Shown here in pieces: positions 1 through 37,840 of a DNA stretch of 37,840 nt; positions within the stretch are counted from its first letter, which is position 1, and each line of letters opens with the position of its first letter. The position numbers and the translations under genes are program-made. The stretch is from Myxococcota bacterium (GTDB lineage: Bacteria > Myxococcota_C > UBA6777). Under the pieces are notes generated by a model. That model was given only the letters and a program-made list of their open reading frames with translations, was not told the DNA's origin and searched no databases. Where the stretch lies: NCBI GenBank assembly GCA_963169055.1, contig CAUJFU010000368.1, positions 1-37,840 on the forward strand, given 5' to 3'.

Positions 1-1239
1 AAAAAGCTCACCCCCGAAGAACGCCACACCGCCGACCTCATCGGCATCAACAACTCCACCCTCATGCACCTCAAAACCCGCATCTTTCAGTATCCCGACC
101 CCCAAACTGGCGACCTCAAACAAACCGTCCTCACAGGCTCAATGAACCCGGGCGAAAGCGCCATCCACAACGACGAAAATCTCATGCAGATCAACGACCC
201 CCGCGTCGCTCGCCGCTACATCGAGATGTACGAAGCCGTCCGCGACGGCAAAGAGATCAAAAACGACTTTGACCCTCAATCCCCGATCAACGTGATGTTC
301 ACAGGCGCACCCGTCAAAGACGGACAATCCGTCACACGCCAGATCTTCAACATGATCGACCAAGAAAAAGAGGCCATCTTCCTCAGCGTCTTCACCCTAC
401 GCAACCTCACCACCGACTCCGACCGCCAAAATCTCGTCGACAAACTCAAAGCCGCCCACGATCGCGGTGTCCCCGTCGTCGTGATCACCGACAAAAAACA
501 ATCCGACGGCGTAGATGCCCAAGGCAACCGCACGTTCAGCGACGACCAGACCGAAGACCTCCTCCAAAAAGCAGGCATCCCCACCTACGAAGCCCTCAAC
601 CCTTCGGGGCCTTTCAATGCCATGCACGCCAAAAGCGCCATCTTCGGCCTCTCCGACATCAAAGTCATCACCGACACAGGAAACTGGACCAAAGCTGCTC
701 TCAGTGGCCGAGGCTCTCGCTACGCCCAAAACGAAGAATCTTACCTGTTCGTCGACTCCGGCAAACTCGACAACAACCAAACAGGGATGCGCTACCTCGG
801 AAATTTCTTGAACCTCTTGCGCGCTTATGCCCCCCAAAATCCCGACCAACCCGCAGCCGAAGAACTCATTAACAAACTCTCCAGCCATCCCGCATGGCCC
901 CGCGTCAAAGTCGACTTCTCCGTCATGGCTCACACCTTCATGGGCCAAGACATCTACATCACAGGCAACCATCCCGCCGTCGGCAACTGGACCCAAGACG
1001 GTCCCGGCCTCAAACTCAATACCAGTCCGGGGCGTTATCCTTTTTGGGAATCGGGCGGGGCTTTGGAACTGCCCTTCGGTTCGCAGTTTGAGTACAAGAT
1101 CGTCAAACGCGAACCCAACGGCTCTCTCCAATGGGAAGCCGGACCCAACGCCTTCTTGATCGTCGATCCCACCGATGCCCGCTACGGCCAAGGCTCCGGC
1201 AACACCCTCCTACGCTCCGACGACTTCACACCCCGATGA
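1..1239 (+). CDS. Phospholipase D-like protein with C-terminal CBM20-type starch-binding domain (5' truncated)
   Basis: The reading frame is open from base 1, so the start lies outside the window; 412 residues are visible. Two PLD-type half-sites can be seen. The first is His-Leu-Lys at visible residues 23-25 followed by GSMNPGESAIHNDENL. The second is MHAKS near residue 209 followed by TDTGNWT and an NEES segment. PLD-fold enzymes hydrolyse or transfer phosphodiester bonds with a pair of HxK histidines. The second motif deviates from the classic HKD spacing, so the substrate is uncertain. The last ~100 residues (VKVDFSVMAHTF, GQDIYITGNHPAVGNWT, FEYKIVKRE, LQWEAGPN) match a CBM20 starch-binding domain, an uncommon partner for PLD. 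No signal peptide can be judged because the N-terminus is missing. The stop overlaps the next gene's start as ATGA, which suggests translational coupling. Confidence 0.8.
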   Translation, partial: KKLTPEERHTADLIGINNSTLMHLKTRIFQYPDPQTGDLKQTVLTGSMNPGESAIHNDENLMQINDPRVARRYIEMYEAVRDGKEIKNDFDPQSPINVMFTGAPVKDGQSVTRQIFNMIDQEKEAIFLSVFTLRNLTTDSDRQNLVDKLKAAHDRGVPVVVITDKKQSDGVDAQGNRTFSDDQTEDLLQKAGIPTYEALNPSGPFNAMHAKSAIFGLSDIKVITDTGNWTKAALSGRGSRYAQNEESYLFVDSGKLDNNQTGMRYLGNFLNLLRAYAPQNPDQPAAEELINKLSSHPAWPRVKVDFSVMAHTFMGQDIYITGNHPAVGNWTQDGPGLKLNTSPGRYPFWESGGALELPFGSQFEYKIVKREPNGSLQWEAGPNAFLIVDPTDARYGQGSGNTLLRSDDFTPR

Positions 1240-2864
1240 TACGACCTTTCAACACGTCTTTTGTGTTCGGCTTCATGGCGCTGCTTTTGCTCTTTTGGAT
1301 GGCGCTTATCGCCTGTCACACTCTCCCCACCCAAGAATCCCTCATCGAACCCACCCACGAATCCGCCTCGGATGCCTCCACAGAAGCCGCTCCCACCGAG
1401 CACTCTTCCGACCACACCTTCGAGGCTTTGCCGACAGAAACCACGCCTGATCCGTTTCCACCCGAAGGCGCTCCCGAAACCACCCAAGACTCCCCCACCG
1501 AACCCAACGAATCCTCCAACGAGATCGCCCCTGAAAACACCGCTGAGATCATCCCTGAGACCACGCCCACAGAGGAGACCGCGAACGAGATGCCCGATCA
1601 ACCCACCGGACCCCAACGTATCCAATGGGCCAGTCTCCAATGGCCCCCCGTCGTCACCACCTATGCACAACAAACCAGCCGCCCGATCTACGGCCAATTT
1701 TACGCCCAAGGCTACACCGACCAACAAAAAGGCCAACCTCTCCCCCGCGCCTACGTCGAGATCGGATACGGCCCCTTGGATTCTGATCCACGCAACCAGC
1801 CCTCTGCGTGGCGGTGGTCCGCCCAAACCACCTTCCACAAAAGCACAGGACTCCACGACAACAACCACGAATACAAGGCCACCCTCACCATCCCCCAAGC
1901 GGGACACTATCGCTACACTTTCCGCTTCCGACTCGAAGATGGCCCTTGGCTCTACGGAGATCGCGCCGATTACGGACGCCTTGGCAGTCAAGACGGCTTC
2001 TCTCCCAAAGACATCGGCGTGATCGCTGTGGTCCAACCAAGCGCTCGCTTTCGTATGGCATCTTTCAACCTGCACTGCCTCGTCGAACAGCCCGAAAAAC
2101 GCCTCCAAGCCATCGCCGACGCCATCGCCGCCGAGCAACTCGACTTCCTCTCCCTCCAAGAAGTCTGCCGCCCCCAAGGTTCCGCCACCCCCGACTCCGC
2201 CGCTCGCCTTGCCACCCTCCTCCAACAAAAAGGACTCTCCTACACCTCTTTCTTTACACAAACTCATGTCGGCCAACACGATGGCGCTTCTTTTGACGAA
2301 GGCATCGGCTTTTTAAGCCGCCACCCTGTCCTTGAAACCCAAGCCCTCCCCATCCCTCCCAACAAAACTCCCCCCGCAGGCGCTTTTCCGCGCAAAGCCG
2401 CTTGGGGCCGCATCGCCACCCCTGTCGGGATCTTGTCACTGCTCTCGACTCACCTTGCCTTTCGCGCCGATCAAGGATGGTGGCGCGCCGAAGAAGCCGC
2501 TGCTCTCAAATCCGCCATGACCGACGGCGCTTTTCTCGCCAACGCTTGGATCGTCGGTGGCGACTTCAACGCCTCTCCCTCCGATCCTGCCTATGCCACC
2601 ATGACCCAAGCCAACCAACCTCCCCAAACCCCCGCTTGGACCGACCTACTCAAAGGCTCGGACGAAGGCCCCACCTTCCCAGCTTCCGCTCCCTCCATCC
2701 GCATCGACTACCTCTTCCTCCACCGTCCTCCCCCCTCCAGCGACTCCCCCGTCTCCCTCCTCACCCGACAAGCCAAGCGCTTCCTTACCGCACCCCTCCA
2801 AGGAGGTCTCTATCTCTCCGATCATGTCGGTGTTCTCGTTGAACTTGAAGCCGCCGCCCCTTGA
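1236..2864 (+). CDS. Endonuclease/exonuclease/phosphatase-family lipoprotein
   Basis: I chose ATG 1236, which overlaps the previous stop (ATGA), because it gives a lipoprotein signal with lipobox LIAC (Cys27). That start gives 542 residues. After the Cys comes a Pro/Glu/Thr-rich linker to about residue 125. Next is a beta-sandwich-like module (LQWPPVVTTYAQQ, IYGQFYAQGYTD, YKATLTIPQAGHYRYTFRF), a type often seen in secreted myxobacterial proteins. The C-terminal part is an EEP-fold domain: FRMASFNLHC, DFLSLQEVC, GGDFNASPSDPAY, IDYLFLH and LSDHVGVLVE are the expected metal-binding and catalytic strands. The family cleaves phosphodiesters (nucleases, sphingomyelinases, inositol phosphatases); the substrate here cannot be told. 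The coupling to an upstream PLD-like gene suggests joint attack on extracellular phosphodiesters, which is an inference. Confidence 0.82.
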   Translation: MIRPFNTSFVFGFMALLLLFWMALIACHTLPTQESLIEPTHESASDASTEAAPTEHSSDHTFEALPTETTPDPFPPEGAPETTQDSPTEPNESSNEIAPENTAEIIPETTPTEETANEMPDQPTGPQRIQWASLQWPPVVTTYAQQTSRPIYGQFYAQGYTDQQKGQPLPRAYVEIGYGPLDSDPRNQPSAWRWSAQTTFHKSTGLHDNNHEYKATLTIPQAGHYRYTFRFRLEDGPWLYGDRADYGRLGSQDGFSPKDIGVIAVVQPSARFRMASFNLHCLVEQPEKRLQAIADAIAAEQLDFLSLQEVCRPQGSATPDSAARLATLLQQKGLSYTSFFTQTHVGQHDGASFDEGIGFLSRHPVLETQALPIPPNKTPPAGAFPRKAAWGRIATPVGILSLLSTHLAFRADQGWWRAEEAAALKSAMTDGAFLANAWIVGGDFNASPSDPAYATMTQANQPPQTPAWTDLLKGSDEGPTFPASAPSIRIDYLFLHRPPPSSDSPVSLLTRQAKRFLTAPLQGGLYLSDHVGVLVELEAAAP

Positions 2865-2917
2865 TATCGCCCCCAAGACCCTCTACGCTCCAACCTCACC
2901 TTTTTGATCTTCCTCTG

Positions 2918-3009
2918 CGATCCTTGTCCGTCCGACGCATCACACTCCGGCGATCCTTGCCGAACCAAGATATCGCTCTCCAGCGATCCTTGCCGAACCA
3001 AGATATCGC
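2918..3009. repeat. 33-bp tandem repeat, about 2.8 copies
   Basis: Three units start at 2918, 2951 and 2984, each beginning CGATCCTTG. The last two units share 26 bp of perfect identity running through CCGAACCAAGATATCGC; the first is diverged. The array lies between the stop of the EEP lipoprotein and the ATG at 3038. Its period is 11 codons and it carries no stop in two frames, so it could be translated if the next gene started upstream at TTG 2861, but nothing else supports that. Confidence 0.8.
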
Positions 3010-3037
3010 CATCAACCCCGAAACCTCGGAGCGCTCC

Positions 3038-3835
3038 ATGACCTCTAAGCCACAAGCTCACGCCTCTCCCAACACCCAACGCGCCAACGCCATCCTCGAA
3101 CAGCTCACACCCGAGCTCCAATCTCTCCCCAAAGACTCTGTGCTCAAACCCCGCATCCCACACGCTCGCGCAAACCAACTGACCGCGATCCTTCTTGCTT
3201 CTTTCGCTCCTCACGTTGCTCTCCTTGCCGGTACCTTTGCACCCGCCCTCGTCAGCACCTACAAACGCTTCTTTGACGAACTCGAAGATCGTGCCTTGGC
3301 TTTCTACGCCGCTGCCTTGACACTCGAAAACCAACTCACCACCGACGAGATCAAAAACCTTCGCTCTCTTGCTGCCAAAGTCGCCGACTTCGACCGCTAC
3401 TTCACCGATTGGTTTTTCCCCGCCTTCCGCGATCAACCTGAGATCTTTTCGATCCTCGAAAATGAGATCGCCCCCGGTCAGAGCCGACGCGATAGCGCCG
3501 AAGACGTCCTGCGCTTCTGTCAGATCGCGCAACAGCACACCCAACACCTCACCCAACTCACCCCCATCACCCGCGACGAACTCCAACAAGCCGAAGCCGA
3601 CGCCACACAACTCCTCCAACTCCTCGCCCGAGAAGGCCAACCCTCCACCGAACCCACCAAAGATATCTGGCGACGTGCCTACTCGCATTGGGCAGACGCC
3701 TACGTCGAACTCTGCGAAGCGGGCCGCTTCCTCGCCCGCCGCGATCCCAAACGCGCTACCTCCTTCCCCACCCTTCACCCCGAAACCTCGCCGCGCAAAA
3801 AACTCTCTCCCCCCACTCCTCCCACCCCTGCTTGA
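3038..3835 (+). CDS. Hypothetical protein, helical, 265 residues
   Basis: I do not recognise this protein. The ATG at 3038 is preceded by CGGAG at a usable spacing. A longer reading from TTG 2861 would run through the 33-bp tandem repeat and is less likely. There is no signal peptide or obvious membrane span, although residues ~48-70 (AILLASFAPHVALLAGTF) are hydrophobic. The rest is mixed charged and helical (YKRFFDELEDRALAFYAAALTLENQL, DFDRYFTDWFFPAF), and the C-terminus is Pro/Thr-rich. Codon use favours C-ending codons, like its upstream neighbours. It follows the lipoprotein gene by 173 bp and ends one base before the 42-bp minisatellite. Confidence 0.65.
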   Translation: MTSKPQAHASPNTQRANAILEQLTPELQSLPKDSVLKPRIPHARANQLTAILLASFAPHVALLAGTFAPALVSTYKRFFDELEDRALAFYAAALTLENQLTTDEIKNLRSLAAKVADFDRYFTDWFFPAFRDQPEIFSILENEIAPGQSRRDSAEDVLRFCQIAQQHTQHLTQLTPITRDELQQAEADATQLLQLLAREGQPSTEPTKDIWRRAYSHWADAYVELCEAGRFLARRDPKRATSFPTLHPETSPRKKLSPPTPPTPA

Positions 3836-3836
3836 C

Positions 3837-4165
3837 ACCTCTCGAATGCCCTCACCAAAGGTTTCAACCTCTCCCTCGACCTCTCGAATGCCCTCACCAA
3901 AGGTTTCAATCTCTTCCTCGACCTCTCGAATGCTCTCACCAAAGGTTTCAACCTCTCCCTTGACCTCTCGAATGCCCTCACCAAAGGTTTCAACCTCTCC
4001 CTTGACCTCTCGAATGCCCTCACCAAAGGTTTCAACCTCTTCCTCGACCTCTCGAATGCCCTCACCAAAGGTTTCAACCTCTCCCTCGACCTCTCGAATG
4101 CCCTCACCAAAGGTTTCAACCTCTTCCTCGGCCTCTCGAATGCTCCGACCAAAGGTTTCAACCTC
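3837..4165. repeat. 42-bp tandem repeat (minisatellite), 7.8 copies
   Basis: The unit is 42 bp and begins ACCTCTCGAATGCCCTCACC. Seven full copies and one partial copy run directly head to tail with no spacers, so this is not a CRISPR. Differences between copies are few point changes (for example TCC/TTC, CTC/CTT, GCC/GCT). The period is 14 codons and several frames stay open. In the frame of the upstream gene, past its TGA, it reads as LSNALTKGFNLSLD units without a start codon. On the minus strand a complete frame runs from TTG 4161 to 3775 (128 residues) as basic amphipathic LKPLVRAFERSRER units, beginning 38 bp after the lon stop with GAGG just before the TTG. Whether any frame is translated is unknown. 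The array sits between convergent genes. Confidence 0.92.
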
Positions 4166-4199
4166 GCAGTGATGATGGATCGTACGCTAGAAACGGTGG

Positions 4200-6770
4200 C
4201 TACAAGCCCTGAGGCGAAGAGGCGAGAGCAGACAACGGGGGAGAGACCGACGAAAAGAGGTGGGGAAGGATATCGTGGGTGTGTTGGACAAAAAAGATTT
4301 GGATTTGGGTGTCTTGGGGGACATCGATCTGGTTATCGAGAGGGAGGCAGAGGCGCTTGAGTCCGCTGCGTTCGGCGGCCAAAACCTTTGCGCGGATGCC
4401 ACCGACAGACAAGACATCGCCAGAGAGGGAACATTCACCACTAAGGGCGAGATCGGCAGAGAGCGGGCACTGTTTGAGCGCGGATAGCAAAGCAGCGACC
4501 AAGGCAAGTCCAGCGCTTGGACCGTCTTTGGGCTGGGCGGCTTCGGGGAGATGAAGGTGCAGATCCAAAGAACAAAGAGCCGAGCGTTCAAGGCCGTAGC
4601 GTTCGGCGTAGAGTTTGAGATGATTCCAGACGGTTTGAGCGGATTCGCGCATGACTTCACCCAACCGGCCTGTCGCGTGGATAGTGCCATCGCCTGACAA
4701 CAGTCCGACTTCGAGATTCATCACCATGCCACTGCTGGCGAGGACAGAGAGTCCCTGCGCTGTACCGATCGGCAAAGCGTCACGTCGCTGATAGGTGCGA
4801 TAACGGGGTTTTCCGAGGATCTGGATGATCTCTTCTTGGGAGAGGGATGGTTGTTGCGAGGGTTCGGACGAGGTGGGAGGGTTTGGGAGAGAGGGCAAAG
4901 GTGGGAGAGCGGCGTCCGAAGGAGGGGGAGGAGGGGGCTGGTGTAGTTGAAGAGAGAGAGCTTGTTCGAGGGCGCGGTGACGGAACACAGCTTCGAGGCA
5001 ACGCTGAATTTGTCGGACGCCCGCTTCGCGGGTGTAGCCTTCGATCAACAAAGACAGGAGGGCGTCGTCGAAATGGAGCGGAGAAGACAAGCCGCATTGT
5101 TTTTGAAGTTTGGGCAAGATGTGGGAACGAACGATTTGACGTTTTTCGCTGAGGAGGTAGCCGTCTAGCTCGATGACTTCGAGGCGATCACGCAAAGGCT
5201 CGCTGATCGAGCGCAGATCGTTGGCGGTACACAAAAAGAAGAGATGAGAGAGATCAAAGGGGACGGAGAGGAAATTATCGCGAAAGGCATGGTGTTGTTC
5301 GGGATCCAAGACTTCGAGGAGGGCAGCTTCGGGGCTGCGACGACGGTCGTCGGAGACCTTGTCGATCTCGTCGAGAAGCATCACTGCGTTGGCGGAGCCT
5401 GCGCGGGCCACAGCCTCAAGGATCCGACCGGGCGAAGCCGCTGTATAGCTCAGGCGATGGCCTCGGATCTCGGCTTCGTCGTGGACACCCCCGAGCGCGA
5501 CGCGAACAAATGGCCTGCCCAAAGCACGAGCGATCGATCGAGCAATTGAGGTTTTGCCCGTTCCAGGAGGCCCCACAAGACACAAGACGGTGTGTTGGTT
5601 TTGTCCTCCAAGAGCTCGCACAGCAAGGTATTCGAGGATGCGTTTTTTTGGTTTTTCGAGACCTGTGTGTTCTTGGTCGAGGGCTGCGCGAACCTCGTGA
5701 AGGCGGATCGGCAAAGTAGGGGGAGGATTCCAAGGAAGCTGCGCCATGAGTTGAATCTGTTGCAGAAAAGACGAGTAATCGTGGTGTGAACGACTCATGC
5801 CACGCAACAAACGTAGCTGCCTGCGGGCCATTTGCCTTGCTTGGGTGGGGAGCCCGGCCATCGAAAGAGATTTTTCAAGCAGCGTTAATTCATCGCCCGC
5901 CTCTTGTTGATCGACTTCGGGATCGTAGAGATCAATTCTGCGTTGGATCGCGACCAATTGGGACCACAACTGCCGACGCATCGCGTCAGTGAGGCTGGGC
6001 TGAGTGAGCCAACGTTGGATGATCTCTTCGAATTGTACGGCTGCGTCCTTGGGGGCTTTGTGCTGCGCCACATCATGAGCGAGGCTCTCCAACATCTCCA
6101 GCGGCGGCAAAGACAAGGACGTGCGCAACGCAGCGCTGCCCATCCATTGGCGCATGAGCGCAGGAAGCCACGTTGGCGAAGTCTCCCACCGCGTGGGTTC
6201 GTCGCTTTCTGGGTATCCTCCCTGCGCAAAGCACCCAAAAAGTTGCGCGAGCTTTTGCGCCAATAAACGCTGCTGGGTTTGCGCCATCTCGTCGTCAGGA
6301 GCGGCCTCTTGCAGCGTCACTCGATAGGGGGGTTGCTTGCCGTGTGCTTTTGCCAAACGCACACGAGAAAGCCCTTGCAATTCGATCGAATGCTCCTCCA
6401 CACGCAAAACACGACAAGCAGTGGCCCAACGAGACGCCACCATCAAAGGCAATTCTAACGCAGAAGAGATGCTGATCGCGATCCATCGAGGCTGCTCAGC
6501 GAGTTCTTGTGTTTCGTGTAGCGATTGAGAAGGCTGGCTGGGGGGGCCTTGTGTTTCTTTGGTGTTCGGGGGGTGGATTTGGGGGGGGGTTGTGTGGGAA
6601 AGAGAAGCGGGGTGCGGTTCGGAAGGGGGCGGAACAGACGAATCGGAGAAGGTTTCACGGACAGCACGCAACGTCGCAACGTCCACCACAGGAACTTCAA
6701 ACCGCCGAACCTCACCAACCAACAAGATATCTTCCAGCAAACCCATCAACAGGTATTTTTGTTCTTGCAT
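4200..6770 (-). CDS. lon: Lon-type ATP-dependent protease
   Basis: A cytoplasmic AAA+ serine protease that unfolds and degrades damaged or regulatory proteins. Numbering is from ATG 6770 (856 residues). Walker A GPPGTGKT is at ~400-407 and Walker B VMLLDEIDKV at ~463-472. The sensor/arginine-finger region includes CTAND and EPLRDRLEVIELDGY. The protease domain has ATGRLGEVMRES, catalytic Ser752 in PKDGPSAG and Lys795 in GGIRAK; the 43-residue spacing equals that of classical Lon. The N-terminal domain is poorly conserved and carries a Pro/Ser/Thr-rich segment (~45-90). A second Pro-rich segment (~610-640) lies between the ATPase and protease domains. ATG 6770 is preferred because AGGAAGG lies 10 bases upstream; the frame extends to GTG 6920 (906 residues), so the start is not certain. 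It is divergent from the gene at 7000. Confidence 0.93.
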   Translation of the reverse strand: MQEQKYLLMGLLEDILLVGEVRRFEVPVVDVATLRAVRETFSDSSVPPPSEPHPASLSHTTPPQIHPPNTKETQGPPSQPSQSLHETQELAEQPRWIAISISSALELPLMVASRWATACRVLRVEEHSIELQGLSRVRLAKAHGKQPPYRVTLQEAAPDDEMAQTQQRLLAQKLAQLFGCFAQGGYPESDEPTRWETSPTWLPALMRQWMGSAALRTSLSLPPLEMLESLAHDVAQHKAPKDAAVQFEEIIQRWLTQPSLTDAMRRQLWSQLVAIQRRIDLYDPEVDQQEAGDELTLLEKSLSMAGLPTQARQMARRQLRLLRGMSRSHHDYSSFLQQIQLMAQLPWNPPPTLPIRLHEVRAALDQEHTGLEKPKKRILEYLAVRALGGQNQHTVLCLVGPPGTGKTSIARSIARALGRPFVRVALGGVHDEAEIRGHRLSYTAASPGRILEAVARAGSANAVMLLDEIDKVSDDRRRSPEAALLEVLDPEQHHAFRDNFLSVPFDLSHLFFLCTANDLRSISEPLRDRLEVIELDGYLLSEKRQIVRSHILPKLQKQCGLSSPLHFDDALLSLLIEGYTREAGVRQIQRCLEAVFRHRALEQALSLQLHQPPPPPPSDAALPPLPSLPNPPTSSEPSQQPSLSQEEIIQILGKPRYRTYQRRDALPIGTAQGLSVLASSGMVMNLEVGLLSGDGTIHATGRLGEVMRESAQTVWNHLKLYAERYGLERSALCSLDLHLHLPEAAQPKDGPSAGLALVAALLSALKQCPLSADLALSGECSLSGDVLSVGGIRAKVLAAERSGLKRLCLPLDNQIDVPQDTQIQIFFVQHTHDILPHLFSSVSPPLSALASSPQGL

Positions 6771-6999
6771 ACGCTCTCGACCTTCCTCATACACAACAAA
6801 GCACGCCCACAAGGCATCTCCAAAAACAACAGCGCAAGACCAACGCTCTCCTGATAGACGAGAGTTATGCCGTGAGCAAAAAGAACTCCTACAGCAAGAG
6901 CGCATCCACGAACTGGACACATTCGATCAAATTGGGCAGCGTATCGTGGGATACCCAACACAGCCTACCCTCCCCCTCCACCAAGCAACAGAGGCGAAC

Positions 7000-9900
7000 G
7001 TGAAGAAAAAACAGGCCACACTCCCCAAATTGTTCTTACCCCAAGAGCTTTCAGATTTTTTAGAACGCCTTCATCAATACAGCGATAGCGTCTGCGCGTT
7101 TTACTATCTGATCAACAATTCGTACAAGATGTTTTGGAACGAGCGAACACTCTACGCGCTCGCATTCCCAAAAGCCAAAGACCCAAAAGCCGAAGAAACT
7201 TACGATTGGCACTGCATGGTATTCCAAGGGGGTGTTCGGGCGGCGTTGCAACAATTCATCCACCAGCCCGATCCGACGCTAGGTGATAGGTTGGTCGATC
7301 TGGTGCTGTTGTGCTACCAAAAGCATGCGTATCGTTGGGAAAGAACCAGTGACAATTTTCGGCGGCAACTTCATCTTTTTTTTGCGATGGCTCCAAAGAT
7401 GCGGAGGGATCAACGAGAAGCCTTGCGTCTGCAAAAAGCAGAAGAGTTGCGGGGAGCTTACTTGGCGGGGCTGGATCCCAAAAGCCCCGAAGATCAACCT
7501 TGGATCGCGCTATTTTTGCAAGACAGCCAATTGAAAATCCGCTGGAGTGCTTATCGAAAACTCGAAGAGATCGGTGAACAGCCGCCGCGTTGGTCTCTGG
7601 CGTTTCACCAAGATCCCTATGCGTTGCTTGAAGCACTCGAAGCAGACGCCGCCACCAAGCACTCTTGGCGTGAGATCGCAGATGCTCTCATCGAAACGTT
7701 GTACACCCAACCATCCCCCTCCCCAAACGAGTTGCTTGCCCGCCTCAAGGCTTTGCCTTTGGATCTAGGAATCGAGGCATTCGCGGTATTGGGAGCAGAC
7801 CTTGATTGGCTGCGATACAACACCGAACAGCCATTTAACCCGCTCGCTCACCCCAAAGGGATCGAAGTGTTGATGGGATTGATCAAGGTATGGCGGCGGA
7901 GTATGTACGCCATGTATTACCAGAACCTTTTCAAAGCATGGCGTGAGCAAGCTCCCGAAGGCTTTTCTGCATGGAAGGACACGCTGTTGTATAACCTGTT
8001 CCACACAGAACATACTGGAGGCCGCCGTTCGCTCCGTCGCTGTCTTGAGGACATCGCACGGTATGCGATCCCTGATGGAGAATGTCCCTCGTTTTTTTCG
8101 GCCCCCCCTCCCGAGTACGCATTCGTAGAAGGCCGAAAGCTATGGTTTTTGGAGTCCGAGGCTACGGGCGACTCTCCGCAGGCAGACGAAGCGGAGGACG
8201 AACAAGCGGAAGATGGAGACGAAGAGGCCGCAGTAGGAAGAATACCGCCGCTGCCGCAGCTTGTAAGCTCGGAGGAACTCGATCGAATCGGCCAAGCCAT
8301 CGATCAAGCGATCGATCTGTACATCGAAGAGGGTGAAACCGAAGATCACTGGTTTCTAAAGCACCGAAGACAGGATCAAGACAAATTGGAGGAGCAGTTG
8401 AGGGATCTGATCTTGGAGTCGATGCCATTTTTGTTTTGCGCGTACGCAAACGAACCACAAGAGCGGGGGTTGTACCGTGCGCTATCGGTGCTGGACTGGA
8501 GCACGAATCTTCAAATGGAAGAAGAAGATCAGGAGATCATCGAAAGCGCATTAGAGGTGTTGTTGGTGCGGATGCCGAATATACCGCTGAGCCACATCGA
8601 AAAGTTGTGTGAGATGGAACAAACGAGCATCCGCTACATGATGGCAAAAGCGCTGCGCCCTGAGGTGTTGGAGCAAAGGGAGTGGCTCGATAAATTGCGA
8701 AGAGATCAGAGCGGAGAGGTTCGAGCAGCGGCAACGAAGCGGTTGTCGACCCACCAAGAGATCCCGCGTTGGTCGCTGGGATTTACATCGGATCCGCTAG
8801 GACAACTCGATCCAACAACAGACGCCGCTGTGGTGGAGACGATCGATCAGATCCTTGTGGAGCTTGAAGGGGGTGGGTTTCGACGCAAGTTGGAAGGGAA
8901 ACCGCTCCCGCCGATGGAAGAGATGGTCGATCAACTGCCCGAACGCCTTGCGATCGATCTGATCGGTCATTGCGCCCAAAGCCTGCACAGTTCGCATCGG
9001 TACGCCAAAAATATCCGAAGATTGTTGAGAGAGTCGGTGGGAGGGTTGGAGTTATTTTTGCGGTTGGTACAACGTTGGTCAAAAGGGGCGAGCAGATACG
9101 AATACGAGCACCTGTTGAGTAGAGAAGGAGAAGCTTCGCGTGAAGTGTTCGAGCGGATGCTTGCGTTTTGGCAAGATTGGAATGCTCGGTATGTGTGGAG
9201 TCAAGGCGAAGCGCAAGAACGCAAGACGCAACGAGAGGTTTACACGCGATTGTTGGCGAAATTGTGGCCCACAGACTACCCGTTAAAGGAGTGGCTGGTT
9301 TGGTTTGAAGGGCTATCGGTGGTTGGGTATGATGGGGGGGGACTGGCGGAAGCCTTTTTCTCGTTGCTCAAGCGCCTGCCGGTTGAACGACTCCCGATGG
9401 ACACGATCTTCAAGGGCCTCCAAGAAACACCCCCCAATAAATGGCTCGAACACCAAAGCGCGGTGTTCGAGTTATTGGAAGCCAAGCTTCCCACAAGCAC
9501 CCTCGAAGAATGGAGCCAAGCGTTGTTGTCGGCTGCGGCTCAAGGGGTGGTGACGTGGGCATTCAACAGACAAAGCCAAGCTTTGTTAGAGGCTCCAGAA
9601 CAGATGGAGCAGTGGGTGCAGTTGTCGCTTTCGCAACCCAAGCTTCGCAAAGCCCTGTTTTCCAATTACAAGTATTCGGATCCGCTGTTGCAGCAACTCC
9701 AACAAGTGCTTTTGCAAGGGGAGTTCACGCTGAACGAAGCCCTCCATGTGTGGGGGAGGAGCATCGAAGAAGATGCGAGGTTGCCGTATGCGTCCACTTA
9801 CGCGCTGGGTGAGGAAACACCGCTCCCGCCCTTTGTCACGCGGCTGGCCGAACATCCAGCCCCCAAAAATAAGGAAACGTATCCAACGATCCCGACCGAT

Positions 9901-10320
9901 CTTGCAGAGGCGCTACGCCACATCCGCAAACGATTTCCCCCCCAAACACGCGACGAATGGAATGCCGCGCTCCACGGACTACCACGCTATGATTGGCACC
10001 CTGAAGACGAAGCGCTTGTTTGGTCTGGCCTCGAATTCATCTCGGAACGCATGAACGAGAAGTGGGGGCGGACTCCGATGCAACTTGTGGTGGCGTTGCT
10101 GTATATCCCGCATATCGAAGCCTACCCCCAAGAGCAATTGCTCACGCGCCTTGAGGCGCTCGTTGGGGTGGATTTGGACGAATTCGACTATTTCTTCTAC
10201 CGCTTGCTGGCTCCTTATTTAGCGGAACGGCTTGGCTGGCCACCGCACCGCATCCTCGCCACGCTACCCAAAGACCTGCTACAAGACCCAGACGCAGACG
10301 ACGAGGACGACCGCGAATAG
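7000..10320 (+). CDS. Large protein of unknown function (1106 residues), helical repeat-like
   Basis: I do not recognise a family. GTG 7000 is preferred (GAGG five bases upstream); the open frame runs further upstream but overlaps the divergent lon gene. The protein has no signal peptide or membrane span and looks helical, rich in Leu, Glu, Arg and Trp, as in HEAT/ARM-like scaffolds. A motif occurs twice: IRWSAYRKLEEIGEQPPRWS with FHQDP near residue 190, and VRAAATKRLSTHQEIPRWS with FTSDP near residue 585. This suggests an internal duplication. A strongly acidic linker (DEAEDEQAEDGDEE) lies near residues 395-410, and the C-terminus is also acidic (DPDADDEDDRE). Codon use is richer in TTG, GTG and GCG than in most neighbours. 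It is divergent from lon, so shared regulation is possible but not shown. Confidence 0.75.
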   Translation: MKKKQATLPKLFLPQELSDFLERLHQYSDSVCAFYYLINNSYKMFWNERTLYALAFPKAKDPKAEETYDWHCMVFQGGVRAALQQFIHQPDPTLGDRLVDLVLLCYQKHAYRWERTSDNFRRQLHLFFAMAPKMRRDQREALRLQKAEELRGAYLAGLDPKSPEDQPWIALFLQDSQLKIRWSAYRKLEEIGEQPPRWSLAFHQDPYALLEALEADAATKHSWREIADALIETLYTQPSPSPNELLARLKALPLDLGIEAFAVLGADLDWLRYNTEQPFNPLAHPKGIEVLMGLIKVWRRSMYAMYYQNLFKAWREQAPEGFSAWKDTLLYNLFHTEHTGGRRSLRRCLEDIARYAIPDGECPSFFSAPPPEYAFVEGRKLWFLESEATGDSPQADEAEDEQAEDGDEEAAVGRIPPLPQLVSSEELDRIGQAIDQAIDLYIEEGETEDHWFLKHRRQDQDKLEEQLRDLILESMPFLFCAYANEPQERGLYRALSVLDWSTNLQMEEEDQEIIESALEVLLVRMPNIPLSHIEKLCEMEQTSIRYMMAKALRPEVLEQREWLDKLRRDQSGEVRAAATKRLSTHQEIPRWSLGFTSDPLGQLDPTTDAAVVETIDQILVELEGGGFRRKLEGKPLPPMEEMVDQLPERLAIDLIGHCAQSLHSSHRYAKNIRRLLRESVGGLELFLRLVQRWSKGASRYEYEHLLSREGEASREVFERMLAFWQDWNARYVWSQGEAQERKTQREVYTRLLAKLWPTDYPLKEWLVWFEGLSVVGYDGGGLAEAFFSLLKRLPVERLPMDTIFKGLQETPPNKWLEHQSAVFELLEAKLPTSTLEEWSQALLSAAAQGVVTWAFNRQSQALLEAPEQMEQWVQLSLSQPKLRKALFSNYKYSDPLLQQLQQVLLQGEFTLNEALHVWGRSIEEDARLPYASTYALGEETPLPPFVTRLAEHPAPKNKETYPTIPTDLAEALRHIRKRFPPQTRDEWNAALHGLPRYDWHPEDEALVWSGLEFISERMNEKWGRTPMQLVVALLYIPHIEAYPQEQLLTRLEALVGVDLDEFDYFFYRLLAPYLAERLGWPPHRILATLPKDLLQDPDADDEDDRE

Positions 10321-10335
10321 ACCCCACACCGCTCT

Positions 10336-10353
10336 CCCTCCGAAAAAGGAGGG
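10336..10353 (+). terminator. Short GC hairpin after the 7000-10320 gene
   Basis: CCCTCC (10336-10341), the loop GAAAAA and GGAGGG (10348-10353) form a 6-bp stem 15 bases after the stop codon. There is no T-run, so it may only be a weak or Rho-assisted stop, or an mRNA 3'-end stabiliser. Confidence 0.35.
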
Positions 10354-10410
10354 GCTTCAAGCGAACGTTGTGTTGAGGATTTCAACTCAAAAAACAGAAT
10401 GGAGTTTCGG

Positions 10411-11508
10411 ATGGTACTGACAACAATCTTTTATTTTGTGGGCGGGCTGGTGTGCTTGCTGTTGGGGGCGGACGCGCTGGTCAAAGGAGCCTCGCGCTTG
10501 GCAGCGGCAGTGGGGGTGTCCTCGTTGGTCATCGGCCTGACGGTGGTTGCGTTTGGAACGAGCGCGCCCGAGTTAGCGGTCAGCGTCCAGTCAGCCATCG
10601 CAGGGCAAGCAGATATCGCGTTGGGCAACGTGATTGGAAGCAACGTCTTTAACGTGCTTTTTATCCTCGGCCTGTCGGCGATCATCGTACCGTTGATCGT
10701 GGCTCAACAGCTTGTGCGCTTTGACGTGCCGCTGATGATCGTCCTTTCGATATTGACCTTCGTGATCTCGTGGGATGGGGTGATCAGCCGCACGGATGGA
10801 ATTTTGTTCATCGCGGGCTTGTTGTCTTATGTTGTCTATACAATCTACCAAAGCCGCAAAGAAACCGCCGCGATCAAAGCAGAATACGAAGGCGAGTTTG
10901 GTGTCCCCGAAGAAGAAAAGCACCATTGGTTGAAAAACGTGGCCTTTGTGGTGGCGGGGCTTGGGCTGTTGGTCCTTGGCTCGCATTGGTTTGTTAAGGC
11001 AGCAGTCACGGTTGCTGAGGCGTTAGGCGTGAGCAAAGTCGTCATTGGGATCACGATCGTTGCGATCGGAACATCGCTACCCGAAGTCGTCACGTCGGTG
11101 GTTGCGGCAGTTCGTGGAGAGCGCGATATCGCGGTCGGAAACGTCGTCGGAAGCAACATCTTTAACATCATGGGGGTGTTGGGCTTTGCGGGGGCGCTCT
11201 CCCCTGCGGGCGTCCAAGTCGCGCCGCAGATCTTGTACTTTGATATCCCTGTGATGATCGCGGTCGCGGTGGTGTGTATGCCGATCTTTTTCTCAAATGG
11301 CGTGATCAGCCGCACCGAAGGATTCGTATTGTTCAGCTATTACATCGCTTATACTACCTATATCGTCTTAGTGACGATCAAACATCCCGCCCTTGCGACC
11401 TTCAACAACGCGATACTGTATTTTATGATGCCGCTCACAGGCATCACGATCTTGGCGATCTTTGCACAACACTTCCGCAAACCCACCACTCCGACCCCCC
11501 AAGCCTAA
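10411..11508 (+). CDS. Na+/Ca2+ exchanger family protein (CaCA, K+-dependent type/YrbG-like)
   Basis: An inner-membrane antiporter that exports Ca2+ using a Na+ (or H+) gradient. Both alpha-repeats of the CaCA family are present. The first is VVAFGTSAPELAVSVQSA followed by ALGNVIGSNVFNVLFILG. The second is IVAIGTSLPEVVTSVVAA followed by AVGNVVGSNIFNIMGVLG. The acidic residues in GTSxPE are the ion-binding Glu residues. About ten hydrophobic segments and 365 residues fit the family. A short charged loop (YQSRKETAAIKAEYEGEF) separates the halves. I prefer ATG 10411, with GGAG six bases upstream, over the in-frame ATG at 10399. The gene lies 90 bp after the large unknown gene and could share its transcript. 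Confidence 0.93.
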   Translation: MVLTTIFYFVGGLVCLLLGADALVKGASRLAAAVGVSSLVIGLTVVAFGTSAPELAVSVQSAIAGQADIALGNVIGSNVFNVLFILGLSAIIVPLIVAQQLVRFDVPLMIVLSILTFVISWDGVISRTDGILFIAGLLSYVVYTIYQSRKETAAIKAEYEGEFGVPEEEKHHWLKNVAFVVAGLGLLVLGSHWFVKAAVTVAEALGVSKVVIGITIVAIGTSLPEVVTSVVAAVRGERDIAVGNVVGSNIFNIMGVLGFAGALSPAGVQVAPQILYFDIPVMIAVAVVCMPIFFSNGVISRTEGFVLFSYYIAYTTYIVLVTIKHPALATFNNAILYFMMPLTGITILAIFAQHFRKPTTPTPQA

Positions 11509-11597
11509 CCCCCCCCGAACCGAAATTCGCGATCTCTTGCCTTGGCTTGTTTGCCTTCCGTCTTCCCTGAGCCTAGCCCCCAAGCAAAGAAAAAACA

Positions 11598-11626
11598 TTG
11601 ACAGCGACCGCGTGGCTTCGCATACT
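11598..11626 (+). promoter_or_regulatory. Sigma70-type promoter for tRNA-Arg
   Basis: TTGACA (11598-11603), a 17-bp spacer and CATACT (11621-11626) make a near-consensus housekeeping promoter. It lies about 50 bp upstream of the tRNA, which fits stable-RNA transcription. Confidence 0.7.
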
Positions 11627-11677
11627 CAGCGAACTTTTTGCGGGTGGGATCGTTGTGTGTTGGCACAACCCGCCCTT

Positions 11678-11752
11678 GCTCCCGTAGCTCAGTGGATAGA
11701 GCTGAGGATTCCTAATCCTTGTAAGTCGCAGGTTCGATTCCTGTCGGGGGCG
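11678..11752 (+). tRNA. tRNA-Arg (anticodon CCT)
   Basis: All cloverleaf parts can be drawn. The acceptor stem is GCTCCCG with CGGGGGC (one T-G pair), followed by the D-arm GCTC...GAGC. The anticodon stem is GAGGA with TCCTT around the loop TTCCTAA, giving anticodon CCT at 11711-11713, which reads the Arg codon AGG. The T-arm is GCAGG TTCGATT CCTGT. The discriminator is G. CCA is not encoded (the next bases are CACC), so it must be added after transcription. Confidence 0.95.
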
Positions 11753-11858
11753 CACCTTCTGTCTTTTCGTCTCATCGTTGTTTTCCCACAACATCGAACC
11801 TCCCCCATGACATCGGAGATATCGGCGCACCTTCTCTCCTTTCGTCCCTCCGCTGTCG

Positions 11859-11917
11859 ACACGGGGTCAAGGGGCGACAGTCCCTTGCGGGGCGTGGGGC
11901 AGCGCCCCACAAAACCC
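11859..11917 (-). repeat. Dispersed repeat, partial copy A (inverted)
   Basis: Read on the minus strand, this matches the first ~59 bp of the dispersed element at 20051, 25061 and 28231: GGGTTTTGTGGGGCG, then a GCCCCAC palindrome arm, then CCCCTTGACCCCGTGT. The second half of the element, with its closing AACACGGGG, is missing. It lies between the tRNA and the end of the convergent P-loop/CYTH gene, in A-rich flanking sequence (11910-11980) with repeated AAAACACAAA runs. Confidence 0.8.
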
Positions 11918-11999
11918 AAAACATAAAACACAAACGCCCCACGAAACACAAAACACAAACAACCCAAACCTCTACAACCCCCCTACAAACCAAGGCTGG

Positions 12000-13148
12000 T
12001 TAGGTTCCGATCACATCAAAAGAACCCGAAGTGCGGGCATCTTCGAGCAGAGACATGGTGGCTCCACGATACGATTCAAAGCCGGTCACTTCGCTTTCGA
12101 TTTGCAAAAAAGGCGGGAGATCTAGGGGGGATTGCAAGCTAGGCACTTCGACTTTCAACATCTCGAGGTGACGGTGTCTTTCGGGTTCGAGATAGGTGTC
12201 CCACTCGAAGTAATGGTTCTTCCACAAGAAGACGCGGCGGATCTTTTTGAGGGTGGTGCGTCGGGGATCGGATTCGGCCAACATTGCGATGTATTCGCGG
12301 CCACTCAGGGGATATTCGACTTCGACGCGTTTTCCGTCGGTGGTGGTGCGTTTCATCTTGTGGGTGTAGACGTAAGAGCCACGTTCTCCGCGCCGTTGCA
12401 CCCGCGCTTTTGCACCTGCGGGACTGGTCAGATACGTTTGGTCGATCTCCAATTCTTGGAAGTGAACAGGCAGGGACTTGGGTTGAGTGCCTTGAGCCAA
12501 TAGGAATTTGCGGTCGACTTTTTGGGGGGCGGGCATCCCGACGACATTACAGACAGCGGCGACAACACGCTGAACTTTTTCTTGAAAGTCTGTGGAGTTG
12601 TCGATCACCCGCAAACAAGGATGCCCGACCCACGCATCACGCACCTTGCGATCCAACATCCGCGCAAGCTCGGGAGTTTCGGTACGTACCGCGTTATTTT
12701 CGGTGGTGTAAAAAGCCTCGGCTCCGTCCGCTGCCGTCACCAGATGGATCACCGCTTCATAACGGCGATCGCGCAGCCAAGGCGTTGTCCAACCATGCTC
12801 ATCCAGCAAGGCTGTCCAAGCCCCCGCAGGCATATACGCCGAAGCATCCATCGTTCCGCGATCTGCGATTACGATCGCGGGCCTCCCTGACGCACGTGCG
12901 ATCGCAAACACCGCATCTTCGAGTACCATCATCACCCGCAAGATCCCTTCTTGCAACACCACCAACTGCTCCACCGTATTGCCTTGGACCGACACCCCAC
13001 TGCCCAACAACAACGAAGCCGTCTCAGGGACGCGATACACTTGGAATCCCATCCCTTGCATACGCTCGGCGATGTGCGACATCGACGTACTCTTCCCACC
13101 ACAAGGACCGCCCGTTAACACCACACGCAAAACAGGCACTTTTTCCAT
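12000..13148 (-). CDS. P-loop NTPase fused to CYTH-like domain (Ttd14-like)
   Basis: A two-domain cytoplasmic protein of 382 residues. The N-terminal half is an AAA_28/NadR-like P-loop NTPase: VVLTGGPCGGKST immediately after the start, then RVPETASLLL, and IVIADRGTMDASAYM as the Walker B-like strand. The C-terminal half resembles a CYTH/triphosphate tunnel domain: HFQELEIDQTYL, VQRRGERGSYVYTHKMK, YFEWDTYLEP, LKVEVPSL and LQIESEVTG give the alternating Glu/Lys/Arg strands that bind triphosphates. The same architecture is known from TRPL-translocation-defect protein 14 and bacterial homologues; the substrate is not known here. ATG 13148 has GGAG nine bases upstream. The frame extends to 13337 with a hydrophobic stretch (GVLVFVGVILAS), which I think is not translated. 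It is divergent from the kinase gene. Confidence 0.8.
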   Translation of the reverse strand: MEKVPVLRVVLTGGPCGGKSTSMSHIAERMQGMGFQVYRVPETASLLLGSGVSVQGNTVEQLVVLQEGILRVMMVLEDAVFAIARASGRPAIVIADRGTMDASAYMPAGAWTALLDEHGWTTPWLRDRRYEAVIHLVTAADGAEAFYTTENNAVRTETPELARMLDRKVRDAWVGHPCLRVIDNSTDFQEKVQRVVAAVCNVVGMPAPQKVDRKFLLAQGTQPKSLPVHFQELEIDQTYLTSPAGAKARVQRRGERGSYVYTHKMKRTTTDGKRVEVEYPLSGREYIAMLAESDPRRTTLKKIRRVFLWKNHYFEWDTYLEPERHRHLEMLKVEVPSLQSPLDLPPFLQIESEVTGFESYRGATMSLLEDARTSGSFDVIGT

Positions 13149-13383
13149 CAGCTTTTTCTCCACATCGAACTGACGCAGTTGGATTGCAAACCATCCGTCA
13201 ACCCGTGTGAACGGGTGCAGGCGCGCCACCTTAGCGCCCTTTTCTTGACTTGCCAAGATCACCCCCACAAACACAAGCACACCAATTCGCAACCATCCCC
13301 TTCCCTCAGGCATCTCTTGTGCGTAAACTCTTTCCATTGTTTTGTTTTTTCACAAAACGCCCTCGAATCAAGGACGGCCCCAA

Positions 13384-15276
13384 ATGACGCACCAGCCCGA
13401 AAAGCAAAGACCCCACCACCCCAACAAGCAAACCCTGATGCACAACACGCCGCTGGTCGTCAACCCACTCGCGCTTGTCGGCGAAGACACCCAAGCCGCC
13501 AACGCCCGTAAAGCCGCCATCAAGCAGGCCAAACAAACGATCGCGGGCGGTGCGATGTTGCTCCCGCTCGACCCGAGCCTCTTGATCGGCCAAGAAGCCC
13601 ACCACTCCGCCCCATCCGACACCGTGAACGAAGCCCTCTCACCCCACGAAGAAGCCCAAATCTCCGCACTATTTCAAGATATCTTCCTCGAAGAAACACC
13701 TCCCCTCCCCAACCAACGCGCCGCCCTACTTGGCACTCGTGCTTGGGAACAACCCACGCTTCAACCCACGTCCTCTTTCCTCCCCCCGCACGAAGACACC
13801 GCCCACACCCATCTTGCAGACTTTGCCCCAATCCCACCCATGATCAACGCAACCACACTCGACGAACCCATCCCTAGCCACTCTTCAACGGCTTCTGCTG
13901 CGCCCCATGTATCGGCGTTTTTCGTTGCACCGCCCCCCCCATCTCTGAACCCCGCGATTTCTCCACCACCGACCCTCTCCGTCACGCCGCCGCCCTTCGA
14001 TCTTCTAACCCCGCCATCTGTCAAACCACCCGAAACACACGGAATCTCCGATGCAAGCCTGAAAACGCCATCGCCTTCGCAGATCGCCAACGAAGCGATG
14101 TGGATCGCAAAGCGCACAACAGTTCTCCCCGAAGTCGATCTGCGTGCAGGAAGCCCCACCCTCATCCAATCCAACAAAGATCGCTACGAATTCAAAAAAA
14201 CGCTCGGCGAAGGAGCCGTCGGCGAAGTCGAGCTTGCACGCGACAACGATATCCACCGCATGGTCGCCATCAAACGCCTCAAAAAATCACTGCACTCTCC
14301 TTCAACGCTGCTGCGTTTTGCCGAAGAGATCCGCACCGTCGGCAGCCTCGAACACCCCAACATCATCCCGATCCACGATGTAGGTGTCGATGAAGAAGGC
14401 CGATATTACTTTGTGATGAAGCATATCCAAGGCGTGACGATCGAACACATCATCGAACGCCTCCAAGCAGGAGACGCCGAATACCACGCGAAATATAGCT
14501 TTGAATATCGCGCCCGCATCTGTATGGAGATCTTGCGTGCGATGCAGTTCGCCCACAGCCACGGGGTGATCCACCGAGATCTCAAGCCCGCCAACATCAT
14601 GGTCGGCCCCTTTGGTGAGGTTGTCGTGATGGACTGGGGGATCGCCAAGCGCATCCGCCAAACCGCCCCTCCCAACGCACAGATCCAAGGCTTCCTCGAT
14701 CAACTCGATCACGATATCGCCCAACGCCTCGAAGCCGACGGCGGCTCCCGCGAACGACTGTTCCAAACCCGCAATGACACCTTGCTCGGTACGCCCATGT
14801 ATATGTCCCCCGAACAAGCCCTCGGACACAACGACAAACTCGACGAACGCAGCGATATCTACAGCCTGTTTGTCGTGTTTTACGAATTCCTCACCCTGCA
14901 CCATTATCTCGAAGGGGCCGCGTCCCTCGAAGAACTCCTGCGTGGCATCCTCCAACGCGAACCCAAAAACCCCCTGCTCAACCGCCACACCACACAACCC
15001 CCCATCCCTGCGGATCTCCACTGGTTCCTGCTGTGGGGATTTCAAAAAGACCCCACCAAACGGCCCCAAACCATCGCCGAGATCATCCACCGCCTCCAAC
15101 GCATCGAAGACGGCTACGCGCATATCCAATGCCCCGTCACGCTCAACAAGCGCGCTGCCACAGGCTTTGCCCACTTTATCAACCGACACCCCGTCCTCAG
15201 CACTCTCTCCACTCTGTTCGCCGCAACCCTGATGCTCGGTGGATGCGCCTTTTTCATCCGCCTGTTTCTGCCCTAA
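13384..15276 (+). CDS. Membrane-anchored Ser/Thr protein kinase (PknB/Pkn-like)
   Basis: A eukaryotic-like protein kinase of 630 residues. Residues 1-265 are a Pro/Ser/Thr-rich low-complexity region with no recognised domain. The kinase domain runs from ~267 to 580. It has a Gly-rich loop LGEGAVGEV, the ATP-binding Lys297 in VAIKRL, catalytic HRDLKPAN with Asp399, metal-binding DWG at Asp417 (DWG in place of DFG, a known bacterial variant), GTPMYMSPEQA and a DERSDIYSL helix. One hydrophobic span near the C-terminus (VLSTLSTLFAATLMLGGCAF) suggests a tail-anchored protein with a cytoplasmic kinase. No PASTA or other sensor follows the span, so the long N-terminal region may receive the signal. 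ATG 13384 follows AAGGA; the frame extends to 13342. The gene is divergent from the P-loop/CYTH gene. Confidence 0.92.
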   Translation: MTHQPEKQRPHHPNKQTLMHNTPLVVNPLALVGEDTQAANARKAAIKQAKQTIAGGAMLLPLDPSLLIGQEAHHSAPSDTVNEALSPHEEAQISALFQDIFLEETPPLPNQRAALLGTRAWEQPTLQPTSSFLPPHEDTAHTHLADFAPIPPMINATTLDEPIPSHSSTASAAPHVSAFFVAPPPPSLNPAISPPPTLSVTPPPFDLLTPPSVKPPETHGISDASLKTPSPSQIANEAMWIAKRTTVLPEVDLRAGSPTLIQSNKDRYEFKKTLGEGAVGEVELARDNDIHRMVAIKRLKKSLHSPSTLLRFAEEIRTVGSLEHPNIIPIHDVGVDEEGRYYFVMKHIQGVTIEHIIERLQAGDAEYHAKYSFEYRARICMEILRAMQFAHSHGVIHRDLKPANIMVGPFGEVVVMDWGIAKRIRQTAPPNAQIQGFLDQLDHDIAQRLEADGGSRERLFQTRNDTLLGTPMYMSPEQALGHNDKLDERSDIYSLFVVFYEFLTLHHYLEGAASLEELLRGILQREPKNPLLNRHTTQPPIPADLHWFLLWGFQKDPTKRPQTIAEIIHRLQRIEDGYAHIQCPVTLNKRAATGFAHFINRHPVLSTLSTLFAATLMLGGCAFFIRLFLP

Positions 15277-15352
15277 TCCCCTCCAATCCGCACACCGCTT
15301 GATCCAAACACCTCGCCTCCCCCACAAAGCTCCATGCACCCTTTTTTTTGTG

Positions 15353-15382
15353 TTGAAGATTTTTCGATCCTGTGAGTCTAAT
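15353..15382 (+). promoter_or_regulatory. Possible sigma70-type promoter for the small secreted protein
   Basis: TTGAAG (15353-15358), an 18-bp spacer and TCTAAT (15377-15382) lie 86 bp upstream of the ATG at 15468. The match is moderate and was judged by eye. Confidence 0.4.
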
Positions 15383-15467
15383 GCCATCAGATCGCAGAGA
15401 GAGATCAACGCGACAAAAAGGTCCGATAAGCCCCGCGACCGCAAAACATAGAACAGGAGTTCCTGAC

Positions 15468-16055
15468 ATGAAGAAGATGCTCTTCACAGCGTCCATTCTG
15501 GGCGCGCTCGCCTTCGCCTTCCTCTATTCCCCCAACGATGCCGACGCGCAGCGTTATCGCCGCCGTCGCTGTGCTCAACTCGCCAACCAAGTCAACAGCT
15601 GGTCATCCGAGCGCAACCGCCACATCAACCGCTGGAACCGCTGCAAAGCCGTCCTCGGTTGGTCCCACCCCAGATGCCAACGTATCCGCAGCACCGTCAT
15701 CGCATGGCAACAAAACGTTAACGTCGCACGCAACAACTACAGTGCGTGGGGTTGCCGCTTTGCATGGGACACATGGAATGACCCTTGGGCCCCCGCTCCC
15801 GCTCCTGCCGCCCACTCATACGCCAATCAACGTTGCGCGAAACTCGGTGCTCGCGTCAACCGCTGGCGCAGCATCCGCAACGATTACACCAACCGCTGGA
15901 ACAACTGCCAAGCTGCTCTCGGTTGGAGCCATCCCCGTTGCCGTAGCCTCCGCCGCCAAGTCAACGGTTGGTACGCAAGGGTCCGCTCCGCACGCCAGAG
16001 TTATGGTGCATGGGGCTGCCGCTTCCGTTGGGGCAACTGGAACAACCCTTGGTGA
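15468..16055 (+). CDS. Small secreted protein with two Cys/Trp-rich tandem modules
   Basis: I do not recognise a named family. ATG 15468 follows AGGAG at good spacing. The 195-residue product has a clear signal peptide (MKKMLFTASILGALAFAF, cleavage after ADA). The mature part is two copies of a ~75-residue module. Each begins RCA(Q/K)L, continues with VN.W...RN....NRWN.C.A.LGWSHPRC and ends with WGCRF.W..WN.PW. Each module carries four Cys at matching places, so two disulfides per module are likely outside the cytoplasm. The protein is basic and rich in Arg, Trp and Asn, with no enzyme motif. A Pro/Ala linker joins the modules. A strong terminator follows at 16123, so it is probably a single-gene transcript made in quantity. 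A structural or binding role is only a guess. Confidence 0.85.
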   Translation: MKKMLFTASILGALAFAFLYSPNDADAQRYRRRRCAQLANQVNSWSSERNRHINRWNRCKAVLGWSHPRCQRIRSTVIAWQQNVNVARNNYSAWGCRFAWDTWNDPWAPAPAPAAHSYANQRCAKLGARVNRWRSIRNDYTNRWNNCQAALGWSHPRCRSLRRQVNGWYARVRSARQSYGAWGCRFRWGNWNNPW

Positions 16056-16122
16056 TCTCGCATTCACCGATGTTCGGATGATCTGAGCGTCGCCTCCTTT
16101 GGCTAGACGATCTCACAAAGAT

Positions 16123-16158
16123 AAAAAGCCCGCAAGTCCCGTACTTGTGGGCTTTTTT
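16123..16158. terminator. Rho-independent bidirectional terminator
   Basis: AAAAAGCCCGCAAGT, the loop CCCGT and ACTTGTGGGCTTTTTT form a 12-bp stem with one G-T pair, flanked by A and T runs. It can stop the secreted-protein gene on the plus strand and the cysteine-rich lipoprotein gene, which converges from the right. Confidence 0.93.
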
Positions 16159-16204
16159 GCGTTTTCCTCGCCAAAAAAGGGAAACGAGCGGATTTCGTAT
16201 GAGT

Positions 16205-18535
16205 TTATGGGCGACCACAAGCGCTTTGGGTTCCATCAGGTCGGATACAAGGGGCGTTCGGTTGGCAAAAAGGTTTGGAGCAGCACAAGACGGGGGGTTG
16301 GACGTAGACGCACACCCCATTTTGACAGTCTTCACCTTGGTTGCAATCGCAAGCATTCTGGCAACTTTGTTGGGAACAATAGGCCAGATTGCCTTGGGCA
16401 TCTTCGCAGCGATTCCCGGGGGGACAGAAGGGCTTGTCGCAACAATAGATCCGCGATCCAGAGGTGACGATCGTGCAGCGCCCACGCACGCAAGATTGCC
16501 CTTGGTTGGGACAATCGCACGCACTTTGACAGGACGCTGTGGGGCAAAGGGCGGCTTGGTTTTGGGCATGAAAACAAGCCTGTCCTTGGGGACATCCGAC
16601 TTTGTCGCAACAATAGACCGCAGGGAAAGTGCCGATACATTGGCCGCGATAACAATCGTCACCTTGGGGACAGTCACACGGCGAAGTGCAGGTCGATTGG
16701 GGTGTGCAAGTCGCCCACTGATTGCTTGCGTTTCGGCAACGCTCGCCTTGGGGGCAGCCCGATTGACCGCAACAATAGACGGGCGGACTGGTCGTCAAAC
16801 AGATACCGTTGCGGCAATCTTCGCCTTGCGCGCAATCACACGGAGATTGGCAACGACGCGCTGCACACTGCCCGACCTGCCCGTTGGCTTGGTAGCAGAA
16901 TTGATCCAACGGACAACCTGCGTTTGAACAACAATACGCCCCTCCAAGCCCGGGATCTTGATTGCAAAGGCCATTGATACAAGTCGCTCCTTGGGGACAA
17001 TCGCAAAGCGTGTTGCAAGGTGCAGGGCAAAAGCCCGATTGCATCGCCTTGTTTTCGCAGCCTTGCCCTTGGGGGCAACCTTCTTTGTCACAACAAAAAG
17101 TCGGTTGTGCGCTGGTTTTGCATTGCCCGCCTGTACAAGCCTCGCCTTGAACACAATCGCAAGCACTCCGACATGGACGCGGTTGTTGCGGGCAGATCGC
17201 AATGGAGCCTGTTTTGCCTTTGCACGTCGCCCCGGGTGGACAGCCTTGGACGTTATCACAGCAATACATCGGCGCAGGGCCGCGAAAGCACTTTCCGTTG
17301 GAACAGTCGTAGCCTTCGGGACAATCACACGGTGAAACGCATAACAACGGACACTTTCCCGCTGCACTCGTCGAAGTGTAGCACGTCGCACCACCCGGAC
17401 AGCCCGGGTTCTCACAACAATACCCCGGGAAAGAAGACTTAAAACACTTGCCTTCCACGCAATACTGACCCTGTGGGCAATCACACAACGTCGCGCAGCT
17501 TTGGGGCGGAACGCACAGCCCTGTCCCCAGACCGCAAAGCCCTACATCTTGGGTCGTTTTCGTCACACAAACGCCCCCGACGCACCGCCCATCGGACTTT
17601 TCGCACAACTTCCCAACCTGCTGACAAGGTCGGCTCGGGCAGTCCTGATCTTTTTGACAAGCAGGCCCCTCAACACACTTTCCTGCGTCCTTGTCGCATC
17701 CGCCTTTTTTGGGGGTGCGTTGGACATCGCACTTTGCATCGACGCAACGAGCCAAGACTTCGGCGCATCCTTGCGGGCCTTGCTCACACCCCGAGATGCC
17801 GCAATCGCGATCTTTGATACAAGCAGGCGCTTGTACACACTTTCCATCCGAATCATCGGGCGTTTTGCAAGCCGCTCCCGCAGGGCAACCCGCCTTCGCA
17901 CAACAATACACAGGCGACTCTCCCCCCACACAGCGGCCCTGCACACACGCCTCGCCTTGGGGACAATCGCAGGTCTTTTGACACGCAGGCTTTTCTCCGC
18001 AAACCCCCAAGCTACCGTCGCTTCGCTGACATGCTCCTTGTTTGCACTCCTCTGGGCGCGAACAACACGCAACCTTTTGGCCCAACGCAGAACACTGCCC
18101 GCCTTCGCAAGAAAGCCCCACCGCGCAATCACACACGCTCTTGCAAACACGACCTGCCTCGCCGCATTTTCCGCTCCCCGTTCGCGGAGAGAGACACACC
18201 TCACCCACCACACAGCCCGCCTTATCGCAACAATACACAGCCACCGCCCCGTGCCTGCAAATCCCCCCCTCACACCCTTCCCCTTGCCTGCAATCACAAG
18301 GGTGTGTACACGCTCTCGGCTCTCCAACCACCCCATCTGCGGGGCTTTCGTTCGCTCCCTCGATCACACCTTCGATACCTTCTTTGGAAACCCCACTGTC
18401 TCCGTCACGTTCTTCTCCCACACCTTCCGCGCTGGACTCTGTGGGAGGGCCTCCATCACAACGACACCCCACCGCCACTACCGCCCACACGCAAAGCACA
18501 ACCAACCAACCCCGCAAACGCCAAACCCGCTCCAT
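16205..18535 (-). CDS. Cysteine-rich repeat lipoprotein (11 CDC-type repeats)
   Basis: A predicted surface lipoprotein of 776 residues with no recognised enzyme domain. ATG 18535 has a perfect AAGGAGG upstream. The signal WLVVLCVWAVVAVGC ends in a lipobox at Cys24, followed by an acidic Glu/Ser/Gly linker to about residue 70. The rest is about eleven cysteine modules of ~50 residues with the pattern C.(S/P)CDCPQGE.C..G.C, then (Y/F)CC.K.GCP.G..C and a closing Cys. Two further segments (KDRDCGISGCEQGPQGC, KDQDCPSRPCQQ) break the series near residues 225-300. Dense paired cysteines imply an extracellular disulfide-bonded rod. It is downstream of the small membrane protein at 18662 (126-bp gap) and may share its transcript. 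Comparable long Cys-rich lipoproteins are common in Myxococcota, though their roles are mostly unknown. Confidence 0.88.
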   Translation of the reverse strand: MERVWRLRGWLVVLCVWAVVAVGCRCDGGPPTESSAEGVGEERDGDSGVSKEGIEGVIEGANESPADGVVGEPRACTHPCDCRQGEGCEGGICRHGAVAVYCCDKAGCVVGEVCLSPRTGSGKCGEAGRVCKSVCDCAVGLSCEGGQCSALGQKVACCSRPEECKQGACQRSDGSLGVCGEKPACQKTCDCPQGEACVQGRCVGGESPVYCCAKAGCPAGAACKTPDDSDGKCVQAPACIKDRDCGISGCEQGPQGCAEVLARCVDAKCDVQRTPKKGGCDKDAGKCVEGPACQKDQDCPSRPCQQVGKLCEKSDGRCVGGVCVTKTTQDVGLCGLGTGLCVPPQSCATLCDCPQGQYCVEGKCFKSSFPGYCCENPGCPGGATCYTSTSAAGKCPLLCVSPCDCPEGYDCSNGKCFRGPAPMYCCDNVQGCPPGATCKGKTGSIAICPQQPRPCRSACDCVQGEACTGGQCKTSAQPTFCCDKEGCPQGQGCENKAMQSGFCPAPCNTLCDCPQGATCINGLCNQDPGLGGAYCCSNAGCPLDQFCYQANGQVGQCAARRCQSPCDCAQGEDCRNGICLTTSPPVYCCGQSGCPQGERCRNASNQWATCTPQSTCTSPCDCPQGDDCYRGQCIGTFPAVYCCDKVGCPQGQACFHAQNQAALCPTASCQSACDCPNQGQSCVRGRCTIVTSGSRIYCCDKPFCPPGNRCEDAQGNLAYCSQQSCQNACDCNQGEDCQNGVCVYVQPPVLCCSKPFCQPNAPCIRPDGTQSACGRP

Positions 18536-18661
18536 CTCGATCCTCCTTTCGTGCGCAACCGCGCCACAAAACACAAGGATCTCCAAGGTCTAGAATCCAT
18601 CCCCCTTTTATCGCCCCCCGATATCCATCGAAGTGATGCAGCCGACAAAAAAAGACGCACA

Positions 18662-19081
18662 TCACTTTCCAAAGCCCAATCCGCCGCCTCGAAACCCACC
18701 GCCGCCCCTTGCACGATACTGCACCAACCGCCCCCCTCGTTGATAGGCTTGCCACCTGACCAGATTCGCCCGTTGCTGCGAGCGATACGAAGCATAACCG
18801 GGGTGAAACCAGATCCAGTTGCTATAGCGGTATCGATCCTGATAACAATAACCCTTTTGCAGATCACAAACCGCATCCGACGGACAATCCGCCAGATCCT
18901 TGCGCGCCCAACCGCATCGCTGCGCCAAAAAGCACGACCCCTGCAAGCATACGCCCCCCCCACATTCTGCATCGCTGACGCAGACGCGCACAAAGTCCGA
19001 ACGCATCCCAAGCCACAGCCCAAAACCAAACGGGATCACCAAGATCACGACCACCCAAAAACCAAACGTGTCTTTTTGCAT
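18662..19081 (-). CDS. Small membrane-anchored cysteine-containing protein (139 residues)
   Basis: Not a recognised family. ATG 19081 has GAGGAGGGGAG directly upstream and lies 9 bp after the stop of the 5-TM protein gene, so the two are almost surely co-transcribed. One N-terminal span (FWVVVILVIPFGFGLWLGM, residues ~8-26) acts as an uncleaved anchor or signal. It is followed by a Cys-rich part (CVSDAECGGGVCLQGSC, CGWARKDLADCPSDAVCDLQKGYCYQ) that resembles the modules of the larger Cys-rich lipoproteins nearby. The tail is Tyr/Arg-rich and then Gly-rich (RARGGGGFRGGGLGFGK). Confidence 0.75.
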   Translation of the reverse strand: MQKDTFGFWVVVILVIPFGFGLWLGMRSDFVRVCVSDAECGGGVCLQGSCFLAQRCGWARKDLADCPSDAVCDLQKGYCYQDRYRYSNWIWFHPGYASYRSQQRANLVRWQAYQRGGRLVQYRARGGGGFRGGGLGFGK

Positions 19082-19090
19082 CTCCCCTCC

Positions 19091-19948
19091 TCAATCCAAG
19101 GCAAACAGCAGCACAACAAACCAAGAACCAAAAAACACCAAGCACCACCGACAAATCAAGAAGTTCAGCGCTTCGGTGTGTTGGCGGCGGCGATACCAAT
19201 CGTCATCTTGGCGAAGGAACAGCCACATCACCCCCCAAAACAACACCCCCACCATCAACATCACACAATGCACCGCAAAAATCTCGTAAAAGTACGGTCC
19301 ATCGGGCGCAGCGTACGCGATCGTCCGCTCAAAAGACCACCCAAATCCAAGGATCAAGATCATCCACTCCACAAATCCCCGCAACGTCGCCTTGCGCTCG
19401 CGTTGCTCGACTTGCTCTTGGTGCATCTCTCCCTCTGCTTCGGGAACTGGCGCTTCTGCAAACGAAAACACCAACCGAAACCATTTGGAGATCCGCGTAG
19501 GTTCGCCCCGAAACTCTTCGTCCTCCGCAACAGGCACCACATACGCATCCAAGACCGATGGCCCAAAACCAAAGATCCCGTACATCCGCGAATTATACAC
19601 CAAAGCCCCCACCAAAAGACTCAGCGCAAAAAGCTGGATCTTGAAATTCAGATCCCACGAACCGAAAAGCAAAAACCCTGACCACAACCCCCCTCCCAAT
19701 AAGCCTCCCACCGCCCACTTCCACGGGATCTTCTCCTCGTCATACGTCGCAGGTTCATGCGTCACTTTAAAACTGAAATCTCCCGGAAGCGAACCCTCCT
19801 GTAGATCGCGCAGTCCGCCCGTTCCACCGCCTTGCAAATCGCGCAGCCCGCCTTTTCCGCCGCCTTGCAGATCGCGTGGATCGTTGTTTCTGCGATCTTG
19901 GTGTGGCTTGTCTTCTTCGATCGGAAATCCCAAAGGATCTTTTCGCAT
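19091..19948 (-). CDS. Integral membrane protein with about five TM segments
   Basis: Unrecognised inner-membrane protein of 285 residues. ATG 19948 is preferred, with AAGGG nine bases upstream; the frame continues to 20134, but that extension runs through the dispersed repeat and is not believable as coding. The N-terminal ~50 residues are cytoplasm-like and hold three 11-residue repeats (RDLQGGGKGGL type). Hydrophobic spans follow: WAVGGLLGGGLWSGFLLFG, IQLFALSLLVGALVY, WMILILGFGWSF, FAVHCVMLMVGVLFWGVMW and LVFFGSWFVVLLFAL. A polar, acidic loop (residues ~150-190) separates the second and third spans. It is the first gene of a likely minus-strand operon with the 18662 gene. Confidence 0.75.
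   Translation of the reverse strand: MRKDPLGFPIEEDKPHQDRRNNDPRDLQGGGKGGLRDLQGGGTGGLRDLQEGSLPGDFSFKVTHEPATYDEEKIPWKWAVGGLLGGGLWSGFLLFGSWDLNFKIQLFALSLLVGALVYNSRMYGIFGFGPSVLDAYVVPVAEDEEFRGEPTRISKWFRLVFSFAEAPVPEAEGEMHQEQVEQRERKATLRGFVEWMILILGFGWSFERTIAYAAPDGPYFYEIFAVHCVMLMVGVLFWGVMWLFLRQDDDWYRRRQHTEALNFLICRWCLVFFGSWFVVLLFALD
19803..19880. repeat. 33-bp in-frame tandem repeat inside the 5-TM protein gene
   Basis: Units starting at 19803, 19836 and 19869 repeat with a 33-bp period (2.4 copies) around ATCGCGCAG and CCGCCTTGC. They encode the triple RDLQGGG..GGL motif near the N-terminus. The period preserves the reading frame. Confidence 0.75.
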
Positions 19949-20287
19949 CGCTCTCACCCTTCTGCCCTTTATTTCTCCACCGCCTCTTTGGATGGTACTG
20001 CGCTTTGTGCAGAATTGTGCTATCCATGAGGGCTTGCGCGGTTGGATTCGGTTTTGTGGGGTGCGACCCCACACCCCGCCATAGAACTTCGTCCCCTTGA
20101 CCCCCGTGTTGGCGAAGAGATCATCGTTTTTCACACCAACGATGCTGTCGCTTCAAGCGGTGCGAACACGGGGTTTTTGTCCACAAGTGACAGGTCGATC
20201 AAAAGAAAAGATCGTCACGTCTTTTATAACACAGATCAAGCCCTTGCTTTGCTTGATTATTCTCTTGTTTGTTGGGTAGGATTTCTC
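19949..20287. other. Divergent intergenic region holding dispersed repeat copy B
   Basis: This 339-bp gap separates the 5-TM gene (minus) from the Stig1-type lipoprotein gene (plus). The middle is dispersed repeat copy B. A TATAAC hexamer near 20224 could be a -10 element for the right-hand gene, but I see no convincing -35 partner. I see no further gene here. Confidence 0.6.
20051..20180 (+). repeat. Dispersed ~130-bp structured repeat, copy B
   Basis: The element starts GTTTTGTGGGGTGCG and includes a GTGGGG...CCCCAC hairpin, then CCCCTTGACCCCC. It ends with GCGAACACGGGGTTTTTG. CCCCGTGTT (20102-20110) can pair with AACACGGGG (20165-20173) across ~54 bases. Within that loop CATCGTT pairs with AACGATG. 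The closing arm and T-run resemble a terminator. It aligns over its whole length with copies C and D. Confidence 0.85.
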
Positions 20288-21550
20288 ATGGATCGTTTTG
20301 TCTTTTCAATGAATTCGGAACCTCCGAACCTATCGTTCCATCCGCCACAAGGATCGAAGCGCCCCACGCAACAGGGTTGGTTTGGTTTTCGGATGGTTCT
20401 GTGGCTTGGTTGCTTTGGCTGGCTCAACATCATGGGCTGCCCTCCGACTCCGACAGTCGAATGCGATGCCAAGACAGCTTGCCCGCAAGGAAAGCGTTGT
20501 GTCGAAGGGGCGTGCCTTTGTGTCGCAGGATACACGGACTGCAACAAGTCTTGCGTGGATCTTCAAACAGATACCGCGCATTGTGGCGCTTGTGGTGGCG
20601 TGTGCAAAACAGGTGAAGCCTGCCGTCAAGGTGTTTGCGTGCCGATCTGTATCCCACCGCAAGACGATTGTGGGGGGCGCTGTGTGGATCGCAGCAACGA
20701 CGCCGCACACTGCGGAAGTTGCAACAACGCCTGCGCTCCAACAACGCGATGCCAGCGCAGTTTGTGTGTATCGCCCTGCCCTGCGGAACAGCTCTTTTGC
20801 GGAGGTTTGTGCATCGATCCCAAAAGTCGCCGTACACACTGCGGAACGTGCGGCAATACCTGTGAGATCGGAAAGTCTTGTGCAAATGGGGATTGTGTGG
20901 CGGCGTGTCCGCCTGATGCAACCGACTTGTGCGAAGGTGGATGTGTGGATCTTCAGTCCAACCCGCTGCATTGTGGCGGATGCAACAAAGCCTGCCCCAG
21001 CGGTCTTCTTTGCAACAAAGGCCGTTGTGCGTGTCCGTCCGACCGATTGGAGTGCGGAGGAAACTGCATCGATCCCCAAGCAGACGCCCAACACTGCGGC
21101 AAATGCAACAGCGCCTGTCCATCAGGACAAGTCTGTGCGGTGGGCGTGTGTGTAGCGTCTTGCCCAAGTGCCTCATCTACAAACTGTTCGGGCGGATGCT
21201 TCGACCTTCAAAGCGCGAACGCACATTGCGGGATATGTGGAAACACTTGCACAGCAGGACAAGTCTGTGTTGCAGGCCGATGTAGCTGTCCACCCCAAAC
21301 GACCCTATGCAACGGCCTTTGCGTCGATCTCCAGCGCGATGTCTTGCATTGTGGTTTGTGCCAAAATCGCTGTGCGGGTGGGAATGTTTGCGCAGCGGGC
21401 CGTTGTGTGGCGACTTGCCCCCAAGACACCCCCTCCGCTTGTTTGGGCGGATGCTTCGATCTGCTTCAAACGGCCCGACATTGCGGCATATGCAACAACG
21501 CTTGCCCTCGTGGCGCGACGTGCCAAAATGGTCGCTGTGTCGCCCCCTAA
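20288..21550 (+). CDS. Stig1-type cysteine-rich repeat lipoprotein (8 repeats)
   Basis: A predicted lipoprotein of 420 residues. ATG 20288 follows GGTAGGA. The n-region is unusually long, and the hydrophobic stretch MVLWLGCFGWLNIMGC ends in a lipobox at Cys51; an internal ATG at residue 36 is a possible alternative start. The mature protein is eight tandem modules of ~45 residues with the pattern C.G.C(V/I/F)D.......HCG.C...C..G..C..G.C. These match the Stig1 (PF04885) pattern that is common in Myxococcota secreted proteins. Each module has paired cysteines suited to disulfides. There is no catalytic motif, so a surface structural or adhesion role is a guess. The shorter lipoprotein at the right edge of the window has the same module. 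Confidence 0.88.
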   Translation: MDRFVFSMNSEPPNLSFHPPQGSKRPTQQGWFGFRMVLWLGCFGWLNIMGCPPTPTVECDAKTACPQGKRCVEGACLCVAGYTDCNKSCVDLQTDTAHCGACGGVCKTGEACRQGVCVPICIPPQDDCGGRCVDRSNDAAHCGSCNNACAPTTRCQRSLCVSPCPAEQLFCGGLCIDPKSRRTHCGTCGNTCEIGKSCANGDCVAACPPDATDLCEGGCVDLQSNPLHCGGCNKACPSGLLCNKGRCACPSDRLECGGNCIDPQADAQHCGKCNSACPSGQVCAVGVCVASCPSASSTNCSGGCFDLQSANAHCGICGNTCTAGQVCVAGRCSCPPQTTLCNGLCVDLQRDVLHCGLCQNRCAGGNVCAAGRCVATCPQDTPSACLGGCFDLLQTARHCGICNNACPRGATCQNGRCVAP

Positions 21551-21554
21551 AGAC

Positions 21555-21908
21555 TCATACACGCACAACCAAAGACGTTCGGCTCAATTCAACATAGCTC
21601 CCCAAAGAAAAAGCTTCTTTGATTCCCTCTAGGTTTTGCTCGATCATTCGCACCAGTTCGCCGTTTGAGATGTTTCCCGTCGAAACGAGCAATAGCTTGT
21701 GAGGTTTCCCATACAACAAAAAAGAGTCCACGAAATCGGCGTCTTTGGTCACAACAATCCATTTTCCCTGAAGGGAGATATCGTTCAATTCTTGATCTGT
21801 TGTTTGGTTTCCTTTGTCCAGATCAAGCGTGTGGAGAACTTCGTACCCTTTCAAGAGGAAGACGCTCGACAATCTGCGCGGAAGTTGTGCATCGATAAGG
21901 AATCTCAT
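21555..21908 (-). CDS. DUF5615 PIN-like protein (putative toxin)
   Basis: A 117-residue protein with the DUF5615 pattern: MRFLIDAQLPRRLSSVFLLKGYEVLH at the N-terminus (the Asp in LIDAQLP), then KWIVVTKDADFVDSFLLYG with conserved TKDxDF, and KLLLVSTGNISN. The family has a PIN-like nuclease fold and is usually encoded with a DUF433 partner, as here. Its ATG overlaps the DUF433 stop (ATGA), so expression should be coupled. Nuclease activity is inferred from the fold family and not shown. The last bases lie only a few bases from the convergent Stig1-lipoprotein stop. Confidence 0.88.
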   Translation of the reverse strand: MRFLIDAQLPRRLSSVFLLKGYEVLHTLDLDKGNQTTDQELNDISLQGKWIVVTKDADFVDSFLLYGKPHKLLLVSTGNISNGELVRMIEQNLEGIKEAFSLGSYVELSRTSLVVRV

Positions 21909-22162
21909 GCAGCATCCAAAAACTGAACACGCTTGATTTGGCTCAGCTTTGCAGCAAAAGCAAGCACCGCGTAGATATCCTCCATCTCCAGATCCTCGTA
22001 ATCATCCAAAAGTTCTTGGTACGACATCCCCGCGCTAAGCAACTCCAAGATCACCTCAACAGGATAACGTAACCCACGAATACAAGGTTTTCCATGACAG
22101 ATATCCGAGTGAATTGTGATCCGAGACAATGATTCGTTTTGTCGTTCTGATGAGACGCCCAC
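21905..22162 (-). CDS. DUF433 protein (putative antitoxin)
   Basis: An 85-residue protein with the DUF433 signature: RITIHSDICHGKPCIRG, then LRYPVEVILELLSAGMSYQELLDDY and MEDIYAVLAFAAKL. It is a small helical, winged-helix-like domain, the usual partner of DUF5615. I chose GTG 22162 because GGAGG lies five bases upstream; the open frame goes on to 22225, and a later TTG (SLSRI) is also possible. It is first in a two-gene operon and overlaps the DUF5615 start by four bases. Self-repression is typical of such pairs but no operator is evident here. Confidence 0.85.
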   Translation of the reverse strand: MGVSSERQNESLSRITIHSDICHGKPCIRGLRYPVEVILELLSAGMSYQELLDDYEDLEMEDIYAVLAFAAKLSQIKRVQFLDAA

Positions 22163-22470
22163 GAAAACCTCCACCCTGTCACGCCCCGAAAAGCGTAGAA
22201 CAAGCATTTTGCGCCCAAAAAACACAGAACTCGTCCGAGAAAGACGGGATCAAGCGAGCGCTCTGTTTGTGAACTACTCGGCCCTAAAGAGCCGAGCTTC
22301 GAGCAGGTTCAAACGGCTCGCTACATTGAACAAGCCTTGCGTACCGAGTATCTATCCTTAGTGAAAGCAACGCAAGTTGATTCACCAAGGTTGAAACCCT
22401 TCGCCCGTTTCGCTGTCTGTCTGATACCACGAAGCACAACACGACCCACCAAAGCTTTCGGAGTTCCACG
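22163..22470. other. Divergent intergenic region with two alternative hairpins
   Basis: This 308-bp gap lies between the DUF433 gene and the HEAT lipoprotein gene. CTCGGC (22277-22282) can pair with GCCGAG (22291-22296). The overlapping GAGCCG (22289-22294) can instead pair with CGGCTC (22314-22319), so the two stems exclude each other. A plus-strand frame from about 22240 to 22400 reads protein-like (ELLGPKEPSFEQVQTARYIE) but has no usable start before TTG 22337. I see no clear promoter. Confidence 0.4.
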
Positions 22471-25047
22471 ATGCACACACGCCGCTTTCCACATCCAGCG
22501 CAAGCCACCCACAAGCCCTTGCCCCCTACACAAGACGCCAGAAAAAGAACTCGAAACCTCCGAGACGGCGGCTCCTTCCTTCGTTTCGGCCTGTTATGGA
22601 TGTTCTTTGCGACCGTATGGTTCGGTTGCATCGACAAAAACAGCGTAGAAGGGCATCTCCAACAGCTCGAAAGTACCTATTATGTGCGGCGCATCCAAGC
22701 CGCCCAAGCGCTTGCAAAGATGGGCAAGACCGCGCAGAAAGCGATCCCTGCGTTGCGTAGGCGCTTTGAGATCGACAACGACCCCAACGTGCGCCTTGAG
22801 ATCGTCCAAGCCTTCGGAAAAATCGGCGACATCGCAGCCATCCCCGAACTCATCCAAGCCATCGGCGATGAAAACGAAGAGATCCGCATCAAAGCCTCTT
22901 ACGCTCTAGGCGAGCTCGGCACCCCTGCCATCGCTCCCCTCCAAGCCTTGCTTGCCAAACCACAACCACTTGAAAAAGCCTACCATGCCGTTGCAGCCCT
23001 CGGTCACATCGGCCCTTCCGCACTACCTGCGTTGCGCGCCATGTTGCGATCAACCTCCGACAAGATCCGTCAAAAAACCGTCGAAGCCCTCAAGCAGATC
23101 GGCCCTCCCGCTGGCGAACTCCTCTTGCTCGCCATGAACGACGAAGTATCGGGCATCCGCGCCTATACAGCGTGGTGTTTGATGCAGCTTGGACCCAAGA
23201 TCCTCCAACAACAACCCAAGCTCCAAGACCCCCTACTTTCGGCCCTCCAAAAAGCCCTTCACGATGATAGCGACAAAGCCCGAATGTACGCATTGTTAGC
23301 GCTTCGCAGCCTTGGAAACCTCGCTGCTTCGGCAGCTCCGCGCCTTCGCCAACTTCTCCAAGACCGCTTGTGGTACATCCGAAAGATCGCTGCCACAACC
23401 TTTGCATCGATCGGAGAGACCGCACGCATCGCCATCCCCGATCTGCTTGATTGCCTCCAAGACGATACATGGGACGTCCGACAAGAAGCCGCTGCCGCTT
23501 TATTGGGCCTACGCCCTCTCTCGATCATCCCACAGCTTCTGCGCCTACTAAGCGATCACCGCCCACACGTTCGACGCATCGCCCTCCAGCTTTTCCTACA
23601 GATTCAAACGACCCCATCTTCCGAACAGATCAAGCGGCTCCTGACCTTGCTCGAAGATCCCTCCGAGATGGTTCGCGAAGCACTCCGCGAACGTCTCGCA
23701 CATCTTCCCCGCCCTCCCCTCGCATCGCTGCTGCGCGCCGCGCAAAGCCGACTTCGCCTTACCGCCGCAGAAGCCCTCTTGAGCCTTGCCCAGATCGGCC
23801 CCAAAGCCCAAGAAGCCCACAAAACACTCCAAAGCCTGCGCACCAAACCACACGAAACCGCCTTCCACAAAGCCCTTGGGGCCGCGCTTCGGGCCACTCA
23901 ACCGCCATCTGCGTCCATCTCTCAAGACCCATGCAACAACACCAGCGCACAAGCACGCGCCTCATGCCTTTTGCAACTTGGCCTTCTTCAATCACCCTCC
24001 CCCAAAACCCTCCAAAACCTGCGTTTGGCATTGCGCGATAGCGAACAGATCGTGCGCTACCAAGCCGTCCTTTCGCTCGGATGGCTCGCTACACACCTCG
24101 ATGACGATAGCGTCCACGCCCTCCACAGCTTGCTCCACCGAGAATCCGAAACAGCCGTTCGTCTCGCCGCCATCGATGCCCTCGGATGGTGCGCTGCCAA
24201 AGCAACGCCCCATCTCCCCGCCTTGCTTCAACGCCTCCCCAAAGCCCCTCCCACCGAGCAAAAGCACATCCTCCGTACCCTCCGATACATCGGACTCAAC
24301 AAGCAAACCTTCCAAACACTCCTTGCTCTCGCCGACAAAGCAACTCCAACGCTTCTTCTGTTGCTATTGCCCGCTATGCCGTCCTTTGCAACTTCTGTCT
24401 TTCCTCAAAACGCGCCCAACGAACCTTCTCTCGCCACACTTCGAACTCTGCTTGAGCGCGCCTTGATCCATCCCCTCCCAAAGATCCGACAGGCCGCTGC
24501 CATCGCGTATAGCGAACTCGGCGAACATGGCCTCCCCTCCATCCCCGCACTCCAACGCCTACTCTCCGACAATTCCACCGCCGTACGCTCTGCCGCCGCC
24601 CATGCTCTCGGATGGCTCGGACACAAGGCCGCTTCCGCCGCACCCAAACTTGGTTGGCTGCTCAAAGACAACGATCCTTTCCTCCAACGCAACGCCGTCT
24701 TTGCACTCCGTCGCATCGGTTCAAAAGCCGTCGTCGAACTTCTAAACGCCCTTCCCACCGCCTCCACCACGCTACGGTACAATATCGTCTATGCTTTTTC
24801 TCGCGGAACCATCGAACCCAACGAGATGCTCCAAACCCTCACAGCACTCCGCAAACTCCAATCCTCACTCCCCCCCACCGATCCCCTCCAAACGCGGATC
24901 GCCAGCGCCATCTTGCGCATCGAATCGCACGACAAACCCTACGTCCTTTGGGTCGATCACCCACGCTCCCCCACCTTTGATGCCTTTACCCCCCAACTCC
25001 TCCTTCCTCACAAAGAAGATCCTTCGCTCCGCATCCCTTCCGAGTGA
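22471..25047 (+). CDS. HEAT-repeat lipoprotein
   Basis: An 858-residue protein almost wholly made of HEAT/PBS-lyase-type helical repeats. Typical units are RRIQAAQALAKMGKTAQKAIPAL, VRLEIVQAFGKIGDIAAIPEL, IRIKASYALGELGTPAIAPL and, in the C-terminal part, VRSAAAHALGWLGHKAASAAP. ATG 22471 has GGAG at good spacing. The N-terminus is a long basic stretch, then FLRFGLLWMFFATVWFGC with a lipobox-like Cys53. This suggests a lipid-anchored scaffold on the periplasmic or surface side. HEAT solenoids bind proteins, and no enzyme motif is visible. A middle segment around residues 480-500 (DPCNNTSAQARASC) breaks the repeats and has two Cys. Dispersed repeat copy C begins 13 bp after its stop and may act as its terminator. 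Confidence 0.88.
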   Translation: MHTRRFPHPAQATHKPLPPTQDARKRTRNLRDGGSFLRFGLLWMFFATVWFGCIDKNSVEGHLQQLESTYYVRRIQAAQALAKMGKTAQKAIPALRRRFEIDNDPNVRLEIVQAFGKIGDIAAIPELIQAIGDENEEIRIKASYALGELGTPAIAPLQALLAKPQPLEKAYHAVAALGHIGPSALPALRAMLRSTSDKIRQKTVEALKQIGPPAGELLLLAMNDEVSGIRAYTAWCLMQLGPKILQQQPKLQDPLLSALQKALHDDSDKARMYALLALRSLGNLAASAAPRLRQLLQDRLWYIRKIAATTFASIGETARIAIPDLLDCLQDDTWDVRQEAAAALLGLRPLSIIPQLLRLLSDHRPHVRRIALQLFLQIQTTPSSEQIKRLLTLLEDPSEMVREALRERLAHLPRPPLASLLRAAQSRLRLTAAEALLSLAQIGPKAQEAHKTLQSLRTKPHETAFHKALGAALRATQPPSASISQDPCNNTSAQARASCLLQLGLLQSPSPKTLQNLRLALRDSEQIVRYQAVLSLGWLATHLDDDSVHALHSLLHRESETAVRLAAIDALGWCAAKATPHLPALLQRLPKAPPTEQKHILRTLRYIGLNKQTFQTLLALADKATPTLLLLLLPAMPSFATSVFPQNAPNEPSLATLRTLLERALIHPLPKIRQAAAIAYSELGEHGLPSIPALQRLLSDNSTAVRSAAAHALGWLGHKAASAAPKLGWLLKDNDPFLQRNAVFALRRIGSKAVVELLNALPTASTTLRYNIVYAFSRGTIEPNEMLQTLTALRKLQSSLPPTDPLQTRIASAILRIESHDKPYVLWVDHPRSPTFDAFTPQLLLPHKEDPSLRIPSE

Positions 25048-25060
25048 TCTTCGTGCTCTA

Positions 25061-25190
25061 TTTTGTGGGGCGAGGTACCAAATCCCGCCAGAGAGCGAAG
25101 CCCCCTTGACCCCGTATGGATGGGACGAACAGCGTTTTTCAAACAAACGGCCCTGCTACTTCAAGCGGCACGAACACGGCTTTTTATCCT
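25061..25190 (+). repeat. Dispersed ~130-bp structured repeat, copy C
   Basis: Starts TTTTGTGGGGCGAGG, has CCCCCTTGACCCCGTATG, CAGCGTTTTTCAAACAAACG and ends CACGAACACGGCTTTTTATCC. It lies between two convergent stops (25047 and 25217). It is the most diverged full copy. Its inner stem would be CAGCGTT with AACG...CTG, while the outer arm has lost pairs (GTATG against AACACGG). Confidence 0.82.
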
Positions 25191-25216
25191 CAAAATCCCC
25201 CGATCACCCGTCCGTT

Positions 25217-26446
25217 TTACGGGGCTGCGACACAACGACCCGCAGAGGCGGCGCACACCAAACCCGTTGGGCACTTCGGCGCACCGCTTGAGCAAGGGTA
25301 CACACAGAACTTTTCATTTGCGCTTTGCACGTTTTCGCATTTGGTATCCGCAAGGGAAAGGCACTGAGATTGCGCAGAACAAGGACGCAAGCAAACGCCC
25401 TTCCCTGCGGTCTGATCGCGCACACAATACAAGTTTTCTTTGCAACCTTCCGTTGCGACTCGGCTTGGATCGAGGGAACACACCGCGCCATGATCTCGCG
25501 GACCAACGGTACACGGCGCAAGATCCTCTTCCAACAAACGACCATCGCAATCGTTGTCCATCCCATTACAAACTTCCGCTTGGGGTTTGACTTCGCCCTC
25601 ACAAGCCCCCCATTGACCCGCCGTACACTTCTGCTCACCCGGGCGACAGATCCCCCGCGTATCCGTATTAAACGGCCCTGAATAACAAGGCCGCGAAAGC
25701 GATTCGTCTACCTTGCCATCACAATTGTTGTCTTTGTTGTCGCAAGCTTCGGGCTTTGGCGTGATCTCGTTTTCACACGTCGCAGACCACCGTCCTCCAA
25801 CACAACGCTGGATGCCTTGTCTACACTCGCCCACCCCACGCGTCGCGGAAGCCCCCGTATAACAATCCCGTGTTTCGCTGCCTTGGCAAACAGGCGTCGG
25901 TTCCGAGAGCGGTTCTTCGGGCGTAGGGGGTTCTTGCTCAGGGATGGACTCTTGGGCCTCAGAAACAGGCTCTTGCTCGGATTGGACTTCGCCTGCATCG
26001 CTGGACTCGCCTGTTTTGATGCAAATGCCGCCTCGGCACAACTCTTCCGCAAGGCACTTCGAGCCGCAACCACCGCAGTTTTGCGGATCGCTTCGCGTGT
26101 CGGCACAAGCCTTGTTGCACAAACGCGTGCTTTCTTCGGGACAGCATAACTCGCTCAAACAACGCTGCTTCTCGATACAATCCATGTCTTGCTTGCAAGA
26201 AACAGCAATCACAACGCAGCTTTCTTCCACACAACGCCGCCCTGACGGGCATTCTGTATCTGCTTTGCAAACCTTAGAGCATCGGCCACCTGCGCAACGA
26301 TATGTTGCAAAGAACCCACAATCGGACTCTTTGGAGCAAGGCCACCCTGACAGATCAACACTCCCCCCCAAGCAAGCCGACCACCACGGCACACCCATCA
26401 AAAAAAACCATCCCAACACTCGGCGTATCCGCTTGTTCTTCTCCAT
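25217..26446 (-). CDS. Cysteine-rich lipoprotein with MopE-type metal-binding motifs
   Basis: A predicted lipoprotein of 409 residues starting at ATG 26446. The signal RRVLGWFFLMGVPWWSAC has a lipobox-like Cys25. The N-terminal third holds C..D.DC......C..G.C modules (KESDCGFFATYRCAGGRC, CPEESTRLCNKACADTR). A Glu/Pro/Ser-rich linker spans ~145-190. Two motifs of the MopE putative metal-binding type follow: EACDNKDNNCDGKVDE and EVCNGMDNDCDGRLLEE. Each sits after a QGIQRCVGGRW- or GEQKCTAGQW-like stretch. The C-terminal part returns to cysteine modules and ends with an APKCPTGLVC segment. The family name comes from a copper-binding surface protein; metal binding here is inferred. Its stop is 27 bp from dispersed repeat copy C. 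Confidence 0.87.
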   Translation of the reverse strand: MEKNKRIRRVLGWFFLMGVPWWSACLGGSVDLSGWPCSKESDCGFFATYRCAGGRCSKVCKADTECPSGRRCVEESCVVIAVSCKQDMDCIEKQRCLSELCCPEESTRLCNKACADTRSDPQNCGGCGSKCLAEELCRGGICIKTGESSDAGEVQSEQEPVSEAQESIPEQEPPTPEEPLSEPTPVCQGSETRDCYTGASATRGVGECRQGIQRCVGGRWSATCENEITPKPEACDNKDNNCDGKVDESLSRPCYSGPFNTDTRGICRPGEQKCTAGQWGACEGEVKPQAEVCNGMDNDCDGRLLEEDLAPCTVGPRDHGAVCSLDPSRVATEGCKENLYCVRDQTAGKGVCLRPCSAQSQCLSLADTKCENVQSANEKFCVYPCSSGAPKCPTGLVCAASAGRCVAAP

Positions 26447-26584
26447 GCTCTACACTCACCCATCCGTCACATGCCAAAATCACCCACAGCCAAGCCTACT
26501 CAAGACTCCGCGATCTCTTGGATGCTCTCACCCAACGCCCAGATGTCCTCTGTTTTTTTGGCTTTCCTCATTTTTTCTGACGGA

Positions 26585-27886
26585 CTACGCCGCCCCAAAC
26601 ATCCGCTCCAAGAAGGCGTTGTGAAAGATGCCCTGTGGATCGAGACGCTTCGCAAGATCTCGAAAGGCTCCCCACCTCGGGTATCTAGAAAGGATCTCCC
26701 CCATCCCAAGATCAAATTCCTTTCCCCAATGCGGACGCCCGCCGTGTTCCCACAGGATCTCTTCTCCCCCCCGAAAATACGCTTGTCGGTCTCTTGAATC
26801 CGCCATATACAAACCAAGATGACACGCATCTTGCCCGTACGATGGACTCATCCAACTATCGCTCTTCGGAACAAAACGCACCTCAAGGATAAAGTCGACA
26901 CACCACTTTTCCCGTTCAATTCGCTCGCGCACCGCCAACAAAGCCGATGCCGCACGCTCCAACGGCACAGCATACTCCATCTCCCGATGCCTCGGTGGCA
27001 TCGCCAAAGGCAACACATCAAACGAACGTCCCACCCGTCGAAAAGGCTTGAAGTATTGCGGCTCCAACATCCGATTGATCGCAGGAATCCACTCGGACCG
27101 CCAACGCCCCAACGAGAGAAAAAACGGAAAGATCCAACGGTTGATGATCGCTTGATCAGCCCAACGCCCCGCACGCGAAAAGGTGATCGGCGCTTCTGTT
27201 CGGGTGTACCGAAATACTTGTACTTGATCCGTATGCGGCAACCACCACAGCTTGACGTACTCCGAGCCTCGCGCAATCTCCGATAGATCCGCCAGTGCAT
27301 TTTCCCAAGGCATCGGTCCGCCTTGCTCTTCCAAGCGAAATGCCCGATCCACTCGCAAGGTCACCGTCGACATCACGCCCAACGCCCCGAGATGCACACG
27401 CCCACCCACAAGATCGGGATGTTCCGCTCCTAACACGACGATATCTCCCGAACCATCGACCACACGCATCTCTTCGATCAACGACGACAACGGGCCATGC
27501 GCCAAACTGCTCCCATGCGTTCCCGTCGCCGTCGCCCCTGCGATCGTTTGTGCTGTCACCGAACCCAAGATCGGCAAAGCAAGACCCGCCTGATCCAACA
27601 ACCGATTGAGATCCCGCAAGCGAGTCCCCGATCGCACCGTGATCCGCCCCGCCTCTCGATCCATCGCAACAAGCCCCGCATAATCGTGCATCTCCAGACC
27701 CACGTCCTTCGGTGCAGCCACCGCCGACCACGAATGACGTGATCCTAAAGCCTTCACACAAAGCCCCTCCCTTCGCGCTTTTTGCACACAAGCCACGATA
27801 TCCTCTTCGCGGCGGATCTGACACCATCCGCTCGGAACACTCCGCACATTTCGCGCCCAGTTTACAAACGACCGCACCTTTGGCAT
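26585..27886 (-). CDS. FAD-linked oxidase, sugar-1,4-lactone oxidase (ALO/GULO) family
   Basis: A 433-residue flavoprotein. ATG 27886 has GGAGGGG seven bases upstream. The N-terminal FAD-binding domain shows ALGSRHSWSAVA, where the His aligns with the residue that binds FAD covalently in gulonolactone oxidase. Next come VRSGTRLRDLNRLLDQAGLALPILGSV, GATATGTHGSS and HLGALGVMSTVTLRV. The C-terminal ALO domain carries MEYAVPLERA, VDFILEVRFV and the family's GGRPHWGK motif near the end. Such enzymes oxidise sugar or sugar-alcohol lactones (L-gulono-, D-arabinono-lactone) or alditols with O2 or another acceptor; the true substrate is unknown. The protein lacks a signal peptide. It is 138 bp upstream of the MopE-motif lipoprotein gene on the same strand. 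Confidence 0.9.
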   Translation of the reverse strand: MPKVRSFVNWARNVRSVPSGWCQIRREEDIVACVQKARREGLCVKALGSRHSWSAVAAPKDVGLEMHDYAGLVAMDREAGRITVRSGTRLRDLNRLLDQAGLALPILGSVTAQTIAGATATGTHGSSLAHGPLSSLIEEMRVVDGSGDIVVLGAEHPDLVGGRVHLGALGVMSTVTLRVDRAFRLEEQGGPMPWENALADLSEIARGSEYVKLWWLPHTDQVQVFRYTRTEAPITFSRAGRWADQAIINRWIFPFFLSLGRWRSEWIPAINRMLEPQYFKPFRRVGRSFDVLPLAMPPRHREMEYAVPLERAASALLAVRERIEREKWCVDFILEVRFVPKSDSWMSPSYGQDACHLGLYMADSRDRQAYFRGGEEILWEHGGRPHWGKEFDLGMGEILSRYPRWGAFRDLAKRLDPQGIFHNAFLERMFGAA

Positions 27887-27900
27887 CTTTCAACCCCTCC

Positions 27901-27957
27901 ATCGTGTTCTCTCCCAACCTACCGCAGAGATCGTGTTCTCTCCCAACCTACCGCAGA
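27901..27957. repeat. 29-bp direct duplication upstream of the lactone oxidase gene
   Basis: ATCGTGTTCTCTCCC...CCGCAGA occurs twice head to tail (starts at 27901 and 27930). It begins 15 bp upstream of the oxidase start codon, just beyond its ribosome-binding site, so it doubles part of the 5' leader or promoter. Confidence 0.85.
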
Positions 27958-28230
27958 AACAGTCCCCAAAACAAGCCACTCACCTCATCTCTCACAAAGG
28001 TACATTTTTTGAAACATTTTTCGCGCCTTTTTCTTGTAGCCTCGTCTTTCAACCTCGGATACGCACATCTAGAAACGATATTCGAATCAAATCAACGGCC
28101 TGTCGAGCGTGTGGCATACGCCACAGCACCGAACCACCAGCGGTTCCAACCCACGTATGCGCATTGTCTCCAAAAAGAAAGGACTCGTGTACCATGTTTA
28201 TTTTTCACTGGTGTTACGCAGCCAAACGGC

Positions 28231-28360
28231 TTTTGTGGGGCGCGGCCCCAACCCCCGCCATCGAGCGGCGCTCCCTTGACCCCGTGTTTGGCGAAAAGAT
28301 CAGCGTTTTTCAAACGAACGAAGCTCTCGCTTGGATGGCTGCAAACACGGGGGTTTTGGG
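28231..28360 (+). repeat. Dispersed ~130-bp structured repeat, copy D
   Basis: Starts TTTTGTGGGGCGCGGCCCCA, contains CCCTTGACCCCGTGTTTG and CAGCGTTTTTCAAACG, and ends GCAAACACGGGGGTTTTGGG. CCCCGTGTTTG (28280-28290) pairs with CAAACACGGGG (28342-28352), an 11-bp perfect stem around a ~51-base loop. It lies 35 bp before the proposed start of the next gene. Confidence 0.87.
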
Positions 28361-28394
28361 CCAACTGCATCACTCCTATTTTTATCGAAGTTTT

Positions 28395-29321
28395 GTGCTC
28401 TTTCGCCAAATCTTCCTCTTTTCTTGCGCCTTGCTGTTGCTTTTTTTCTTCCAAACGCGCACCGCCTTTCCTTGTTCCCCAGCAACTTACAAGCCGTTCG
28501 AGCAGTTCTTGCCCTCGCACCAGAGCCAAAACGTCCCCACCAACGCGCTTATTACGATCCAATACAACCCTCTTTTCCCGTGGAACCCCTCATTGGATCA
28601 ACTCCGGGCCTCTCTCCGCCTCGTCAGATCAGAAGCCCCTCTTCCAAACGAAGTGGACGCCACCCTCGAGTCCCTTGCTCAAGGAATGATCTATCGCTTT
28701 CGCCCCACGCAACCCCTCCAGCCAGAAACCCGTTATACTGTCCGCACAAAGCTCAACTCAGAATGCCTCGGCTCTTTTTCCCCGATGAACTGCGATCTGT
28801 CCGAAGAACGCGATCTTTTCACGTTTCAAACAGGAAAAACGCCCCAAACAGCATACCCACCCTTTCCGGGTATCCAAAAAGCAAGCATCTACTGCAACTC
28901 CTACAATAACTCCTGTGGCAAAGGATGCTATTTCGACTACAGCGTACTCATCACACCACCCCCCACATCCAACCCGCACCGACGCTTTCACCTTTATCAC
29001 GCAGACAATCTGAGAATTCCCATCGCTTGGTACCTTTCGGCGTTTGTTGATCCCAACTCCCCGAACCAACCCTACCTTCTCGGGCCGGGAATCCGTATGC
29101 AGAAACGCAACGCTTATATCGTTCGTGCGGTTGAGATCACAGGACATATCGACGCAAACACCCATGCAGTCGAAGCCATCGCAAATGGATGTGCTTGCGA
29201 TGCCGACAAAGGCTCGTCTCCGCCCATCCCCGCAGGATGCTCGATCGCTCCAACACTCTCGTGGTGTTGGGCTTGGATATGGGTTGGGCTTGGATGGGTT
29301 CGGCGCAAAAAACGCGCATGA
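28395..29321 (+). CDS. Secreted protein with Big_5/SbsA-type Ig-like domain and hydrophobic, basic C-terminal tail
   Basis: A 308-residue exported protein when started at GTG 28395, which gives a good signal peptide (LFRQIFLFSCALLLLFFF). The ribosome-binding site is weak, so the start is uncertain; the longer frames run back through dispersed repeat copy D. Residues ~35-140 look like a bacterial Ig-like domain (QNVPTNALITIQY, IYRFRPTQPLQPETRYTV). The middle has a Cys-containing segment (YCNSYNNSCGKGCYFDYSV). The C-terminus is GCSIAP, then a Trp-rich hydrophobic run (SWCWAWIWVGLGWV) and RRKKRA. A Cys followed by a span and a basic end recalls MYXO-CTERM sorting tails, which are processed and surface-anchored in myxobacteria. 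That assignment is tentative. Confidence 0.7.
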   Translation: MLFRQIFLFSCALLLLFFFQTRTAFPCSPATYKPFEQFLPSHQSQNVPTNALITIQYNPLFPWNPSLDQLRASLRLVRSEAPLPNEVDATLESLAQGMIYRFRPTQPLQPETRYTVRTKLNSECLGSFSPMNCDLSEERDLFTFQTGKTPQTAYPPFPGIQKASIYCNSYNNSCGKGCYFDYSVLITPPPTSNPHRRFHLYHADNLRIPIAWYLSAFVDPNSPNQPYLLGPGIRMQKRNAYIVRAVEITGHIDANTHAVEAIANGCACDADKGSSPPIPAGCSIAPTLSWCWAWIWVGLGWVRRKKRA

Positions 29322-29622
29322 GATCTGCGTTCAATCGTTGTACGGCAAACAAAATCAAATAAGATCATTTACTTATAAAATTATTCCCGCGCTCTCACGA
29401 TAAAACCAAAACACCGCCTAGACCTAGCGATCAACATCTGGCATGGAACCCAACACTCCAACGATGCCCGCTTCAAACAGACGTCCGAACGTTTTGGGAT
29501 GCGATGCTGTCCGCGCTTGTCCTTGGCCTTGCTTCGTGCCTTACACAAATCGCCGATGCCCTGTACCGATCCTTCGGTCCATCGGCCTCCAAACCGCTTC
29601 TTTCGATGGAAGGAAACCTCCC
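29322..29622. other. Intergenic region, partly AT-rich
   Basis: About 300 bp between the Ig-like protein and the beta-barrel gene. Bases 29335-29410 are AT-rich for this window (ACAAAATCAAATAAGATC, ACTTATAAAATTATT). They probably hold the promoter, although no well-spaced -35/-10 pair stands out. The downstream gene's frame is open from 29443, but the signal peptide places its start at 29623. Confidence 0.5.
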
Positions 29623-30666
29623 ATGTCTCTCGCTCTTTTCAGGATCCAACGACACCACCTTCTCGCGGTTGTCTTATGGCTCCTCCCCTCCGCTGCCTTC
29701 GCACAAGCCCTCAACCCCGATGATCCCGCCTCCAATAACCTCCGTAAATCCACCCAAGCCGCCGTCAAACCCTACAACCTCTCCGCTGCGATCACTTCGT
29801 CGCTTGGAACGGGTTCGTTTGCTGCTTCCTCTTACAAAAATCACTACTTCGCCCAATCACTCGACCTCTCCGCTTCTGTTCGCGCATGGAAATACTTCTC
29901 CTTTGTCGCCCTTTGGGGCTTTGATGTCGAATATACCCAACCCGACAACGAATCGGGACGACGCTTTTTCCTACGCGACGTCACCCTCGCCGCCGCTTGG
30001 GCCACGAGCCTTGGCAAACATGTAAGCACCCGCATCTCCCTCGGTATGCAGCTCCCCACCTCTCTCGCTTCGCAAGTCGCCACTCGTTACCTGCGCACCA
30101 CCGTCGCGGGCGCGCTCAACGGTAGCTTTGGACCCGTCTTCGTCAGCTATTCCGCCGGACTCAGCAAAGACTTCAACCGCTACACCAGCCCCGTTTTCGA
30201 TCAAAGCCAAGCCGATCTTCCTTCTGTTCTGCTTCGTCAAAGCACCAGAGAAAATATTGATCTCTCGATCGGACTTGTCCCCATGCCGGGAACGCGCAAT
30301 ATCTCTTGGCTCGTACGAAACTCTCTCGCCCTCAATGTCACCCTCTACAAGGGACTTTCGCTCGGCTTCGCCTTCTCCATGTTCAACGCCTTCAAATATC
30401 CCTCCCCTGACGATGCCTACCGCGCCACCATCCCCACCGTCAATGGCAACGTCAAGGCCGATCTCGTCGGTCGCCTCGACTTCACGATGGGCGATATCTC
30501 CCTCAACTGGGCTGCCTTGCCCTACCTCCAGTTCGCCCTCGGAGCCATCTCCATGCAGATGCCTCTCACCGACAAAAACAACGGCCTGCGCATCCCTTTT
30601 CTCAACGTATTCACCGCCAACGACAACGTCACAACCTTCTACCTACGCATCGTTGGCTCTTACTAA
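29623..30666 (+). CDS. Predicted outer-membrane beta-barrel protein
   Basis: A 347-residue exported protein. ATG 29623 follows AAGGAA and starts a signal peptide (HHLLAVVLWLLPSAAFA, cleaved before QALNP). The mature protein is rich in alternating hydrophobic/polar strands bounded by aromatics, such as YNLSAAITSSLGTG, FAQSLDLSASVRAW, FSFVALWGFDVEYT, SWLVRNSLALNVTLY and LSLGFAFSMFNAF. It ends in FYLRIVGSY, and a C-terminal aromatic residue is typical for BAM-assembled barrels. No family can be named. It lies 80 bp upstream of the metalloprotease lipoprotein on the same strand and may be co-transcribed with it. Confidence 0.75.
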   Translation: MSLALFRIQRHHLLAVVLWLLPSAAFAQALNPDDPASNNLRKSTQAAVKPYNLSAAITSSLGTGSFAASSYKNHYFAQSLDLSASVRAWKYFSFVALWGFDVEYTQPDNESGRRFFLRDVTLAAAWATSLGKHVSTRISLGMQLPTSLASQVATRYLRTTVAGALNGSFGPVFVSYSAGLSKDFNRYTSPVFDQSQADLPSVLLRQSTRENIDLSIGLVPMPGTRNISWLVRNSLALNVTLYKGLSLGFAFSMFNAFKYPSPDDAYRATIPTVNGNVKADLVGRLDFTMGDISLNWAALPYLQFALGAISMQMPLTDKNNGLRIPFLNVFTANDNVTTFYLRIVGSY

Positions 30667-30746
30667 ACACACGCTTTTTCCCTTGAATCGGCCTTCTCTT
30701 AGGCCACAGCATCTTTCGCACCCTAGACGTAAGAAACGAGGAACAA

Positions 30747-33700
30747 ATGAAACGAAAAACCCTTCAATGGCTCTTGCTCCTGCCCTTTGTGGTGGGCGGG
30801 ATCATCGCAAGCGTCGGCTGCGCCCAAGATCTCCCCGATATCGACCGCACACAACCACGCGCCCTCAAAAAATCCATCTTCCGACCCACCAACGAAGACG
30901 CCTCCCCCCGCGAATGGTACTTCCGACAAACCGTGATCGAAGTCCCCTACGGCACAGGCGCAAGCTTTGTTGGCGAAGAAAGCCAAACCGAAAAGATCGT
31001 CTGGAAGATTACCGAGCGCTTTCTTTATGCTTATCGCTCAAGAGAATATGTCCTTAACACAGACAAACCCAGTCAACGCCCCGGCACCGAATACGAAGGC
31101 ACGCCGATCGCCGCCTTTCGCATCGAAAGCCACTTTGATATCCAACGCAGCTATAACCCCGCCACAGGCGAACAAAACAACGTCATCATCGAAAACACCA
31201 TGGATCGGCCTTGGGATCAACGCGAACATTTTCGTGTGGACTTTGGACAAAACCTGATCGCAGATTTTGCTTTTGTCGCGTCCAACGTCTCCCAACAACC
31301 TGTGAGCTATTACATCCCAGAAAACGAAGTCAACAACAAAGACCGCGCCAAGATCGGCGAAGATTACGTTGATATCGTTCAAAAAATCACCATCCAACCC
31401 GAAGTTCACCCTGAATTATCGGCCTATTATGGCCGACCGGTTCCGACTTGTTGGTTGTATTCCGAGATCACACGCGACTGCATGGGCCAAACCATCAAAG
31501 TACGCGCCTCTTTCAAGCGTGTCGCCCGCACCGATTACCAAGCCAAACCCTACGACGACAAACGTATGGCCAAATTCGGCTACTTCCGCCAAATCAGCTA
31601 CACTTACGACCGTGGACGCGGCATCCTCGAAGACAACACCAACCGCACCATGAACCGCTGGCCGATCTGGCGCGATGAAGCGCAATGCGCCAAACCCAAC
31701 TCTCGCCTCTCTCATGCCGACTGTAAGGTCCGACAATTCGCCTATCACCTCAACGACCAATACCCCGCTGAACTCAAGGCCGAAGCCTCCGAAGTAATCC
31801 GCCAATGGAACCAATTCTTCCGTGAAGCCGTACAGATCCGCTCTGGCAAAGACCAAGGCGATATCTTTGTCCTCTGCCTCAACAACCCCATCCAAGAAGG
31901 CGACCCCACCATCTGTGGAAAGCCCGGTGACAACCCGCAGATCGGCGATATCCGTTATAGCTTCCTCTACTGGGTCAATCGCCCCCACCGCGCATCTCCC
32001 CTTGGCTACGGGCCTTCCACCGTCGATCCGCTCACAGGCGAAGTCGTCGCCGCAAACGCCTACATCTACGGCGGTGCGCTCGATAGCTACACCGCTTACG
32101 CCACAGATATCGTTCGCTTGATCAACGGCGACGCCAAAACCGAAGATATCGGCCTTGGAAAAGACCTCCAAAACTACCTCGCCAATCAACAAAAACTCGG
32201 TGTCCACGGCCATATCCATTGGCATGGCGGAATGAAGCCTGCTCTCGACAAGCATTCCCAAAACATCCGCGAACGCATGGCCCTGCTCAAAGACCAAGTC
32301 CGCACCGGCCAAGCCAGCTACGATTGGGTCGCCGAAAAACTCAAACGCCTCGAAGATAGCCCCTCTTCCGCAGGGGTGATCGGTGGCGAGATCTTCCAAG
32401 CCTTCAATCTACAATTCTTTTCCCCAAGCGGTCAGATCACCCCCGAGATCCAAAAACTCTACGGACCCCAACGCATCGCCACCCGCCAATTCTTCGATTG
32501 GTCCCGTCAACGCATGGAACGGCTCTCGACACGCAACGTCATGATGACCGACTTTGTGGACGATGGCGTCCTCGCACGCGCTCTCAAAATGAAAGGAGCC
32601 TTTGCTGTCAACGGGAAAATCGATTACGAAAAAGTCTATGCACAACTTCGCAAAGAGATCTTCCTCGCCGTCACTCTCCACGAATTCGGCCACAACGTCG
32701 GCCTCCGCCACAACTTCTCTGCCTCCGCTGACGCCCTCAACTACCACGACAAATACTGGGAACTCCGCGCCAAAACCATCCCCGAAGGTGAAAGCGCCCC
32801 CCTTCCTTTCTACCGCTACGCTGAAAAAGACGCCAAACTGCTCAACGATGCCATCCAAAAAGGTCTCCACGAATATCAATACAGCTCGATCATGGACTAC
32901 GGTTCGGGCTTTGCGAGCGATCTACACGGCCTTGGGCGCTATGATCGCGCCGCCGTCCTCTACGGATACGCCGATGCTGTCGAAGTCTTCAAAAAAGGCA
33001 CCACCCAACTCTCCCGCGCCGAAGCCCAAGCCCAACTTGCCCCCGATGCTTGGCACTACACCCAACTCCCCCGTGTGATCGCTGGAAACAAACCCGCCAA
33101 CGAACAGATCGATGCTCTCAAACAACGCGAGATCGCAACTCTCGATGAACTCGCCAAAGACAACGCTTTGATCGAGATCCCTTACCGCTTTTGCAGCGAC
33201 GAAGTCCACCAAGGACAATCCGACTGCAACCGCTTTGACCAAGGGGCCGATCCTTACGAGCGCGTCCGCGATACCGCCCAACGCTACTTTAGCTATTACA
33301 TCTTCAACGCCTACAAACGCGGTCGCTTGACCTTTGGCGTCGATGTCGGCTCCTACATCAGCCGCATCTATGACCGCTACTTTATGCCCATCGCTTTCCA
33401 ATACAAACACTTCGTCAACGACGGTTTCATCGCTCAACGCTTTGAAAAAGCCTGCAACGGCAACTGGTATCAAGACCCACGCTGCGGTGAATCCGGCTTT
33501 ATCGCATCCATCGCTGCGCTCAACTTCTTCTCTCACGTCATGCAAACCCCTGACGCCGGATGCTACAAACGCACGCAAGTCGGCACACGCAGCGTCTTTA
33601 CCCACCAATCCAACAACGCTTGCACAAGCAAAGACCCCGAATTCCTCGATGTACCCTTTGGTGTTGGACGCCCGATGCTTGGCGCTTATGACCGCGACAC

Positions 33701-34454
33701 CTACGGCTACGAATTCTATTGGAAACCCGTTAGCCTTGGCGCTTGGTGGGACAAATACCTCGCTGCGATGGCGCTTGGTGACCCGTACACCCGCTTTATC
33801 GGGGTCGATAGCACCGCCGATGCCCGAAGCTACCTGATCAACTTCACCGCTCTCTACGGAACCTACGTCAACAACATCCTCGGCGGCTTCCTTGCCGAGC
33901 GCCCCGAAGCCTACGCTCCGATGCTCGGCGCAGATGGCAAGATATCCTTGCGTGAACCCATCCGACTTGGCGGAAGCAACGACCTGATCGATCCCGCCCC
34001 TGTCTACAACTTTACCACCCCTCTCGATCCCAACGAACAATACACCGCACGTCTTCTTGTCGGATTCATCGGCGCGGTCTACTTCTCCCGCGAAACCGAC
34101 GATCAGCGCTTCAACGAAGCCATGAAGATCGCTGTGCGCGGACGCGCCGAATCTCCCGACGTTCCCGAAGCCATCCGCCAAGATCCCAAACAGTACGTCG
34201 AGATCGTCGAACCCGGCAGCAACCGCATCTACTACGCTGTTCGCGCTGAAAACCGTGGCCCCACCTTCTCTGACGCACCCAAGTTCTTCTCTGCCGGCTA
34301 CGAACTGCTCAAAAATCTCAAGGATCAATACTATGAAAACGACGGTTCCACCCTCAAACCCGGTGTCCGAAAAGAAACCGTCATGAACGAATTCCACTAC
34401 ATCAACGTCATCCTCGGCTGGCTCCACGCTGGCGAATACAACAACCCCCGCTAA
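30747..34454 (+). CDS. Zinc-dependent metzincin-like metalloprotease lipoprotein
   Basis: A very large (1235-residue) lipoprotein. ATG 30747 follows GAGGA. The signal LLLLPFVVGGIIASVGC has lipobox Cys25. The zinc site HEFGHNVGLRHNFSAS begins at His645: the HExxHxxGxxH of metzincins, with Glu646 as the catalytic base and His645, His649 and His655 as ligands. A likely Met-turn, SSIMDYGSG, has Met716. The HN(F)xAS extension matches the DUF4953-type zinc-dependent metalloproteases. The N-terminal ~600 residues may be beta-rich (YRSREYVLNTDK, PVSYYIPENEV) and the C-terminal part is helical with several Cys. The location is probably periplasmic or outer-membrane surface. Together with the upstream barrel protein it could form a surface proteolytic unit; that is an inference. 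Confidence 0.88.
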   Translation: MKRKTLQWLLLLPFVVGGIIASVGCAQDLPDIDRTQPRALKKSIFRPTNEDASPREWYFRQTVIEVPYGTGASFVGEESQTEKIVWKITERFLYAYRSREYVLNTDKPSQRPGTEYEGTPIAAFRIESHFDIQRSYNPATGEQNNVIIENTMDRPWDQREHFRVDFGQNLIADFAFVASNVSQQPVSYYIPENEVNNKDRAKIGEDYVDIVQKITIQPEVHPELSAYYGRPVPTCWLYSEITRDCMGQTIKVRASFKRVARTDYQAKPYDDKRMAKFGYFRQISYTYDRGRGILEDNTNRTMNRWPIWRDEAQCAKPNSRLSHADCKVRQFAYHLNDQYPAELKAEASEVIRQWNQFFREAVQIRSGKDQGDIFVLCLNNPIQEGDPTICGKPGDNPQIGDIRYSFLYWVNRPHRASPLGYGPSTVDPLTGEVVAANAYIYGGALDSYTAYATDIVRLINGDAKTEDIGLGKDLQNYLANQQKLGVHGHIHWHGGMKPALDKHSQNIRERMALLKDQVRTGQASYDWVAEKLKRLEDSPSSAGVIGGEIFQAFNLQFFSPSGQITPEIQKLYGPQRIATRQFFDWSRQRMERLSTRNVMMTDFVDDGVLARALKMKGAFAVNGKIDYEKVYAQLRKEIFLAVTLHEFGHNVGLRHNFSASADALNYHDKYWELRAKTIPEGESAPLPFYRYAEKDAKLLNDAIQKGLHEYQYSSIMDYGSGFASDLHGLGRYDRAAVLYGYADAVEVFKKGTTQLSRAEAQAQLAPDAWHYTQLPRVIAGNKPANEQIDALKQREIATLDELAKDNALIEIPYRFCSDEVHQGQSDCNRFDQGADPYERVRDTAQRYFSYYIFNAYKRGRLTFGVDVGSYISRIYDRYFMPIAFQYKHFVNDGFIAQRFEKACNGNWYQDPRCGESGFIASIAALNFFSHVMQTPDAGCYKRTQVGTRSVFTHQSNNACTSKDPEFLDVPFGVGRPMLGAYDRDTYGYEFYWKPVSLGAWWDKYLAAMALGDPYTRFIGVDSTADARSYLINFTALYGTYVNNILGGFLAERPEAYAPMLGADGKISLREPIRLGGSNDLIDPAPVYNFTTPLDPNEQYTARLLVGFIGAVYFSRETDDQRFNEAMKIAVRGRAESPDVPEAIRQDPKQYVEIVEPGSNRIYYAVRAENRGPTFSDAPKFFSAGYELLKNLKDQYYENDGSTLKPGVRKETVMNEFHYINVILGWLHAGEYNNPR

Positions 34455-34460
34455 CCCCGC

Positions 34461-34500
34461 CCTTTCCGCCCCTTCTCGTTCCTTTCCGCCCCTTCTCGTT
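34461..34500. repeat. 20-bp perfect tandem duplication
   Basis: CCTTTCCGCCCCTTCTCGTT occurs twice in a row, immediately after the metalloprotease stop, followed by CCTTTTTTCC. It is pyrimidine-only apart from single G bases. Confidence 0.9.
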
Positions 34501-34596
34501 CCTTTTTTCCATGTGCTTCCTGTCTCTTCCAGAGACTTATACAAAATCCTGTGATTGTGTGATCATGTCCGTTCTCTCCTCAATATCCCGATAGAC

Positions 34597-34616
34597 GGGC
34601 GGTTCGCGAACCGCCC
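34597..34616. repeat. Perfect 20-bp palindrome, REP-like
   Basis: GGGCGGTTCG followed by CGAACCGCCC is a perfect 10-bp inverted repeat with no loop bases. It lies in the gap between the convergent metalloprotease and exporter genes. The same kind of GGGCGGTTCGCGAACC palindrome recurs between genes in many bacteria, so it may be a REP-type element. It has no T-run and so is at best a weak terminator. Confidence 0.7.
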
Positions 34617-34652
34617 CAACATCAAGCGGTAACGGAATACACGGATTTCGTA

Positions 34653-37232
34653 TTATTCTTCTTTTTCCACCAACAACTCTTGTTCGGTGAGAGGAAACCG
34701 CTCAAAGACCACCTGCATAAGGGCGGGCAGAAACACCAACGAACCAAAGAAGCACGCAAACAAGCCGATCACAGCGACCTCCCCGATACTCCGAATCCCC
34801 CGATGATGCGCAAAAAACATGGACGCAAAGCTGACCAATGTCGTCACAGAAGCCACGATGATCGCGCCTCGCAACTCACGCAACACCCCGCGTATGCCCA
34901 AACTCACACGTTCTCGATAACGATGCAACAGATGCACACCTGCGTCGATCCCAATCCCCAACAACGACGGCAGCACCACCATGTTAAAGATGTTCAGCCG
35001 CACATCAAAGATCACCAACACCAACGCCATCCCCAACATCCCCGATAACAACGGCCACAACGACATCAACGCAAGGCGGAGGTTCCGTAAGTCCAACCAA
35101 ACCAACAAAAACGACGTCAAAAAGCTCGCCAAGATCGCCACCAAGCTGTCGAGGTTGATCAAACGCATCAACTCTCCTGCGATGATCGGCCCTCCTGACG
35201 GCAGGTAAACGCGACCGTCTACCTCTAGACTTTTTAACAGATTATCCACTTGAATTACTCTTTTTCCATGCGAATAATCTGCATCGCTTTGTACGATCAC
35301 CAAGTATCCTCTGATCCGATTCGGTTGTTTGGCATCCGCCAACACTAGATCGTTTCGCACATAATCGGGCAGATCCAACACCGTGTACGGTTTCGCCTCC
35401 AACATTTTCTTGTAACGCTGGTACGTCTTTTTGACTTCACCTTGTACCCAGTCTTCGATATCTCGCTTTTTCAAAAAAGCTTGGATCTCTTGAAGAATTT
35501 TGTACTTCTCTTGCTGGTGTTCTGGAACAAATGTCAACGCACTAAAGGCCCCTTTGACCAACACCCGCCCCTGCTCGTCGCGATGCTTTGACCACGCCGA
35601 ACGCATCTGCTCGATCCGCTCGACCAAACGCCGCGCTTCTTTTTCGCTCTCGATCAAGTACACGATCGGATTCATATTTTGAATCGGATATAGCGCAGCA
35701 AAACGCTCCCATTCGCGCTCATGTTCGACCAATCCTCGATCTTGAAACGACAATTTTTTCATGTGGTACTCAAAAGGAATTCGTGAATACGAATACACCA
35801 CGCTGACCACCAACAAACCCGCCACAACCACCCAACTGCGCGCAAATGCAACAGGCCGTGTATCCGAGATATCTTCGGTTCGAGGATGCAAACTCGCTTT
35901 GCGCGGCCACCAACGATGCTCTAGCGCCAACAAAGCCGGCAGGATCGTGATCATCGTCAAAAGGCAACACATCACCCCGACGCTCGCGATCACACCAAAT
36001 TGCGAAAACCCCGTAAAACGACACACGATCAGAGAAAAAAATGCCATCGCTGTCGTCAACGCTGAGGTCGCGATCGCTTTGCCCGTCCACAGATAACACG
36101 ATTCAATGGCCCGAAAAAAGTCACCTTGTTCGTCATACTCTTGCCGAAATCGCTGCAAAAAATAAACACCATAATCGATCCCCAAACCCAAGATCACCAC
36201 CCCAATAAACCCCGTGGCCGTCGTCAAAAATCCAATCCACAGATAAGCAAAGGCAAAGGCCCACAGCGCCCCCATCCCCAAAGGAATCCCCAAAAGCCAA
36301 AGCGCCCCAAACTCACGAAAAAAAGCAAACAAGATCAACAGCAACAACACCACCGTCAAAATCCCTGTGTAGCTCAGATCCCGCGATATCCCAAAAAACT
36401 CGTGGACTGCGTTGGTATAAGAACCCAACAATTGAACTCGTAATTGGCTGTGATAACGCGACGGTCCCAACGCTGCAACAGTTCTCTCAAGCTCCTTCAC
36501 AAAAGCCCGCGCAAAAAACAGATCCGTCTGGTTTCCGTTTGGACGAATAATCAATGCCGTATAGAATAAGTCCCCTTCGCGTACTTCCAACAAGCCGCTG
36601 CTTTGTTGAAAAGAATTCGCTTGGTATTTTTTCTCGATATCTCGTAAATCCAATCCCGGATCATCATCCCCCATCAAGTCCACATAACCCGGCTGACGCT
36701 TGCGAACTTCATAACGCACCTTTTTTTGGATGCGCTGCTGCACTTCTCTCAGATCCTTGACGCTTAAAAAGTAAAGTTGGCGTTGGCGCAGCGCTTCGGT
36801 GTCATACCCAAAAAAAGCATACGAGATCAAAGGCTTTGCAGCCAACGGTCGAGACGTCGCAAGACTTTTCTTCTTTTGTGCTTGTTTTTGTTGATCGATA
36901 GGCTTTCCTTCTTGTGCGTCGTCGTCCAAAGGTAGCGTCTTTTTTCGCAACGCTGCACGCAAATCTTTCAAAAAAGCGCGGTTCTTTTCCTTGCTTGGCG
37001 AACGAACGACCACAGACTGAGTGCCCAATCCCCCTGTTTCTTTGATGATGCGGCGGATGGTTTTGACTTGCTCCATCCCTGCGGGCAACAACTCGACCAG
37101 ATCGTTGTGCAACGCCAAACGCTGCGCCAACAGCCCCGCGATCACCGTAAGAACCACCCCCAACGACAAGACCCACCTCGGATGCCGAACACTCCAAGAC
37201 GCCAGCACCAACGGGAAACGATAGATCCGCAT
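34653..37232 (-). CDS. MMPL/RND-family exporter (HAE3-like)
   Basis: A proton-driven inner-membrane transporter of 859 residues, of the RND type that exports lipids or other hydrophobic compounds (MMPL, hopanoid HpnN-like). ATG 37232 has AGGAAG nine bases upstream. TM1 is HPRWVLSLGVVLTVIAGLLA, followed by a large periplasmic loop. A cluster of spans comes next, including VVILGLGIDYGVYFLQRF with the intramembrane Asp of the proton relay. The second half repeats the plan (ILASFLTSFLLVWLDL, LPSLLGIGIDAGVHLLHRY with a second GID motif, VTTLVSFASMFFAHHRG). The first loop carries a Lys/Gln/Asp-rich stretch (DDDAQEGKPIDQQKQAQKK). No membrane-fusion protein gene is adjacent, which fits the HAE3/MMPL group. 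Confidence 0.9.
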   Translation of the reverse strand: MRIYRFPLVLASWSVRHPRWVLSLGVVLTVIAGLLAQRLALHNDLVELLPAGMEQVKTIRRIIKETGGLGTQSVVVRSPSKEKNRAFLKDLRAALRKKTLPLDDDAQEGKPIDQQKQAQKKKSLATSRPLAAKPLISYAFFGYDTEALRQRQLYFLSVKDLREVQQRIQKKVRYEVRKRQPGYVDLMGDDDPGLDLRDIEKKYQANSFQQSSGLLEVREGDLFYTALIIRPNGNQTDLFFARAFVKELERTVAALGPSRYHSQLRVQLLGSYTNAVHEFFGISRDLSYTGILTVVLLLLILFAFFREFGALWLLGIPLGMGALWAFAFAYLWIGFLTTATGFIGVVILGLGIDYGVYFLQRFRQEYDEQGDFFRAIESCYLWTGKAIATSALTTAMAFFSLIVCRFTGFSQFGVIASVGVMCCLLTMITILPALLALEHRWWPRKASLHPRTEDISDTRPVAFARSWVVVAGLLVVSVVYSYSRIPFEYHMKKLSFQDRGLVEHEREWERFAALYPIQNMNPIVYLIESEKEARRLVERIEQMRSAWSKHRDEQGRVLVKGAFSALTFVPEHQQEKYKILQEIQAFLKKRDIEDWVQGEVKKTYQRYKKMLEAKPYTVLDLPDYVRNDLVLADAKQPNRIRGYLVIVQSDADYSHGKRVIQVDNLLKSLEVDGRVYLPSGGPIIAGELMRLINLDSLVAILASFLTSFLLVWLDLRNLRLALMSLWPLLSGMLGMALVLVIFDVRLNIFNMVVLPSLLGIGIDAGVHLLHRYRERVSLGIRGVLRELRGAIIVASVTTLVSFASMFFAHHRGIRSIGEVAVIGLFACFFGSLVFLPALMQVVFERFPLTEQELLVEKEE

Positions 37233-37531
37233 CGACACACTCTTCCTTGCAAAAGGGATCAGTGATCCACAAAGCCAAATAAAAACAAACAACTAAAAGA
37301 AACCACCACCGCCACAACGCGGCCAGCGCGACACTAGCAAAGCCACCCCAAAGAATCAACTTCACGGCTCCTCACCCAAAACAAACGTACACTTTCGTTC
37401 GGCTGCTTCGCTCAAAAACAACCTTCTCCCTTGCTCTTGTCACACATCGCGTTATCATGCGTTGGAAAACATTCTTCTATGTACTCGCATCCAAAGAAGA
37501 AACCCTGCCCTCCAAGGCCAAGGATAAAAGT

Positions 37532-37840
37532 ATGCGTTCCAGATATTGTCTCTTCGTTCTGTGCGTTTTTTTTCTCAACCTGAGCTGCACAACTCCGCCC
37601 GAAACAGGCACGCCTTGCAGCTACAACAGCGAATGCAGCAACGGAAGGCTCTGCAACAACGGCGCGTGCGCTTGCCCTACGACCCAAAAAGACTGCGGAG
37701 GCGCCTGCGTCACCACTGACAACAACCCCCAACACTGCGGCATCTGCGGCAAAACCTGCGCGACAGGAGAAGCTTGCGAAAAAGGCGCTTGCAAAGGTTC
37801 ACAAAAGACCTGCCCCGAAGGCTCTCTTGCTTGTGGGGGA
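37532..37840 (+). CDS. Cysteine-rich Stig1-type lipoprotein (3' truncated by window end)
   Basis: The frame runs off the right edge with 103 residues visible. ATG 37532 follows AAGGA seven bases upstream and gives a lipoprotein signal (YCLFVLCVFFLNLSC, Cys19). An in-frame ATG at 37457 would add 25 residues and is less likely. The mature part starts TTPPETGTPC, then C...SEC.NGRLCNNGAC and one full Stig1-like module (DCGGACVTTDNNPQHCGICG, KTCATGEACEKGAC). A second module begins at the window edge (TCPEGSLACGG). It has the same repeat type as the 20288 gene. It is divergent from the exporter gene across a ~300-bp gap in which I see no certain promoter. Confidence 0.85.
   Translation, partial: MRSRYCLFVLCVFFLNLSCTTPPETGTPCSYNSECSNGRLCNNGACACPTTQKDCGGACVTTDNNPQHCGICGKTCATGEACEKGACKGSQKTCPEGSLACGG

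Follow-up and report, generated by a model that had tools for sequence, protein, structure and literature searches.

An intergenic block of about 130 bp recurs along the window, the whole 37,840-nucleotide stretch of contig CAUJFU010000368.1 that was analysed, and raises the question of what kind of repeat it is. The sequence-only reading had offered three options: a MITE-like non-autonomous element, a REP-type repeat, or a family of structured RNAs or terminators. The best explanation, in which we place high confidence, identifies the repeat as a lineage-specific MITE, a DNA transposon without genes. The family is new, genus-specific and high-copy, and the kind of element is well known.

Copies of the repeat in the window

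All three full copies aligned end to end as first described (20052-20179, 25061-25188 and 28231-28358), with copies 1 and 3 showing 79% identity without gaps, and the half copy on the minus strand (11857-11918) was also real. When the flanks were included, copy 1 (20028-20179, plus strand) comprised the core and a remnant of the left terminal repeat (GAGGGCTTGCGCGGTTG, 20028-20044, plus strand, 13/17 matches), with a decayed right end. Copy 2 (25058-25186, plus strand) was a decayed core that had lost both ends. Copy 3 (28208-28378, plus strand) was the best full-length copy of the window, with its left end at 28208-28224 (10/17 matches) and its right end at 28362-28378 (CAACTGCATCACTCCTA, 14/17 matches), both on the plus strand. 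The flanks of copy 3, TTTTCA and TTTTTA, differ at one position and look like a 6-bp target duplication. The two-hairpin left part of its core (28231-28285, plus strand) ends in CCTTGACCCCGT, and AACACGG with its T-run (28340-28357, plus strand) lies near the right end, where no terminator was called. The half copy contained only the GTGGGG/CCCCAC hairpin, the second hairpin and CCTTGACCCCGT. Terminal inverted repeats were degenerate in the window copies and clearest in copy 3; the majority of these copies are old and decayed.

Other features of the window include a 42-bp tandem repeat of approximately eight copies around a reading-frame end (3795-4160) and a cysteine-rich protein (20042-21550) in which seven segments match Pfam Stig1, a family whose name comes from plants.

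The repeat is the core of a larger element with terminal inverted repeats

Bacterial MITEs are non-coding elements of 70-300 bp with 15-30-bp terminal inverted repeats (PMC3733652, PMC10969869). Alignment of the copies together with their flanks showed that the 128-bp block (127 bp as query) is the interior of an element of about 167-173 bp, bounded by 17-bp terminal inverted repeats, TAGGACTTACGCAGTTG. The conserved left (ATAGGACTTACGCAGTTG) and right (CAACTGCGTAAGTCCTAT) ends lie outside the block and extend the element by about 20-25 bp on each side of the core. The unit of about 130 bp is thus a real repeat, but only the core of a larger element. Most full copies measured 167-173 bp, which leaves no room for a transposase or other coding sequence. 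The core was conserved at 80% mean column identity, unpaired blocks included.

A search of the genome with the 15-bp end motif GGACTTACGCAGTTG gave 148 matches at one mismatch or fewer, compared with 0 for the reversed control. Paired ends formed two size classes, one of about 167-173 bp, which contains the repeat of the window, and one of 116 bp.

Copy number and distribution

The host genome, an incomplete Myxococcota MAG, was searched with the 127-bp copy 3 as query, and the repeat was found at at least 41 places including the query itself (best 40 of 617 candidates scored). The best paralogues were 80-85% identical to the query, with E values down to 1.5e-31. Neither outcome named beforehand as refuting the observation was obtained: the host genome holds further copies, and one recent segmental duplication does not account for them. 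In a 375-kb contig sample, a profile search recovered 47 copies and fragments, or 51 at a looser threshold, even though some seeds of the profile were misoriented. Copies made up approximately 1.7-1.9% of the sampled DNA in both species that carry the element. We estimate several hundred copies per genome (600-1000), a figure that may be somewhat high because most of the sampled contigs were picked for holding a copy. Several copies were located at the ends of contigs, where a repeat that disrupts assembly would be expected.

One relative, a sister species, also had many copies, and among all the genomes searched these were confined to one genus. The sister species (Myxococcota MAG.451, JAKLKB01; G001) gave 859 first-look candidates, while searches of three same-family members from other genera and of 140 additional genomes gave no match to the element. 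Likewise, the 17-bp end motif at two mismatches or fewer had 233 and 235 matches in the two genus members and 0-1 in other genera. There was no match to the element in plasmid, phage and viral collections; 15 bp of the element end was present in viral contigs, in which the core had no match.

An unannotated family accounts for nearly 2% of the sampled DNA in two Myxococcota species, and annotations of this lineage would keep meeting it as an "unknown intergenic repeat".

Target duplications and presence/absence between species

Of 66 elements, 27 had identical direct flanks of 5 or 6 bp, compared with a mean of 1.2 and a maximum of 6 over 2000 permutations in which flanks were paired at random. 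By size class, these target duplications were present in 10/40 elements of the 170-bp class and 17/26 of the 116-bp class, and they mostly began with T and ended with A. The element would insert mostly at T(N)3-4A sites and duplicate 5-6 bp.

The two species share about 90-95% nucleotide identity and have many shared and unshared insertions. The clearest empty site was found for the 116-bp sibling, where the host (G000) reads TTTTTTTCTCTGAGGTG and the sister carries the element between two TCTGAG. Presence and absence of the 170-bp element between the species was also seen at syntenic loci, with other copies common to both, but its empty sites were imprecise by several bases. In one case each species has its own 170-bp copy, offset from the other by a few bases; such a pattern points to separate insertions at a single intergenic spot.

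The window itself is syntenic with G001:C55 at approximately 84-96% identity by block. Copy 1 is common to both species (sister orthologue at L142 10039-10190), the site of copy 2 holds a different insertion in the sister, and the sister sequence differs from the window in the half-copy interval and around copy 3. Hundreds of insertions would have built up before and after the split of the two species. With this pair of species, the gain and loss of MITEs and their choice of target could be measured; apart from these uses, the element is ordinary biology.

Two gene loci of the window also differed in this comparison. A DUF5615 (PIN-like) and DUF433 gene pair that is toxin-antitoxin-like (21593-22269) was missing from the corresponding syntenic position of the sister genome, and the sister sequence differed across 26665-29306, which holds a D-arabinono-1,4-lactone-oxidase-like gene together with copy 3.

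Gene context

Using a simple codon-usage caller that misses some cysteine-rich genes, so that all counts given here are approximate, we found less than 10% overlap with called genes for 44 of the 47 sampled copies, against 21% of random segments. The earlier claim that all copies lie between genes therefore holds across the family, but two of the window's copies, 1 and 3, run into open reading frames with starts that are probably placed too early. Relative to tandem flanking genes in the 375-kb sample, 16 copies were oriented with the genes and 13 against, showing no strand bias, and 5 and 4 copies lay in divergent and convergent gaps, respectively. Selection would have retained those insertions that lay between genes.

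The suggestion of a MITE-like non-autonomous element is borne out by the several hundred copies scattered between genes, by the target duplications and terminal inverted repeats, and by insertions that differ between the two species.

Candidate transposases

A transposase from an autonomous insertion sequence, acting in trans, would recognise the TAGGACTTACGCAGTTG ends. Four transposase models were used, of which two were applied to the host genome alone, and no autonomous element with the element's ends was found in these incomplete assemblies; since both are fragmented, the partner may simply be missing. The host genome had no match to DDE_Tnp_1 or DDE_3; DDE_Tnp_1_2 matched in the sister genome only, within an element with other ends.

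The likeliest transposase is of the IS1634 (IS4-related) type, a tentative assignment to which we give slightly less than an even chance. IS1634 duplicates 5-6-bp AT-rich sites (PMC2266710), in agreement with the duplications of the element, and fragments of IS1634 transposases were present in both genomes. However, the lone readable remnant ends in CCCACCTTCCGCACTGAAC, which is unrelated to the ends of the element, and the other fragments had no readable ends, so mobilisation by this type is a hypothesis at the strength given. The YT at terminal positions 7-8 of the element ends fits the published end consensus C-----YT, but their first base is T, not C.

Three other candidates were rejected. 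A Tc1/mariner (IS630) element with TA duplication was suggested by TA at both ends, but the duplications are 5-6 bp and the host genome lacks DDE_3. An IS5-like match in the sister genome proved to be a separate, internally deleted element with GAGGGTGTTTGCGAAAAAGTG ends and a TTA duplication; it is inserted into a 170-bp copy at its left end (L161 ~1330-1690). A 2-kb end pair in G001:C102, considered as an autonomous element, turned out to be a gene for a cysteine-rich protein with one copy on either side.

The variable interior

The second hairpin of orthologous copies differed at 36/186 positions, compared with 95/995 elsewhere in the element, in eight pairs of which one (L069/L102) is probably not orthologous. 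It changed in multi-base blocks (AAGGG, CCATAG and CCCTTA arms) between otherwise similar orthologues, for instance CCATAG versus CAAGGG at copy 1. Such block changes could arise by gene conversion among copies or by palindrome-templated mutation. We consider it rather unlikely that the interior is more than filler and that its hairpin blocks stem from gene conversion among the hundreds of copies or from palindrome-templated mutation; if so, the family would naturally keep a record of such events or would be a structural element that has been co-opted.

A MITE later co-opted by its host, for example in mRNA processing or chromosome organisation, would be an addition to the best explanation and not an alternative origin. 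The conservation of the core, which extends to its unpaired blocks, and the share of the DNA that the copies occupy in both species are in keeping with such a role. Against it, neither orientation nor site was conserved beyond ordinary intergenic placement, and many copies are decayed, lost or species-specific. We regard co-option as improbable.

Secondary structure and alternative readings

Besides the GTGGGG/CCCCAC hairpin, the consensus contains a GGCGA/TCGCT helix and a second hairpin, which is variable. MITEs usually have strong secondary structures (PMC3733652). We weighed the structure also as that of a structured-RNA or 3'-end terminator family, spread by duplication and kept for function. 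Compensatory changes from U-A to C-G occurred in the GTGGGG/CCCCAC hairpin in 8 of 39 copies, the GGCGA/TCGCT helix was 99% paired, and the T-run reported after AACACGG was present and conserved among copies. The named structure also outscored shuffles on covariation, with 7 pairs showing double changes against 3.5 in shuffles, although these were few pairs and mainly U-A to C-G changes in the first hairpin. However, the RNAalifold covariation term was only -0.44, with a double change in 3 of 17 predicted pairs. Copy 1 folded better than shuffles (z -3.3), but copies 2 and 3 did not (z +1.3 and -0.1, respectively). A simple terminator scan found nothing at any copy. An intrinsic-terminator repeat would have its compact GC hairpin immediately ahead of the T-run and would follow the direction of the genes upstream, a pattern that the copies did not show. 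No Rfam family matched the repeat. Because covariation was weak, orientation to genes was unbiased (16 vs 13) and Rfam and terminator matches were lacking, the RNA or terminator option is not supported; it also leaves the target duplications unexplained, and we judge it very improbable.

IS200/IS605-type insertion is not known to make a target duplication. A palindromic repeat of the REP/BIME type, mobilised by a RAYT (IS200/IS605-type) transposase, would share the high copy number, intergenic position and internal palindromic hairpins, but the element, with its size of ~170 bp, 17-bp terminal inverted repeats and flanking 5-6-bp target duplications, differs from REPs, which are 20-40 bp palindromes (PMC3733652) with a GTAG/CGTC tag, and we reject this option as extremely improbable because RAYT-type movement would leave the duplications unaccounted for.

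Comparison with known MITEs and other dispersed repeats

Bacterial MITEs often adjoin genes, fold strongly and have truncated copies (PMC3733652, PMC10969869). The MITE described here shares its size, non-coding nature, terminal repeats and structure with Correia/NEMIS, Nezha, Chunjie, RUP and ERIC. Unlike known MITEs, it is a new sequence family with no Rfam, plasmid or phage match and is present in one genus only. ERIC has 711 copies in Photorhabdus luminescens (PMC10969869); the estimated copy number of the present element is near the top of reported MITE values, and so is notable but not unusual in kind.

The 116-bp sibling MITE was found in both species (L051 400-515, L053-L056, L103, L111 and others). 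It has the same terminal repeats and target duplications as the 170-bp element but a different interior, with a GGGCGGTTCGCGAACCGCCC hairpin, and it is much rarer, at 4 loci in the 375-kb sample.

Another dispersed repeat, the third, has ends similar to ATACGAAATCCG / CGGATTTCGTAT and contains a GTAGGGGCAGCCCCCTGTGGCTGCCC hairpin; it was often nested in the other two. It was found at 14 loci in the 375-kb host sample, and its loci include L161 1040-1330, L107 from 1540, L134 and L091.
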